Position numbers and translations under genes: made by a program
Shown: positions 1 through 52,668 of the stretch, piece after piece
How positions within the stretch are numbered: position 1 is the first letter of the stretch
Layout of the letters: every line of letters starts with the position of its first letter
The notes under the pieces: generated by a model
Seen by the model: the letters and a program-made list of their open reading frames with translations, nothing else
The model's database searches: none
What the model was told of the DNA's origin: nothing
Source of the DNA: a virus
Virus record (IMG/VR): IMGVR_UViG_3300025010_000079
Span: 1-52,668 of that record
DNA: 52,668 nucleotides
Strand: one strand, 5' to 3'

Positions 1-43
1 TTACTTCTTGTTTTACTACATAATAATCTGTTTTCTTACTCAA
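1..43 (-). CDS. Partial hypothetical gene, 5' end only
   Basis: The first 14 codons of a minus-strand gene run off the left edge, reading MSKKTDYYVVKQEV. The start is a TTG at 43..41 behind a GGAGAGTG ribosome binding site. It follows the small gene at 92..262 in the same direction. Too little is present to name a family. Confidence 0.5.
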   Translation of the reverse strand, partial: MSKKTDYYVVKQEV

Positions 44-75
44 TATTATCACTCTCCAAATCAATTTATTTAAAT

Positions 76-105
76 TAAAAAGGACTAGTATTTACACTAA
101 TCCTT
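76..105 (-). terminator. Intrinsic terminator after the DUF5659-like gene
   Basis: Read on the minus strand, AAGGATTAGT pairs with ACTAGTCCTT (one G-U pair) across a 6-nt loop and is followed by a U-run. The stem overlaps the stop codon of the gene at 92..262. Confidence 0.6.
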
Positions 106-262
106 GTTTTCTTTGCGTAAGGTATTCAAGTAACTTTTCAGTTCTAAGAAATACCCAACAATATTTGTTCGTATTTTCATTTAATGTTCGTACTATGTAT
201 CTTTCACCGATATCTATTAATTCCTTTTTAAGTCTATTACTATAGCAATAAAAAGGTTTCAA
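92..262 (-). CDS. Small DUF5659-like protein
   Basis: A 56-residue protein starting at TTG (262..260) behind GGGAGTG. It begins MKPFYCYSNRLKK and has a central GERYIVRTLNENTNKYCWVF segment. This pattern of a short N-terminal strand, then an R-Y-I block, then an N-x-K-x-C/F-W-x-F block, resembles the small DUF5659 proteins of SPbeta-like phages. That resemblance is from memory of the family. Function is unknown. It lies just downstream of the portal gene in the late block. Confidence 0.55.
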   Translation of the reverse strand: MKPFYCYSNRLKKELIDIGERYIVRTLNENTNKYCWVFLRTEKLLEYLTQRKQGLV

Positions 263-297
263 ATTAAAACACTCCCTTTAAATTAAATTATAACTAC

Positions 298-1884
298 TTA
301 TCTAATATTACTTTCCTTATCCTGCCCTATGATGGTTGCGTCAGAAGGCGTAGAAGTTGTTGGTCTTCCATTTGTAGCATCTGAATTTGCCTGATTCATA
401 TTTAAAGGAGGTTTCCAGGTATCCTTAGATTTAACTAAATTCTCATACTCTAATGTGGCATTATAATCATCGCTATTATGTCCAGCTATACTACTAATTA
501 CATTAAGTGATCCTCCAATTGAAGTTAATTTATATTGTTTGTCAAAAATTTCTTGCTGATTAAACCAAGTTATTTTCCATATATTAAGTTTAAAAGTATA
601 TTTCTTTCTGAGATTTACATTACTTATCCTATAATTAAACCAACTTTGAATCTTGTCAAGCACTACAAAAACTAAAGATTGGATATATATTAGATTTTGA
701 GTTACACCAACAGATGAGTTTGTAGAACTACCACCTAACACTAGAGGATTAGCTCCACCTTGCATGTATGCCATATTCTTAGCAAAATCAATCAATTCTG
801 TTTTCTGATTTTGTGAACTTTTAAAAGGGATCTCTTTGAGTGGATAGGGACATCCTACAACACATACATTTTCTGGTAATCCGTTTGCAACAACTGAAAC
901 CCACTCAGAAACTCTTTCTGGTTCTATTAATGGAATGCCAGTCTCTTTGTCATTCGGAAATTCAATTCCAACCATCTTGACCTTCTCATCCCTAGAACTC
1001 TCTATCTCTTCATCAATTAAATCATTAAGCAAAAATAATTCAGTAAATAATTGACTATATAAAGGCAAAAAGAAAGTATCATTATCTCCACCTAATTTAA
1101 TACAACATACTTTTTCACTAGGTAAAGGTTGCCATTCTGGATATCTCATTTTATCTGGATTCTTTTTATATCTATCATATAACACCTTAATTTCAGTAGG
1201 ATATACTCCCCATGCAAATTCAGATAATTCATTATCTCTTGATAAATCATCAAAATATTTGAAGTTCATTTCCACCTTATATTGTCCACCAAGAATTGAA
1301 TATAATCTAATATACTTTATTGGTAAATCCCATAGATAAGGAAAATTTCCATCATTTTTCTCAAATCCACAATATGCACCATATCGAACTACACTTTCAA
1401 TAATTCTTCTTCCGGTTTTCTTTATATCAATATTTTCAATATAATATCTAACTGTATCAAATTCATTTTCAAAATTGTTCAATATTTTATCAAATGCTTC
1501 TTGGTCTATTGGATTGCCTAATTCATCAAATTTAGTTTTTGCTTTCAATTCTAAATTTAATTTTCTCATTGTTGATTTTGTTGGTTGAAGATAGTTATCT
1601 AAAGTTGCCATATTTGAGGTTAGATTAACTAATGTTTTATATATTCCTTCAGGAGCATATAATAAATCAGATAAATCTAGAATTTCTGTTTGATATTTAT
1701 TTGGATTATGTAACCATAATTTTATTTTGTCTATTGTAATGTTTTTGTTGTTTTTTGTTGATTTTTTGTTAGAGAAAAATGAAGCAATACGAGATAATGA
1801 GAAGTTTTTTGATTTTGATGGTTCCCATGATTCTTTTAACGCGAATAGATTAGGGGAGAGGGGTTTGTTTTCTTGGTCTGACAA
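298..1884 (-). CDS. Phage portal protein (SPbeta YonE-like)
   Basis: A 528-residue protein starting at TTG behind a full AAAGGAGGTC site. It is the next gene after the terminase large subunit, where tailed phages place the portal, the dodecameric ring through which DNA enters the capsid. The length and the mixed alpha/beta N-terminal body fit, as do a late segment around residues 375-415 (GGANPLVLGGSSTNSSVGV, then a hydrophobic helix) and a polar, disordered C-terminus. The order portal-terminase-zinc protein resembles yonE-yonF-yonG of SPbeta. Identity rests on context and general resemblance, because portals have no short diagnostic motif. Confidence 0.72.
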   Translation of the reverse strand: MSDQENKPLSPNLFALKESWEPSKSKNFSLSRIASFFSNKKSTKNNKNITIDKIKLWLHNPNKYQTEILDLSDLLYAPEGIYKTLVNLTSNMATLDNYLQPTKSTMRKLNLELKAKTKFDELGNPIDQEAFDKILNNFENEFDTVRYYIENIDIKKTGRRIIESVVRYGAYCGFEKNDGNFPYLWDLPIKYIRLYSILGGQYKVEMNFKYFDDLSRDNELSEFAWGVYPTEIKVLYDRYKKNPDKMRYPEWQPLPSEKVCCIKLGGDNDTFFLPLYSQLFTELFLLNDLIDEEIESSRDEKVKMVGIEFPNDKETGIPLIEPERVSEWVSVVANGLPENVCVVGCPYPLKEIPFKSSQNQKTELIDFAKNMAYMQGGANPLVLGGSSTNSSVGVTQNLIYIQSLVFVVLDKIQSWFNYRISNVNLRKKYTFKLNIWKITWFNQQEIFDKQYKLTSIGGSLNVISSIAGHNSDDYNATLEYENLVKSKDTWKPPLNMNQANSDATNGRPTTSTPSDATIIGQDKESNIR

Positions 1885-1918
1885 GGATTGACCTCCTTTC
1901 TGTTTGTTTTATATTTTT

Positions 1919-3242
1919 TTAGTGTCTTGCTCGGCTTGATTTATTTGCTATTGCGAAGTATGATGAGGGGGAAATGTTTGTTGGACGTTTTTTATTAGTA
2001 ATATTCTTTCTTCTTAAATCATGTAAATAATGAGCAAGCATGATAATAGTGTAAAAACGGTCATCGTTCATTATGCGTTCTTTGTCTTTTGGTAATTTAT
2101 ATGATCTATTTGTCTTTTCTGGATTCTCAAATTTATAGATTGATGTTATTTCTGTTTTTAAAATATCCATATTGATTAAAGAAACTTCCTCCTCAAGAGA
2201 TAAATGTTTCTTTATTAGTTTTATTTCTTCGCCTTTTGCTTCTTGTAGCGTTACATATCCTTTTCCATCATATTCTTTTGGAAATTTTAATAAGTCTAAT
2301 TGCATTAACTCTATAAATTCATCAACCATTTGAGTGCGGTATTTATTTGGAGAGAATAATTTCAATTTATCACTAGCATTTGGATATCTATTTTCATATC
2401 CTGAGTATAATTCATAATCTTTATCTAAAAATCCTTTATGAACTACTCCTTTAACGTCCTTCCAATCTTCTAATAAATTATCTGCATAAGCACTAATTCC
2501 TCCACCTCCGGCTCCAGGATCAATGCTCAATATCTCGATATTTTGATAATCTGGTGCATTCCCATTGTAAGCTAATATACATTCTTTTAGTGCTTTAATT
2601 TGATCAGGAGATGACATTTTAATACCTTTTTTACTGGCTATATCAATTAAATTAGTACAATTAACTATTTCTCCATAATAACCTATGTTTTCATCATATA
2701 TTATTTTCATTACAGTTATTATACTTTGGTCTCCGCTACGTGCGGGGTCAAATGCTATTGCATATGTAAACCCTTCAACATAAGATAATTCAGGAAGTAT
2801 AAAAATTTCATTGCGTCTAATTTGCCCCCATTTGACAATTTGATTTTCACCGCCGTCTTTCGTAAAACGATTGTAATATTCTCGTTCGGCCTTACTTTTA
2901 TTTGCTCTCATAGCACTGTCAATTTTAGCTTGTGTTAAAAGAGGAGGATATATCTCTCCATCCAATGTAGGATTCAATGGAATATCACAAGGAATATCAC
3001 AACAGAAAAAATCAGAATTTCCAGCAAACATTTGTTTAGCAAAATTTTTATAATGTCTGTAAAAAGTAGTATCAACATCACTTGCAGAAGACGCATAAAT
3101 TAATTGAGTTGGGCATTTTTTTCTTTGTGCTTTTATATTAAAATCCTTTTTAATTGATGTTTTAAAGTTTGATTCTTGTGCTGCAAATGCTTCCATTACA
3201 CTAATTGCATTCTCTGACATAAAACCACTTTCATCGAAAAAT
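1919..3242 (-). CDS. terL: Terminase large subunit, exon 2 (end of ATPase domain and nuclease)
   Basis: This is the C-terminal part of the DNA-packaging motor. Reading upstream of the first ATG (3220) stays in frame and restores F-F-D-E-S-G, the Walker B motif, so the exon starts at 3242 and not at an ATG. Joined to 3535..4064 it gives an in-frame 617-residue protein. The RNase H-like nuclease shows its acidic residues in AFDPARSGDQS, ILSIDPGAGGGG and the later NDDRFYTIIMLAHYL. The exon runs straight into the portal gene downstream. Without splicing, this half could only be made by reinitiation at the internal ATG and would lack Walker B. Confidence 0.9.
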
Positions 3243-3534
3243 CAATGTTGTTATCCATAAGGTTTTTTATCCCTATGTTCTCACAGTTCGTATTCCTGTG
3301 ACGTTCAGCATACATTTTCTTCACATTGTATAATAATAAAACAATGGTGGTGAGAAGGAGGACACTCGTGGGGAAATTATAGTCTTCTTCCGAAGGATCA
3401 TTCCCTATGCGTTACGGTGAGACATAAATTTTACAATTATGCTTTACCTCGGTACTTGGAATCACACCATCCACCGATTTTGCCCCCTAATAATTTGTAG
3501 TTACGCTACCACTTTCACTACAAACGGCATTTCT
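3243..3534 (-). other. Self-splicing intron in terL, probably group I, without an ORF
   Basis: The 292-nt insert splits codon 177 (GT|A) of terL. Removing it turns ...ACATTGGT + ATTTTTCGATGAA... into T-L-V-F-F-D-E, an intact Walker B. The upstream exon ends in U and the insert ends in G, the group I rule. A P1 can form between exon UGGU and GCCG (U-G pair at the cut) closed by AGAAAU, followed by an 8-bp P2-like stem (TTTGTAGT/ACTACAAA). I could not assign P7 with certainty, so the class is an inference. If unspliced, the frame ends 10 codons into the intron (EMPFVVKVVA then stop). Confidence 0.8.
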
Positions 3535-4064
3535 ACCAATGTGGCCCTTTTGCTCCTGTTATTATCTGGATCTCCATTTAGTGAATATATTTCACTCCCA
3601 TTGTAAAAACCAACATTAAATCCTGATTGTGCATGACTGAACCCAGTTTGACATGCAGGTGATTTAGAAGTTTCTTGTTTTACAATATCTTGTAATGAAT
3701 CAATTGAACTTGCAGTTTTGCCTAATCCTAAAACAATTTCTTCAATTTTTGTGAAAAGCTCCTTACTTTGATCTCCGACTGGTGCTGCGATATATATAGA
3801 TTGATTTTCATACAATACGGCCTTCAATATTATTATTATTGCACCAAGAAATGATTTTCCTGCCGATCTAGAACACGCCCATAAACTCATAGGCTTATTC
3901 CACGATTCTTGTAATATGTATTTTTGCATATCGAGGAGTTTAATTCCCAAAATAACTTCGCAAGCAATAATTGGATTTCGTCTGAGGAATTTTATAGTTT
4001 TTGAATTTGCTTTATATAATTCTATCTTTCTTGTACTTAATATACCTTGATTTCTTTTAGCCAT
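3535..4064 (-). CDS. terL: Terminase large subunit, exon 1 (N-terminal ATPase)
   Basis: This is the N-terminal part of the packaging ATPase. Residues 64-71 carry the Walker A motif C-S-R-S-A-G-K-S, with K70 as the nucleotide-binding lysine. The exon ends at residue 177 (A-T-L-V), one residue before the FFDE Walker B supplied by exon 2. The start is ATG 4064, which overlaps the stop of the upstream zinc-ribbon gene by 8 bp, so the two are translationally coupled. The insertion point, in the most conserved part of the ATPase, is a typical choice for phage introns. Confidence 0.9.
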
Positions 4065-5238
4065 TAACTATATCACCAACTTGTTCAACACTCTTGTTCC
4101 CAAGTCGAACGTGTAATTGTCGATTTTCCTCTTCTAAATCAATAATTTTTGTTTGTAAATCACCTAATAACTGTCTTTGAGTAAGAAGTATATCATTTAA
4201 ATCATTCTCATCTAACTGTAATTGTTCTAAAATGCTCCTGTTTGATATATCTGCAACTAATTTCATACCATAAGCTTTGTTTTGATCATAATAATCTTGT
4301 TCAGCTTCTTCAAAGTTTAATTCTCTATATTCTTTCATTAAAGATGTTAATGTAGATTTTCCTGCTGATTTGTCTCCTCTGTTTTTTACAGAAATTGAAT
4401 TTTCTTTTGCAATCTTATCTGTACTACCTACTATTTGACTCTTAGTTGCAGATAATGATTTTATATCTCCTTGATTAGAAATTAATGTTTTTGTGTCATT
4501 ACTTAAACTAGAAATAACTAAATCTATTTTTCTAATTTGGTTGTTATTATTAACTAATTGTAGAACCTGTGAAAGTTTAAAAGCATCACTTAATAAATCT
4601 TCATCCAAATAAGTAATTAATTCATTATACAAAAACTTCTGATCAAAATTAGAATATCCAGCAAAAGGGTCATAACTTATAAGTCTAATCACATCACCTT
4701 TAACTTGTAAGTCATTTTCGGTTAGTTGTATATTATAATCTAAGTCTTTTACTTCAAGTTCTAAAGCGTTAGTTATAAGGTCTTTCCCCGTTTCTTTATC
4801 AAATAAGAACTTTGGATCAAAACCAGTTAAAGAATTATTAAAATTACCCAATGAATTAACTTTTGTCATGTAAATTTTAAAAGGATGAGAAGATTGATTA
4901 TTTACACATTGCTTCATTGCTCCATCGTAATCACCTTCATTAAATGGAATATCAAACTTCATACAAGTTATTAAGATAGCTTTCTTCATATCTTTTAAAA
5001 TATTATAATAAGTATCATATGTACTCCAAACACATTCCTTACAGAAACCCATCCATGGATGTTCAGGATGTTTTAAATTTATACCTACATATAAAGGAGA
5101 TAAGCTTTTATAAAAAGTGGATGCTCCTTTTACTGAAGATTTTGCTTCTCCACACATGGGACATGTTATTGTATTATTTTCAATATCAACTTGTGGCACA
5201 ATTGAATTATTTGCCACTGATTTTTTTTGTCTTGCCAC
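4057..5238 (-). CDS. Terminase-linked zinc-ribbon protein (YonG-like position)
   Basis: A 393-residue protein starting at GTG behind AAGGAAGTG. The N-terminus has a zinc ribbon (C26, C29, C66, C69), and the last 50 residues form a charged heptad-like coiled coil (ILLTQRQLLGDLQTKIIDLEEE). It overlaps terL by 8 bp. A DNA-binding, coiled-coil protein immediately upstream of the large terminase is where small terminase subunits normally sit, and SPbeta has an unnamed gene (yonG) in this slot. A small-terminase role is therefore reasonable but unproven; the length is well above the usual 150-200 residues. Confidence 0.5.
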   Translation of the reverse strand: MARQKKSVANNSIVPQVDIENNTITCPMCGEAKSSVKGASTFYKSLSPLYVGINLKHPEHPWMGFCKECVWSTYDTYYNILKDMKKAILITCMKFDIPFNEGDYDGAMKQCVNNQSSHPFKIYMTKVNSLGNFNNSLTGFDPKFLFDKETGKDLITNALELEVKDLDYNIQLTENDLQVKGDVIRLISYDPFAGYSNFDQKFLYNELITYLDEDLLSDAFKLSQVLQLVNNNNQIRKIDLVISSLSNDTKTLISNQGDIKSLSATKSQIVGSTDKIAKENSISVKNRGDKSAGKSTLTSLMKEYRELNFEEAEQDYYDQNKAYGMKLVADISNRSILEQLQLDENDLNDILLTQRQLLGDLQTKIIDLEEENRQLHVRLGNKSVEQVGDIVNG

Positions 5239-5257
5239 TAAGTTTCACTTCCTTGAT

Positions 5258-6442
5258 TTATTTAACTTCTTTCAATAAAACATTACAATATTTATATTTG
5301 TATTCTAATAAATTATCAAATTCAAAATTTCTATACCTGACACAAAATTCCTCAAATTGTTCTTTATTATTATTTGAATAATTATATGTATCGTGATAAA
5401 GTTTGTGGAGTGATTTACATAAACAAACTCCATTTCCGTAATATTTATGCTTATTATGTAGCAAATTATAAATTAAGTCTCTTTCTTCCTCAGAATATTC
5501 ACCTATAGTCTTTAACATAGGTAATTTTAATTCTTCAAATAATTCATATACAATATTTTTAAAATTATATAGATGGTGGACATTATCAAATTCCCCATGA
5601 GTTAAAATGCATTTATAATTACATTCTTCCATAGAAGACTTTTTCCAATCTTGCAAATGGTCACGCAAATCGTAGTATAATTCCTTTATACCTCCTGCCC
5701 AACGACCATTTAATTCTCCATTTAATGGATTGATGTGTCTGGGATTTTTATCTCCCTTCCATACACCTTTCTTTCTAATGGAGATAAGTTTACGTCTTTT
5801 ATCATCTTTGTCCCATTTTACACCATATAGTGGATTATTTTCGCCTACATATTTCCCTTTTCTCGCTATAGATATTTTTCTTCTAGTTTCTTCGGGTAAA
5901 TGTTTACCATAATTATAGTTTTTATCACCTGCTAATTTCAATCCTTGTTGTTTATCTGCTCTTCTAGATGTTTCATACGTCTTATTTATTTTACCCATCT
6001 TAAAAGCTTTATTTATTAAACCTTTGTTAGTCTCTTCTAGAAAATACAATTCTATTAATTCTTCATTTGTAAAATGAGGATATACTTTTATAAATAATTC
6101 TTCTTTTTCTTCTGTCCACCATTGTTTGGGAATATATTCGTCTTTCATAAAATGCCCATCTTTACCACACTCACGACAGACATTGCGTAAACCATCTTTA
6201 CATAATTTATCAGGTGGAAAATATTTAATATCAACCTCTAACTCACGATTACATTTCTTGCAAAATTTATAACCATCTTTAGGTTTTGGTAAATTAAACA
6301 TCTTCTTTTTGTTTCTGCACTCTTTACATTGAGTAGTTAATCCGTCTGTGTTATATTTATCACTATTAAAATAATCTTTTGTGGCAGGGAATTCCCTTTC
6401 ACAACCACTACATTTTTTTGCTTTAACCTCTAAATCTTCCAT
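5258..6442 (-). CDS. HNH homing endonuclease with zinc fingers and NUMOD3-like repeats
   Basis: About 394 residues from ATG 6442; an in-frame upstream start exists, but AGAAGG sits 10 nt before this ATG. Two CxxC-x-CxxC zinc knuckles fill the first 95 residues. A Myb-like W-x-x-E-x-E block follows (WWTEEKEELFIKVYPHFTNEELIEL), then NUMOD3-type DNA-reading repeats (SIARKGKYVGENNPLYG and ISIRKKGVWKGDKNP). The C-terminal nuclease has paired histidines in NVHHLYNFKNIV and CKSLHKLYHDTY. It is a free-standing endonuclease 1.2 kb upstream of the ORF-less terL intron, so it could be the enzyme that spreads that intron. That link is an inference. Confidence 0.85.
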   Translation of the reverse strand: MEDLEVKAKKCSGCEREFPATKDYFNSDKYNTDGLTTQCKECRNKKKMFNLPKPKDGYKFCKKCNRELEVDIKYFPPDKLCKDGLRNVCRECGKDGHFMKDEYIPKQWWTEEKEELFIKVYPHFTNEELIELYFLEETNKGLINKAFKMGKINKTYETSRRADKQQGLKLAGDKNYNYGKHLPEETRRKISIARKGKYVGENNPLYGVKWDKDDKRRKLISIRKKGVWKGDKNPRHINPLNGELNGRWAGGIKELYYDLRDHLQDWKKSSMEECNYKCILTHGEFDNVHHLYNFKNIVYELFEELKLPMLKTIGEYSEEERDLIYNLLHNKHKYYGNGVCLCKSLHKLYHDTYNYSNNNKEQFEEFCVRYRNFEFDNLLEYKYKYCNVLLKEVK

Positions 6443-6522
6443 TATTCCAAAACCTTCTTTCTGCAAATTACATACCCTCTGCACTAACCACTAACCAAAA
6501 TCAACCACATAAAAAGTAAATA

Positions 6523-6571
6523 GAAGATAGGGTGCAGAGATGGGATCATGACTCCCAAAAAACCTATCTTC
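6523..6571. promoter_or_regulatory. Nested hairpin upstream of the HNH gene
   Basis: GAAGATAGG pairs perfectly with CCTATCTTC (6523-6531 with 6563-6571), and inside it TGGGA pairs with TCCCA (6541-6545 with 6553-6557). Further inverted repeats follow to about 6710. The position, in the leader of the endonuclease gene and after the antirepressor gene, suits a terminator or attenuator. Confidence 0.4.
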
Positions 6572-6747
6572 CTAGTCCACATATTCCTGTGAATAACAAA
6601 TAATCCAAAAAACTTCTGCTTGGATTATCGACTTACCCACAAAACTTTATATTCTCTTCTATTATTTATCCCATACACACAGAAAACGCCTGATTGCTCA
6701 AGCGTCTTATAACTTAGTAGACTTTATTTATCACCTATGATTATTAT

Positions 6748-7509
6748 CTAATTTAACAAAATATTATCATTATTACTCAACATACCATTTCCATACTTAA
6801 CCTCTAACTGATGCTTTATATAATCCTGCTTAAATCCTAAAGTGGTCAATGCAGTTACAATCGTTTCTGCCTCATCTACAATCTTTAATTCAGTCTCAGT
6901 TAAGTAATCTCTAGTTAAGTCACTCTTTTTATTTATATTTCTAGTTTCTCTTATTTGCTTTGCTTTCATATTAAACAAAATAAGATATACCATATCTGTG
7001 TAATTACTATACGTATATTTATTTATATTTGGTACATATTCTTGAATACTAGAGGTCATTCTTTTTCTATCAACTTTTCCAACTTCTCTTTGTAAATTCC
7101 ATTCTTTTTGCTTCCCTAAAAATGCTTGTGCCAACACATCTTTCGCATTTAGTTGATAATCAATAAGTTTATCGACTAAATTTGGATTGTTGTTTATCAT
7201 TTTATTTGTAATTGAAATTTTAGCTAACCACAAAGGTAAAAATTCTAATTCTAAGCATAAAGACTGCTGATTTCCTCCCTTTGTAGGGAGAACTAAATTT
7301 CGTTCCCCTTTAGAAAGTACAATATCTTCCTGAATTTTTATTCTTTCATTCTGCATTTGACCTTTGGACAAACCTATTCCATTACAAACCCAATTCACAC
7401 CTACATAACTTTTACCATCGTCCTTCATTCTGACTGTCATTATAGAATCACCATTGAAATCGACTTCCATTAACTCCATTTCTTTAAATTTTACTAATTG
7501 TCCAACCAT
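6748..7509 (-). CDS. Phage antirepressor with P22 AR N-terminal domain
   Basis: A 253-residue protein. Residues 1-120 match the P22_AR_N pattern closely: a D-F-N-G-D-S-I strand, Y-V-G-V-N-W-V-C-N-G-I-G-L, then L-P-T-K-G-G-N-Q and L-E-L-E-F-L-P-L-W-L-A-K-I-S-I-T. The rest is a different, helical C-terminal domain. Proteins of this family bind and inactivate phage repressors or act as phage DNA-binding regulators. Here it sits between the HNH gene and a strong inverted repeat, not near an obvious repressor. Family assignment is firm; the target is unknown. Confidence 0.85.
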   Translation of the reverse strand: MVGQLVKFKEMELMEVDFNGDSIMTVRMKDDGKSYVGVNWVCNGIGLSKGQMQNERIKIQEDIVLSKGERNLVLPTKGGNQQSLCLELEFLPLWLAKISITNKMINNNPNLVDKLIDYQLNAKDVLAQAFLGKQKEWNLQREVGKVDRKRMTSSIQEYVPNINKYTYSNYTDMVYLILFNMKAKQIRETRNINKKSDLTRDYLTETELKIVDEAETIVTALTTLGFKQDYIKHQLEVKYGNGMLSNNDNILLN

Positions 7510-7594
7510 ACAATTACTCCTCTGCTCATTTTTATAGTGGAAGTACGAGCAATACTTATCAGTGCGTTTATAGCAACCTATCCCTGCATTGTAT

Positions 7595-7649
7595 TTTTAC
7601 AATACAAATGACTCCACTAATTTCTTAATGGAGTCTATCTATTGTAAAA
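7595..7649. terminator. Nested inverted repeat between genes
   Basis: GACTCCA/TGGAGTC (7610-7616 with 7629-7635) lies inside a second perfect pair, TTTTACAATA/TATTGTAAAA (7595-7604 with 7640-7649). The symmetry suits a two-way terminator between the 231-residue gene and the antirepressor gene. Confidence 0.55.
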
Positions 7650-7704
7650 ATATTAAATTAACTAACAATTCACCCATTTAAAACTTAGAATTTATTGGAT
7701 AATT

Positions 7705-8400
7705 CTAATCCTCTAAAAACTCCCTCGTCTCATCCTTAGCATTTTCATACCCCATAGACATACATTCTTGCAACATATTATAAAGAATGTTCCTCAGTTG
7801 AGATCCGCACTCACATTCGCTATTCTCAATATACTGAGCATAATGTTCTACCAATCCAATTTCATATTCTTCTTCATCTGTGAATTCTCCACGGGACATT
7901 TTACAATCAACGCATTGACATGGAACACAATTATCATCATTTAAATATTCATCAACATTACCATTTTCACATTCATCCATACTCTCAATATCTATATCAT
8001 CAATAATATCATCATCAATTAATTCACAAAATACTACTTTAGTATCCCTACCTCCTAAAAATTCTCTAACATCTCCAAAAGACATATCCGTAAATACAAA
8101 ATAATCTAGATTATCGCCTTCACTATATTTATACGCTCCTACTTGATCCCATTTTGCATACTCACAAAAGAAATCAATATCTCCATCTTTATAAAAGGAC
8201 ATAGAGACATAATATTCATTAATTTCTGAAGATAATTCAACTGAATTTGCTTCAACTCCATATTCATTTCCCAAATAATCATAAATATAATGAGCTAATT
8301 CAAATCCACAGACAAATGTAAAATCTCTATCAGATTCAATGTGAGAATCAATAATTTCTTCGATTTGAGATAATGTATATTTTTGCTTATTAATTTGCAT
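7705..8400 (-). CDS. Acidic Cys-containing hypothetical protein
   Basis: A 231-residue, strongly acidic protein. I do not recognise the family. A DDDIIDDIDIESMDECENG acidic run (about residues 128-146) precedes a cysteine cluster (CVPCQCVDC) and a later C-E-C pair. The cysteine spacing could bind metal. It starts at ATG 8400 with a weak AGG site 12 nt upstream. It lies between two same-strand genes of the late block. Confidence 0.6.
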   Translation of the reverse strand: MQINKQKYTLSQIEEIIDSHIESDRDFTFVCGFELAHYIYDYLGNEYGVEANSVELSSEINEYYVSMSFYKDGDIDFFCEYAKWDQVGAYKYSEGDNLDYFVFTDMSFGDVREFLGGRDTKVVFCELIDDDIIDDIDIESMDECENGNVDEYLNDDNCVPCQCVDCKMSRGEFTDEEEYEIGLVEHYAQYIENSECECGSQLRNILYNMLQECMSMGYENAKDETREFLED

Positions 8401-8453
8401 AGTTATTATTCCTGCCTTTATATTTTATTTTTATTAATATTAATAAATCATAA

Positions 8454-8945
8454 CTACTCTTCTTCAATTACATCAAATTGACTCATAAAACTATCCAATT
8501 GCACATCTAACTGAGCAGAAACCTTAATCATACCATTTCCAAGTTGACTATATATTTCAGTAGATGTTTCTAAACCAGTTTTTGTTTTTATCGCGTCTAT
8601 GTAATTAGTTAATAATTCCTTTGCTTCATAATCATCCATTTCTCTAATGGTATAAATTATATCTAGCAATTCTTGACATTGAGGGCAATCGCATTCTTCA
8701 TTAGATTCATATTCGGAATCATTAGAATTGTATTTATTGATATTAGTTACTTTACTAGATTTTGAAGTATTACTATTTTCAGGACTTCCATTCATTTTAG
8801 GGAGTGGAGGTAGAACAAATAGAGATTCATCTTGTTCCATTGAATCATATACTTCTTTTGTGACAAATTTATTGTTTATTTGGTATGAAGTTTCATTTGT
8901 TGTTTCATTGATAATCTCTTTGAACTTGATTTTGCTAAATTCCAT
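8454..8945 (-). CDS. Acidic hypothetical protein with CDCPQC motif
   Basis: A 163-residue acidic protein with a serine/asparagine-rich linker (about residues 54-80) and then C-D-C-P-Q-C. The similar cysteine-plus-acid composition of the next gene downstream suggests the two act together. The family is not recognised. It lies just downstream of the phosphoesterase gene, with a 33-nt gap. Confidence 0.6.
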   Translation of the reverse strand: MEFSKIKFKEIINETTNETSYQINNKFVTKEVYDSMEQDESLFVLPPLPKMNGSPENSNTSKSSKVTNINKYNSNDSEYESNEECDCPQCQELLDIIYTIREMDDYEAKELLTNYIDAIKTKTGLETSTEIYSQLGNGMIKVSAQLDVQLDSFMSQFDVIEEE

Positions 8946-8978
8946 AAAATTATCCTCATAAATCTTTCTTATTTTAAT

Positions 8979-10184
8979 TTAATATTTAATATCATTTATA
9001 TATTTCTTCCCATATCCTTTACGAACTACAAACATTGTAGAACCTGCATCAGAACTCTTTTTAATGTCTTTTGCATACTCATTAATTCCCATAATTGATC
9101 TAACTTGAATAACTTCTTTCCCTTTTGCAACTTCAAATTCATTCTTCGTATGAAGATGTCCAACTACGAAATAATCAACTGATATTCCATATGTATTTTC
9201 ATAATCTTGAATACTTGTTTTAAGATTATTTTCCTTGTTACCATGAGCAGTTAAAAAGTTAAATCCATTAATATTAAAATAGTTCAAACCATCAAGACTA
9301 TCACAAATATTAACTCTTGGATTATTCTTAAAACACTTTTTTAATGTTCTTGTATAGATGCGCTCTAAATTCTCATGAGGAAAATCACCTTTTTTACCAG
9401 TTAAAATTCTCAAGTCTGAATGATTTCCTTCTGAAGTATAAAAATCAATACTGAATTTATCACATAATGAGAATAACCATTCCTCAATGAAATCAGCATA
9501 ATCCATAATATCATCCACAATGTTTCCTTTTAATGATTTAAGCTGACTAATATGTAAGATTCCTTCAATACTGTCTCCTAAATCAGTAATAGATAACTTT
9601 TTAATATTGTGCTTATTTCCAAAATCTATAAGTTCGTCCCTATATTCAATCATTCTTTTCTTAAATATTTTAGGATTATACTCATTAATAATTTCTCCAC
9701 TAAATCCTTTTATAGAAAATTCACAACCATAATGAGAATCCGCAAATGCACTAAATAATTCATCATCATTTCCATTAATTAATATAGGAGAAGGAATTGA
9801 TCTATTTTTCTTAGTAATTAGTTTTTTAATAGATTCATCTATTCTTTCATAGAATAATTCTTCTCTTGATTGCTCTTTTAACCAAGCATTATATTCATTC
9901 TTTTCATCTCTTAATTTTTGTCTTTCTTTGTACAATTCTCTTTTCTGAGTTTCATATTCCTTCAATACCTTATCACCAGAAACAAATTCCTTCTTAGTAT
10001 CCTCTACGCCTTCAAAATAAGCTTTTGCCCACTTGCGGTAACTAGACTCTCCTTGATTCTTCCCTGTTTCCTTATTAAGCAAATCAGCAATTTCTTGAGA
10101 TTTAAGATTATATAAATCTTTGTTAGCAAATAGGCGAATTTTATAATCTTTAATAGATTCTTGATCTTTTCTTATATATTCCAT
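8979..10184 (-). CDS. Calcineurin-like metallophosphoesterase with N-terminal HTH
   Basis: A 401-residue protein. Residues 1-60 look like a helix-turn-helix (S-Q-E-I-A-D-L-L-N then S-S-Y-R-K-W), followed by a coiled coil to about residue 110. The phosphoesterase signatures are in order: D149-S-H151, D201-L-G-D204, G-N254-H255, T-A-H-G-N (about 311-315) and G-H-L-H (about 342-345). These are the two-metal ligands of the Mre11/SbcD-like fold, so a nuclease or phosphodiesterase acting on phage DNA is likely. SPbeta carries a protein of this size and type in the same general area. Confidence 0.8.
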   Translation of the reverse strand: MEYIRKDQESIKDYKIRLFANKDLYNLKSQEIADLLNKETGKNQGESSYRKWAKAYFEGVEDTKKEFVSGDKVLKEYETQKRELYKERQKLRDEKNEYNAWLKEQSREELFYERIDESIKKLITKKNRSIPSPILINGNDDELFSAFADSHYGCEFSIKGFSGEIINEYNPKIFKKRMIEYRDELIDFGNKHNIKKLSITDLGDSIEGILHISQLKSLKGNIVDDIMDYADFIEEWLFSLCDKFSIDFYTSEGNHSDLRILTGKKGDFPHENLERIYTRTLKKCFKNNPRVNICDSLDGLNYFNINGFNFLTAHGNKENNLKTSIQDYENTYGISVDYFVVGHLHTKNEFEVAKGKEVIQVRSIMGINEYAKDIKKSSDAGSTMFVVRKGYGKKYINDIKY

Positions 10185-10245
10185 TTATACCTCACGTATA
10201 AGTTTTATTTTCAATTTTAACAATCACAAATCGACCAGTGTGATT

Positions 10246-10413
10246 TTACTGTTTATCTTCTAATTCCAACAATTCTAACCAATTACCAACGTCCCTTGGC
10301 TCCCAATGTCCACATCTATTACATAAAGTAATATCCTTATAATTAATGTATTTAGGCCAGTATTTTTCAAATCCGCACTTAGGGCAACATGTATATTTTT
10401 CTTCTTTATTCAA
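10246..10413 (-). CDS. Small zinc-ribbon protein
   Basis: A 55-residue protein from TTG 10413, chosen because AAAGGAGGA lies 9-10 nt upstream; an in-frame GTG further up has no such site. It holds two CxxC knuckles (C-C-P-K-C and C-N-R-C). It resembles the short zinc-binding parts of primases or RNA polymerase-associated proteins, but it is too short to place. Confidence 0.6.
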   Translation of the reverse strand: MNKEEKYTCCPKCGFEKYWPKYINYKDITLCNRCGHWEPRDVGNWLELLELEDKQ

Positions 10414-10461
10414 TTTTATTAATCCTCCTTTAAGAGAATATAGTAAATTATTAAGGGACAC

Positions 10462-11313
10462 CTAATATGAATTTAGATGTCCCAATTGGCATTACGACTA
10501 GTAATTATATGAAGACAGTTTATGAAACTTCTTCCAACTTAGATATAATGGCAATTTTTATCTCGGATATCATTGCCAAAACCCATTTAGTAAGTCTTTA
10601 TCTTAGGTTAATGATAAATAACCATTAACTGTCCTGTAGAGGACTTTGTTTTTATTCTATCATTCTCATCTGAGCAATATTAATATGTAAGAAGAGACTA
10701 TATTTACTCTCCTATTTGTCGTAATGTATGAAGGCAACCACTAAATTAATCGCAGTTGCCTTATTTGAATTCTTGCAAGAAAATAACTTACGTAGTTCTC
10801 TTGCTATTTCAACATTGAATCATAACTTTCGTATTTCTTCAATGTATCTACATAATTTTATTAACCAAAGCACCTCAAAACGAAACCAATTTAAGTTATT
10901 ATTATTTGAATTATCAAAATAAATTTATCCATTTATTTTATCTATAAAATATAGATTGCTTGTTTTTCTTATTTTTAAAGAAAATACTGCATAGCGAAGC
11001 GAATAGAGTTTTAAAGAATTATTGTATTGACAAATATCGAACTATTGTACTAAAGAATTAACGATTAATGAAGTGTATAACGTTCTTCTTGTTGCATATG
11101 TATAATTTAATATACGCATTATCTAAATCATGTTTATATTCTTCTGCACTATTAGTACAAAATATAAATTGTTTTATTTATATCCTGAATTTTTCATCAC
11201 TGCATAATTCCGCGATGACACGAATCGGTAAACATTTTTGAGAATGCTTTGGTTTTTATAAAAGTAGAAAGGGAGTGGTTAAGTCTCCCTCTTACTTAGG
11301 GTAATCATAGTCA
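10462..11313. other. Gene-free stretch with several hairpins
   Basis: No credible gene lies on either strand. Visible stems are GGGACA/TGTCCC (about 10455-10482), GGCAAT/ATTGCC around 10550-10578, AAGGCAAC/GTTGCCTT around 10731-10762, and AGTCCT/AGGACA near 10629-10645, which is followed on the plus strand by TTTGTTTTT and reads as a terminator. The rest is AT-rich and unstructured by eye. Confidence 0.4.
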
Positions 11314-11985
11314 TTATTTAGATAATAAATATTGTTCCACGATTTCCAAAGTAGAGTCATGTACATCATATAGTCCATTAAACTCTACAATATTTTGAAG
11401 CATAGCAGATTCAATTTGTGTTGATAAAGTATCCGCTTTATTAAGCAATTTCTTATATAAGTCATTAACATGATTTCTATTAAAGTCAATAGTATTGGTT
11501 TTTAATATATCATATCTGTAACTAACTTGATTTCCTTCAACATTAAATTTATATGCTGAACCAATTTTCTTTTCTTCACTGGATTTAATATCTACAAGTG
11601 ATTTCAGATTATTAGCAAGTTCTCTGGATTTTTTAGCATATTCAATTGCAGAATCTAAAGTTAAATTAACTCCATTTTCTGTCCAATCTAAGAAGAGATT
11701 TTTCTTAGCAGTTTCAATTGCTAGAGATAATTCTAACTTCTGATCTACAAGTTGTTTTACAAGAAAAGCAATATCAACAATTGAAGCGTTAGGATATGTT
11801 CTTTCTGCTGTCATATCAATTGTTTCATCTTCAGCATCTTGATTAACTTTAGACTTTTGATGAATTTCTTTAATTGTAATAGCATTGGAAGTATTAGATA
11901 ATGAACGAGAAAGTGCGGAGATATTCTTTTCTAAGAAATTTAGCTGGCGAAAGCTTTCTTTGAGTGATAGTGCGCTATTAGACAT
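11314..11985 (-). CDS. Coiled-coil phage protein, DIP1984-like
   Basis: A 223-residue protein from ATG 11985, which has AAGAAGGAAA correctly spaced. It is almost entirely helical: A-L-S-L-K-E-S-F-R-Q-L-N-F-L-E-K, a central T-Y-P-N-A-S-I-V-D segment, then long amphipathic helices. The layout of an N-terminal helix pair with an S-L-K-E start and a basic linker recalls the DIP1984/septicolysin-type proteins, but this is tentative. It has a separate leader containing the cloverleaf-like element at 12100-12173. Confidence 0.5.
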   Translation of the reverse strand: MSNSALSLKESFRQLNFLEKNISALSRSLSNTSNAITIKEIHQKSKVNQDAEDETIDMTAERTYPNASIVDIAFLVKQLVDQKLELSLAIETAKKNLFLDWTENGVNLTLDSAIEYAKKSRELANNLKSLVDIKSSEEKKIGSAYKFNVEGNQVSYRYDILKTNTIDFNRNHVNDLYKKLLNKADTLSTQIESAMLQNIVEFNGLYDVHDSTLEIVEQYLLSK

Positions 11986-12099
11986 ATTTGTTTTTCCTTC
12001 TTTCAATTTGTATTTTTCTTTGTTAGAGTAATTAACTCAATTCTCAATAGTTTTAAATCTTAAATCAGGTTGAGTAAAGTCAAAATATAAATCAATTTA

Positions 12100-12173
12100 T
12101 TATGAAGGAATTACACTTGAAACCGAATTAGTGATAATCCGAGGAAGTTTACGCTTCTACAATTCCTTCATAA
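12100..12173 (-). ncRNA. Cloverleaf-like structured leader element
   Basis: A perfect 13-bp outer stem (TTATGAAGGAATT with AATTCCTTCATAA, arms 12100-12112 and 12161-12173) closes a 48-nt interior. The interior can form two more hairpins: GAAG/CTTC, and CGGATTA/TAATTCG with one wobble. The result is a three-way junction with no U-run. It lies about 115 nt upstream of the start of the 223-residue gene on the minus strand, as a riboswitch or protein-binding leader would. Confidence 0.4.
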
Positions 12174-12236
12174 AATTAATTAATATCTAATTATAAGCAT
12201 ATAAAAATCTTTAGCGTCTTTATAATATTAATTATA

Positions 12237-12284
12237 ATTCAATTAATAATTAATATTAAAATTCAATTAATAATTAATATTAAA
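12237..12284. repeat. 24-bp tandem repeat, two perfect copies
   Basis: The 24-base unit beginning ATTCAATTAATAATTAATA occurs twice back to back (12237-12260 and 12261-12284). It lies in the gap between two minus-strand genes and is AT-only apart from one C per unit. Confidence 0.85.
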
Positions 12285-12339
12285 ATTTCGCCTAGCAAAA
12301 ACTATGCTTATTATGTTTTTTCTTATAAATTATAATGTG

Positions 12340-12549
12340 TTACTCTTCAGTTTCAGTTTCATTCTCTCCAGTTAAATCCTCAATCTCAACATTTTCATCC
12401 AATAAAAACGCTTCACATCCATTTACGGTAACATCAAGACCAATATAATTATTCTTTGTTCCTTCTAATTTAGATAATTTATCTTCCCACATACAGGTTC
12501 CACGTTTTACACAAATAGGACAGAAATTTTTATTGTTGATTATTGACAT
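12340..12549 (-). CDS. Small CxxC hypothetical protein
   Basis: A 69-residue protein with an N-terminal C-P-I-C-x5-C cluster (residues about 9-17) and an acidic tail (E-D-L-T-G-E-N-E-T-E-T-E-E). Three close cysteines plus a later C44 could hold a zinc. The family is not recognised. It stands alone between gaps with hairpins. Confidence 0.55.
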   Translation of the reverse strand: MSIINNKNFCPICVKRGTCMWEDKLSKLEGTKNNYIGLDVTVNGCEAFLLDENVEIEDLTGENETETEE

Positions 12550-12741
12550 ATTTTAATTATTCCACCTTTTAAATTTATTTAATATTATGGATGAGTTTAA
12601 GGTCTTCATCCAGACCAATTGATATAGGTTTAAAGTCTCCGTTCCGACTTAATTGTGATTGTAATTGTGCTATCCTGCCTTATATCCAAAGATATCTATT
12701 GAATATAAGGACTAACACTGATAGTACAAATATTTATATAT

Positions 12742-13026
12742 TTATTGCTTAACTAAATCTGCAAACTCTTTGCCAACCTTAAATCCAACCTTAAATGAAT
12801 CTTCTGAAGTCCAAGTTTCACCTTTACGATCACCAAATCGAATTATACCAGTTGACCCTTTAGTTGGTTTCTTCTCGAATCCACCAAAACCAACGATTTT
12901 CACAGGTTCTCCAGTTGCTACAGTCTCTTTAATTACATCTAATACAGCATTGATTGCTTTTTCGGCATCCTTTTTTGACATTTCACCTTTTAAACTTACT
13001 GCTGTAATCATTTCATTTTTCGTCAT
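12742..13026 (-). CDS. HU-type DNA-binding protein (YonN-like)
   Basis: A 94-residue protein of normal HU length. It has the family core V-K-I-V-G-F-G-G-F-E (residues about 43-52) and the dimerisation helices at the N-terminus (M-T-K-N-E-M-I). The DNA-binding arm is altered: the usual R-N-P-x-T is replaced by G-I-I-R-F-G-D-R-K-G-E. HU bends DNA and compacts it. SPbeta encodes an HU protein (YonN) close to its YonO polymerase, and this window repeats that arrangement. Confidence 0.92.
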   Translation of the reverse strand: MTKNEMITAVSLKGEMSKKDAEKAINAVLDVIKETVATGEPVKIVGFGGFEKKPTKGSTGIIRFGDRKGETWTSEDSFKVGFKVGKEFADLVKQ

Positions 13027-13290
13027 GTTTTAATATATCCCCTTTTTATTTTAAATTTATTTTTTATTATTTGGTTATTACTTTTTATTTTATAGTCCAT
13101 ATACCTTGTGAGTATTGGACTATTGTGTTTAATATTGGTGCATTATACTTTTTTATTAAGTACAAAAGACCTCTCTTCAATGATTTTGGTTAATATATCT
13201 ACCCTCCTTAAATTTAATTAGGGAGAAGGAGCAGTTTGTATCCACTAGCGTATCTACTCAAATTTAGGTAGTACGGAAAATTAAAATTTA

Positions 13291-14523
13291 CTAATCTAAT
13301 AAACTTGCCATTTGAGCAATTTCACTACGCTCACATTTATCAAGATAAACATATCCAAACATTGGATGACCTTTAAATCTGTTTATCATTAATTCTAAAC
13401 CATTATTTTTTTTAAAGATTTTATCATCTATTTGCTTTACATCTCCATTAAAAAATACAATGCTTCCTTCAGATATTCTGCTTACAATTAATTTAACTAA
13501 AGAATCTGACATGTTTTGTGCCTCTGTACAATAAATAATGCTGTTTCTTAAATCCCTACCTCTTAAAAATCCTGGATGGATTAATTCTACTTTGCCATTA
13601 TTGAGCAACATTTCAAAACTAATCTTATCCCCCATAAAGTCGCTAATTATATCAGCATACACAGATAATTTTTCGGTCATAGTTCCAGGCAGGAATCCCA
13701 ATGGTTTGGTTCCATCAACCTCTATATTATTTCGTATCCATATAATTTTGTCATAGATCCCCTTATCAATCATAGTTAAGAAATTAGCTAATGCTAAGTA
13801 ATCTTTCCCAACTCCGTAAGAACCTTGTGCTATTTTCACTTTAGATTCTTTATCTTGAAGCATATCCATATATAATTCTTGTTGTAAATTCCTTGGTTTT
13901 ACTTTTCCTACATATCTACTTTCTGTATTTTTATAGGATAATGATTTAAAACCTTTTTCTGTCCATTTTAACTTATCAACAACATCTCCATTGCCATCTT
14001 TAATAAGAAGATATTCGTTCAATAATAAATCCCAATTATTAGTTTTGCATTCATAAAAAGTTGCTAATTCATATTCCGATAATGTAATTTCTTTATATCC
14101 AAGATATGAATCATCGCTTATTTTATCAGTTGGTTCAAACTTTTCACAAGGTACACCCATTGCTCGACATTTTTCTTGAAAAAGCATATCATTACTTAAA
14201 CAAACAAAATTATTATCCTTATCATATAAAACCTTGAGTAAAGAGATAATCTTATTATCCATGTTTTCTTTATCAAAACATGTTGGTAAATTATCATAAT
14301 CCGTTTCATCAATTATATAAGTAATTTTGTCTCTGTTGTTATTTATATCTCTAGTGGCTCGTCTAGCCTGAAATTTTACTTCTTCTGTTTTACCATTCTT
14401 CTTCAGGTTATCTAATTCACCAAGGACATAACCTGAGAGATGCGTATTTGAATATTTCTCAAATATTTCTTTAGAATATTCCATTACTACATTTGAGTCA
14501 ATATAATATGGTTTATCGGGCAA
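13291..14523 (-). CDS. PIN-PhoH fusion ATPase/nuclease
   Basis: A 410-residue protein. The PIN domain comes first (D9 in Y-I-D-S-N, E36, then L-S-N-D112), followed by a PhoH-type P-loop domain: Walker A G234-S-Y-G-V-G-K240, then the PhoH signature L-G-F-L-P-G-T-M-T-E-K-L, and the V-F-F-N-G-D-V-K-Q-I-D segment. PIN-PhoH proteins are studied as RNA helicase-ribonucleases. The Walker A reads GSYGVGKD, with D where T is usual, a small departure. It lies two genes upstream of HU, on the same strand as the polymerase. Confidence 0.88.
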   Translation of the reverse strand: MPDKPYYIDSNVVMEYSKEIFEKYSNTHLSGYVLGELDNLKKNGKTEEVKFQARRATRDINNNRDKITYIIDETDYDNLPTCFDKENMDNKIISLLKVLYDKDNNFVCLSNDMLFQEKCRAMGVPCEKFEPTDKISDDSYLGYKEITLSEYELATFYECKTNNWDLLLNEYLLIKDGNGDVVDKLKWTEKGFKSLSYKNTESRYVGKVKPRNLQQELYMDMLQDKESKVKIAQGSYGVGKDYLALANFLTMIDKGIYDKIIWIRNNIEVDGTKPLGFLPGTMTEKLSVYADIISDFMGDKISFEMLLNNGKVELIHPGFLRGRDLRNSIIYCTEAQNMSDSLVKLIVSRISEGSIVFFNGDVKQIDDKIFKKNNGLELMINRFKGHPMFGYVYLDKCERSEIAQMASLLD

Positions 14524-14562
14524 TATAAACCAATCCTCTACTGTTTATTTTACTACTTATTA

Positions 14563-14865
14563 TCATAAGACACATTCACTGTTACTAATTCCATTATTAC
14601 TGTTACCATTATCCATACCAATACTACCATCCATAAACATATACCTCTGATTATCTTTTACATCATTAATAGTCTGTTTATTTTTATCATTTTGCTTTAA
14701 TCTGAGTAGATAATTATAGTATGGGTCTGTAATGAAGCGTTGTTTACGAGACTTGCTACTGAATTTTCCTATTACTATTAGATTATCTCCATAGTTGCCG
14801 TGGTATTGTTTGAGAATTTTTAGATTAATTAGGTATGACATTTCTTGTTTTGTGATTTTTTCCAA
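14563..14865 (-). CDS. Hypothetical basic protein
   Basis: A 100-residue protein, basic in its first 70 residues (S-K-S-R-K-Q-R-F) and asparagine/glycine-rich at the end. The TTG start is poorly spaced: AAAGGAG lies 16 nt away. The true start may therefore be elsewhere, with ATG 14838 as the next choice. The family is not recognised. It lies between the polymerase and PIN-PhoH genes. Confidence 0.5.
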   Translation of the reverse strand: MEKITKQEMSYLINLKILKQYHGNYGDNLIVIGKFSSKSRKQRFITDPYYNYLLRLKQNDKNKQTINDVKDNQRYMFMDGSIGMDNGNSNNGISNSECVL

Positions 14866-15157
14866 TGTTTTGCTATTGATGCTCCTTTTAGTTTGGAGTT
14901 TTATTGTTTTATTATTTGGATATTATTTTATATTTAAACTGCAATCGACCAATACAGTTTAATAACTGATGTAAGGATACAATTTATTTTAAATCATACC
15001 CTTCTTTAAATGGGTATTGCATATCTCTTTAGTGTATATATTAGGCTATGTTCCCCTTATTGACTATTTATGCAAAAACCCTAAAAGCATTGGTATAACT
15101 ACGTTTAGACGATATATAATAATTATTAAATAAATTACCCCTTATTATAGGCATGTT

Positions 15158-17785
15158 TCAGACTTTTTCTATTTTCCTACTTTTATCATATTCTCTTTTC
15201 CATAGTTTGTTTTGTTCGAGTTTAATTTTCTTTGCACAATTAAAACAATATTTAGATTTATTATTAGATTGTTCAATTAAATCGCCACAAACCTCACAAT
15301 ATATTTTATTTTTTTCTACATTTCTCCTTAAATTAGTAACAATAATATCTCCAAAGCATTCCCATAATGTAGTTTTAAAATTAGATTTTTTAAATTCATA
15401 TAGATATTTCACTAAAACATCTACTACATATTGAATATTTTTATTAATTTCTAGCATTTTCTCTCTTATTTCTTGATACAAATAAGTCATATTGCCTATT
15501 TCATCGTCCACCCTATTAATCATAAAGTGTTTTTTCAAATCTAATTCTTTATATTTCTTTATAATATTATCATCTAATTTTACATCTTCGTCTTTCATTA
15601 ATATTTTATAGTCAAATACTCCTAAATTAATGGCATTAAAGTTTATATTCGGATTAGGAATTAATTTATATAATCTATTGACTACACTATTATTAATTTT
15701 TTCTACTCTACCCTTTTCCTTATCTTTTGCATAAATGAAGAAGTGGGGGGTCTTTACTTTTGTGTATCCATTTATTAACTTTTTCATTTCACTTGGTCTT
15801 TTAGGTTTATATAATGTCTTAGCATAATCAATTGTAAAATTATTATCAAGACATAGTAATTTTATAACATCTAGATTTATATTATTACTATTCCATATTT
15901 TTGTTATATCATTACTAATCATTCCAATATTTCCACCAGTGTATGCAGTTTTTAATCCATTATATATGCTTTGATTACTTATATCTTCTGCCCCTGCTTT
16001 ACGCATGTTATAATATAGTGGCACTATATCTTTCATATTGCGTTCTGCTACTTTGATAATTGTTTCATCTGCACATACTAAGGATTTGTCTCCGTCCACA
16101 TCGAACATCAAGATCTTACTAATAATATCATGACAAGAAGTGTATAGCCCATTTGTGATAAACCATTCACTCTTATCTTCATCAATTACATTGTTCCTAA
16201 CAGCATGTTCCTTCCATAAATGAGGTGATCTTAGACAATCAAGTTTAGGGGTATCAGGGTATAAGTTACAATACACTTCTCCATTGTTAATTAATCCTGT
16301 GGGATTAGGATTTTTAAGAATTAAATATTCACAAAATGCATATAAATCTGGAATAATGAATGTGTATTTCCCATTGATAGCTAACTTAGCTGATCTTGCT
16401 TCCTTAACCATACTTTTTTTGACTTGTTTTAAAATTTCTCTACTGTATGTATCATTTAATAATTCTGGATAAATTTCTAATGCTTGCTGTATATAGTTTT
16501 TATTCTTATTAGACTTCTTTACACCTAAAACTTTAAGCATTGTCTTCCTATCACTACCTATATTTACAATATGGTGTTTAGTAGTTTTTGAAACATCTTT
16601 CAACTCTTCATCAGTCATATCCGTTAATGTTTGGAGCATCTGATAATTAATCTTTGCATCATTAAAATCATCTTCCTCTTCATTACATTTTCCAGCTTGA
16701 CAATTATATTTTTTGAAATTTTCTATATAAGCATCCCATCCATATTTTATTACTTTGCCATTTTCATCTAATATATTTGGAAAATATTTATACATTTTAA
16801 ATTGACTTTTTGTAAAAATTAATTCTATTCCATCTTTTAATAAGTCATGGGATTTTCCATAAATATCAACTACTATACCATATTCTTTATTTTCTTCATT
16901 TTTATTAACTTTTGAAATGAATTTATCAAATTCAAAAGGTACTAAAAGTCCCTTTATCCAAGGCAATCTAACCATAAAACTCTTTTTACTTAAACTTGGA
17001 AGAATCATACCAACCCCATCTGTATGTGAAATCGGGATATTCATTTTTACTTTTGGTGAAATATTATAAGTTTCATCATCTATAAAATCTACAATTCCTT
17101 CAACATCGGTTTCCATATCTTCTACGACAATTGACTTCGTAATATCAAAACCTTTCCATTCATCTGTTGCAGAATTTGAGAGTGCTAAATAAGCTAGGTA
17201 TTTATTAATATTTACTCCACCTAATTCATTTATTCTTTCAATTGTTAATCCACACATTAATGTATTTTGATATTCAGTAAGAACACTTTCTTTAATAAAC
17301 ACTGTCTTTTTTGTTCTTATTTGTCCGGCACTAGCTGTAAGACAAACATATTTTTCATTATTATACATAAATCCATCAAGTATGATATCTTCAATTACAT
17401 CAAAGAAAAAAGTTTGTACAATAATAATATCTGTGGTTAATGTCTTTTCTGGTATTTGTATTGTTCTAGTTAACACAGAATCAAAAATAGAAATTATATT
17501 TCTTTTATTAAAGGAATTAGGATTTAAAACCCTAACCCCTTTATTTAAATCAAATACTAGATATAATCCTTCTTTGTTATATTTTATTGATTTGTTTATA
17601 AACGCAATATATTCTTCTATTTCTTTAACATCTGATATATTATCTTTCAATTTATTAATCAACAGATATAGTTCGTTTCTTAATATATACAACTCATTCA
17701 TATTTCCATGGATAACCATTTCATCTTCATTATAAAAACTACTGGTATCAACGCTATAGATGTGAATTTGTTTATTTAGACTAAT
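15158..17785 (-). CDS. yonO: YonO-like single-chain DNA-dependent RNA polymerase
   Basis: About 875 residues if translation begins at AUU 17785. The first ATG (17719) has no ribosome binding site, whereas AAGGAGGAG stands 6 nt before the AUU and the frame is open and protein-like between them (L-N-K-Q-I-H-I-Y-S-V-D-T). The catalytic D562-V-D-G-D566 motif marks the double-psi beta-barrel active site. Upstream, A-G-Q-I-R-T-K-K and H-T-D-G-V-G-M fit the same fold. A zinc knuckle (C-E-V-C ... C-F-N-C) ends the protein. SPbeta YonO (about 900 residues) transcribes late genes, so this protein probably serves the virion genes downstream. Confidence 0.88.
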   Translation of the reverse strand: MSLNKQIHIYSVDTSSFYNEDEMVIHGNMNELYILRNELYLLINKLKDNISDVKEIEEYIAFINKSIKYNKEGLYLVFDLNKGVRVLNPNSFNKRNIISIFDSVLTRTIQIPEKTLTTDIIIVQTFFFDVIEDIILDGFMYNNEKYVCLTASAGQIRTKKTVFIKESVLTEYQNTLMCGLTIERINELGGVNINKYLAYLALSNSATDEWKGFDITKSIVVEDMETDVEGIVDFIDDETYNISPKVKMNIPISHTDGVGMILPSLSKKSFMVRLPWIKGLLVPFEFDKFISKVNKNEENKEYGIVVDIYGKSHDLLKDGIELIFTKSQFKMYKYFPNILDENGKVIKYGWDAYIENFKKYNCQAGKCNEEEDDFNDAKINYQMLQTLTDMTDEELKDVSKTTKHHIVNIGSDRKTMLKVLGVKKSNKNKNYIQQALEIYPELLNDTYSREILKQVKKSMVKEARSAKLAINGKYTFIIPDLYAFCEYLILKNPNPTGLINNGEVYCNLYPDTPKLDCLRSPHLWKEHAVRNNVIDEDKSEWFITNGLYTSCHDIISKILMFDVDGDKSLVCADETIIKVAERNMKDIVPLYYNMRKAGAEDISNQSIYNGLKTAYTGGNIGMISNDITKIWNSNNINLDVIKLLCLDNNFTIDYAKTLYKPKRPSEMKKLINGYTKVKTPHFFIYAKDKEKGRVEKINNSVVNRLYKLIPNPNINFNAINLGVFDYKILMKDEDVKLDDNIIKKYKELDLKKHFMINRVDDEIGNMTYLYQEIREKMLEINKNIQYVVDVLVKYLYEFKKSNFKTTLWECFGDIIVTNLRRNVEKNKIYCEVCGDLIEQSNNKSKYCFNCAKKIKLEQNKLWKREYDKSRKIEKV

Positions 17786-17800
17786 ATTGATCTCCTCCTT

Positions 17801-18136
17801 TTAATCTTCAAAGAACCATGCATCTGCTGGATCGTTTGGATCTAAACTTGCCCTAAATTCCATCTCTTCATCCCATTCTGATTTTGTTTGTCCAAAATGA
17901 TCTTCTACGTCCCACGCTTCACAATCATTATTATAGCAAATTGTATCTTCGCAACTGTCACAAGTTCCATCACATTCTTCGTTCAAATTACAATCTTCGT
18001 GAACATCACAATTGTAACTATTCCAACAATTAGGACACATTTTGCCATCGCATGCAATACATTCTCTTACTTCGTTAATCAATACATCTTCTCCACAATG
18101 TTCACAAGCTATATATTTGTTATTATCTACATCCAT
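17801..18136 (-). CDS. Cysteine-rich acidic zinc-finger protein
   Basis: A 111-residue protein from ATG 18136, chosen for its TGGAGGAATC site; a longer frame to 18193 has none. It carries about 14 cysteines in CxxC pairs (C-E-H-C, C-I-A-C, C-P-N-C, C-D-S-C) and is otherwise acidic. It looks like a RING/treble-clef-style multi-zinc module. Its stop codon overlaps the ribosome binding site of the polymerase gene, so it is cotranscribed and coupled with it. Confidence 0.65.
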   Translation of the reverse strand: MDVDNNKYIACEHCGEDVLINEVRECIACDGKMCPNCWNSYNCDVHEDCNLNEECDGTCDSCEDTICYNNDCEAWDVEDHFGQTKSEWDEEMEFRASLDPNDPADAWFFED

Positions 18137-18230
18137 TTTAGATTCCTCCAATTTATTAATTAAAATAATTAGGGATAAATCACACAAAAACAACCTTAAT
18201 CTATCCCTTAAAACTCACCATTTATTGTAT

Positions 18231-19028
18231 TTAATCTTCTAATTTACTAAACTTCAGCTTTTTACTTTCGTCTTTTAAGCCTTTATTGTAATTTTCTACA
18301 AATACCCATGCATATTTAATACTATTATCTTTCTTTAACACATTGTTAGAAACATCTTTAATAATATCACTAGCAGTAACTTTCTTATTTAAGAATGCTT
18401 GTATAAATCTCTTATCTTCTATTTCATCTTTATATGTTATATAGAATTTAGCCATACCTTTTAAAAAATGTGCATTCATTGCTTTTTTATCAGAATTCCA
18501 AACATTGCTATGTAATATAATAAATTGCTTAAAACTAGATTCTCCCATACTTTTAAATATATCTTCCATTGTAAGACCTGCATTAATTACTCCATTACCA
18601 TTTTTGATATCTGCTGTCTTTATTTTATATCCAACTGAATCTAATATATTTACCAATGAATTTGTTGCTTGATCAAATTTACCTTTGACCTTTGCATTTA
18701 ACATTCTTCCAGATGTTTGTGGTCTTTTCTTTGAGTTTCTTTTATGAAACCATTCGTGTTCTTCTTCATCAGTAAGACCTTCTCTTACTTCACATTTCAA
18801 TACTTTCCAACCCATATATTTAACTATAGCAATTGTATGTTGTCCATCTCCTACACGATATTCTTCTTCTCCATCTTTGTTTATTCTTAAACTAACCGCA
18901 GGAGCATCTACTTCATTTATATCAAAAATAGCAACCTTTTCTTTCACAAAATCTTCTTTAATAACTCTCTGATAATCCAAATATGAGTGTAATTTCTCAA
19001 CTGACAAATTTTTAAAATATCTTTTCAT
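18231..19028 (-). CDS. ParB/sulfiredoxin-fold protein
   Basis: A 265-residue protein. The ParB N-terminal box is visible as E-Y-R-V-G-D-G-Q-H-T-I-A-I-V-K (about residues 56-70), with V-x-V-A-I-F-D before it, and is followed by a helical C-terminal half. This fold is a CTP- or nucleotide-binding scaffold in ParB and a nuclease in some phage relatives. Only 2 nt separate it from the next ParB-like gene, so they form one unit. The short length and lack of a clear HTH argue against a classical partition protein. Confidence 0.75.
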   Translation of the reverse strand: MKRYFKNLSVEKLHSYLDYQRVIKEDFVKEKVAIFDINEVDAPAVSLRINKDGEEEYRVGDGQHTIAIVKYMGWKVLKCEVREGLTDEEEHEWFHKRNSKKRPQTSGRMLNAKVKGKFDQATNSLVNILDSVGYKIKTADIKNGNGVINAGLTMEDIFKSMGESSFKQFIILHSNVWNSDKKAMNAHFLKGMAKFYITYKDEIEDKRFIQAFLNKKVTASDIIKDVSNNVLKKDNSIKYAWVFVENYNKGLKDESKKLKFSKLED

Positions 19029-19030
19029 TT

Positions 19031-20260
19031 TTACATATTCTCCTTCGTTTTTGTATTTTTTAATTTATTTTTTAGTTCATATAATTGATTAGTTAAATCA
19101 TTTAAACAATCTAATGCAATATTCTTTTCTTCTTGAGTAATATTATATTCTATATCATATCTTTCAAATAAAAAGTCATTTGCCATCTCAATAGATTGTT
19201 TAATATTATCTTGTACACATTCTAACTCATCTAAAAAATTAAATTCTACTGCGAAGTATTTAGGAGTTTTTATATCTTTGATAATTTCTTTAATATTATT
19301 ACTAGGAGGGGTTGGGGTATCCTTTTTTTCTTCCTGATCATAAATAATAGAGGTTTTATTTTGTTCAACTGGTTTTACTTCTATGGATAATTTCTTTTCT
19401 GAAATTTCTTTTTCAGGTAACTTAACTTTCTTTTCATTAGAATCAATAAATTTTTCTTTAAGCCACTCTTTGTCAATGTCACCACTTTTAATTTGTTTAC
19501 CAATCTCAATAATATTTTCTTTAGAAATTTTCTTTTCACCAGTAAGAATATTATTTTTGGCCTCTGCTCCAACAAGCTCTGCAATTTCATCAACTGTGTT
19601 AGCATATTTTCCATTATCACGAATTGATTTTTCATCTACTCCATGCTGTTTGCCCATGCGCTTTGCTGTAGTAATCGCTTGAAATGGTTTGTCTGTAACA
19701 TTACCATCTATTACCTCTTCATTATTTGCCAAGTGGGTATTAACTCCACTTGGCAAATTAACATATTGATTTCCCCTATTACCTCCCCAACTATTTTTCT
19801 CATTCTCATATTGTAAACCAATTAAATAATATTTTTCTTCTGGATTTAAATTCCTTCTTCCAAATTGAAAATTAATTATCCAATCAATTACCTCATATCT
19901 ATTAGAGAATTCCTTAAATTCAACTTCAAATGGAATATTATGTTTAGTGCAAATATCATTTCGATTATGACCATCAACTATATATGTATTATCGGTGTTA
20001 TTATCCTTCCAAACTTTTATCGATTCTGTACATCCCTCCTTTACAATTAATTCTTCTAATTTACTAAATTCTTCCTTAGATAGAGGAGGTAGTAAATTTT
20101 TAAATTGTTCATCAACTTGCAATTCTATATTCATTCCTTTTTTTGAATTCCTTTCTTTTAAACCATATTGTATTTTTTCTTCTTCTGTTAACTGCCTAGA
20201 TACACACTCTGATTTTTTGTTTAATTTTTCATATTGTTTTATATCCTCTCTTTTATTCAT
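19031..20260 (-). CDS. ParB-like protein with central HTH region
   Basis: A 409-residue protein. The ParB/Srx box is Y-I-V-D-G-H-N-R-N-D-I (about residues 92-102), followed by N-F-Q-F-G-R-R-N-L-N-P-E-E-K-Y-Y, the ParB helix. A segment with T-A-K-R-M-G-K-Q-H-G-V-D-E-K-S-I-R-D reads as a recognition helix. The C-terminus is a lysine/glutamate coiled coil. The layout fits plasmid or phage ParB-type regulators. No ParA ATPase is seen in the window, so a partition role is not shown. Confidence 0.78.
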   Translation of the reverse strand: MNKREDIKQYEKLNKKSECVSRQLTEEEKIQYGLKERNSKKGMNIELQVDEQFKNLLPPLSKEEFSKLEELIVKEGCTESIKVWKDNNTDNTYIVDGHNRNDICTKHNIPFEVEFKEFSNRYEVIDWIINFQFGRRNLNPEEKYYLIGLQYENEKNSWGGNRGNQYVNLPSGVNTHLANNEEVIDGNVTDKPFQAITTAKRMGKQHGVDEKSIRDNGKYANTVDEIAELVGAEAKNNILTGEKKISKENIIEIGKQIKSGDIDKEWLKEKFIDSNEKKVKLPEKEISEKKLSIEVKPVEQNKTSIIYDQEEKKDTPTPPSNNIKEIIKDIKTPKYFAVEFNFLDELECVQDNIKQSIEMANDFLFERYDIEYNITQEEKNIALDCLNDLTNQLYELKNKLKNTKTKENM

Positions 20261-20644
20261 TTAAATATCCCTTCTGTTGATAATATAATTAAATTCCTCT
20301 ATTGTTAATTCTTCATCTTCTCCTTTGCCAATCTCTTTCTTATACTTTTCAATTTTATTATCTTGTTCTTTATTTAATTTATCTATTTCTGCTTTATATT
20401 CTGGATCATTATCATAATCATAGTCCATAAAGTAATGATCGTAAGAACTCATATAACTAATTTCACACTCTTCTTCCTCAATCACATCAAATATTCTTTC
20501 CAAAGCATTTTCTTCATCTTCTGTCGGAGAACCAGTATTGACTCTCACTAATTCTTTCCAAGGTTCTACACTAGAATCATAAATTACTACACCTCTGTAA
20601 GATTTTGAATTTGGTTCATCATAATCAATTAACAATAAATACAT
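20261..20644 (-). CDS. Acidic hypothetical protein
   Basis: A 127-residue protein with a GGAGTG site before ATG 20644; its stop directly abuts the start of the ParB-like gene. It begins with a strand-rich part (M-Y-L-L-L-I-D-Y-D) and continues with an acidic part and a charged helix. Not recognised. It is probably the middle of an operon running from the promoter at 22980. Confidence 0.6.
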   Translation of the reverse strand: MYLLLIDYDEPNSKSYRGVVIYDSSVEPWKELVRVNTGSPTEDEENALERIFDVIEEEECEISYMSSYDHYFMDYDYDNDPEYKAEIDKLNKEQDNKIEKYKKEIGKGEDEELTIEEFNYIINRRDI

Positions 20645-20675
20645 TAATAAACACTCCTTCTATTTTTATTTATCC

Positions 20676-20876
20676 CTAAATCCCTTTACATTCCATAACT
20701 CTAATCCTATGATACTTAGCGCAATCCAAACAATAAATCATATCATCATCTCTTCCAACAAAAATATCTTCAACTCTAATTAATTCTTCTCCGCAAATTC
20801 CACAGTTTTCAGAAATATATTGATCTAAATCATCATTTACCTCCTTTGTATTATGAAATACTTTTTGCTTTGTCAT
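20676..20876 (-). CDS. Small zinc-finger protein
   Basis: A 66-residue protein with C-G-I-C at about residues 21-24 and C-L-D-C about 30 residues later, a single treble-clef-like zinc site. It overlaps the stop end of the upstream gene by 26 bp, so translation is coupled. Function unknown. Confidence 0.6.
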   Translation of the reverse strand: MTKQKVFHNTKEVNDDLDQYISENCGICGEELIRVEDIFVGRDDDMIYCLDCAKYHRIRVMECKGI

Positions 20877-21243
20877 TACTCATCAATTCCTCCGCAATTT
20901 CAAAGCTAGTATAATCTTCAATCACTAATTCACAAAAATTATTTACATTCTTAAATAACCAATTCTCTAATTGCATAGAACCAATACAATATCCTTCAAC
21001 TTTATGTGATTTATCTCTACACATATGTAAATTGCCCATGCCATTGAATGTTTCTGTACTATTGTATACTCTTCCTACAACCCTGACTAATTTACTTATT
21101 GATGAATCTCTATTAAATATTTCCTCTAGAATTGATGTAATATTGGTTTTTTCTTGAGTTATTTTATCTGTTATTATATAATCCATTTTTGATAAGTTAT
21201 TTTCGTTTAGAGTGAGAAGACCATTTAGATAATATGATTTCAT
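20851..21243 (-). CDS. Hypothetical protein
   Basis: A 130-residue protein with an AAAGAGGT site before ATG 21243. It has an S-M-Q-L-E-N-W-L-F-K-N-V-N-N-F-C-E-L-V-I segment and no motif that I recognise. It overlaps the small zinc-finger gene downstream. Confidence 0.55.
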   Translation of the reverse strand: MKSYYLNGLLTLNENNLSKMDYIITDKITQEKTNITSILEEIFNRDSSISKLVRVVGRVYNSTETFNGMGNLHMCRDKSHKVEGYCIGSMQLENWLFKNVNNFCELVIEDYTSFEIAEELMSNDKAKSIS

Positions 21244-21537
21244 TTTTATTTACCTCTTTCTATTAATTATTTATATATTTATTTTGATTTTGTAAAAGTA
21301 TGATTTTTTATAAATTTACTAGCATCAAGGTAGGCAAAATAGTGTATTTTTATGATTTTTACTAAAAGTACCTCAAACCCTACTGTCATAAGGGATACAG
21401 GGATTATCTTACCTCAATTATGTGCCATAATATCGACTCTATTTGCCTTGCAAAATTGACATAGGTAAGATTGTGTCAAATAGATTTTTTAAACACTTAG
21501 AAGGCAATAATCTTTAATTTTATAATTACATTATATA
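21244..21537. other. Intergenic region with long-range pairing
   Basis: On the minus strand ATCTTACCT (near 21468) can pair with AGGTAAGAT (near 21404), and CAAGGCAAATAG can pair with CTATTTTGCCTACCTTG with small gaps. Arms 60-130 nt apart suggest a structured leader for the 130-residue gene. No gene is seen here. Confidence 0.3.
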
Positions 21538-21939
21538 TTATTTTTTAGATTCTGTAGATTCTTCTTTTAACTTTTGTTTCTCTTTTTCTTTCTTCTGTCG
21601 AAGTTTCAATTCTTTAAGTTGGTCATTTTTCCCTTTAATCTGAAAGCGAAGGAGTTTATGTACTTTATGAATGTCACTTTCATTTACCCTTAGAACTGCT
21701 TCAGTACAAGTGTCACTACTAATATATTCCCATACTTTAATATTATCTTCTTCACATTTTAACATAAAAGATTTTGAACTTGATCCGGTTGGAAAATATA
21801 TTGAGAGAGTGGATTGATCGTGGCGATAGATTTCTGTATTGTAGTGGCCTTTTAGGTAGTTGTCATCTTTGTTTTTGCTAGGTTTTCCGTCACTGTTTTC
21901 TTGATGAAAAATTGTATAGACACCGATATATTTAAGAAT
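21538..21939 (-). CDS. Hypothetical protein with apparent AUU start
   Basis: About 133 residues if begun at AUU 21939, which stands 9 nt after GGAGG. The first in-frame ATG (21765) would remove 58 residues of plausible coding sequence and lacks a site. An out-of-frame ATG (21943) opens only M-N-S-stop, overlapping the AUU. The protein ends in a lysine/glutamate coiled coil (K-L-R-Q-K-K-E-K-E-K-Q-K). Not recognised. A lost base near the start is the alternative to AUU initiation. Confidence 0.55.
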   Translation of the reverse strand: MLKYIGVYTIFHQENSDGKPSKNKDDNYLKGHYNTEIYRHDQSTLSIYFPTGSSSKSFMLKCEEDNIKVWEYISSDTCTEAVLRVNESDIHKVHKLLRFQIKGKNDQLKELKLRQKKEKEKQKLKEESTESKK

Positions 21940-21978
21940 TCATTTTCACCTCCTTTCAATGTTAATTACATTTAATTA

Positions 21979-22308
21979 TTATAAACTTTTATAAAACTCA
22001 CTTTCATGCTCAATAAATCCATTATTACTATCCAAAATATTAACTACCTGCCTATATCCATATTTTAATATAATATCTTTACCTAAATTCCATGCGATAT
22101 TTGTATTATCTTCTCCCATTCCATCATCATGAATAAGAAATCTTAATCTATTATCCTCTGGAATTAAATGAATTTCTGTAAAATATTTTTGCATTCTCAG
22201 ACCATTGCTACTACAATCCCATAATTCATACCCTTTACTTTTAAACACTTTTATTAATTCTTTTACTTCTGGAAGAGTTTCTAGATTTTTATAATTTTTA
22301 TGAAACAT
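21979..22308 (-). CDS. Hypothetical protein
   Basis: A 109-residue protein with a mixed alpha/beta pattern: a P-E-V-K-E-L-I-K-V-F-K-S-K-G-Y-E-L-W-D helix-strand, then strands rich in I/L/F. Not recognised. It sits in a chain of small genes in one direction, each with its own ribosome binding site. Confidence 0.55.
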   Translation of the reverse strand: MFHKNYKNLETLPEVKELIKVFKSKGYELWDCSSNGLRMQKYFTEIHLIPEDNRLRFLIHDDGMGEDNTNIAWNLGKDIILKYGYRQVVNILDSNNGFIEHESEFYKSL

Positions 22309-22353
22309 TTTTATTTCCTTCTTTCTATTATTTTATTTTAATAATTATAAAAC

Positions 22354-22536
22354 TCAATATGTATTGTAACTACACATTAACTTCTTATTATCACATTCTT
22401 CACAAACTAAATGAACCCAATGTTCTGTGTAACTATCATCATACCACATATTAAATTTCTCAGTATGTTCAATTGAAGTATTATTACTATGACAATTTTT
22501 ACACTCAATATGAAAACCTATATCCATTATTTTCAC
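22354..22536 (-). CDS. Small zinc-finger protein
   Basis: A 60-residue protein starting behind AAAGGAGGTG. C-K-N-C (residues 13-16) and C-E-E-C (about 48-51) suggest a zinc ribbon, with W-V-H-L-V between them. Function unknown. Confidence 0.6.
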   Translation of the reverse strand: MKIMDIGFHIECKNCHSNNTSIEHTEKFNMWYDDSYTEHWVHLVCEECDNKKLMCSYNTY

Positions 22537-22593
22537 CTCCTTTGCTACTTAATTATTATAACATTATTTATTGATTTGTGTCAAGCATTATAT

Positions 22594-22836
22594 TTACCTC
22601 CCTTCTCTAAGTAATTTATCCAAATACTCAATAGTATCAAATAAATCCTCTAATATATTTCCCTTCTCTGTATTGATAGAAATATAACCATATTTATTAC
22701 ATATATCAGAGAATTCACAGTATGTTTGATCATTTTCTTTACATTCCATGCATTTGTTAGGGTTTTCTTCATCTTCTATATCTTGGGAGAATAGTAATTG
22801 TTTAAGTTTTGCTAGTTGATTTGTGGTTAATATCAC
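22594..22836 (-). CDS. Small Cys-containing hypothetical protein
   Basis: An 80-residue protein starting behind AAAGGAGGTG. It carries C-M-E-C-x7-C-x6-C in the middle, a possible metal site, and an amphipathic C-terminal helix. It is the first gene after the consensus promoter at 22952-22980 and so leads the operon. Confidence 0.55.
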   Translation of the reverse strand: MILTTNQLAKLKQLLFSQDIEDEENPNKCMECKENDQTYCEFSDICNKYGYISINTEKGNILEDLFDTIEYLDKLLREGR

Positions 22837-22951
22837 TTTATTTCACCTCCTTTGTGTTTATTTTATTGTTAGATTTTTAGGCAAGGGGTAGGTTTGTGAG
22901 TATTGTAGATGATTAATATGTAAACCGTACCCGCCCCTTACCTATGTGATA

Positions 22952-22980
22952 ATTATAGCATGGATTGATTTTGGTGTCAA
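22952..22980 (-). promoter_or_regulatory. Consensus sigma-A promoter of the small-gene operon
   Basis: On the minus strand TTGACA (22980-22975), a 17-nt spacer and TATAAT (22957-22952) match both consensus boxes exactly. The start site falls about 100 nt before the gene at 22836. The leader begins with a GC-rich inverted segment (AAGGGG with CCCCTT). Confidence 0.85.
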
Positions 22981-23040
22981 TGATTAATTTTATTTTAGTG
23001 TTTATGTTAATAAATAATGTAATATTTTATAAGTTTGTAT

Positions 23041-23074
23041 TTTAGAAATCTATTTTACTAGATTTCTAAAATCT
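23041..23074 (-). terminator. Terminator of the radical SAM gene
   Basis: A perfect stem TTTTAGAAATCT/AGATTTCTAAAA overlaps the last codons of the gene at 23050..24255. It is AU-rich, so its strength is uncertain. Confidence 0.45.
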
Positions 23075-24255
23075 GTAAACTTCAAATCATAATACTTCTC
23101 AGCAACATCTGGATATTTCTCCTCTAAATCCTTCATATACCTATTTGAAGAACAATTCTCCCCATTGACTTCTACATTAGCTTGACACCACTCTCTGTAA
23201 CTTCTCTTCTTAAATTGTGATGGCTGATTACACCATCTAGCTACATTAACATATGTACCATAAAATTCACTATCTTTATAATCCTTGTATCTCATTATAT
23301 ATGGTAAACATTGATATTTCATAAGAATCTTAATTCTTTCAAACATAGAATGTATATCACCAATACCTTGACTTCCATAAGCCACTAAAACGTAAAGTTT
23401 TGTTGTTTTTGTATTGTATTTTCTCCATAGAGTTAATTTTTCTTCTATTAAATCTCTATCCATAATATCATCAAAAGCGAATATGTAATCACCTTTGTAT
23501 TTTACATTAGACATTATTCTTGCCTTTTCATCGGTCATTAATCTTAAATCTAACCCTTGTTTGAATTGAAATGATTTCTTAGTGGCAATTAACTCTTCTA
23601 TGATATCTTTCCATTTTGGATAACCAAATAAGTTATCATCCAATAAACATATGTATGGTTTATCTTCGTCTAAAAATTCTTTAACTGGAGAGTGTAATTG
23701 AACTTTGTCATATTTCTTATTCACACAGAACTCACATTTACGAAAACAACCTCTAGTCGTAAATCCAATTGAGTAGTCTAGATAATATTCAAACTCTTTT
23801 CTTTTTGCTCCTTCTCTCATCATATTACCTATCCAACTATGATATAAGATATAATCTGGTTTCATATGTTCCATAAAGTCTGGGAGATCAGGCATAAGTT
23901 CATAATAGAATCCTGTCCCTCCGTAATATATATTATCATATTTCATTATATCAATTGGTATTTCCGTATAATCAAATACTTTAGATATATAAACCATATC
24001 ATATTTTTCTATATCATTATAGTTCATTAGCAAAGTAACTTTATCAGAACGTCTATATTTATGATATGCACTTATTTTCATTAACGCTAAGTTTGGAAAT
24101 CTATGACTATTATTACTTAATAAATCTGCATCTATTATTCCAATCTTCAGGCCAAACTCCTCCTTGCTGTCATGTTCAATCATCGCATGATAAGATGGAA
24201 TTGGCAAGTCTTTATTTAGATTATTGTTTTGTTTATCTTTTTTCATATTTTTCAT
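23050..24255 (-). CDS. Radical SAM protein with N-terminal B12-binding-like domain
   Basis: A 401-residue protein starting behind AGGAGG. The radical SAM cluster is C170-F-R-K-C174-E-F-C177. The N-terminal part (I-G-I-I-D-A-D-L-L ... R-F-P-N-L-A-L-M-K-I-S-A-Y-H-K) is a Rossmann-like domain of the cobalamin-binding type. Proteins with this R-F-P-N-L-A-L-M-K line are common in phages, and their substrate is unknown. After the cluster come L-L-D-D-N-L-F-G and a TIM-barrel-like body. It is a separate enzyme from the smaller radical SAM protein at 29.5 kb. Confidence 0.85.
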   Translation of the reverse strand: MKNMKKDKQNNNLNKDLPIPSYHAMIEHDSKEEFGLKIGIIDADLLSNNSHRFPNLALMKISAYHKYRRSDKVTLLMNYNDIEKYDMVYISKVFDYTEIPIDIMKYDNIYYGGTGFYYELMPDLPDFMEHMKPDYILYHSWIGNMMREGAKRKEFEYYLDYSIGFTTRGCFRKCEFCVNKKYDKVQLHSPVKEFLDEDKPYICLLDDNLFGYPKWKDIIEELIATKKSFQFKQGLDLRLMTDEKARIMSNVKYKGDYIFAFDDIMDRDLIEEKLTLWRKYNTKTTKLYVLVAYGSQGIGDIHSMFERIKILMKYQCLPYIMRYKDYKDSEFYGTYVNVARWCNQPSQFKKRSYREWCQANVEVNGENCSSNRYMKDLEEKYPDVAEKYYDLKFTDFRNLVK

Positions 24256-24452
24256 TAATTTGTTCCTCCTAAAATTTTATTTTTTAATATATTTGTTTTT
24301 TATTAATTTCATCTCTTCTTAATTATCCAACTAATTTTATTTGCCTTCACACAAGTATGTACATCAAATTTAGTTCTCAACACCTTACCATTAGCCCACC
24401 ATTCCTTCTTTAACCATTCTAATTGTTTTTTAGTTGCGGGTTCATATTTACA

Positions 24453-25261
24453 TTAATCAGTAATTTCTACTTCATATTTATACATTGCATCATATAGTTT
24501 TTGTGGAATTTGATCTTTATATTTATCTGCAATTTGTTTTATTAGTGTTTCTTTATGTATTTTATAAACATCAAAAGCTTCTTTAGGAGTTTTAAATGTT
24601 CCTAAATATATCATGTTATTTGGTTCATACCATCAGCACAATTTACTGTGTAATTTAAACCATGTAAAGAAACACCTAACGGTAATTTCCCTCTATGAGT
24701 ATTATTAATTAAAAACAAAGTATTAATTCTACTTGGCACAAATATTGCTGTTTCTGGACTATAAACACGATTCCCTTTTATTAATATATCTTTATCAAGA
24801 TGCATTTTATATCCTTCAACCTCATAATAATTTTCATCATACCATTTAGAAAAATTTTGGAAACAATGCCATTCTTCACATACAGTACAACCTATGTAAG
24901 TAGGGCGTTTCATATGTAATTTTACATCATATCCTCTTTGTAACATATGTCTCCATGAATCATATTGTTTTGTGTTACTCGATTTGCCATTTTCTTTTAT
25001 TTCATTGCTCTTATATTTCCCTTCACCAAAATATCCTACTCCTAATACTTCTCTATCATATGGATTTGTAATTTTACCTTCCATAAAACATCTGTATTCT
25101 CTATGTTGTGTTATATAATTTGAATCTGGAAAATAAATATCAATATCTCTAGCATTTATATATTTTATTATTGTCATTGTACTCCCATAAGTATTAACTC
25201 TTGTTTCTCCAACTCTATCTGTTCTAGTGCCAAATCCTTTTTTAATATAAATATTAATCAA
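24453..25261 (-). pseudogene. Frameshifted AP2/HNH-like phage protein
   Basis: The first frame gives 216 residues: a Y-G-S-T-M-T-I-I strand, a W-R-H-M-L-Q-R-G-Y block, C-T-V-C-E-E-W-H-C-F-Q-N-F and an AP2-like R-G-K-L-P-L-G-V-S segment. It stops after A-D-G-M-N-Q-I-T. One base out of frame, the protein resumes as Y-L-G-T-F-K-T-P-K-E-A-F-D-V-Y-K and ends naturally at 24453 (Y-E-V-E-I-T-D). A missing base near 24630 explains this. Reading past that stop in the same frame gives a further 45-codon open stretch to about 24315, possibly a remnant. Related proteins are homing-type DNA binders. Confidence 0.7.
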
Positions 25262-25280
25262 TTCCTTTCTACATTATTTA

Positions 25281-27074
25281 TTAATTATTGGAAACACTAT
25301 GCAACTCATGACCATTTGTTTTATGTCTCAGCAATAAATATCTTTTTACTATTTCACTTAATTCAATTTCACCTACACATCTGGTACAACCAACATACAA
25401 AATACACATTTCTTCATATAAATTATTATTCTCCTTTTTCTCTTCATCTTGGCCAATAAACTTATTACGATATTCACTTTCTATATCAAAATGATCTTCA
25501 CTTATGTAAACAGGCATAGAATAGGACATACCCTTACTTCGATGGATGGTAGAAAACAGAATATCAGCACTTTCCTTTTTAGTTACTGAATTATTCTTAA
25601 TCCCATTTACAATATCAATAATTCTTGAACTATATTTCTTTACCATTTTAATCAAAGCTAGAAGTTCTAAATCAACTGTCTTATCCGCATAATCTTCCAT
25701 TTCATAATAATTTTTAAATTTAGATAATATTTTATTTTTAGTTGGTTTTCCAATACTAAAATAGTAACAATCGACTAGATTAGTAAAATTATATGACTGA
25801 TAGCCTCCTTCAAAGAATAACTTTTTATTTCTATCAATGCCTAGTGCTTCTGCTACTTCAGCAAATATATAAGCATTAGTCCTACATAAACAAACATAAG
25901 GATTTGACTTATCGATTTTATCTACAATGGTTTGTTTATTATTAAATCCTTTCATTTGAATATCATTGTCAGACATATCAGAAACAATAAGATTTGCTAT
26001 ATGTGCTATATTCTGTGATACTCTAAAAGATGTGGTTAGTTTATATTCTTTTGCTTCAAATAATGGCATAATATTAATTGCGTTTCTCCAACTATAAAGT
26101 TGTTGAAATTTATCACCAACAACAATTATTCCTTTAACATTAGAATTGATAAATATATCAAACATCATTAAACTGCTGTCCTGAATTTCATCCCCCATGA
26201 TTATGTCATATTTTTTGCTTAAATCAACTTGATTGAGTTGAAAAATCTTAAGATAATAATCATGTTCGATCTTAACATTATTCTTATATGATTTCTTTAA
26301 TTCCCATAATCTTTCACATTGAGATATTATTCTGCTTCTCATATCATCTTCTTTAAATATTTCTAAATCATTGAATGTTTGAACATTGCTCATCATATAA
26401 GTCTTCATCATTTCATTGATTTTAACTGCCAATTCCATATCATTATTCCAATTAAGATTGAGATCCTTAATAATATCTACAACACCATAGTTAAATGTAA
26501 GTTTGTCTTTGTAAAATCTTCCGACATAACCAAAAGCTAATCCGTGAATAGTTTTTATTTCTACATGATTTAGTTTACCAAATGTTTTAAGACACTCATC
26601 CTTCATTGCCTTGTTATACACCAAATATAGTATTTTATTAAATGGACGTTCTTTAGCATAATAATAAAGAGTAGATGTCTTGGCTGAACCACTAAGAGCT
26701 GATATTTTTATTCTATCCTCTGTAGAATTTATAATATCTTTTTGTTCTTTTGTCAGGGCATACCCATCTTCAGACATATAATCAGACATTTCAATAGTAA
26801 TATTATCAAATTGCTTGTTATAAAATTCATCAGAGAGAATGTCTAATTGATTTTCTTGAAATTGGATGCCTTTATCATCTTTTACAATAAGTTTCATTTT
26901 TGCTTCACAATCTGACACATTTGATTCTGTATCTCTAGAGTGGGCATAATATTGTTTAATAGCACCAAACTTTCTTATTAACTCTTCATGGCACACAGGG
27001 CATGTGTATGTATCTGTGGATGTTGATTCTATAATAGGGATTAACTTTGAATGTTGATTAAATGCTTTTTTCAT
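25281..27074 (-). CDS. SF1 DNA helicase (UvrD/FBH1-like) with N-terminal zinc finger
   Basis: A 597-residue protein. A CoiA-like zinc finger comes first (C25-P-V-C28, H45, C56). The Q-motif region L-T-K-E-Q-K-D-I-I-N precedes an altered Walker A, S-G-S-A-K132-T-S. Walker B is I-I-M-G-D-E-I-Q-D-S, motif III is V-V-G-D-K-F-Q-Q-L-Y-S-W-R, and motif VI is Y-V-G-C-T-R-C. This is the order of 3'-5' superfamily 1 helicases, closest in feel to FBH1-like recombination helicases. It probably serves phage DNA replication or repair. Confidence 0.88.
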   Translation of the reverse strand: MKKAFNQHSKLIPIIESTSTDTYTCPVCHEELIRKFGAIKQYYAHSRDTESNVSDCEAKMKLIVKDDKGIQFQENQLDILSDEFYNKQFDNITIEMSDYMSEDGYALTKEQKDIINSTEDRIKISALSGSAKTSTLYYYAKERPFNKILYLVYNKAMKDECLKTFGKLNHVEIKTIHGLAFGYVGRFYKDKLTFNYGVVDIIKDLNLNWNNDMELAVKINEMMKTYMMSNVQTFNDLEIFKEDDMRSRIISQCERLWELKKSYKNNVKIEHDYYLKIFQLNQVDLSKKYDIIMGDEIQDSSLMMFDIFINSNVKGIIVVGDKFQQLYSWRNAINIMPLFEAKEYKLTTSFRVSQNIAHIANLIVSDMSDNDIQMKGFNNKQTIVDKIDKSNPYVCLCRTNAYIFAEVAEALGIDRNKKLFFEGGYQSYNFTNLVDCYYFSIGKPTKNKILSKFKNYYEMEDYADKTVDLELLALIKMVKKYSSRIIDIVNGIKNNSVTKKESADILFSTIHRSKGMSYSMPVYISEDHFDIESEYRNKFIGQDEEKKENNNLYEEMCILYVGCTRCVGEIELSEIVKRYLLLRHKTNGHELHSVSNN

Positions 27075-27111
27075 TTATTTTGTCTCCTTTTATTTTTATA
27101 TTTAATATTAT

Positions 27112-27271
27112 TATAAGAAAAAGAAAATTAAAAAATTGATCCTGAATAAGAAATATTGTAGCGTAGCGGAAATATTTCGTTTCAGAGCGTTGCCCGACAA
27201 AGGGTAACAAGACCCTGCTCCCGTTGGGTTCCCCTTTAATGAATAATATAATAAGTAATAATATTGATTTG
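27112..27271. other. GC-richer leader island upstream of the helicase gene
   Basis: About 70 bases (27170-27238) are clearly richer in G and C than the surroundings and hold short stems (GAAATATT/AAATATTTC around a 12-nt loop; GGGTAAC with GTTACCC-like repeats). No gene is evident. It may be an untranslated leader or a fragment of other origin. Confidence 0.3.
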
Positions 27272-27338
27272 AAAAACGTGAAAGTTTGATTTTCCGATAA
27301 TAGTATATATAATAGAGAAATCAAACTTTCACGTTTTT
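27272..27338 (-). terminator. 21-bp perfect hairpin between the initiator-like and helicase genes
   Basis: Arms 27272-27292 and 27318-27338 are perfect reverse complements (core AAACGTGAAAGTTTGATTT) around a 25-nt loop. On the minus strand a U-run follows, so it can end transcription of the gene at 27329..28492, whose last codons it overlaps. The stem is far longer than a terminator needs. Confidence 0.7.
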
Positions 27339-28492
27339 ATTATTTTGATTCTTCTTACTTTGCCTTTTATATTTTTGGAATCCTTGTTTATTAAAGTGTT
27401 TGTAAGTTTATCATTGTCATCAATATATGTATCATTTATTCTTCTGGAAATATTTTTATCATGGGATTCTCCACAAAATAATTCTTCATTTTTCTTTATT
27501 GCTCTTGTTTGTTTGTTTTCTACATTTCCATGCAATCTTTTTGATATATCAACATTTAATGTCTGACAATGTATTTTTCTATCTTCTTCACTTAAAAGCA
27601 AGTCTAATAATTTATTTCTTTGTTGTATAATATGATCTTCATTACATATTATTTTATAAGAATTATAATAGTAGGCAATTTTAAGTTCATCAAGAATAAT
27701 ATCATCAACTTTTTCTTTAAATTCACTCCACATACTATTTCTTATTATCTCTTGCTTATTATTAAATCCCATACTTTCCATTGTGTTTCTTTCAGTGCGA
27801 AGTATAAATTTTTTCTCTGAAGTAGTTGCTTCTCTATGATGATAATCAATACGATTTACAATATTGTATTCAACTAATTTTTCGCCATATTCATCCTCCA
27901 ATGTATTCTTATTAATATTAAGACTTTGCTCATCTTCATTAATTCCAATTGTTACTAAATCACAAACAGTTAATTCACTTGACCAAAGAACTAATGATTG
28001 ACCCTTTAAATTATCTAATGCTTTTTCTAGATTTCTTTTCAACATTCCATCAGTTGATAAATACCATTCTTCAACTGTCTGTTTTTGTATTCCTATAAAT
28101 TCACTTAATTTTGGAATTCTTTCTTTACAATATGCATAATTATCATTTATCATTGCTAGTGATTTTAATAATTTATTTTTAGAAAGAAATACATTTCCAT
28201 TGTTTGTATCTTGTACTAAAAGATCAAGGATTAATAATTCAATTATTTCTATGTATTTTGTTTTATTACCACCTCCAGACTTATTTTTCCTACCATCTAC
28301 TTTTTCTAATGGAATCTCATATATCTCACTTACAGTATATAGTGTTTTATTTTTATGAATATTCATTAGACATTCTAATTCTTTTAGTTGTGATTGTTTT
28401 GCTCTTGTATTATTTTTTTGTTCTATAGATAGCACTTCACACAACTCCTTGTATTTATATGATTTATTAAACTCTATATTGTTTTTATTCAA
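27329..28492 (-). CDS. Possible replication initiator-like DNA-binding protein
   Basis: A 387-residue protein from TTG behind AAAGGATGTG. An N-terminal winged-helix-like region contains T-L-Y-T-V-S-E-I-Y-E-I-P-L-E-K-V-D-G-R, then a G-G-G-N-K-T-K-Y linker and L-I-L-D-L-L. The I-Y-E-x-P-L-x-K-x-D line recalls phage/plasmid replication-associated proteins of Bacillales. A second helix-turn-helix may be I-G-I-Q-K-Q-T-V-E-E-W-Y. The C-terminus is basic. It has its own consensus promoter. The initiator role is a guess from context. Confidence 0.45.
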   Translation of the reverse strand: MNKNNIEFNKSYKYKELCEVLSIEQKNNTRAKQSQLKELECLMNIHKNKTLYTVSEIYEIPLEKVDGRKNKSGGGNKTKYIEIIELLILDLLVQDTNNGNVFLSKNKLLKSLAMINDNYAYCKERIPKLSEFIGIQKQTVEEWYLSTDGMLKRNLEKALDNLKGQSLVLWSSELTVCDLVTIGINEDEQSLNINKNTLEDEYGEKLVEYNIVNRIDYHHREATTSEKKFILRTERNTMESMGFNNKQEIIRNSMWSEFKEKVDDIILDELKIAYYYNSYKIICNEDHIIQQRNKLLDLLLSEEDRKIHCQTLNVDISKRLHGNVENKQTRAIKKNEELFCGESHDKNISRRINDTYIDDNDKLTNTLINKDSKNIKGKVRRIKIIKT

Positions 28493-28693
28493 TAATTATT
28501 TTCACATCCTTTTGATATTTATTAATGGAATGAAAATTAAAATAGTGTTTCACATTGTTCAGCCCAATTTTAATTTATATGCTACGAAGAATATGTTTTA
28601 TTTTTGTATTTATGTAAAACCAACAATATCAATTTGCATCTGCAATATTTTTCTCCTTTCTTAATTTATTTCATAGTTATCCCTCACTTAATA

Positions 28694-28722
28694 ATTATAC
28701 CATACTAAAATAAACATGTCAA
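28694..28722 (-). promoter_or_regulatory. Consensus promoter of the initiator-like gene
   Basis: On the minus strand TTGACA (28722-28717), 17 nt, TATAAT (28699-28694): both boxes perfect. The leader of about 195 nt holds GAAAGGAG followed by a possible 11-codon peptide (M-Q-M-Q-I-D-I-V-G-F-T) before the main gene. Confidence 0.85.
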
Positions 28723-28768
28723 CATATTTTATTTATATATTTACAAAATAATTTAAAACATCAATACT

Positions 28769-29440
28769 CTACATCATCTCAATAAAAGGTATTAAAATTC
28801 TAGGAGATGCAATACCAGTATTTGATATAGTATGTGTTGCACCTGTGATTCCAAATCTTTTACTTTGTTCTTCACCAAAATAACTACAACTATGAGTTTC
28901 TAACCAATTATATTGTTTTGTTTTTACTTCTATATCATATTTCTTTATATGATATCCAGAATCTATTTTGCTAACATCTATAACTCTATACTCAATATTA
29001 TATTTATCCAAGAATGATGTAGCATTGGAAAGTAATAAATCAAAATTCTCCTCCCAATCACAGTCATTACAGAAACAAAATTGCTCAAGTTTAACAAATT
29101 CTTTACATCTTTTTAATCCTTCATAGCCATAATTTTCATGTCTAAAGCATTGATTTTTAGAATAAATGAGTTGTGGTTTAACATAAGAATCTGAGTAATA
29201 TTGTAATATTCCTTGCTCTGCCGAACCAGATAAATTATGTATATGATCTACTGAAAGAGATTTAACAATATCTTCAATACCTTGTCTTTCAAAACTATTC
29301 CATCTTGTTAAACTTGGAATTGATAAATATCTAAACCCCTTACCATCTAACATATCTTCAAATTCTATGAATAGTTTCTTTTCTAATAGAGATAGTTCAA
29401 ATCCTAAATTATAAATACCACTTTCTACTTCATATTTCAT
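28769..29440 (-). CDS. Seryl-tRNA-synthetase-like catalytic core (no tRNA-binding arm)
   Basis: A 223-residue protein aligning by eye to the class II catalytic domain of SerRS. The TAE-like loop is S71-G-S-A-E-Q-G; motif 2 is C98-F-R100-H-E102, with E-F-V-K-L-E119 after it; Y-D169-I-E171 and E181-T-H-S-C-S match the serine-site region; motif 3 is N207-T-G-I-A-S-P-R214. The N-terminal coiled-coil arm that grips tRNA is absent and the end is short. Adenylate-forming residues look intact, so it may activate serine or a similar amino acid for another acceptor, as the aa:carrier-protein ligases do. It is last in an operon with MazG-like and radical SAM genes. Confidence 0.82.
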   Translation of the reverse strand: MKYEVESGIYNLGFELSLLEKKLFIEFEDMLDGKGFRYLSIPSLTRWNSFERQGIEDIVKSLSVDHIHNLSGSAEQGILQYYSDSYVKPQLIYSKNQCFRHENYGYEGLKRCKEFVKLEQFCFCNDCDWEENFDLLLSNATSFLDKYNIEYRVIDVSKIDSGYHIKKYDIEVKTKQYNWLETHSCSYFGEEQSKRFGITGATHTISNTGIASPRILIPFIEMM

Positions 29441-29459
29441 TTTGTATTCTTCCTTTCTT

Positions 29460-30251
29460 TTAGTAAATTAATTTATCTCCATACCATACTAGATTATGAA
29501 TTGTCTTATCTTTGTTATAATCTTTATTGCTAAATAATGAGATTTGTTTTTCGTTGTGATTCCAAATATGATTATTAAATTCATATCCTATATAATCAAA
29601 ACTTGTATCTAAAACAAATCTAGTTGTATCGACATCATTATAATTTAATCCATTTTCAGATATCCATTTAGTATATTCATTATTTTGATTTTCTTGAGTG
29701 TCTAATATTTTTAATGCGATAGTTTCAATGTTTCTGTACTGAATTAAATATTTCTTAATATCATGATTCATAAATGGAGATAAATTTCTAAGTAGTACAT
29801 AGTTTAATCTAATTCTTGCATTGTGGAAATTTTTGGTTAAAGTATAATCATTTTTATAATGTAATACAGAACTATCAACATCATAATATTCACTTATTCT
29901 TGTAATTTCAATAAGCCAATCTTTAAATAAATAGAATAATTTATCATTGTAAAATAGATTACCAGATGTTTGAATTCTATAATCTTCAAATAGTCCTGAA
30001 TTAGTTACGATTGATACAATTTCTTGTAAATATTCATATGTATAGTAAGATGGTTCACCATTGCCACTTAATACAAAGTATTTGAACTTTGCTTTATCTT
30101 GGATTAGTTTATCAATTTGCATTTTAAATTGAATTAAATCTTCATTAACTTCAGGTAATCTCTCTATTTTAGCTATACAATAAGGGCAATTTTTATTACA
30201 TTTATAGGATGATAATATCATGATAAAGTCTTTATAATCCAAATTATTCAC
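29460..30251 (-). CDS. Small radical SAM enzyme in the MazG/SerRS-like operon
   Basis: A 263-residue protein. The cluster is C18-N-K-N-C22-P-Y-C25; L-S-G-N-G-E-P67 is the SAM-binding GGE-type motif; the remainder is a partial TIM barrel ending at V-W-Y-G-D-K-L-I-Y. No second cluster (SPASM-type cysteines) is visible. It overlaps the MazG-like gene by 8 bp and lies 19 nt before the SerRS-like gene. This tight spacing says the three products belong to one pathway. The substrate cannot be read from sequence. Confidence 0.85.
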   Translation of the reverse strand: MNNLDYKDFIMILSSYKCNKNCPYCIAKIERLPEVNEDLIQFKMQIDKLIQDKAKFKYFVLSGNGEPSYYTYEYLQEIVSIVTNSGLFEDYRIQTSGNLFYNDKLFYLFKDWLIEITRISEYYDVDSSVLHYKNDYTLTKNFHNARIRLNYVLLRNLSPFMNHDIKKYLIQYRNIETIALKILDTQENQNNEYTKWISENGLNYNDVDTTRFVLDTSFDYIGYEFNNHIWNHNEKQISLFSNKDYNKDKTIHNLVWYGDKLIY

Positions 30252-30480
30252 CTTCCATTGCTACTTTACTTCTAAGTTTTGCAAATGCTATTAATTGTTC
30301 TAATGTAAAACCATATTTCTTAGATACTCCCTCTACTGCACCAATAATATCTGATAGTTCTATTAGAAGCATTAAGTCTTGATTTTGAGACTCTGCGTCA
30401 TATGCTTCTTCTAGTTCTTCTTTAATTTTTGATAATTCTCCATAGATTCCTTTTTGTATTTTTGCTTTGTGGAATTTCAT
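30244..30480 (-). CDS. MazG-like nucleotide pyrophosphohydrolase
   Basis: A 78-residue protein. The metal-binding pattern E-E-L-E-E ... E-L-S-D-I-I-G-A-V-E (about residues 20-52) is that of the all-alpha MazG/dUTPase-2 superfamily, which removes pyrophosphate from (d)NTPs or related nucleotides. It is shorter than full MazG, like other phage MazG-like proteins. It is first in the operon, directly behind a consensus promoter. Confidence 0.75.
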   Translation of the reverse strand: MKFHKAKIQKGIYGELSKIKEELEEAYDAESQNQDLMLLIELSDIIGAVEGVSKKYGFTLEQLIAFAKLRSKVAMEGE

Positions 30481-30528
30481 TAGTGGTTACTCCTTTCTTA
30501 GTAATTTTTTATATTTATCCATATACTA

Positions 30529-30557
30529 ATTGTACCACAGTAACTAAGTTATGTCAA
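30529..30557 (-). promoter_or_regulatory. Consensus promoter of the MazG-radical SAM-SerRS-like operon
   Basis: On the minus strand TTGACA (30557-30552), 17 nt, TACAAT (30534-30529). The distance to the MazG-like ATG is about 50 nt, with GGAG in between. Confidence 0.82.
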
Positions 30558-30559
30558 AT

Positions 30560-31077
30560 AAATTTATTTTAGCATTTATGAATTATTATATGCTTTATAA
30601 TAATAAATTTTTACCAGAGGAATTATTTTTATAATCCTTGAAAGCATTGTTAGAGTAGTGTTACGGAGATTTGTATGGATGAAGTGTATTATTAGTATAG
30701 CATCTCATCCGAGTGATTTGCTGTAATTGGCGTGTAAGTAAGGATGTAGGGATTATTAGATTTGTGTTGTCTGGTAAATTTTTATGAATAGATTTGATTT
30801 TTTAATATTTTAGATTTGGGAAAATATTTTTACTAAATTTTAAGGAGTAGTATATGAGGTATAATTGATTCGAACTATAATGTAATTATACGCCCCCGTA
30901 TATAAGAAGAGATTATTATGATATGTTATAAATGCTGTTGTATAAGGATTTGTAGTAATTTTATGGAGGGTTTATGTAGATGGATATTTTGATTTTTATG
31001 GATGCATTTATTGTAATTATTGTTTTGGTAATTTGTTCGATTGGATTGAAATAGATTTATTATTTAGAAAATTATAT
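30560..31077. other. Gene-free, C-poor stretch
   Basis: About 500 bp without a credible gene. The plus strand is rich in A, G and T and nearly lacks C over long runs, for example one C in 30781-30840. It is unlike the C-rich plus strand of the minus-strand genes to its left. Confidence 0.4.
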
Positions 31078-31106
31078 TTGACTTTGTATTTAATAAATGT
31101 TATACT
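31078..31106 (+). promoter_or_regulatory. Promoter upstream of the broken zinc-finger/nuclease gene
   Basis: TTGACT, a 17-nt spacer and TATACT. It is the first plus-strand promoter of the window and serves the short peptide and the gene from 31233. Confidence 0.7.
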
Positions 31107-31146
31107 TAGGTGTGGAGGAATTACCACAATAATTTTGAGAGGATTG

Positions 31147-31203
31147 ATGCTTATTGAATGGATTATAGTTATAAAAGTTATAAATAAAATACTGTACAAC
31201 TAA
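31147..31203 (+). CDS. Possible hydrophobic leader peptide
   Basis: An 18-residue open frame, M-L-I-E-W-I-I-V-I-K-V-I-N-K-I-L-Y-N, behind GAGAGGATTG. It sits between the promoter and the gene at 31233. It could be a leader peptide or a small membrane peptide, or chance. Confidence 0.25.
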   Translation: MLIEWIIVIKVINKILYN

Positions 31204-31232
31204 ATATATAATAAGAAGGAGAAAAGAATAAA

Positions 31233-32042
31233 TTGATAAATCAAGAAGAGAAATTAATAGGAGAAGTTAAAGTACCAGTTATTAGAGAGGATGGAGAATT
31301 GTATTATCCGATAAGTTTTATCACAAAAAAGATTTTATTAAAACAAACTAGTCAAAATCAATTACATAAAGAGTATTCCAAGTATATTAAGAAGTTTAAG
31401 ATAGATTATGGATCAAATGTTTTAGGGGGAACACAGGATGTTAACTGTATTAATGAAGAAGGATTAAGACAAATAATAAATATTAGCAGAGTAAGTAGAC
31501 TATCCGTAGAGAAAAGAAAAGGTATGAATATATTATTAGAGTATTTGCATATGGAGACAGTCAGTGAAGATATTAAATATGATCAATTTTCCAAAGAGAT
31601 TAGCAAGGAAGTTATAAATAAATATAACGAATACATTAGAGACTGTATTTATAATGTATTAGAATCAGATCCTAATATTATTTGGCAGAAATGTGATAAA
31701 TGTAATAATTATTATCCATATCACAATAATTTCTTTAATTTTAGTAAAGAATACAATGAAAAATACCCATTAAGTACATCATGTAAAACATGTGACCCTT
31801 GGGATCACAATAGAAGTAAGACGTTTATTAAAGGCAAGGATAGTAATTTAAACCTTATATATAATACATATGGCTCAACAATGTATAATATTTATAAGAG
31901 TCATGACACTATATTGATATTTAATCATTGGAGAAAAATTGGTAAGATGAATTTACCTAATATATTACAAAATAAAGAAGACAAATTAATAATTATAAAA
32001 TATATGTATGAAAAAGGTGAATTTAAACAATATAAACAATAA
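31233..32042 (+). CDS. Zinc-finger DNA-binding protein, 5' part of a gene cut by an in-frame stop
   Basis: A 269-residue product from TTG behind AAGGAG. The N-terminal 110 residues resemble a Bro-N/antirepressor-like domain (V-P-V-I-R-E-D-G-E-L-Y-Y-P). A zinc finger follows (C154, C157, C184, C187). The frame stops at a single TAA (32040-32042) and then continues open in the same phase to 32957, so this is the front part of a protein of about 575 residues. Either a nonsense mutation broke it or two proteins are now made. Confidence 0.6.
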   Translation: MINQEEKLIGEVKVPVIREDGELYYPISFITKKILLKQTSQNQLHKEYSKYIKKFKIDYGSNVLGGTQDVNCINEEGLRQIINISRVSRLSVEKRKGMNILLEYLHMETVSEDIKYDQFSKEISKEVINKYNEYIRDCIYNVLESDPNIIWQKCDKCNNYYPYHNNFFNFSKEYNEKYPLSTSCKTCDPWDHNRSKTFIKGKDSNLNLIYNTYGSTMYNIYKSHDTILIFNHWRKIGKMNLPNILQNKEDKLIIIKYMYEKGEFKQYKQ

Positions 32043-32957
32043 GATAGTAAATCTATTAAAGAAATTTGTGGATTTGGTTTAACGCATGTTAGTATAGAAG
32101 ATATATATAATTATGTATTAGGAATGGATTATTATGACTGCAAAAGCATTGTAAATGATATTAGTGGTGCAAAATTGATTTTGGATAAATATTTTCTAGA
32201 AAATCAAAACAATGAAAAAAATATTTATGAATATAGTTATTATGAAATTATAAGGGAATGTAAATTAGGAGGTTATTTATATAAACATTATGAAAATTCA
32301 TTACTTGATTTTATTATGGATTATTATAATAATGAATATCCATCTTACAAATTCAAAGGAGGATATATTAAATATTGGTCAAAGCAAGAGAATAGAATTA
32401 GAGCTTTAAAATATTTTATAGAAGAAGATATGAAGATTGAGTTAGTTAAAGTTCCTTTGTATATTACTTTGACCGCTTTAAAAATTAATGGTACATCAAC
32501 ATTATATAATGTTTGTAAAAATTATTATGATAGTTTGTTTGATTGGGTTAATGAGGTATATCCAAATAAGTTTGATCCTAAAGATTTTGATATTCATTAT
32601 GTAAGAAATAATTTTGATTCTATTGAGGAAGCAGAAGTACATGATATATTAAAAGAAAAATTCAAACATAAGGTAGTTTACAATCCAAATAATACAGATA
32701 GAACAATAAAGATTGGAGGAAAGGTTCCAGATTGGTTTATATTTGGGATGGATAAGTGCTATATAGTAGAATATTTTGGATTGAATCTTGATAGAAATAC
32801 TTCTCATAATAGTAGGATAGAAGATTATAAGGAGAGAACTGAAGGAAAGATTGAGATTTATGAGCAATTAGATGGATATGGTAAGGTCTTTATATTTCCT
32901 GATGATTTAAAAGATAATTTTAGTGGACTGATGGAAAAGATAAAATTTATTCATTGA
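32043..32957 (+). pseudogene. 3' part of the broken gene: Vsr-like/EDxHD-type nuclease domain
   Basis: The frame is open from the codon after the TAA at 32040 (D-S-K-S-I-K-E-I-C-G); an internal ATG at 32124 could start a 277-residue product but lacks a good ribosome binding site. The C-terminal 110 residues look like a PD-(D/E)XK/Vsr-type nuclease: V-H-D-I-L-K-E, then V-P-D-W-F-I-F and Y-I-V-E-Y-F-G-L. Together with the zinc-finger half it resembles phage homing endonucleases of the EDxHD kind. A terminator follows at 33054. Confidence 0.6.
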
Positions 32958-33053
32958 TTGTGGTAATTGTGATTTAATTAATTTTGGATTGGAGTGATTT
33001 TAAATTATAAAATAAATTTATATTATTTTAAGTAAATATTTGCATCGTTTGAT

Positions 33054-33089
33054 TAGAGTTTGGTATTCGTACTAGACTCTATTTTTTTG
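33054..33089 (+). terminator. Intrinsic terminator after the broken nuclease gene
   Basis: TAGAGT (33054-33059) pairs with ACTCTA (33076-33081) and is followed by seven T. Confidence 0.65.
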
Positions 33090-35084
33090 TTTATGTTTAA
33101 TTATTATGTAATTGTACAATGTTATTAATGGATTATTATTTGGAGATTAATTATGTATAAATGATATTGATTTTATTTCGATGTTGTTTAATATTATTTA
33201 TTATTCTATATAGAAAATTGATTATAAGACGTTTGATTTAATTATTTGATAGAATGTTAAAATGGTTTATTTAAGTGGAATATGAGGGTGTTTGTAGATG
33301 ATATTGTTTGACATTATGATAATATATTGGTGTAAAATAGAGTATAGAATATGAGAAATGAATAATGAAGTATAGTTACTTAGGCCCAAGATTATTGTTA
33401 GTATGATGTAGATTATATCGAAGAAATAGCGAGTTAGATATTGTGTTTTTTTCGTATTGGAATTTTAGATAATGTATGGGAATTGAAATGGTAGTGTACT
33501 CGCACTCGTAGTCAATTCGAGTGTCGATTTAGATGTACTCTGTCGAATACTGTCGAAATAAAAAGTTGGGTTTTTGTAATCCCACGCCCCTTATTGGCAT
33601 GGTTTTTGAAAGTGAATATCAGCACAGGTTTTTGCTATAGTCTATGCTTATGACAAACTAAAACTAATCAATCCGGCCAAAGCAAAAAACGCTACAACCC
33701 GCCTATAGCTTCATTCTCACTCTAATATGAATGTTACTAAAGATGCTTGTGTAACATTCGGTTAGAATTGAGGGTAGTTATGGTATGGGCCGGATGATTT
33801 GGAGAGCTTAAAGGGTGAATTTGTGGCAGGAAATTGAAAGGGAATGATAATAGATAATGTCCTGGCATTACATCGGCTACACTCGGTAACGATAATGTCG
33901 AATTGATTGTAATGGATGAAATGGAATGATTATAGAGAGAATGAAGCAATTTATGGGCCTTATTATTATTGTGCGTTATAACGCTCAAAATATCGGATCT
34001 TATAACATAGGCGAAGTTGTTGAAGTATTACAAGTGTAAACACAACTACAAATGTAATCAATGTATTGCAACAGTATACAAATGTATACCTAGTATAAAA
34101 AAGATACTAACTATATTAAACATATTATTATACAATTACACAACCACATCATACCATCACATGAATTCTTAATGCAGTCATATGAACTCATTATAATAAA
34201 TCTAATCAAATAACCATCTTCTCCAATCATACATCAACACAATACAGTCACTTGACTACATTACACCTTCATATAATAATAATCTCATTATACTATCACT
34301 CTAACCTCATTACATGATCACAATTATCACATACAAAAATCATATACCATCATAATCCAAACTAATACCAACTATCTCGCTAAACAATATATCACACTAA
34401 ACTACTCAACATTAATACATACCATATCACTTGGTATTATATCCTATCATTATACTATACATTAAATCATACTAATTCACTAGAATATAATCCATACTAT
34501 TCCTCTATACATTAATCCTAATCATATTAAAACATCTCCAATCAAATCCTATGCCAAAAACCCTAAAATCACGACACACCCGATACCGTGTAGAAAAATT
34601 TTAGTATAAACCCTAAAATAAAATTCTACACACTTATATAACCCTCTAAACCTCAAACCGCTTAAAAGCCCCTTTCTGTCTCTCTCACGCAATATTTTAT
34701 TTCTTGCTTCAATACATCCTATCAACTCATACTTTACACTTGGCATACATATTGCATAGCATACAGCAATACAACCAACTTTAGCAAACATACTGCAATC
34801 CGGTTAACTCTAACCATCTTACAGAGATATAATGCTAACCTCTAACACTCTGTTACTATTTGATCAATCTTTATTTGTTACCTCTTATCTTATCCATTAT
34901 TGCTTCTATTTTACTCATCCCTAACATTCTCCCTCTATCACTTCTAAACCTCTTAAAACACCATTCTAGGGCTTATAAGCCCAACATAATAACCTTATTA
35001 ACCTTCATTCTGTATGTACAATTTTATCCCTATATAATAGGAAACAACTATAAAAATAAATATTTGAAAACCCCCTAAAACCTA
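33090..35084. other. 2-kb gene desert with a strand-composition flip near 34.0 kb
   Basis: No gene on either strand is convincing. Left of about 33,980 the plus strand is G/T-rich and C-poor (33241-33300: 16 G, no C); right of about 34,030 it is C-rich and G-poor (34261-34320: 15 C, 1 G). A perfect 12-bp palindrome, GCGTTATAACGC, lies at 33973-33984, at the flip. CACTCG/CGAGTG (about 33503-33523) and two CTGTCGAA copies (about 33540-33557) lie 450 bp to the left. A replication or mobility site is possible. Confidence 0.45.
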
Positions 35085-35112
35085 TTGCGTTAACTCTCAA
35101 AATGGTTATAAT
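35085..35112 (+). promoter_or_regulatory. Promoter of the first plus-strand cassette
   Basis: TTGCGT, a 16-nt spacer and TATAAT with a TGG extension before the -10 box. It marks the left end of the plus-strand gene train. Confidence 0.65.
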
Positions 35113-35148
35113 TATATATAAGAGGTTAAATAAAAGGGAGTGTTGAAT

Positions 35149-35493
35149 ATGACTAAAGCAGAACAAATTTATACAGCTACTCGTTGTGAGTGTATTAAAA
35201 CAATTGAAAACTGGGGATATAAAACAAACCCAAATGGAACTGCAATTGGGTGCAGTAAACTAGCTACAGACAAAGAAACAAGCACAAGAACCATTAACGA
35301 TATTACTAAAATCTTAGACAGAAAATACAAAGATATAAACATAGACAAAGACCTTGGAATACTAACCGAGGCAGAAGCAAAAAAGGAAACACAAATTTTA
35401 AACATGATCAAATCAACAGTAAACAATCGGAAACAAAGAATAATAGAATTTAATGAAGAATTAAAAAATATTGTTAAGAAAGGAGAATATTAA
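35149..35493 (+). CDS. Hypothetical protein
   Basis: 114 residues from ATG 35149, behind AAAGGGAGTG. Mostly helical and charged, with M-T-K-A-E-Q-I-Y-T-A-T-R-C-E-C at the N-terminus. Not recognised. It is followed after 2 nt by the next small gene, so the two form one unit. Confidence 0.6.
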   Translation: MTKAEQIYTATRCECIKTIENWGYKTNPNGTAIGCSKLATDKETSTRTINDITKILDRKYKDINIDKDLGILTEAEAKKETQILNMIKSTVNNRKQRIIEFNEELKNIVKKGEY

Positions 35494-35495
35494 AG

Positions 35496-35654
35496 ATGAT
35501 TACTATCGAAGAATCTCCTGAATATTCGCGATGTACATCTTGCTTTGAAAAAGATAATTTAAAAAATCTAATTATTGGATCAATACAAATAACTATATGT
35601 CATAAATGCAGTAAAGAAATTACAAATCTTTTAAAAGATGCTTTAGACTTCTGA
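35496..35654 (+). CDS. Small zinc-ribbon protein
   Basis: 52 residues, with AAAGGAG upstream of ATG 35496. Two CxxC knuckles (C-T-S-C and C-H-K-C) spaced by about 22 residues form a zinc ribbon. It ends before a terminator at 35713. Confidence 0.65.
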   Translation: MITIEESPEYSRCTSCFEKDNLKNLIIGSIQITICHKCSKEITNLLKDALDF

Positions 35655-35712
35655 GTTACGATGAACAATTGGAGTATAGAAAAGCGCAATTGAAAAATTA
35701 AGTTGAAATACT

Positions 35713-35739
35713 AGAAGGTTAAAATGCCTTCTTTTTTTT
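35713..35739 (+). terminator. Intrinsic terminator
   Basis: AGAAGG/CCTTCT with an 8-nt loop, then T8. Confidence 0.75.
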
Positions 35740-35882
35740 GCCCAAATAAAACCTATATTGTATGGGATAGTGCGGAGCCACTTAAGAACAAAATAATTAT
35801 TTCTAAACTATTCTATTTTGTTAAAATCTGTGATAGTATTAATCAAATCTAATTTTAGGGAATTGAAAGGGGAATACATATT

Positions 35883-36110
35883 ATGTCAAACATGAGTTAT
35901 TGCAAATTTGAAAATACAGACAATGACCTCCAGGAATGCCTTGACGCACTGAGAGAAAGAAACATTTCTTCAAACAGTGAAAAGCGGGCAGCAAACAGAA
36001 TTTTACAGACTGTTCTTTTATTTCTGGAAGATGAAGGAATTATAGAAAATTATAATGCTGGAAAGATAAAGAAAATTATTGAAGAATGCGAAAAGCAAGA
36101 AGATGAATAA
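35883..36110 (+). CDS. Hypothetical helical protein
   Basis: 75 residues behind GAAAGGGGAA. It reads M-S-N-M-S-Y-C-K-F-E-N-T-D-N-D-L-Q-E-C-L-D-A-L and is helical throughout; the N-terminal M-S-Y-C-K-F-E-N-T line is common in small phage/plasmid proteins. It is a single-gene cassette ended by the terminator at 36123. Confidence 0.65.
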   Translation: MSNMSYCKFENTDNDLQECLDALRERNISSNSEKRAANRILQTVLLFLEDEGIIENYNAGKIKKIIEECEKQEDE

Positions 36111-36122
36111 AAGCCACAAACT

Positions 36123-36152
36123 AAGAACTAAGCAATTAGTTCTTTTTCTTTT
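36123..36152 (+). terminator. Intrinsic terminator with TTTTTCTTTT tail
   Basis: AAGAACTAA/TTAGTTCTT around a 4-nt loop, then TTTCTTTT. It is the first of the cassette terminators that share this tail. Confidence 0.75.
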
Positions 36153-36284
36153 ACCTTCATATCCTCCTACACGCTCACAAATACCCTGTAATAGTTCAGA
36201 ACTCCATATCATATATAATCGCACCACTAGCAAAACATAACCTTTTAAACCTCTATCAGATGTAAAAATAATTTTTCTAGACAT

Positions 36285-36313
36285 GACTATTTTTATTGAT
36301 TCTGTGATATAAT
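36285..36313 (+). promoter_or_regulatory. Extended -10 promoter
   Basis: TGTGATATAAT (TATAAT at 36308-36313) with a weak -35 (GACTAT at 36285) 17 nt upstream. The TGTGATAT-type -10 recurs before other cassettes, for example near 38,440 and 47,915. Confidence 0.55.
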
Positions 36314-36350
36314 ATAAATATCAGATACATATTTTAAGGAGGTTTTTTGA

Positions 36351-37538
36351 ATGAAAGTTTACAAATGCTTCACTTCAGATTTTCAAGACCTTGAAAAGAA
36401 AATTAAGCGGATCACTAAAAAACTTAATAAGAATTCCCTGAAATGGTCTTTTGAAGTCCTTGGAGAATCAGTCGAGGAAGTAAGAGTAATCGACTATGTA
36501 AACCGTGATAATATTCCCTCTTGGCAGTTTTCTCCTAAAGATTGCGGAACGGTTGTTGTGGATGTTACCTCGTACACTTTTGAAATGGAGTCACTGAAAT
36601 TAGGAGAATTTGAAGTCCTTGCGGTAATTGAGCACAATGCGGTAGAGGATACAAATGAAAATATCATACACGTTATCAAAGAAGGTGAAAATGTTTCAAT
36701 CCCCGTTGAATACAGAACTATCAAAAGTCACTGCCAACATTGCAACAGTGACCGCAAGAGAAACAAAACAGTCCTTCTTATAAATGCCGAAAATCAAATT
36801 ATTCAAGTTGGCAGCACTTGTATCAAAGAGTATACAGGTATTGACGGACTAAGCATCATAGGCAATTATCAAGACATACATGATATTTGCATCGAAGAAC
36901 CTAAAATGGACTATGATAATTTAGGTAAACAGTCTAAATACCTAAAAACTCTTGACTATCTCACAAATTGCCTAAGTTTAATCAACTCTGAAGGTTATAA
37001 AAAAGAAGAAACCAAAAACGGAGCCTGGGAGTTAACAAAAAAATGTGGTAAAAATGAAAAGTATAAGGTAATGGCAAATGAGGTTATAAACTACTTCAAA
37101 AACAAAGAATTCAAGGAGTATGAAACATTTCAAAATAATATCAAAGTATACCTATCAAATGAATATACCAAAATAAACGGAATTGTGGCTTATGCTTATG
37201 TTAGTTATCAGAAGGAAATTGAAAAGGACGAAAAGAAAGCAAGGGAGCAGGAAGGAAAGAAAAATTCTAATCACGTCGGGAACACTGGTGATAAATTGGA
37301 AGTAAATCTAACACTGAAAAAACGAGTGAGTTATGGAACCAGTTACAACGGTTACACTGAAACTACTCAATATATATACCTCTTTGAAGATACTGAGGGA
37401 AATATCTATAAATGGAATACAGCAAAATTCTTAGAACTTGATAATGGGGATAGCGTGAAGGTTAAAGGGACTATAAAAGATCACTCGGAATATGCCGGAG
37501 CAAAGCAGACTGTATTGACTAGATGCAAAATAGCTTGA
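36351..37538 (+). CDS. Phage/plasmid zinc-finger protein of unknown function
   Basis: 395 residues behind AAGGAGGTT. An N-terminal alpha/beta part is followed by C-Q-H-C-N-S-D-R-K-R-N-K-T (about residues 128-140) and V-G-S-T-C-I-K-E-Y-T-G (about 156-166), so three cysteines and a histidine could hold zinc. The C-terminal 90 residues are strand-rich and OB-like (V-K-V-K-G-T-I-K-D-H). I know this overall pattern as a conserved, uncharacterised protein of Bacillota plasmids and phages. It is a single-gene cassette. Confidence 0.7.
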   Translation: MKVYKCFTSDFQDLEKKIKRITKKLNKNSLKWSFEVLGESVEEVRVIDYVNRDNIPSWQFSPKDCGTVVVDVTSYTFEMESLKLGEFEVLAVIEHNAVEDTNENIIHVIKEGENVSIPVEYRTIKSHCQHCNSDRKRNKTVLLINAENQIIQVGSTCIKEYTGIDGLSIIGNYQDIHDICIEEPKMDYDNLGKQSKYLKTLDYLTNCLSLINSEGYKKEETKNGAWELTKKCGKNEKYKVMANEVINYFKNKEFKEYETFQNNIKVYLSNEYTKINGIVAYAYVSYQKEIEKDEKKAREQEGKKNSNHVGNTGDKLEVNLTLKKRVSYGTSYNGYTETTQYIYLFEDTEGNIYKWNTAKFLELDNGDSVKVKGTIKDHSEYAGAKQTVLTRCKIA

Positions 37539-37547
37539 ATGGATACT

Positions 37548-37580
37548 AAAGACTAGGCCAAAACCTAGTCTTTTTCTTTT
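37548..37580 (+). terminator. Intrinsic terminator with TTTTTCTTTT tail
   Basis: AAAGACTAGG/CCTAGTCTTT, 6-nt loop, then TTCTTTT. Confidence 0.8.
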
Positions 37581-37687
37581 GTCTTCATATCAAATAAAAA
37601 TCCATTTTTATTGGGAAATTGAGTTTTTAAAAGTGGGTTATAGCAAGGGTTCTAGGGTTTATGTTTTATAGAATTGTAATATAATTA

Positions 37688-37717
37688 TTGACCATTTTAC
37701 ATCTTCTATGTTATAAT
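37688..37717 (+). promoter_or_regulatory. Promoter of the 50-residue gene
   Basis: TTGACC, an 18-nt spacer and TATAAT preceded by TGT. Confidence 0.65.
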
Positions 37718-37759
37718 TCATTAACTTAAAATTTCAGAAATCGAAGGGAGCATATTTTA

Positions 37760-37912
37760 ATGAAATATGAAGTAACTAAAAAATTCATCGGTGGGATCTT
37801 GAAAGGATTAACCTATACTGAAACAACTTCAGTAAAATTCGAAGTTGGGTTCATTTGCAAAAATTCCTACGGAGGCAGTCCTTATAAAATAATTTCCTGT
37901 AATCCAGTGTAA
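37760..37912 (+). CDS. Small hypothetical protein
   Basis: 50 residues behind GAAGGGAG; the frame is M-K-Y-E-V-T-K-K-F-I-G-G-I-L-K-G-L-T. A K-x-F-x-x-G-x-L-K-G-L-T opening followed by strands suggests a small beta barrel. A terminator follows 5 nt after the stop. Confidence 0.55.
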   Translation: MKYEVTKKFIGGILKGLTYTETTSVKFEVGFICKNSYGGSPYKIISCNPV

Positions 37913-37917
37913 ACTAA

Positions 37918-37943
37918 AAAGGAAGGGTAAAACCTTCCTTTAA
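37918..37943 (+). terminator. Intrinsic terminator
   Basis: AAAGGAAGG/CCTTCCTTT with a 6-nt loop. It lies only 22 nt before the next start codon, so it can act as an attenuator for the 115-residue gene. Confidence 0.6.
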
Positions 37944-37964
37944 TAATTTGAAGGAGTGGTCAAC

Positions 37965-38312
37965 ATGTTTAAACCAGTTACCAAAAAGCAAACTAATAAA
38001 ATGTCTCAAAACTATAAAAAATTCATTTCTGCTCTATTTGGAGTTGAAGCAATCGGAGCCACCAAGCAAGAAGCTGAAGAAAATCTTTATAATTTGATTA
38101 ACTGGAATACAAAGCAATTCAGAAAATACTTTCAGCGTGAAGGTATAATTGCTATATTATCAAATAGTCCTTACGATCTTAATCAATATCATTATTCTTA
38201 TATTCGAGAAGGAAGGGAGTCGGGAACAACCATATTCGATGCAATAAGTGATAAGGAAGCAATAAATAAAGCTCAGAGATATTTTGATGAATACATAGGA
38301 TGTTCAAATTAA
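37965..38312 (+). CDS. Hypothetical protein
   Basis: 115 residues from ATG 37965 behind AAGGAGTGG. Basic N-terminus (K-P-V-T-K-K-Q-T-N-K-M-S), a G-V-E-A-I-G-A-T-K-Q-E-A-E-E-N-L region, then helices. The G-A-T-x-x-E-A-x-x-N line resembles small phage proteins of unknown role. Confidence 0.6.
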   Translation: MFKPVTKKQTNKMSQNYKKFISALFGVEAIGATKQEAEENLYNLINWNTKQFRKYFQREGIIAILSNSPYDLNQYHYSYIREGRESGTTIFDAISDKEAINKAQRYFDEYIGCSN

Positions 38313-38336
38313 GACTCTTAGGAGTCTTTTTCTTTG
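38311..38336 (+). terminator. Intrinsic terminator with TTTTTCTTT tail
   Basis: AAGACTC/GAGTCTT with a 4-nt loop, starting on the stop codon. Confidence 0.8.
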
Positions 38337-38418
38337 TCTTGTTATAGTTTTTATCATGAACATATTCTGAAGCCTTAAAAGTGCTATTGTGGGCCTTACA
38401 ATCAAATATAATTACTAT

Positions 38419-38448
38419 TTGACGTTTGTATTTATCCTGTGATATTAT
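38419..38448 (+). promoter_or_regulatory. Promoter of the 79-residue gene
   Basis: TTGACG, an 18-nt spacer and TATTAT; the -10 is preceded by TGTGA as at 36.3 kb. Confidence 0.65.
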
Positions 38449-38483
38449 ATCAGTAATAAATAATTTAATCGGAGGTTGCTAAA

Positions 38484-38723
38484 ATGACTAAAACATTTGA
38501 TCCAGGTACATACCAATATATGTCTTCTCTATCAATCCACAAAAAGGCTGACAAAAAGAAAGTCGATGAAGAAAAAATAATATCTCGAATGTATGCTGTA
38601 TGCCGGAAGTATGATAAGAGCTTGGATGAAATAACCAAAAAGGAGTTAACTAAAACAGAGTACAAGCACTTAATGGATTTTATAAATTTAAGAGGTTATA
38701 CTGGTTATGATAATTTAGACTAG
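38484..38723 (+). CDS. Hypothetical basic protein
   Basis: 79 residues behind CGGAGG. Lysine-rich helices (K-A-D-K-K-K-V-D-E-E-K-I-I-S-R) follow a short F-D-P-G-T-Y-Q-Y-M-S start. The stop codon lies inside the stem of the terminator at 38718. Confidence 0.6.
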   Translation: MTKTFDPGTYQYMSSLSIHKKADKKKVDEEKIISRMYAVCRKYDKSLDEITKKELTKTEYKHLMDFINLRGYTGYDNLD

Positions 38724-38750
38724 ATAAAAATATCTAGTCTTTTTCTTTTT
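38718..38750 (+). terminator. Intrinsic terminator with TTTTTCTTTT tail
   Basis: GACTAGATA/TATCTAGTC with a 4-nt loop, then TTTTTCTTTTTT. Its left arm contains the TAG stop of the gene. Confidence 0.85.
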
Positions 38751-38818
38751 TGTACTAGCAAATTACCCAATCAACAACATATAATAAATAAAATAAAAAA
38801 ATAAAGGAGTTGGCGCGA

Positions 38819-39004
38819 ATGAAAACAGAAAAACAATTGGATAAAAAATGGAAAGAATTAAAAAATCGTATATCAATTATGATTGAACAAGCTGAACTTT
38901 TTGTATTAGATAATCCTTCCGATAAAAAAAGAATAGAATATCTTAAATCACTCATCTTGCCGGAACGAGAAGAAATTTTTAAAAATCTTAATCGGAATAT
39001 CTAA
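38819..39004 (+). CDS. Small hypothetical helical protein
   Basis: 61 residues from ATG 38819, with AAAGGAG 9 nt upstream; an in-frame TTG nearer the site is less likely. All helix, charged (M-K-T-E-K-Q-L-D-K-K-W-K-E-L-K-N). Function unknown. Confidence 0.55.
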   Translation: MKTEKQLDKKWKELKNRISIMIEQAELFVLDNPSDKKRIEYLKSLILPEREEIFKNLNRNI

Positions 39005-39036
39005 AGACTAGAAATAATATTCTAGTCTTTTTCTTT
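39003..39036 (+). terminator. Intrinsic terminator with TTTTTCTTT tail
   Basis: AAAGACTAGAA/TTCTAGTCTTT with a 6-nt loop, starting on the stop codon of the 61-residue gene. Confidence 0.85.
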
Positions 39037-39450
39037 GCTCATTCAGCCCGATCAACTCATTTTCCCTTTTCAATCCTTCGCACCCTCAAAACACACGGAC
39101 AGAAATGGCCCTTCTTGCCTTTAGATTGCATTGCCTAGTATAATCTTATCTAGCATCGGTTTTAAACGTCTCAGAATAAAAATAGGGTTAATTGTGGCTG
39201 TGATTCTATACAAATTTAAAAATAATATTAAAATAATTAGCATTTCCACGCAATCAATAGCTATCTATAGATAATGCCATATAATCCACTGTAAAATGGT
39301 TAAAACGGGCTAAAATGGAATTCGCTATATAATGCCTAATGCTTTAAAATAGGGTACATAGAGAAGCACACAAACATAGAGCAGACAAAAAGCCTCTTAC
39401 CTCAGTTATCTTTAGTCAGTCAACTATAAAGTGTAAAATAAAATTTATAC

Positions 39451-39479
39451 TTGACAAAATGAACTCTATCTATTAAAAT
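39451..39479 (+). promoter_or_regulatory. Strong sigma-A promoter of the structured leader
   Basis: TTGACA, a 17-nt spacer and TAAAAT. The predicted start near 39,486 leaves a 5' leader of about 355 nt before the gene at 39841. Upstream, 39037-39450 holds no gene that I can support. Confidence 0.8.
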
Positions 39480-39485
39480 GGGTAT

Positions 39486-39840
39486 CAAGAACAAAAACAT
39501 AGTGCCTACGCAAAATAGGCCAAAAGGAGGTAATCAGACTCTTAGCAAAGACTAAATCCTTCGAAGCTCAAGGCTACCTGAAGGAAAGCACCTCTAGTCA
39601 AGGAATGCTTAAAAAGGATCGCTCTTTGACAATTAAATAAACCTTTCCTGAAGTTATACAAAGTATTGTTTATATGTCTATAAGTTCGCTTGCGTCTGAT
39701 GGCAATTAAACAATATGGAGATACTGGCACTAAGGTTGCCAAGGAAGTAATAGGGAAAGGCTTAAAACCTCTCTTTTAAACTCTTATTTGCTTAAACTTG
39801 TTCCCGTGTTTGCCCTCTTAATTAAGAGGAGGAAAATTAA
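39486..39840 (+). ncRNA. Long structured leader RNA with boxA-like sequence
   Basis: No gene is found in this 355-nt stretch, but stems are dense: TCCTTC/GAAGGA (near 39557-39585), AAGCA/TGCTT (near 39586-39610), CCTTTCC/GGGAAAGG (near 39642 and 39753), and TATTGTTT/AAACAATA inside it. CGCTCTTTGACAATT near 39619 resembles the rrn boxA antitermination signal. It ends in a perfect 16-nt palindrome, CCTCTTAATTAAGAGG (39814-39829), touching the ribosome binding site. It may be a cis-acting regulator or the 5' part of a larger non-coding RNA. Confidence 0.45.
39797..39819 (+). repeat. Left arm of a 23-nt inverted repeat enclosing a gene
   Basis: CTTGTTCCCGTGTTTGCCCT begins the arm. It pairs with 40061-40083 in 21 of 23 positions, counting two G-U pairs, with weaker pairing for about 15 more bases outward. 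The arms flank the whole gene at 39841..40047. Confidence 0.75.
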
Positions 39841-40047
39841 ATGAATGATTATAAAATTGCAACAGAACCTAGAGAAAATGGTAAAATTATGTACAGACCT
39901 ATTGTTAATGGTTATGATACTAGTCATTTATTTGAAAATTACGATCAAGCTCTAATTTTTGCCATAGCATATGCCAACTTGAAAAACATGAATGACACTA
40001 TGTATGCGGAAGAATTTATTTCAAGAATGTTAAAAATTAATCAATAA
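39841..40047 (+). CDS. Small hypothetical protein inside an inverted repeat
   Basis: 68 residues behind AAGAGGAGG. The N-terminus reads M-N-D-Y-K-I-A-T-E-P-R-E-N-G-K-I-M-Y-R-P-I-V-N-G, two strands, then helices (A-L-I-F-A-I-A-Y-A-N-L). Not recognised. The ribosome binding site overlaps a 16-nt palindrome, and the whole gene is framed by the 39797/40061 arms, so translation is probably regulated by RNA folding. Confidence 0.6.
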   Translation: MNDYKIATEPRENGKIMYRPIVNGYDTSHLFENYDQALIFAIAYANLKNMNDTMYAEEFISRMLKINQ

Positions 40048-40060
40048 CAAATACCAACAC

Positions 40061-40083
40061 AAGAGGGTAAACACAAGGACAAG
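40061..40083 (+). repeat. Right arm of the 23-nt inverted repeat
   Basis: AAGAGGGTAAACACAAGGAC begins the arm, 13 nt after the stop codon. The segment to 40325 also holds ACTTGCAT/ATGCAGG around an ATAACA loop (about 40169-40196) and no gene. Confidence 0.75.
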
Positions 40084-40325
40084 AAAAGCAAAAAGAGAGA
40101 ATTAACCAAAACATTCTAAAATCCCTTTAGTTTACATTATTACAATTTAATCATAACAATTGCGTTAAACTTGCATAACAAAATTAAAATGCAGGTTGTT
40201 GTAATTTAATGTTAAATTGTCTATACTTAAGGCTGAAGGGATTAATTAAACTTAAGGTGTGAACTTAAAATTATTTATGAGTTTAGACCTTGGGTAAAAA
40301 TTAAGAATGAAAGAGGTTATGGAAA

Positions 40326-40763
40326 ATGTTAGAATTAAAGTATGGTGCAATTGTCAAACACAACGACCAATTAGGGGAATTAGTTACCGAAGATGGTAAG
40401 TTCTATTTTCATCCTGTCAAGTATGGTAATTATTACTGCTCAGACCTAACCGAAGCAACTGAAGAAAACATTCAAGAAACTTCTCATGATGAAAAAGTCG
40501 AATATCTTAAACAGGAATTCCCATGGGGTGAAGTTACCAAAGTTCATAACATTGGTGAATATGTAATCTTTGAATATATCAGTGGCTATGATCTTAGAAA
40601 TGAAGGGAAGACGGTTATTGCTTTTCATGCTTATATGGATTATCAAAATATATCTTGCTCTTATGAAACCTTAGACTCTTGTTTGATCGGAACACTAGCA
40701 TATAAGTATGATGGAGCCAATAGTCAAGCAGCAAAATTCTTTAGGAGAATGGTCAAAATGTAA
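40326..40763 (+). CDS. Hypothetical protein
   Basis: 145 residues behind GAAAGAGG. An opening L-K-Y-G-A-I-V-K-H-N-D-Q-L-G-E-L-V-T-E-D-G-K-F-Y-F strand pair is followed by an acidic helix and a mixed C-terminus with Y-D-G-A-N-S-Q-A-A-K-F-F. No family recognised. It is separated from the DUF932 gene by a family hairpin (40806-40850). Confidence 0.6.
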   Translation: MLELKYGAIVKHNDQLGELVTEDGKFYFHPVKYGNYYCSDLTEATEENIQETSHDEKVEYLKQEFPWGEVTKVHNIGEYVIFEYISGYDLRNEGKTVIAFHAYMDYQNISCSYETLDSCLIGTLAYKYDGANSQAAKFFRRMVKM

Positions 40764-40805
40764 CCCAATAGAAAAGACATTTTAAAGTAATTTTAGTAAG
40801 CTTTA

Positions 40806-40850
40806 CAAACTGAGATACACTAATAACAAATCTCAGTTTGTTGTCGTAGA
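40806..40850 (+). promoter_or_regulatory. ATAACA-loop hairpin family, copy 1
   Basis: CAAACTGAGAT pairs with ATCTCAGTTTG; the loop contains ATAACA; the 3' flank is TTGTCGTAG. No U-run follows, so it is not a normal terminator. It precedes the DUF932 gene. Confidence 0.6.
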
Positions 40851-40881
40851 CTAAAATTAGAAAATGAAAGAGGTTTTTTAA

Positions 40882-41742
40882 ATGATGTATAATTCAACCG
40901 GAACGACCAACGCAGCCTTGACAATGGCAAAATTAAATCAATTAGCTCCTTCCATTTTTTCCTCTTCTGCTAAAGAAACTTTAACCTCTAAATATAATTT
41001 TATACCGACTGTTCAGGTAGTAAAGGAAATGGAAAAAGAAGGTTGGTTACCAGTTAAAGCAATCGAGTCTAGAACAAACAACGAAGCAAACCAAGGATTC
41101 CAAAAGCATATGGTGCGCTTCAGAAACTTTAATGAACAAGTCCAAAACGAATTAATGGTTGGAGATACATTCGTAGAACTTGTTCTAACAAATTCGCATA
41201 ATGGTCTTTCTTCTTTTGTTTTCAATTGTGGATTATTCCGGCTTGCATGTTCAAATGGTATGGTAGTTTCAGAATCATCATTCGATACTGCACGTATACG
41301 CCATAACAGTTATGAAGCTACACAAGTTATAGACATTTGTGGAGAAACGGTGAAAAAAGCTCCACAAATTACAGGAGCAGTCGAAATGATGAAAAACATA
41401 GAATTAAGTCCTATGGAACAATTAATTTTTGCAAATGCAGCGAAGCCACTAAGATTCGATAAACCCGACGAAATTGACACCGAGCGCATATTGTCGGCAA
41501 AACGTCAAGCAGACAAGGGAAACGACTTGTGGAAAACTTATAACAGGACACAAGAGAATTTGCTAAAAGGAAATGTTCGCTATGATAGACACGATGCTCA
41601 AGGAAGATATTCGGGAAGAGGCCATACGCAAGAAGTAAAGAGCATTGATAAAAATGTTAAGTTAAACCAGGCATTATGGACATTGGCAGAAGAGATGGCA
41701 AAGTTGAAAACTGGTATGGGTATAACAAATGCAGCTAAATAG
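40882..41742 (+). CDS. DUF932-family plasmid/phage protein
   Basis: 286 residues. The family pattern is clear: I-P-T-V-Q-V-V-K-E-M-E-K-E-G-W-L-P-V near residue 42, H-M-V-R-F-R, L-V-L-T-N-S-H-N-G-L-S-S-F-V-F-N-C-G-L-F-R-L-A-C-S-N-G-M-V-V and a helical C-terminus. DUF932 proteins occur widely on plasmids and phages; no activity is established. The start is ATG-ATG behind GAAAGAGG. It is flanked by family hairpins on both sides, so it is regulated in the same way as its neighbours. Confidence 0.82.
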   Translation: MMYNSTGTTNAALTMAKLNQLAPSIFSSSAKETLTSKYNFIPTVQVVKEMEKEGWLPVKAIESRTNNEANQGFQKHMVRFRNFNEQVQNELMVGDTFVELVLTNSHNGLSSFVFNCGLFRLACSNGMVVSESSFDTARIRHNSYEATQVIDICGETVKKAPQITGAVEMMKNIELSPMEQLIFANAAKPLRFDKPDEIDTERILSAKRQADKGNDLWKTYNRTQENLLKGNVRYDRHDAQGRYSGRGHTQEVKSIDKNVKLNQALWTLAEEMAKLKTGMGITNAAK

Positions 41743-41788
41743 TTGATACATAGTAAGTAAATGCTTAACCCTTAAAAGTTTGTTTGCT

Positions 41789-41841
41789 ACTAGCAACAAA
41801 ATCAAAATAACGGACATAAAAATTTGTTGCTAGTGTCGAGT
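41789..41841 (+). promoter_or_regulatory. ATAACA-loop hairpin family, copy 2
   Basis: ACTAGCAACAAA pairs with TTTGTTGCTAGT (12 bp). The loop has AATAACGG, and the flank is TGTCGAGT. It precedes the DUF262 gene. Confidence 0.6.
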
Positions 41842-41864
41842 AAATTATTAAGGAGTGGTATTAA

Positions 41865-43106
41865 ATGGCAAGAAGAAAACCAACTACGATGTCATGGAAC
41901 ATCAAACAAATTAACACTATGATCAATAAAGGAACAATTCTTTTTTCTCATCCTCTTCAACGTCCTACGGGTCAATGGGAACAAGCAGACAAATCTTTAT
42001 TAGTGGATTCTCTTTTAACTCTCTATTGTCCTGATGTATTCGCCATCAAGGAAAAAACTGAGAACGGCAATACATACAGCATCATTGATGGTCTTCAAAG
42101 ATTATCGACCATTCATGATCTTTTAGCAGACAAATTGACTATGACAGAATTAGAGGACTTCTGCTTAGATGCTACCGGAAACGAAGTCTATAACATTTCA
42201 GGCAAAACATGGTCACAATTCCCTGAAGAAGTCCAAAACGAAATTATGGGTTATACTCTAGGGCTTAAAGTGTTTGAGATTGAAGAGGGAGACGATGAAG
42301 AATCAATTATTGAGGAAATTTTCTATCGCCTTAATAACGGAAAAGGGATGTCTTTAGAACATAAGGCACTAGTAAAAGCTAGTCATAAGGTGCAAAAGTT
42401 TGTTCACAGAATTGCGACAGAACACAAACTATTCACCAACATTGCAAAGTATTCTGAAAAGGCAGTAAAGAAATCAGATATTCCAATGACCATTATGCAA
42501 GCTATTCTTCTTATCTCAAGGTTAGATTATCCTAGCCTAGCAGCAAAGGACATTGAACTGGTATTCTCGAAGAATGAAATAACAGATCAAGTTCTTGACC
42601 TTGTAGAGAAATCTTTTGATCTTATTGCAATGGCATTTCCAGAACAGCATAAATTCGTTACAAAAATCAATATTGTTTCAATGGCCTATTTGTTTGCTAA
42701 TAGTCTTAATCATGATCAAACAATTGTTAATCTTTTGAGATATGTTAATCAAGAGATTAAACCAGGGGACGCTTATAAAGGGTATACTGGCTCCGGCAAC
42801 GTCAAGAAAGAGAAAACCATTAATAGACTTAAAGGTATTCTTAAATTATGTGGTGTTAATGACATTGGATTGCCGATTGTCGAAGAGGTTAAAGTCGAGC
42901 CAGAATTAGAACAAGAAATAATTATTGAGGAACAACCTAAACAAACTGAAAATCTTGATTCTTCCATAACAGCGACCTCAGAATCATACAGCGAAGAAAA
43001 TAAAGAAGAACAACCAGAACAAACTATCAATAATGAACAAAAACAGGATCAAGAATTCCAAGAAGAAACTCAAGCTATTCTAAATATTGTCAATAATGTT
43101 GCATAA
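41865..43106 (+). CDS. DUF262/ParB-fold protein
   Basis: 413 residues behind AAGGAGTGG. The DUF262 (GmrSD N-terminal) domain is seen in I-L-F-S-H-P-L-Q-R-P-T-G-Q-W and Y-S-I-I-D-G-L-Q-R-L-S-T-I, the ParB/Srx-like nucleotide site, then F-Y-R-L-N-N-G-K-G-M-S. The C-terminal 90 residues are glutamate/glutamine-rich and disordered. No HNH (DUF1524) half is present, so it is not a full GmrSD enzyme. It may be a DNA-binding regulator. Confidence 0.82.
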   Translation: MARRKPTTMSWNIKQINTMINKGTILFSHPLQRPTGQWEQADKSLLVDSLLTLYCPDVFAIKEKTENGNTYSIIDGLQRLSTIHDLLADKLTMTELEDFCLDATGNEVYNISGKTWSQFPEEVQNEIMGYTLGLKVFEIEEGDDEESIIEEIFYRLNNGKGMSLEHKALVKASHKVQKFVHRIATEHKLFTNIAKYSEKAVKKSDIPMTIMQAILLISRLDYPSLAAKDIELVFSKNEITDQVLDLVEKSFDLIAMAFPEQHKFVTKINIVSMAYLFANSLNHDQTIVNLLRYVNQEIKPGDAYKGYTGSGNVKKEKTINRLKGILKLCGVNDIGLPIVEEVKVEPELEQEIIIEEQPKQTENLDSSITATSESYSEENKEEQPEQTINNEQKQDQEFQEETQAILNIVNNVA

Positions 43107-43130
43107 TCCATAAATAATTGTACCTGGAGT

Positions 43131-43172
43131 CTAGACAATAACATTTAATTTGCTATTGTCTAGCATTCGAGG
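43131..43172 (+). promoter_or_regulatory. ATAACA-loop hairpin family, copy 3
   Basis: CTAGACAATA pairs with TATTGTCTAG; ATAACA overlaps the end of the left arm; the flank is CATTCGAGG. Confidence 0.6.
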
Positions 43173-43203
43173 TAAAGTTATTATATTAAAGGAGTTGGAT
43201 TAA

Positions 43204-43440
43204 ATGAAAAAATGTGCAAAGGAAATTGAAGGCTATATATTTGTTGGGAACACACCAACAGGAGGAGACTTACCAGAACTGAAAAATGTAAAATATCTAA
43301 TCGGCAATGTTGCTTTGGATATTCATGGAAAAGAAATTGATAAAAATTATATGGTTCCATTGTATATTGAAAAAGGAAGAAGTTATGATGAGTATAACAG
43401 AATTATGATGGCACAATTAAGAGCCATAAGAAATAGTTAA
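43204..43440 (+). CDS. Small hypothetical protein
   Basis: 78 residues behind AAAGGAGTTGG. M-K-K-C-A-K-E-I-E-G-Y-I-F-V-G-N-T-P-T-G-G-D-L-P-E-L reads as strands and turns, ending in a basic helix. Not recognised. It is followed after 45 nt by the next gene without a hairpin. Confidence 0.55.
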   Translation: MKKCAKEIEGYIFVGNTPTGGDLPELKNVKYLIGNVALDIHGKEIDKNYMVPLYIEKGRSYDEYNRIMMAQLRAIRNS

Positions 43441-43485
43441 ATTCATGTACTTATGCCATGAGAAAGAGAAAGGATGTAAAACTAA

Positions 43486-43647
43486 ATGGGAAAATACGAT
43501 TTAGAAAAAGCAAAAGAATTAATGAATATGGCTTTACAATTATTAACGGGTCATGTTCCACATATTTATGTTAATGATGCTATTCAGGAGTTAAAAAAGT
43601 CTCTAGATGAAATCGAAAAAGATATTGAACAAATTAAATCTAATTAG
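43486..43647 (+). CDS. Small helical hypothetical protein
   Basis: 53 residues, M-G-K-Y-D-L-E-K-A-K-E-L-M-N-M-A-L, with GAAAGG upstream. Two amphipathic helices. Short but with clear coding character. Confidence 0.5.
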   Translation: MGKYDLEKAKELMNMALQLLTGHVPHIYVNDAIQELKKSLDEIEKDIEQIKSN

Positions 43648-43662
43648 CGTGTATGTTCTCAG

Positions 43663-43704
43663 AGCGTTTCAGCCATAACAAAACAGGTTGAAACGTTGTC
43701 GAGG
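43663..43704 (+). promoter_or_regulatory. ATAACA-loop hairpin family, copy 4
   Basis: AGCGTTTCAGCC pairs with GGTTGAAACGTT (one mismatch, one G-U); the loop is exactly ATAACAAAACA; the flank is TTGTCGAGG. Confidence 0.65.
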
Positions 43705-43755
43705 GTATATAAACTTTAAACTACTCTTAAAAATCAACTAAGGAAGAATACATAA

Positions 43756-44343
43756 ATGAGCGTTACAGCGCAACTCATAATCGAAATCGAAGGTAAAATA
43801 CTAAATGCCCAAACTACTAGTAAACTTGATTTTTGCAAATGGTCAGAATTTGCTTCCTCAGATAATTTATCAGAACTTCCTAAAAATCTTTTATCTCTAA
43901 TGAAAAGGTATGACGAGGTTAAAATGTTGACAATCTCTATAACAAATGGCAATTGTACGATGCTACATTATTCAAAGCGTTATATTGTTAGTTATGATCA
44001 AGTCAGAATTATGAGATGGAAAGAAAGTCAACGGTCATACGATGACATAGAAATCTATACAGGCGAAAAGATGCTAACAACATTTAAGAAAAATCTTAAA
44101 TCTGATTTAGTTGTATTTCTCCAAAAATTTGAAGCAATTCATGTCCAAGAGCTTCACAAATTGATTAAAGGAGATAATTTATTCTGGTATGAGTTAATTT
44201 ATCGTTCTCCGGCTCCAAGTTGTCAACCTGAAGGATATGTAAAAACAAATTATAATAAGGGTCGGCATGGAATCGTAGCGTATACAGAGGAGTTGACATT
44301 GGAACAGATTGAAAAATTTGAGTTAAGGGAATGGAAGGAGTAA
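43756..44343 (+). CDS. Hypothetical protein
   Basis: 195 residues behind AAGGAAG. Strand-rich N-terminal half, helical middle (E-K-M-L-T-T-F-K-K-N-L-K-S-D), and a C-terminal Y-E-L-I-Y-R-S-P-A-P-S-C-Q-P-E-G-Y. No family recognised. It ends at a clear terminator. Confidence 0.6.
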   Translation: MSVTAQLIIEIEGKILNAQTTSKLDFCKWSEFASSDNLSELPKNLLSLMKRYDEVKMLTISITNGNCTMLHYSKRYIVSYDQVRIMRWKESQRSYDDIEIYTGEKMLTTFKKNLKSDLVVFLQKFEAIHVQELHKLIKGDNLFWYELIYRSPAPSCQPEGYVKTNYNKGRHGIVAYTEELTLEQIEKFELREWKE

Positions 44344-44370
44344 GAAAGTAAGTTGTAAAATAATTATTTT

Positions 44371-44395
44371 GGGAATTAGCCTTAATTCCCTTTTT
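44371..44395 (+). terminator. Intrinsic terminator
   Basis: GGGAATT/AATTCCC with a 6-nt loop, then T5. A TATAAT box near 44413 starts the next unit, and TTATAACAGTTGACC (from 44465) is the related loop motif without a long stem. Confidence 0.75.
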
Positions 44396-44506
44396 GAGTT
44401 CGTAAAAATATGATATAATGATTATATTAAGTTACGGATTTAAAAAGGCAATTGTGGAAAATAGTTATAACAGTTGACCTATAAAATTTAAAGGAGCGTG
44501 TTGTAA

Positions 44507-45001
44507 ATGGATCAAACAATGTACGAACAACTATTAACTTTAGGTATGCAGGAATCAGAATTAGATAATCATTGCTCTGATTTGTACGTTTTGAAAAATG
44601 CAATTTCCACAAAGTTTGTTAATGAATACGAGTTTAAAATGAATGTTACAACCTTTCGGTCAGAACTTGAAGACAGACAAATCTGGTATGAAATTCCATT
44701 CGCATATGTTGAATATCACAAAGAAAAGATAACTCCCTATTTTCCAAAAGGTAAATTAACTGAGGAAGGGAAAGAGCTTTACTTTCACACTAAAAACGTA
44801 TTTATTGAAGAATTAGAAAAGGTATCTCCAGACAGTGTAAGCGTTATTATCGTAGTTCGGCAAATAGTCAAAAAGGCCATCGACAAATATATTCTTGACT
44901 ATTGCTCAGGTGGTACGAATCCTGAAAATATTTTTTCTGGAGAAGATTTTCAAGGAGTTAGCTGGAAAATACACGATGAAATTATGAACGGAGGATTATA
45001 A
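44507..45001 (+). CDS. Hypothetical protein
   Basis: 164 residues behind AAAGGAG. Acidic helical N-terminus, a central W-Y-E-I-P-F-A-Y-V-E-Y block and a C-terminal helix. No motif recognised. The ribosome binding site of the following gene lies within its last codons, so the two are coupled. Confidence 0.6.
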   Translation: MDQTMYEQLLTLGMQESELDNHCSDLYVLKNAISTKFVNEYEFKMNVTTFRSELEDRQIWYEIPFAYVEYHKEKITPYFPKGKLTEEGKELYFHTKNVFIEELEKVSPDSVSVIIVVRQIVKKAIDKYILDYCSGGTNPENIFSGEDFQGVSWKIHDEIMNGGL

Positions 45002-45003
45002 CA

Positions 45004-45213
45004 ATGTCTTTCTTATGTTTCGATGAAACTTTATCCCAAAGAATTAAAAATGGAATTGTTAATCATGGTTTTATGGTTAGAAGTACAAAGGATAAAAAAG
45101 AAGATAGTATGTTTTTCGAATTTGAATCAGAAGCACAGGAATTTATTAATGAGGTTCTGGAAACCGATAAAACAAAAAAGATGATTATTTCAGAAGTTAA
45201 TTTACACGCATAA
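45004..45213 (+). CDS. Small hypothetical protein
   Basis: 69 residues, two bases after the previous stop; GGAGG in the preceding gene serves as its ribosome binding site. M-S-F-L-C-F-D-E-T-L-S-Q-R-I-K-N-G-I, mixed alpha/beta. Not recognised. Confidence 0.55.
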   Translation: MSFLCFDETLSQRIKNGIVNHGFMVRSTKDKKEDSMFFEFESEAQEFINEVLETDKTKKMIISEVNLHA

Positions 45214-45262
45214 CAAACTCAAGCAGTATGAAGAGTAAGAAAATTATTCTTGCTCTTCGAGG
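45211..45262 (+). promoter_or_regulatory. ATAACA-loop hairpin family, copy 5 (variant)
   Basis: ATAACA occurs at 45210-45215, then GAAGAGTAAGAA pairs with TTCTTGCTCTTC (one G-U), followed by GAGG, giving TTCGAGG. The loop motif is outside the stem in this copy. Confidence 0.5.
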
Positions 45263-45356
45263 TTTAATTATTCTATATATTATGCTATAATGTGAATATA
45301 AAATAGTTTAATATCTAGAGTATTTAAGACTCTATTAAAATTAAGGGGGAATATTA

Positions 45357-47813
45357 ATGTCTAAATCTCTTCAAACTTTAAAAACTAACATTGCTAAAGG
45401 TTCACAAAGATTATCAAAAACCACTGTTAAAAACATTGTCAATGCAGAAGAATTTGAAAAAATTGAGTTGGCATATTCTTATGATGGAAGAGAAGTCCAC
45501 AAAGGGACTTTGATCGAGAATCCTGTTGAATGGTTCAATAAAGAGTATGAATTATTGGAAGTTCGGCTCTACAAAGTAGAAAAAGGTTTAGTCCTAATTC
45601 ATTTGCAATTTCATTCTAACTTATGGTATGCGCTACATATTGACTTAAACAAAAATTATGAAGCAACCAATGCACCAGGAGTAAAAGCAGAAAATAAAGT
45701 TCAAGATGTTCAAACAACCGAAACCAAAAACTATCTTGATACCATGCAAGCAAAATTCAAAACTGGTGAAGGAACAGCAGAAGAGTTAAGATCCTATTAT
45801 ACATATCTAATCGAAAATGTTGATTCTGTAAAAGTTGTAATTCTTGACATGTTGAACAATTCAGAGAAGCACAAACGGAAACGCGCAAATACTAAAGCGG
45901 AATTAACAGAGGAATGTTATAATAACATGGTCGAAGCTCTTGTGTATCATGTTCAAACTTTTCTATCATATGAACATGATTTTTCTAGTACAGGAGGGGC
46001 AAAGGTAAAAGCAATCAAAAATATTCTTGATAACGCCACTGACGAAATGATTCAAGCTCAGTATGCCAAAAATAACGCAGATAAAGAAGCAAGAACAGCA
46101 GATAGAGCAGAATTAATTGAATCAATTAGAAATCCTCAAACTTTGAAAGATTTTCAAAATGTCAAGTATTACCGGAAGGATAAAATCTTGACTATTGAAG
46201 AACAACAACGTTATGACCTTGTATATTCCTTAGACCAAATTGAAAAGAGAATCAAGGAACAGCAAGTAAGAGCAGAAAAAGCAATCTCCAATATTTCTGC
46301 ATCAAATGAGAAATACACCATAACAGCAGACGTTGACACGCGCGACAATTCCCTTTTATGGGTTGTAAAACTTGTTAATAAAGTTGAGCGTGATGAGTAC
46401 AAAGTAATTGCCGATCAAATGAAAATTATTGACGGTTATTATTCAAGATTCAAGAAAGGTTTTATTTTCAAGTATGACCCAACATCTAAATTATTTGGGG
46501 AACATTCTGAAGAAAACCAAGCAGAACAGCAAGAAACACAATGCTATTCTAGCAATAACAGCGACAAACTACGCAAGGTAGCAGACAACATGCAAAGCAC
46601 AATTGACAGTAAAAGAGCAGACAGAAAGACCAATACAGCCAAACGAGCCAGAGAAGCAGCGGGGCAAGAACAACAAGCAGATACAATGGAACAAATGCAG
46701 GGAGTTTTGCGAAATGTTGCAAATGCTATTGAATCAGGTGAATTAACTTTCATTGGTGGAATTGATTCTAGGGCACAAGTTGACACACTGGAAAGTATTC
46801 TTAATCGTGCGAATTGGAGATATAAATCAGTTGAAAATATTGATTATAATGTATGGCATAATTCTCCAATAACAGCCGACATTATCAGGTTCGCAGAAAT
46901 CCCTTCTAGCACTATTTATTTACGTCAATTACAATCCATCATCAATGATATTCGCAATACAGACGGATTCAAATTAATCGCAAACAGACTGCAAAAACTA
47001 ATTGACAGCGCAAAGTTAAAGCAAAAAGATCCAAATCATGACCCTTTGATTGATATTTCAGATTATGACAATGAACTTGACAAAATTTATAAAAACACTG
47101 ATGTTTTGAAAAATCAATATTTTGAAACAGCAATTGAGGAACGCAGGAGACTTGCAAGAATGGGTATAGAATCAGTCGAAGAGTTAAGGACATATCTAAG
47201 GGAGTATTTTAATTATAGGACTGTAAAAAACTCAATTGACCCAACTCAACAAAAAATAAAAGAGTTGGAAAGAAAGTTCAAATTCGATCAAAAGGGAGAC
47301 ATCAATTTTACTCCTTCAGACATTGCCCTCCAAATGATAGAATTGGCTGAAATCACCAATAACAGCAGAGTACTTGAACCTTCAGCCGGAATCGGGAACA
47401 TTGCAGACCAAATTAAAAAGTTTACTCCTAATGTTGATGTTTGTGAAAAAATGTATTCATATTCCGAATTGTTAACTCTCAAAGGTTTTAATGTCGTAGG
47501 AAGTGACTTCTTGAAATATGAAAATAACAATTATTATGACTGTGTGATAATGAATCCCCCATTCAGCCAAGAACAGGAACATATTAAACATGCTTATGAC
47601 CTTCTTAAAGTAGGTGGAAAACTTATTGCTATAACTTCACCGCATTGGACTTTTGCTAATGATAAATCATCAAAAGAATTCCGTCAATGGTTCGAGAATT
47701 TAGGTGGTGAGATTGTGGAAGAATTAGAATCAGGAACTTTTGAGATGACACAAGTTAGATCAAATATAATTGTCATCAATAAAGAGACTGAGACAATGCA
47801 AAAGGCTGTATAA
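45357..47813 (+). CDS. Large protein with C-terminal N6-adenine methyltransferase domain
   Basis: 818 residues. Residues 1-600 are helical with long charged stretches (K-R-A-D-R-K-T-N-T-A-K-R-A-R-E). The C-terminal 190 residues form a SAM-dependent methyltransferase: motif I V672-L-E-P-S-A-G-I-G680, acidic motif II, motif IV N733-P-P-F736 and the G-G-K-L-I-A-I-T strand. NPPF points to adenine (N6) methylation of DNA or RNA. No target-recognition or nuclease partner is seen next to it, so it is likely an orphan or antirestriction methylase. Confidence 0.85.
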   Translation: MSKSLQTLKTNIAKGSQRLSKTTVKNIVNAEEFEKIELAYSYDGREVHKGTLIENPVEWFNKEYELLEVRLYKVEKGLVLIHLQFHSNLWYALHIDLNKNYEATNAPGVKAENKVQDVQTTETKNYLDTMQAKFKTGEGTAEELRSYYTYLIENVDSVKVVILDMLNNSEKHKRKRANTKAELTEECYNNMVEALVYHVQTFLSYEHDFSSTGGAKVKAIKNILDNATDEMIQAQYAKNNADKEARTADRAELIESIRNPQTLKDFQNVKYYRKDKILTIEEQQRYDLVYSLDQIEKRIKEQQVRAEKAISNISASNEKYTITADVDTRDNSLLWVVKLVNKVERDEYKVIADQMKIIDGYYSRFKKGFIFKYDPTSKLFGEHSEENQAEQQETQCYSSNNSDKLRKVADNMQSTIDSKRADRKTNTAKRAREAAGQEQQADTMEQMQGVLRNVANAIESGELTFIGGIDSRAQVDTLESILNRANWRYKSVENIDYNVWHNSPITADIIRFAEIPSSTIYLRQLQSIINDIRNTDGFKLIANRLQKLIDSAKLKQKDPNHDPLIDISDYDNELDKIYKNTDVLKNQYFETAIEERRRLARMGIESVEELRTYLREYFNYRTVKNSIDPTQQKIKELERKFKFDQKGDINFTPSDIALQMIELAEITNNSRVLEPSAGIGNIADQIKKFTPNVDVCEKMYSYSELLTLKGFNVVGSDFLKYENNNYYDCVIMNPPFSQEQEHIKHAYDLLKVGGKLIAITSPHWTFANDKSSKEFRQWFENLGGEIVEELESGTFEMTQVRSNIIVINKETETMQKAV

Positions 47814-47852
47814 GCTATAACAGCCACGTTATAATGGTTCGATGGTATATAG
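47806..47852 (+). promoter_or_regulatory. Hairpin family, class II copy A
   Basis: CTGTATA pairs with TATATAG (one G-U) around a loop with TATAACAGC and TATAATGGTTCGATGG. The stop codon of the methyltransferase gene is part of the left arm. A second, AU-rich stem closed by TTCGAT/ATCGAA follows. Confidence 0.55.
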
Positions 47853-47987
47853 ATATAATTCATAAATAATTATTTATATATTTAATCTATCGAAGGTTAT
47901 TAAGTCCATAACTATGTGATATAATGGGTTATGGACTTATCCATTCAATATGAATTTATTTGTATTATGAAAGGGGAGAAAAGTAAA

Positions 47988-48182
47988 GTGTCTTTATATA
48001 TTATAACCACTAAAGAACAAACCCCTAAAATTTTATATTGGGGATATGATCATCAGGAAGCAAAAAAGATTAAATCAAGTTCAAACAATATTGAAGTATG
48101 GGATCATGGCGAAGTAGTTTTTAACGAAAAAGATCCTAGAGATGGGGATAATGATTATTTATCAAAATATTTTTATTCATAG
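47988..48182 (+). CDS. Small hypothetical protein
   Basis: 64 residues from GTG 47988, chosen for the AAAGGGGAG site 10 nt upstream. M-S-L-Y-I-I-T-T-K-E-Q-T-P-K, strands then an acidic end. A TATAAT box at about 47919-47924, preceded by TGTGA, can serve it. Confidence 0.5.
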   Translation: MSLYIITTKEQTPKILYWGYDHQEAKKIKSSSNNIEVWDHGEVVFNEKDPRDGDNDYLSKYFYS

Positions 48183-48233
48183 TCTTAATCCGTTGAATTA
48201 CGAATTTCTTGGGAAATGAAAGGAAGTTTTAGA

Positions 48234-48422
48234 ATGAATATACATGATTTAACAAGACTATTAGATGGGGAAGAAATGGAAGTATTAAATGGAACAGGTA
48301 GTATTTTAATTGACTTTGAGGCGAATATGTTTTTAGCGGTAGTCAATGGAAATTCTCTTAATCTTCATAAAACAATTGAAGAAGCAATAGAGGAAATTAA
48401 AGACTATAACAACAAACGATAA
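48234..48422 (+). CDS. Small hypothetical protein
   Basis: 62 residues from ATG 48234 behind GAAAGGAAG. M-N-I-H-D-L-T-R-L-L-D-G-E-E-M-E-V-L-N-G-T-G-S, acidic, alpha/beta. Not recognised. Confidence 0.55.
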   Translation: MNIHDLTRLLDGEEMEVLNGTGSILIDFEANMFLAVVNGNSLNLHKTIEEAIEEIKDYNNKR

Positions 48423-48423
48423 T

Positions 48424-48502
48424 TAATTGCAGAGTGGTAGAGCGTTATAATAGATCGCGCTCTATTAATGCACAGAGCAGGTCACAAGTCCTGCTAAGAT
48501 GC
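48424..48502 (+). promoter_or_regulatory. Double-hairpin intergenic element
   Basis: TAGAGCG/CGCTCTA around a loop that contains TTATAATAG, inside TTGCA/TGCA, then AGCAGG/CCTGCT. It superficially looks tRNA-like. It is probably a relative of the hairpin family next to the 124-residue gene. Confidence 0.4.
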
Positions 48503-48524
48503 TAAATATTGAGGAGTATGTATT

Positions 48525-48899
48525 ATGAAAGATTTAAAATTGACTTGTACTAAGCAATATGCATCAGACGAAGATCAATACGGAATTGATTTTATTGTTG
48601 GTGTAGCATACCCAGTGCAAGGTATAACAAATGATGGATACACTTACATGACTTCTGAAAATGGTTCGGACGTTATGCTTAGTAATGAAGAAATGCAAAA
48701 TATTTTTAACATTAACCACGAACCAAAAATTATAACCCTTCCTGATGGTTATAATGGTCATACGATGGATTTTTATCTTTCTCCAATTGCAATAGATGGT
48801 AATTTAGTCAAATTACAAGTTGCAGAAGAGGGGAAGAAATACATGTCTAAATGGTGGCCTTTAGATTATATTGCAAAATGCTTATCTCCTAATATTTAA
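48525..48899 (+). CDS. Hypothetical protein
   Basis: 124 residues behind TGAGGAG. Strand-rich, starting K-L-T-C-T-K-Q-Y-A-S-D-E-D-Q-Y-G-I-D-F-I-V-G, possibly an SH3-like or beta-barrel fold. Not recognised. Confidence 0.6.
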   Translation: MKDLKLTCTKQYASDEDQYGIDFIVGVAYPVQGITNDGYTYMTSENGSDVMLSNEEMQNIFNINHEPKIITLPDGYNGHTMDFYLSPIAIDGNLVKLQVAEEGKKYMSKWWPLDYIAKCLSPNI

Positions 48900-48925
48900 T
48901 CCTTTAAAGCTTACATTTTCTTTGC

Positions 48926-48955
48926 TTGCTTGAACGCTTGCTAGTATGCTATACT
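48926..48955 (+). promoter_or_regulatory. Promoter of the RHH gene with operator half site
   Basis: TTGCTT, 18 nt, TATACT. The spacer contains ACGCTTGC (48934-48941), the same sequence as half of the palindrome in the next promoter. Confidence 0.65.
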
Positions 48956-48983
48956 TAAATCATCACAAAGGGAGGTGCCAATA

Positions 48984-49127
48984 ATGCAAGTAACACTTAA
49001 CACCAGACTAGAGGCAGAGATTAGGCAAAGATTAAACGCTTATGTAAAAAAGGTAAACCGTCCTATGGCTCAAATTATTGCTGAAGCTATTCAGAAATAT
49101 CTAGACGAAAATGAGGAAAAAGGTTAA
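48984..49127 (+). CDS. Ribbon-helix-helix repressor-like protein
   Basis: 47 residues behind GGGAGGTG. M-Q-V-T-L-N-T-R-L is the DNA-contacting ribbon, and E-I-R-Q-R-L-N-A-Y-V-K-K and M-A-Q-I-I-A-E-A-I-Q-K-Y-L are the two helices. This is a minimal Arc/CopG-type DNA-binding protein. The GCTTGC operator repeats on both sides suggest that it represses its own promoter and that of the gene at 49214. Confidence 0.8.
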   Translation: MQVTLNTRLEAEIRQRLNAYVKKVNRPMAQIIAEAIQKYLDENEEKG

Positions 49128-49134
49128 TTTTTTA

Positions 49135-49163
49135 TTGACGAACGCTTGCAAGCGTGATACAAT
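49135..49163 (+). promoter_or_regulatory. Promoter with a perfect 14-bp operator palindrome
   Basis: TTGACG, 17 nt, TACAAT. The spacer holds ACGCTTGCAAGCGT (49142-49155), a perfect palindrome placed where a repressor would block RNA polymerase. Confidence 0.8.
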
Positions 49164-49213
49164 GTAATTAATCCAGTAAATATTATTTATTGATTTATAG
49201 GAGGGAATTTAGA

Positions 49214-49399
49214 ATGCAAAGAAGATTTTACTCTTTAGAAGAACTAGAAGAAATGGGTTACAAGATTCTTGATGAAAAGAATATTCCAATTATCGAAAAA
49301 CATCTTGCAGAAGAAATTGATTTGTTTGTTACTGATGATCTGAGAATTGAAAGTGAAGCAGGAATTTATCTTGCAGAAGTATCTTATCAAGAGTTTTAA
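49214..49399 (+). CDS. Small acidic hypothetical protein
   Basis: 61 residues from ATG 49214 behind AGGAGGG. M-Q-R-R-F-Y-S-L-E-E-L-E-E-M-G-Y-K-I-L-D-E, then acidic helices. It is the first gene under the palindrome promoter and so the likely target of the RHH protein. Confidence 0.6.
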   Translation: MQRRFYSLEELEEMGYKILDEKNIPIIEKHLAEEIDLFVTDDLRIESEAGIYLAEVSYQEF

Positions 49400-49416
49400 T
49401 TTCTGAATTGAAACCA

Positions 49417-49468
49417 CGTAACACAAAACACTTTATAACAAATTAAATTTTGTGTTACGGTTTGAGTC
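49417..49468 (+). promoter_or_regulatory. ATAACA-loop hairpin family, copy 6
   Basis: CGTAACACAAAA pairs with TTTTGTGTTACG (12 bp, perfect); the loop contains TTATAACA; the flank is GTTTGAGTC. Confidence 0.65.
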
Positions 49469-49498
49469 TAGAAATTAATTTGAAAGAGGGAATATGTC

Positions 49499-49948
49499 AT
49501 GTTAACAGTCAAAAAACTTCAAGATGCCAAAAAGGAATTATTAAAACGTGGTGGAGCAATTTATGTTGTGCAATCTGGTGGAAATGTTGAAGTATGGGTA
49601 AATTCAGAAGGATACAGTGCAGTATCTATTGGTACTCATGTAATTCAAATGTTAGACAAAGGGAATATTGATTATGACAATGTGTTTTATCAAAGCAAAA
49701 ATCAAGAAATGAGCTTGCAGAAATTTTGCGACATGGTTAATGAGGAATATTGTGAAGACGAAACATCAAATTGGATACTAAATAGAGTGGATGAAAACGG
49801 CAATCTTTTCTCAGGTTATCAAGGTAGAGCAGAAAACGTAACACGTCAACAGGCAATAACAGATTACCTTTATTACTTGGAGACATCAGAAGGCATTGAG
49901 AATCCTAAATGTGATTGTATTGAAATTGATTGGGAGCAACTGATTTAG
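49499..49948 (+). CDS. Hypothetical protein
   Basis: 149 residues behind GAAAGAGGG. G-G-A-I-Y-V-V-Q-S-G-G-N-V-E-V-W-V strands, a helix, and an acidic C-terminus with C-D-C. No family recognised. Confidence 0.6.
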   Translation: MLTVKKLQDAKKELLKRGGAIYVVQSGGNVEVWVNSEGYSAVSIGTHVIQMLDKGNIDYDNVFYQSKNQEMSLQKFCDMVNEEYCEDETSNWILNRVDENGNLFSGYQGRAENVTRQQAITDYLYYLETSEGIENPKCDCIEIDWEQLI

Positions 49949-50003
49949 CAAACCAAATGAAACGAAACAATAAATTTACGGGAGCGAAAGGAGGGATTTA
50001 ACA

Positions 50004-50111
50004 ATGTATATTTGCTTAAAATGCGGTGAAGATTTTGATAACAATAAAACAGGTTCAGAAGAATGTCCTAGATGTGGAAGTGAAGAAACTGTAATTAATA
50101 GGGAATATTAA
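50004..50111 (+). CDS. Rubredoxin-like zinc-ribbon peptide
   Basis: 35 residues behind AAAGGAGGG. M-Y-I-C-L-K-C-G-E-D-F-D then E-C-P-R-C-G-S-E-E: two CxxCG knuckles 14 residues apart, the minimal zinc-ribbon/FYDLN-like pattern. Its job is unknown. Confidence 0.7.
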   Translation: MYICLKCGEDFDNNKTGSEECPRCGSEETVINREY

Positions 50112-50136
50112 TTTAATGACTTGAAGAGCTTATGCT

Positions 50137-50195
50137 CTTTACTTGAAATCTGATATAACAGCAGGACTGTAATGGTTGCCGGATTTTAAGTAAAG
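50137..50195 (+). promoter_or_regulatory. Hairpin family, class II copy B
   Basis: CTTTACTTGAAATC pairs with GATTTTAAGTAAAG (14 bp, one G-U) around a loop with TATAACAGC and TGTAATGGTTGCCG. The loop is nearly the same as in copies A and C, while the stem is unrelated. Confidence 0.65.
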
Positions 50196-50247
50196 GATAT
50201 AAACCCAATCATTATAACCTTAAATAAAATCAAAGGAGGCCACAACA

Positions 50248-50355
50248 ATGAGTAAATTAAAATTACTTCATGAGTTCAAAAATATCTGTGACACTCACTC
50301 AATTCCATTCACTTTCGAAAACTTTGAAAAACTTATCGCTCATATTTCTAAGTAA
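50248..50355 (+). CDS. Very small hypothetical protein
   Basis: 35 residues behind AAAGGAGG. M-S-K-L-K-L-L-H-E-F-K-N-I-C-D-T-H-S-I-P-F-T-F. The excellent ribosome binding site supports translation. Confidence 0.5.
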   Translation: MSKLKLLHEFKNICDTHSIPFTFENFEKLIAHISK

Positions 50356-50422
50356 TCTTACATATCTTATATCAAACTCAAACCCTAAAACCTAAAATAA
50401 AATTTGAAAGAAGGTAATCATT

Positions 50423-50701
50423 ATGCAAAAACCTGAAAACTCCCAAAATCTATCTCTAAACGCTTCAATTCTAAATTCCTTATATCTAGGTAAAAAGATG
50501 GTTTATCGTTTCTTCAAAGGAGAAATTATTAATATTGCATATTATTCTGACCTTGAACCAGTACCCTATGCAGAGGTAAAATTAACATTATGGAACAACC
50601 GGAATGTAACTAAGATCATGAAGTTATCCGATGTGGTTATTGTGGCTTCTGGTAAAGAAAAGAAGGATAAGAAAGCAAAGAAATCCAAAGTAGCAGCATA
50701 A
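50423..50701 (+). CDS. Hypothetical protein with lysine-rich tail
   Basis: 92 residues behind GAAAGAAGG. A small beta-barrel-like core (M-V-Y-R-F-F-K-G-E-I-I-N-I-A-Y-Y, then Y-A-E-V-K-L-T-L-W) is followed by a K-K-D-K-K-A-K-K-S-K tail that could bind nucleic acid. Confidence 0.6.
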   Translation: MQKPENSQNLSLNASILNSLYLGKKMVYRFFKGEIINIAYYSDLEPVPYAEVKLTLWNNRNVTKIMKLSDVVIVASGKEKKDKKAKKSKVAA

Positions 50702-50854
50702 TTAATGTGGTTTAATAGGCATTGTATAAAGCGTAAAATAAATATAACAAATGATGTCCATGCGCTCATACAATGCAATTTTAAAATACATTGGTTAGAA
50801 GAATGTATTAGTTATTTTAGCAATAACAAAAGTATTAAGGAGGCTGGAGTCATA

Positions 50855-51112
50855 ATGTCAAACATAAATGTTCTAAAATCTAATCATGATATTATTCTTA
50901 GAGAAGCAAATCAGAAGGGATTTAATTATACAGGAGATAATCTACTCTCCTATGCTCAATGGCTCAAACGTGGATATGTAATAACAAGAGGCCAAAAAGC
51001 ATTCATTAAAGTCTATCTCTGGAATCAAGGAGGGAATAGAAAAATATTAACTGGACTCTTTACATCAGAACAAGTGAAGAAAGTTCGATGTATCGAATTA
51101 ATTATGGTATAA
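50855..51112 (+). CDS. ArdC-N-like small protein
   Basis: 85 residues from ATG 50855 behind AAGGAGG; an in-frame start at 50705 has no such site. The pattern L-S-Y-A-Q-W-L-K-R-G-Y-V-I-T-R-G-Q-K-A-F-I-K-V-Y-L-W ... L-F-T-S-E-Q-V resembles the N-terminal ssDNA-binding domain of ArdC/DUF1738 antirestriction proteins. The family usually has a metalloprotease half, which is absent here. Confidence 0.55.
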   Translation: MSNINVLKSNHDIILREANQKGFNYTGDNLLSYAQWLKRGYVITRGQKAFIKVYLWNQGGNRKILTGLFTSEQVKKVRCIELIMV

Positions 51113-51124
51113 TCTTGTAAATGG

Positions 51125-51170
51125 CAAATATGTTATAACAGCATGAATTATAAGGTTCGGAGATTATTTG
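51125..51170 (+). promoter_or_regulatory. Hairpin family, class II copy C
   Basis: CAAATA pairs with TATTTG around a loop with TTATAACAGC and TATAAGGTTCGGAG. TATAAT at 51108-51113 lies just upstream. Confidence 0.5.
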
Positions 51171-51190
51171 AATGAAAGGATGTTTTGCAT

Positions 51191-51442
51191 ATGTCTATTA
51201 AACTTCCTATTGTGAATGTTAAAGATATCAATTGGAATAATCATGATTCGTCTTTTAATATATTCCAAGATATTGTAGTTGGAGATATTGCGGTTATCGA
51301 GAATAAATCTGAATGTATTCTCCCTTTAGATGATGGTGAATATTGTGTTACTATTGATAATGGTAATGTATTTATTGAAGAAGCATTTTCGTATGAAGAA
51401 TGCAAAGTATTGTTTGGAGATGAATTCAATTATAACAATTGA
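51191..51442 (+). CDS. Small acidic hypothetical protein
   Basis: 83 residues from ATG 51191, with GAAAGGA upstream. Strand-rich: V-G-D-I-A-V-I-E-N-K-S-E-C-I-L-P-L-D-D-G-E-Y-C-V-T-I. Not recognised. Its last codons carry TTATAACAATTGACC, a loop-motif relative. Confidence 0.55.
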   Translation: MSIKLPIVNVKDINWNNHDSSFNIFQDIVVGDIAVIENKSECILPLDDGEYCVTIDNGNVFIEEAFSYEECKVLFGDEFNYNN

Positions 51443-51498
51443 CCCTTCGAAACTATTAACTTATGGGATTTACCTAAAATTTAAAGGAGTGAAGAATA

Positions 51499-51630
51499 GT
51501 GAATAAATATGAATTAGTTATCGAATTATTAAAACTTACAAATTTCAGTGAAGAATTACTAATGAGTTATTCTACTGAAGAACTTGAAGAAGCATATAAT
51601 AACTTGAAAGGAGCAATAAAACATGAATGA
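51499..51630 (+). CDS. Small acidic hypothetical protein
   Basis: 43 residues from GTG behind AAAGGAGTG. N-K-Y-E-L-V-I-E-L-L-K-L-T-N-F-S-E-E-L-L: two helices. It overlaps the next gene by 8 bp, so it is a coupled leader gene for it. Confidence 0.55.
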   Translation: MNKYELVIELLKLTNFSEELLMSYSTEELEEAYNNLKGAIKHE

Positions 51631-51994
51631 TGAACCAAATTCCGTGGATTCAATAAATCTCAATACCTTAAAAGGAATCATAGGTGAAGAATGTTATTGG
51701 ATAGGGCAAACTATTACCTTAGATGAAGCCAAAAAGGGAATTGACGAAGTTGAAGAAATTAATGCAATGTTTGAAGACTTTTCAGAACAGACTAGAGAAT
51801 GGCATTTAGGACGTATCAAGCATTTTGTTAATAATCCTGATATGATTACTCCTATAACAATTGATGATAATTGTTGCGGTAATGTACAAATTATTGATGG
51901 GAATCACAGATACTTAGCCAAATTGATTCTAAATCATAATAAAATTGATTGCTCATATAGTGGTCTGGTATCTACATTGGATTATTTAAGGTAA
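51623..51994 (+). CDS. ParB/Srx-fold small protein
   Basis: 123 residues behind GAAAGGAG. A ParB-type box, V-Q-I-I-D-G-N-H-R-Y-L-A-K-L-I-L (about residues 92-107), with P-I-T-I-D-D before it. No HTH follows. It is the third protein of this fold in the window besides the DUF262 protein. Confidence 0.65.
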   Translation: MNDEPNSVDSINLNTLKGIIGEECYWIGQTITLDEAKKGIDEVEEINAMFEDFSEQTREWHLGRIKHFVNNPDMITPITIDDNCCGNVQIIDGNHRYLAKLILNHNKIDCSYSGLVSTLDYLR

Positions 51995-52045
51995 ATGGTA
52001 TCAAATGAAAAGCAAGGTTTATCGTATTTGAAAGGAATGATTTAA

Positions 52046-52261
52046 ATGGAAAAGACTAAAGAACAGCATTATACTGAAGTAGTTAATAAGATGCTTCAAA
52101 GGGAATTAGAAGACCTTAAAAAGATTGTTGAAGATGTTGAAAGCTTAATAAATGCAGATGGAATAGACATTGATTTGAAAGCAATTAGAGTGTTAGAGCA
52201 GATGCAAAAAGTTAAATTTGACACTACTATTTTTAGAGAACTTCAAGAAATGAAACGATGA
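52046..52261 (+). CDS. Small helical hypothetical protein
   Basis: 71 residues behind GAAAGGAATG. All-helical, acidic coiled-coil-like (L-E-D-L-K-K-I-V-E-D-V-E-S-L-I). Not recognised. Confidence 0.55.
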   Translation: MEKTKEQHYTEVVNKMLQRELEDLKKIVEDVESLINADGIDIDLKAIRVLEQMQKVKFDTTIFRELQEMKR

Positions 52262-52307
52262 AAGCAATGTTGCTAGAAAATCAATAACAGGAAGGACAGT
52301 GTGAATT

Positions 52308-52514
52308 ATGACATATACAAAATATGTATTAAAATGGGAAGATAAAAACAAAGGTTATATCGGTGTTATGTGTGGTTATGTTGATATATCTGATGCTGTG
52401 CAATATGATACGATTGAAGATATAAGGCAAGCACAAACTCGAATTAAAAACAGGTTTAACTTAGAAACAAAAATATTCGAATTGATTATGATGATTGGTC
52501 AAGAAATTATTTAG
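52308..52514 (+). CDS. Small hypothetical protein
   Basis: 68 residues, with AGGAAGGAC upstream. M-T-Y-T-K-Y-V-L-K-W-E-D-K-N-K-G-Y-I-G-V strands, then helices. Not recognised. Confidence 0.55.
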   Translation: MTYTKYVLKWEDKNKGYIGVMCGYVDISDAVQYDTIEDIRQAQTRIKNRFNLETKIFELIMMIGQEII

Positions 52515-52560
52515 CATAAAAAGTAAAATTTAATTGAATTAAAGAAAGGAAGTATGTAAA

Positions 52561-52668
52561 ATGATTGAATTTAAAATTTATAACAATGAACTAAAAGAGG
52601 TTGCCGAGGAAGAATCAGTGGTAAGAGCATGTAAAAAAGCAAAAGACATAAATGGTTTTGTTGGAGTA
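52561..52668 (+). CDS. Partial hypothetical protein, cut by the window end
   Basis: 36 codons (M-I-E-F-K-I-Y-N-N-E-L-K-E-V-A-E-E) behind GAAAGGAAG, still open at the right edge. Confidence 0.5.
   Translation, partial: MIEFKIYNNELKEVAEEESVVRACKKAKDINGFVGV

Follow-up and report, generated by a model that had tools for sequence, protein, structure and literature searches.

New chemistry is known to arise from aminoacyl-tRNA synthetase paralogues that no longer depend on tRNA, and several described systems come close to the locus presented here. EpmA (PoxA/GenX) is a LysRS-derived class II core without an anticodon domain that acts on EF-P together with the radical SAM enzyme EpmB, a lysine 2,3-aminomutase, and puromycin-type aminoacyl-nucleoside assembly uses the ligase Pur6 and the pyrophosphohydrolase Pur7. 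The first of these shares with our locus a class II core combined with a radical SAM enzyme, but its core is derived from LysRS rather than SerRS, its target is EF-P and it has no MazG partner. The second, which serves here as a lead, likewise joins an amino-acid ligase and a nucleotide pyrophosphohydrolase to yield an aminoacyl nucleotide, but with other protein families and many more enzymes. EpmA/EpmB and this assembly, with its dedicated pyrophosphohydrolase, would be the nearest working analogies. In histidine biosynthesis, too, a paralogue of a class II synthetase (HisZ) works alongside an all-alpha pyrophosphohydrolase (HisE, PRA-PH); however, HisZ is HisRS-derived and non-adenylating (PMC9437257), whereas the core described below is SerRS-derived and appears to keep its active site. 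The SerRS-like amino acid:[carrier protein] ligases of Bradyrhizobium have, like our protein, a SerRS-related core without a tRNA-binding domain, and they depend on zinc (PMC9437257). In the case of the autoinducer DPO, an aminoacyl-adenylate released from a synthetase acylates a small amine without tRNA (PMC12930378), but no dedicated enzyme is involved there, whereas here a dedicated arm-less core has a fixed partner. We found no description of a MazG/SerRS-core/radical SAM combination in the open-access literature, in agreement with the original prediction, whose author knew of no described system of this composition.

The window, that is, the whole 52.7-kb stretch of viral DNA that was analysed, is a phage fragment encoding a portal protein (298-1884) and a terminase large subunit (1922-3220). 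No tRNA genes were found in the window, and megablast against the phage collection returned no relative of its central 15 kb. Three genes with intact ORFs, all on the minus strand, make up the cassette: a gene for a 78-aa MazG-like protein resembling all-alpha NTP pyrophosphohydrolases and phosphoribosyl-ATP pyrophosphohydrolase (30244-30480, phrog_6408), a lineage-specific radical SAM gene in the middle (29460-30251, 263 aa from a GTG start) and a gene for a 223-aa seryl-tRNA synthetase catalytic core without the arm (28769-29440, phrog_4806). The 8-bp overlap and the 19-nt gap of the original prediction were exact; they lie between the first two ORFs (30244-30251) and the last two (29441-29459), respectively. 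Clear ribosome-binding sites accompany the MazG-like and SerRS core genes, while the start of the radical SAM gene is uncertain because the sequence GGAAG directly abuts its GTG; an alternative ATG lies at 30221. A consensus promoter had also been predicted, and a site (TTGACA-17-TACAAT) with an extended −10 element (TG) is indeed present at 30557-30529 on the minus strand, 50 nt upstream of the MazG-like gene, matching 11 of the 12 consensus positions. However, promoter-type matches in the window do not exceed the chance number (16 seen versus 27.7 expected in shuffled sequence), so that this site is only suggestive of a cassette promoter. A perfect 12/12 sigma-70 match with an extended −10 element occurs at 28694-28722 on the same strand, just 3' of the SerRS core gene and ahead of a 387-aa ORF (27329-28492).

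The three genes were found in identical order in two IMG/VR contigs (L001 and L002). A conserved block on the minus strand (28653-30524), 1.9 kb in length and matching the extent of the cassette, is 88% identical to these contigs, whereas the mostly diverged flanks align only in scattered pieces. Comparison of the cassettes gave dN/dS values of 0.11 for the SerRS core, 0.10 for the radical SAM gene and 0.25 for the MazG-like gene, indicating at the level of sequence that all three are under purifying selection. The conservation of the block amid diverged flanks, together with this selection, indicates that the cassette is maintained as a unit.

The last gene had been read as a SerRS relative reduced to its catalytic core, and all searches favoured this assignment. 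The protein matched Pfam tRNA-synt_2b (E 5e-12), SerRS chains among PDB sequences (E 3e-9) and, over its full length (residues 17-221), the HMM of phrog_4806 (E 1e-39). The best NCBIfam model was serS (E 1e-15), although its 57.5 bits did not reach the equivalog cut-off of 301.65; the hisS and hisZ models gave no match in the NCBIfam search. An AlphaFold2 model of the core was confident (pLDDT 87.3, pTM 0.86), and the top Foldseek matches listed were all SerRS, including seryl-adenylate complexes such as 1wle (E 1e-17, query TM-score 0.83); 9qof, an arm-deletion form of E. coli SerRS, was also returned. The protein has C-F-R-H-E as class II motif 2 and T-G-I-A-S-P-R as motif 3, and it starts straight at the catalytic domain, the N-terminal coiled-coil tRNA-binding arm being absent in the sequence, in the PDB alignment and in the model alike. 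No other class II family aligned better than SerRS by HMM, PDB sequence search or fold, and on the strength of sequence and model we regard the window core as the catalytic part of a SerRS that has lost its tRNA-binding arm. With the arm absent and the serS equivalog cut-off not reached, it was rejected as a canonical SerRS, and it was rejected as HisZ since it is SerRS-derived and not HisRS-derived. The PHROG label of phrog_4806, 'histidyl tRNA synthetase', is misleading; because any annotation that it receives is 'seryl-' or 'histidyl-tRNA synthetase', genome papers take the core for translation help.

The residues of Thermus thermophilus SerRS were mapped via alignment to a PDB chain, and 12 relatives of the core were aligned. 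E227, R256, E258, E279, T380 and R386 (T. thermophilus numbering) were retained in 12 of 12 relatives, and the T225 position is occupied by Ser. E345 and S348 are retained in the window group, and the phi92 type probably supplies the equivalent metal ligands through an E-x-x-S motif (ELGS). At the position of Asn378, cores of the window group have Ser and most phi92-type cores have Tyr, and therefore the activated amino acid may differ. Otherwise the ATP- and amino-acid-binding residues were invariant despite about 20% identity, as were Ser73, Glu119 and Thr208 of the core. The core thus shares its catalytic fold and class II motifs with bacterial-type SerRS (TIGR00414), together with almost every residue that binds serine or ATP, but it measures 175-230 aa across relatives versus about 425 aa, lacks the coiled-coil arm and comes with a MazG-like partner or fusion. 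Its motif 2 loop is also 4-7 residues shorter, the distance from the motif 2 Arg to the Glu279 equivalent being 16-19 residues compared to 23 in T. thermophilus SerRS; in SerRS this loop contacts the tRNA acceptor. Sequence and model together suggest that the core has probably kept amino-acid adenylation and has probably lost standard tRNA charging. The zinc of the carrier-protein ligases is presumably held by Cys ligands, as in methanogenic-type SerRS, at positions equivalent to Ser73, Glu119 and Thr208. The window core instead has Ser/Glu/Thr there, as in bacterial-type SerRS, and it was rejected as a known carrier-protein ligase as the zinc site was not matched.

These features bear on the possibility that the core is an unusual tRNA-Ser charging enzyme, or a tRNA modifier, in which the MazG-like domain or another protein replaces the arm. 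The pair of genes does lie inside a tRNA cluster in Caulobacter phage CcrBL9, and one publication on a phage assigns tRNA-Ser charging to the gene (PMC8953757), but the missing arm, the shorter motif 2 loop and the lack of a tRNA gene in the window make such a function highly improbable. In addition, Brevundimonas phage Kikimora carries a separate full-length SerRS, as does one of the cellular genomes (L042); in the latter it lies 0.9 kb from a SerRS-MazG fusion, which shows that the core is not the housekeeping SerRS.

The pair of MazG-like and SerRS core genes is widespread in many large phages, and in a few archaea and small bacteria, the window version having a radical SAM gene between the two. 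Our survey of IMG/VR and GTDB genomes yielded 85 distinct loci, which are related by descent, so that the counts are not independent events. In 82 of the 85 loci a MazG-like gene lay no more than 1 kb from the SerRS core in the same orientation, and in 57 no more than 50 bp away, sometimes in reversed order; only one single further MazG-like match was found in 542 kb of flanking DNA. The MazG-like gene is located immediately 5' of the core in Bacillus phage G (gp286/gp287), BpSp, the uncultured phage LR745208 and E. coli phage phi92 (gp197/gp196), and also in Providencia, Pectobacterium, Erwinia, Acinetobacter, Caulobacter and Brevundimonas phages. When tblastn was performed with the phi92 core protein, 269 phage records were matched, and in some phage groups nearly all members have the pair. 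A genome scan seeded with the window core protein found no loci, whereas reseeding with a phi92-type core yielded eight loci in metagenome-assembled genomes (MAGs), some contigs of which may be mis-binned; several of the DPANN loci are embedded among housekeeping genes. In Microcystis phage MaMV-DC the two proteins are a single fused protein (gp129, with phrog_4806 at residues 1-187 and phrog_6408 at residues 189-266), and SerRS-MazG fusions also occur in L036, L039, L040, L042, L126, L127 and L129; the fusion was present in at least seven sampled genomes, and in at least six DPANN/CPR genomes. Since the gene order varies and the fusion recurs, there is strong evidence from sequence for a shared reaction or complex, that is, for the pair being a conserved and functionally linked unit, as had been proposed for the two window genes. 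What sets this synthetase relative apart is a partner that is fixed across hugely different phages and archaeal chromosomes, and because the pair is found in many E. coli phages that can be cultured (phi92 and phAPEC8 groups), its function is directly testable.

Several individual loci deserve mention. An intact partner is missing beside a few cores; in Acinetobacter phage Acj61 a 31-aa ORF before the core (L013:2886-2981, +), which starts MSGYHITAIKKS, seems to be a MazG-like remnant. The SerRS core gene of LR745208 (L005:5873-6465, +) is apparently split, its N-terminus and catalytic part being in different frames, through either a broken gene or an assembly error. In a bacterial MAG, a gene that begins at the SerRS core stop (L038:4552-5724, +) encodes a C-terminal uridine-kinase-like domain and an N-terminus that is CYTH-like by eye (IERKY). 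A divergently transcribed gene flanks the fusion in five DPANN genomes (L036, L040, L042, L126 and L127); its product of about 280 aa seems to have a helix-turn-helix at the N-terminus, matched no Pfam family clearly and may be a regulator of the fused SerRS-MazG.

The window MazG-like protein matched the phrog_6408 HMM over its full length (E 9.8e-27), and it scored below the cut-off against Pfam PRA-PH (E 0.009, 16.9 bits versus 21.3). Pfam scores were sub-threshold for PRA-PH (E 0.009-0.04) and MazG (E 0.02) alike, and a profile search gave no significant match to that fold among PDB chains, HisE being best at E 0.06. K18, E21, E22, E25, D28, E41 and D44 were invariant in 18 of 18 diverse family members, giving the complete EExxE...ExxD metal-binding motif that is the pattern of all-alpha NTP pyrophosphohydrolases. 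The predicted MazG-type partner was borne out to this extent, and we call it MazG-like, the assignment resting on the motif and on the sub-threshold Pfam scores.

That PRA-PH is the closest Pfam family, and acts in the histidine pathway too, raises the question of whether the core could be a non-catalytic paralogue that controls the MazG-like enzyme by sensing serine or ATP, in the manner of HisZ, a class II paralogue that forms no adenylate (PMC9437257). Given that the matches of the core are to SerRS and not to hisS or hisZ, and that invariant ATP- and amino-acid-binding residues over about 20% identity argue for catalysis, this seems extremely improbable. Another proposal would be that the core's adenylate makes or removes Ap4A-like dinucleotide signals while the MazG-like protein removes host stress or immune nucleotides. 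Class II synthetases do produce Ap4A from the adenylate, and an anti-defence role would suit a pair that almost every member of some phage groups carries. The MazG of a cyanophage acts as a dNTP pyrophosphohydrolase, cleaving dGTP and dCTP, but the same enzyme is inactive on (p)ppGpp (PMC6850273). Moreover, the residues that bind serine are strictly conserved, which points to an amino acid as the real substrate, and counter-defence would hardly explain the archaeal chromosomal copies, so that we consider this proposal quite improbable.

Neighbour clustering revealed no recurrent third gene beside the pair that would mark the acceptor; the clusters reflected synteny within lineages, apart from scattered genes for nucleotide metabolism or RlaP. 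Seven loci (L016, L017, L047, L048, L050, L075 and L092) have an RlaP-type nucleotidyltransferase gene no further than 3 kb from the pair, two of them in contigs unrelated to Vequintavirinae. The original prediction was of a phage pathway that attaches an amino acid to a nucleotide, nucleic acid or peptide, and one version of it is nucleic-acid hypermodification, in which the module would make an aminoacylated nucleotide or base that ends in phage DNA. Modification at the nucleotide level typically involves a pyrophosphohydrolase that supplies a monophosphate, and genes for ribonucleotide reductase, thymidylate synthase or deoxynucleotide kinase do lie near the pair in several phages, but such neighbours are common in large phages anyway. 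Among the neighbours, no DNA-modification genes travelled with the pair, and the module is also present in DPANN/CPR chromosomes amid housekeeping genes. Importantly, the BASEL study found phi92-like phages, which carry the pair, to be exceptionally susceptible to restriction-modification, apparently without protection (PMC8594841). Because of this sensitivity, DNA hypermodification is disfavoured, and this version of the original prediction was not supported; a modification that restriction enzymes ignore, or one confined to phages that also have the radical SAM gene, could possibly be compatible with it, and overall we judge the idea decidedly unlikely.

The window radical SAM protein has a CxxxCxxC motif at residues 18-25 (C18, C22 and C25) and a GGxEP-type motif (S62-P67), and its match to Pfam Radical_SAM was just below the cut-off (E 1.7e-5, 25.5 bits versus 29.5). 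Its AlphaFold2 model was unusable (pLDDT 45.7). As an EpmB-type lysine aminomutase it was rejected, reaching 15.1 bits (E 0.009) compared to 369 for the equivalog. The sole close relatives, 87% identical, are those of the same cassette in L001 and L002. A regular-expression search for CxxxCxxC over all loci matched only in L001, L015, L028, L036, L039 and L040, and most paired loci have no radical SAM gene. Phage G, BpSp and LR745208, which are among the closest relatives in phages, have none beside the pair, and in L024 an apparent HNH endonuclease gene (L024:2217-2825, +) lies between the MazG-like gene and the core, where the window has the radical SAM gene. The triplet was accordingly rejected as a phage-wide unit, and the phage radical SAM gene could be an insertion.

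A random insertion is possible in the window, but this reading is weakened by the finding that radical SAM genes adjoin the fusion in DPANN/CPR genomes. There, the radical SAM proteins belong to another family, of about 226 aa, and their genes overlap or adjoin the SerRS-MazG fusion gene in DPANN archaea (L036, L040, L126 and L127) and in a WWE3 genome (L039). The archaeal family occurs in exactly 4 of 262 sampled genomes of its phylum, all with the adjacent fusion (hypergeometric 2.6e-8, shared descent being ignored); some of its best NCBIfam matches are maturases, and no relative was found in viral contigs. Comparison of the window and archaeal proteins gave an hhalign probability of 81 over 72 columns and HMMER E values of 0.075 and 1.4, so that the two appear alike only at the superfamily level, and orthology is not demonstrable from the sequences. 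In essence, the predicted three-gene unit stands in so far as the triplet recurs in L001/L002 and radical SAM genes lie beside the module in distant DPANN/WWE3 genomes; it does not stand for the nearest phage relatives, which lack the gene, and the subfamilies are not demonstrably the same. The composition of MazG, SerRS core and radical SAM recurs in unrelated genomes, perhaps by separate recruitment, the association being strong in DPANN and plausible in the window.

A radical SAM neighbour would also fit a core that attaches serine to a protein, a peptide or a carrier protein, either as EpmA acts on EF-P or through a phosphopantetheine arm, with the radical SAM enzyme altering the amino acid or peptide. 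EpmA/EpmB is a real precedent for such a combination, and the maturases among the best matches of the archaeal radical SAM family point in the same direction. Class II cores without a tRNA-binding domain are known to do exactly this (PMC9437257). On the other hand, no carrier-protein-like or small-peptide cluster recurred among the neighbours, the small ORFs of which were partly family-scanned, the conserved residues do not fit the zinc dependence of carrier-protein ligases, and a nucleotide pyrophosphohydrolase fused to the core would be left without a role. Attachment to a carrier protein or peptide is possible, as is attachment to a nucleotide, but as the function of the module we regard the former as unlikely.

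Our preferred reading, to which we give a rough probability of 45%, is seryl-adenylate chemistry without tRNA that serves a small acceptor, the MazG-like protein handling a nucleotide and the radical SAM enzyme being optional. The SerRS-derived core would bind ATP and an amino acid, most likely L-serine, to form an aminoacyl-adenylate and, having no arm and a shorter motif 2 loop, would pass the aminoacyl group to a small acceptor instead of charging tRNA in the standard way. The SerRS fold, the near-complete active site and the arm loss, as judged from sequence and model, make adenylation independent of tRNA the likely function, and serine is the somewhat favoured substrate. The MazG-like partner, with its complete metal motif and its functional linkage to the core, would convert a nucleoside triphosphate (or similar) to a monophosphate and in this way make or remove the nucleotide acceptor or product of the transfer. 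That the acceptor itself is a nucleotide is a tentative suggestion, which we hold at slightly less than even odds. The radical SAM protein would be an optional tailoring enzyme modifying the product, recruited in the phage lineage of the window and separately in DPANN/CPR; its participation in the same pathway in the window is reasonably probable, and the rearrangement of the product that was originally predicted is speculation. Tentatively, and again somewhat short of an even chance, the SerRS core without its arm and the MazG-type pyrophosphohydrolase, often fused and in some lineages joined by a radical SAM enzyme, may form an undescribed metabolic module that large phages share with DPANN archaea and CPR bacteria. 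It would produce a new metabolite, a seryl-nucleotide or a related aminoacyl compound, for use as a signal, as a cofactor or against the host.

Two further features of the window lie outside the cassette. Another radical SAM gene at 23053-24255 on the minus strand encodes a 401-aa protein with a CFRKCEFC motif that matches phrog_9298, 'radical SAM domain protein' (E 1.6e-55), and a type-P5 twister ribozyme is located at 48428-48493 on the plus strand (Rfam RF02684, 57.1 bits compared to a gathering threshold of 37.6).
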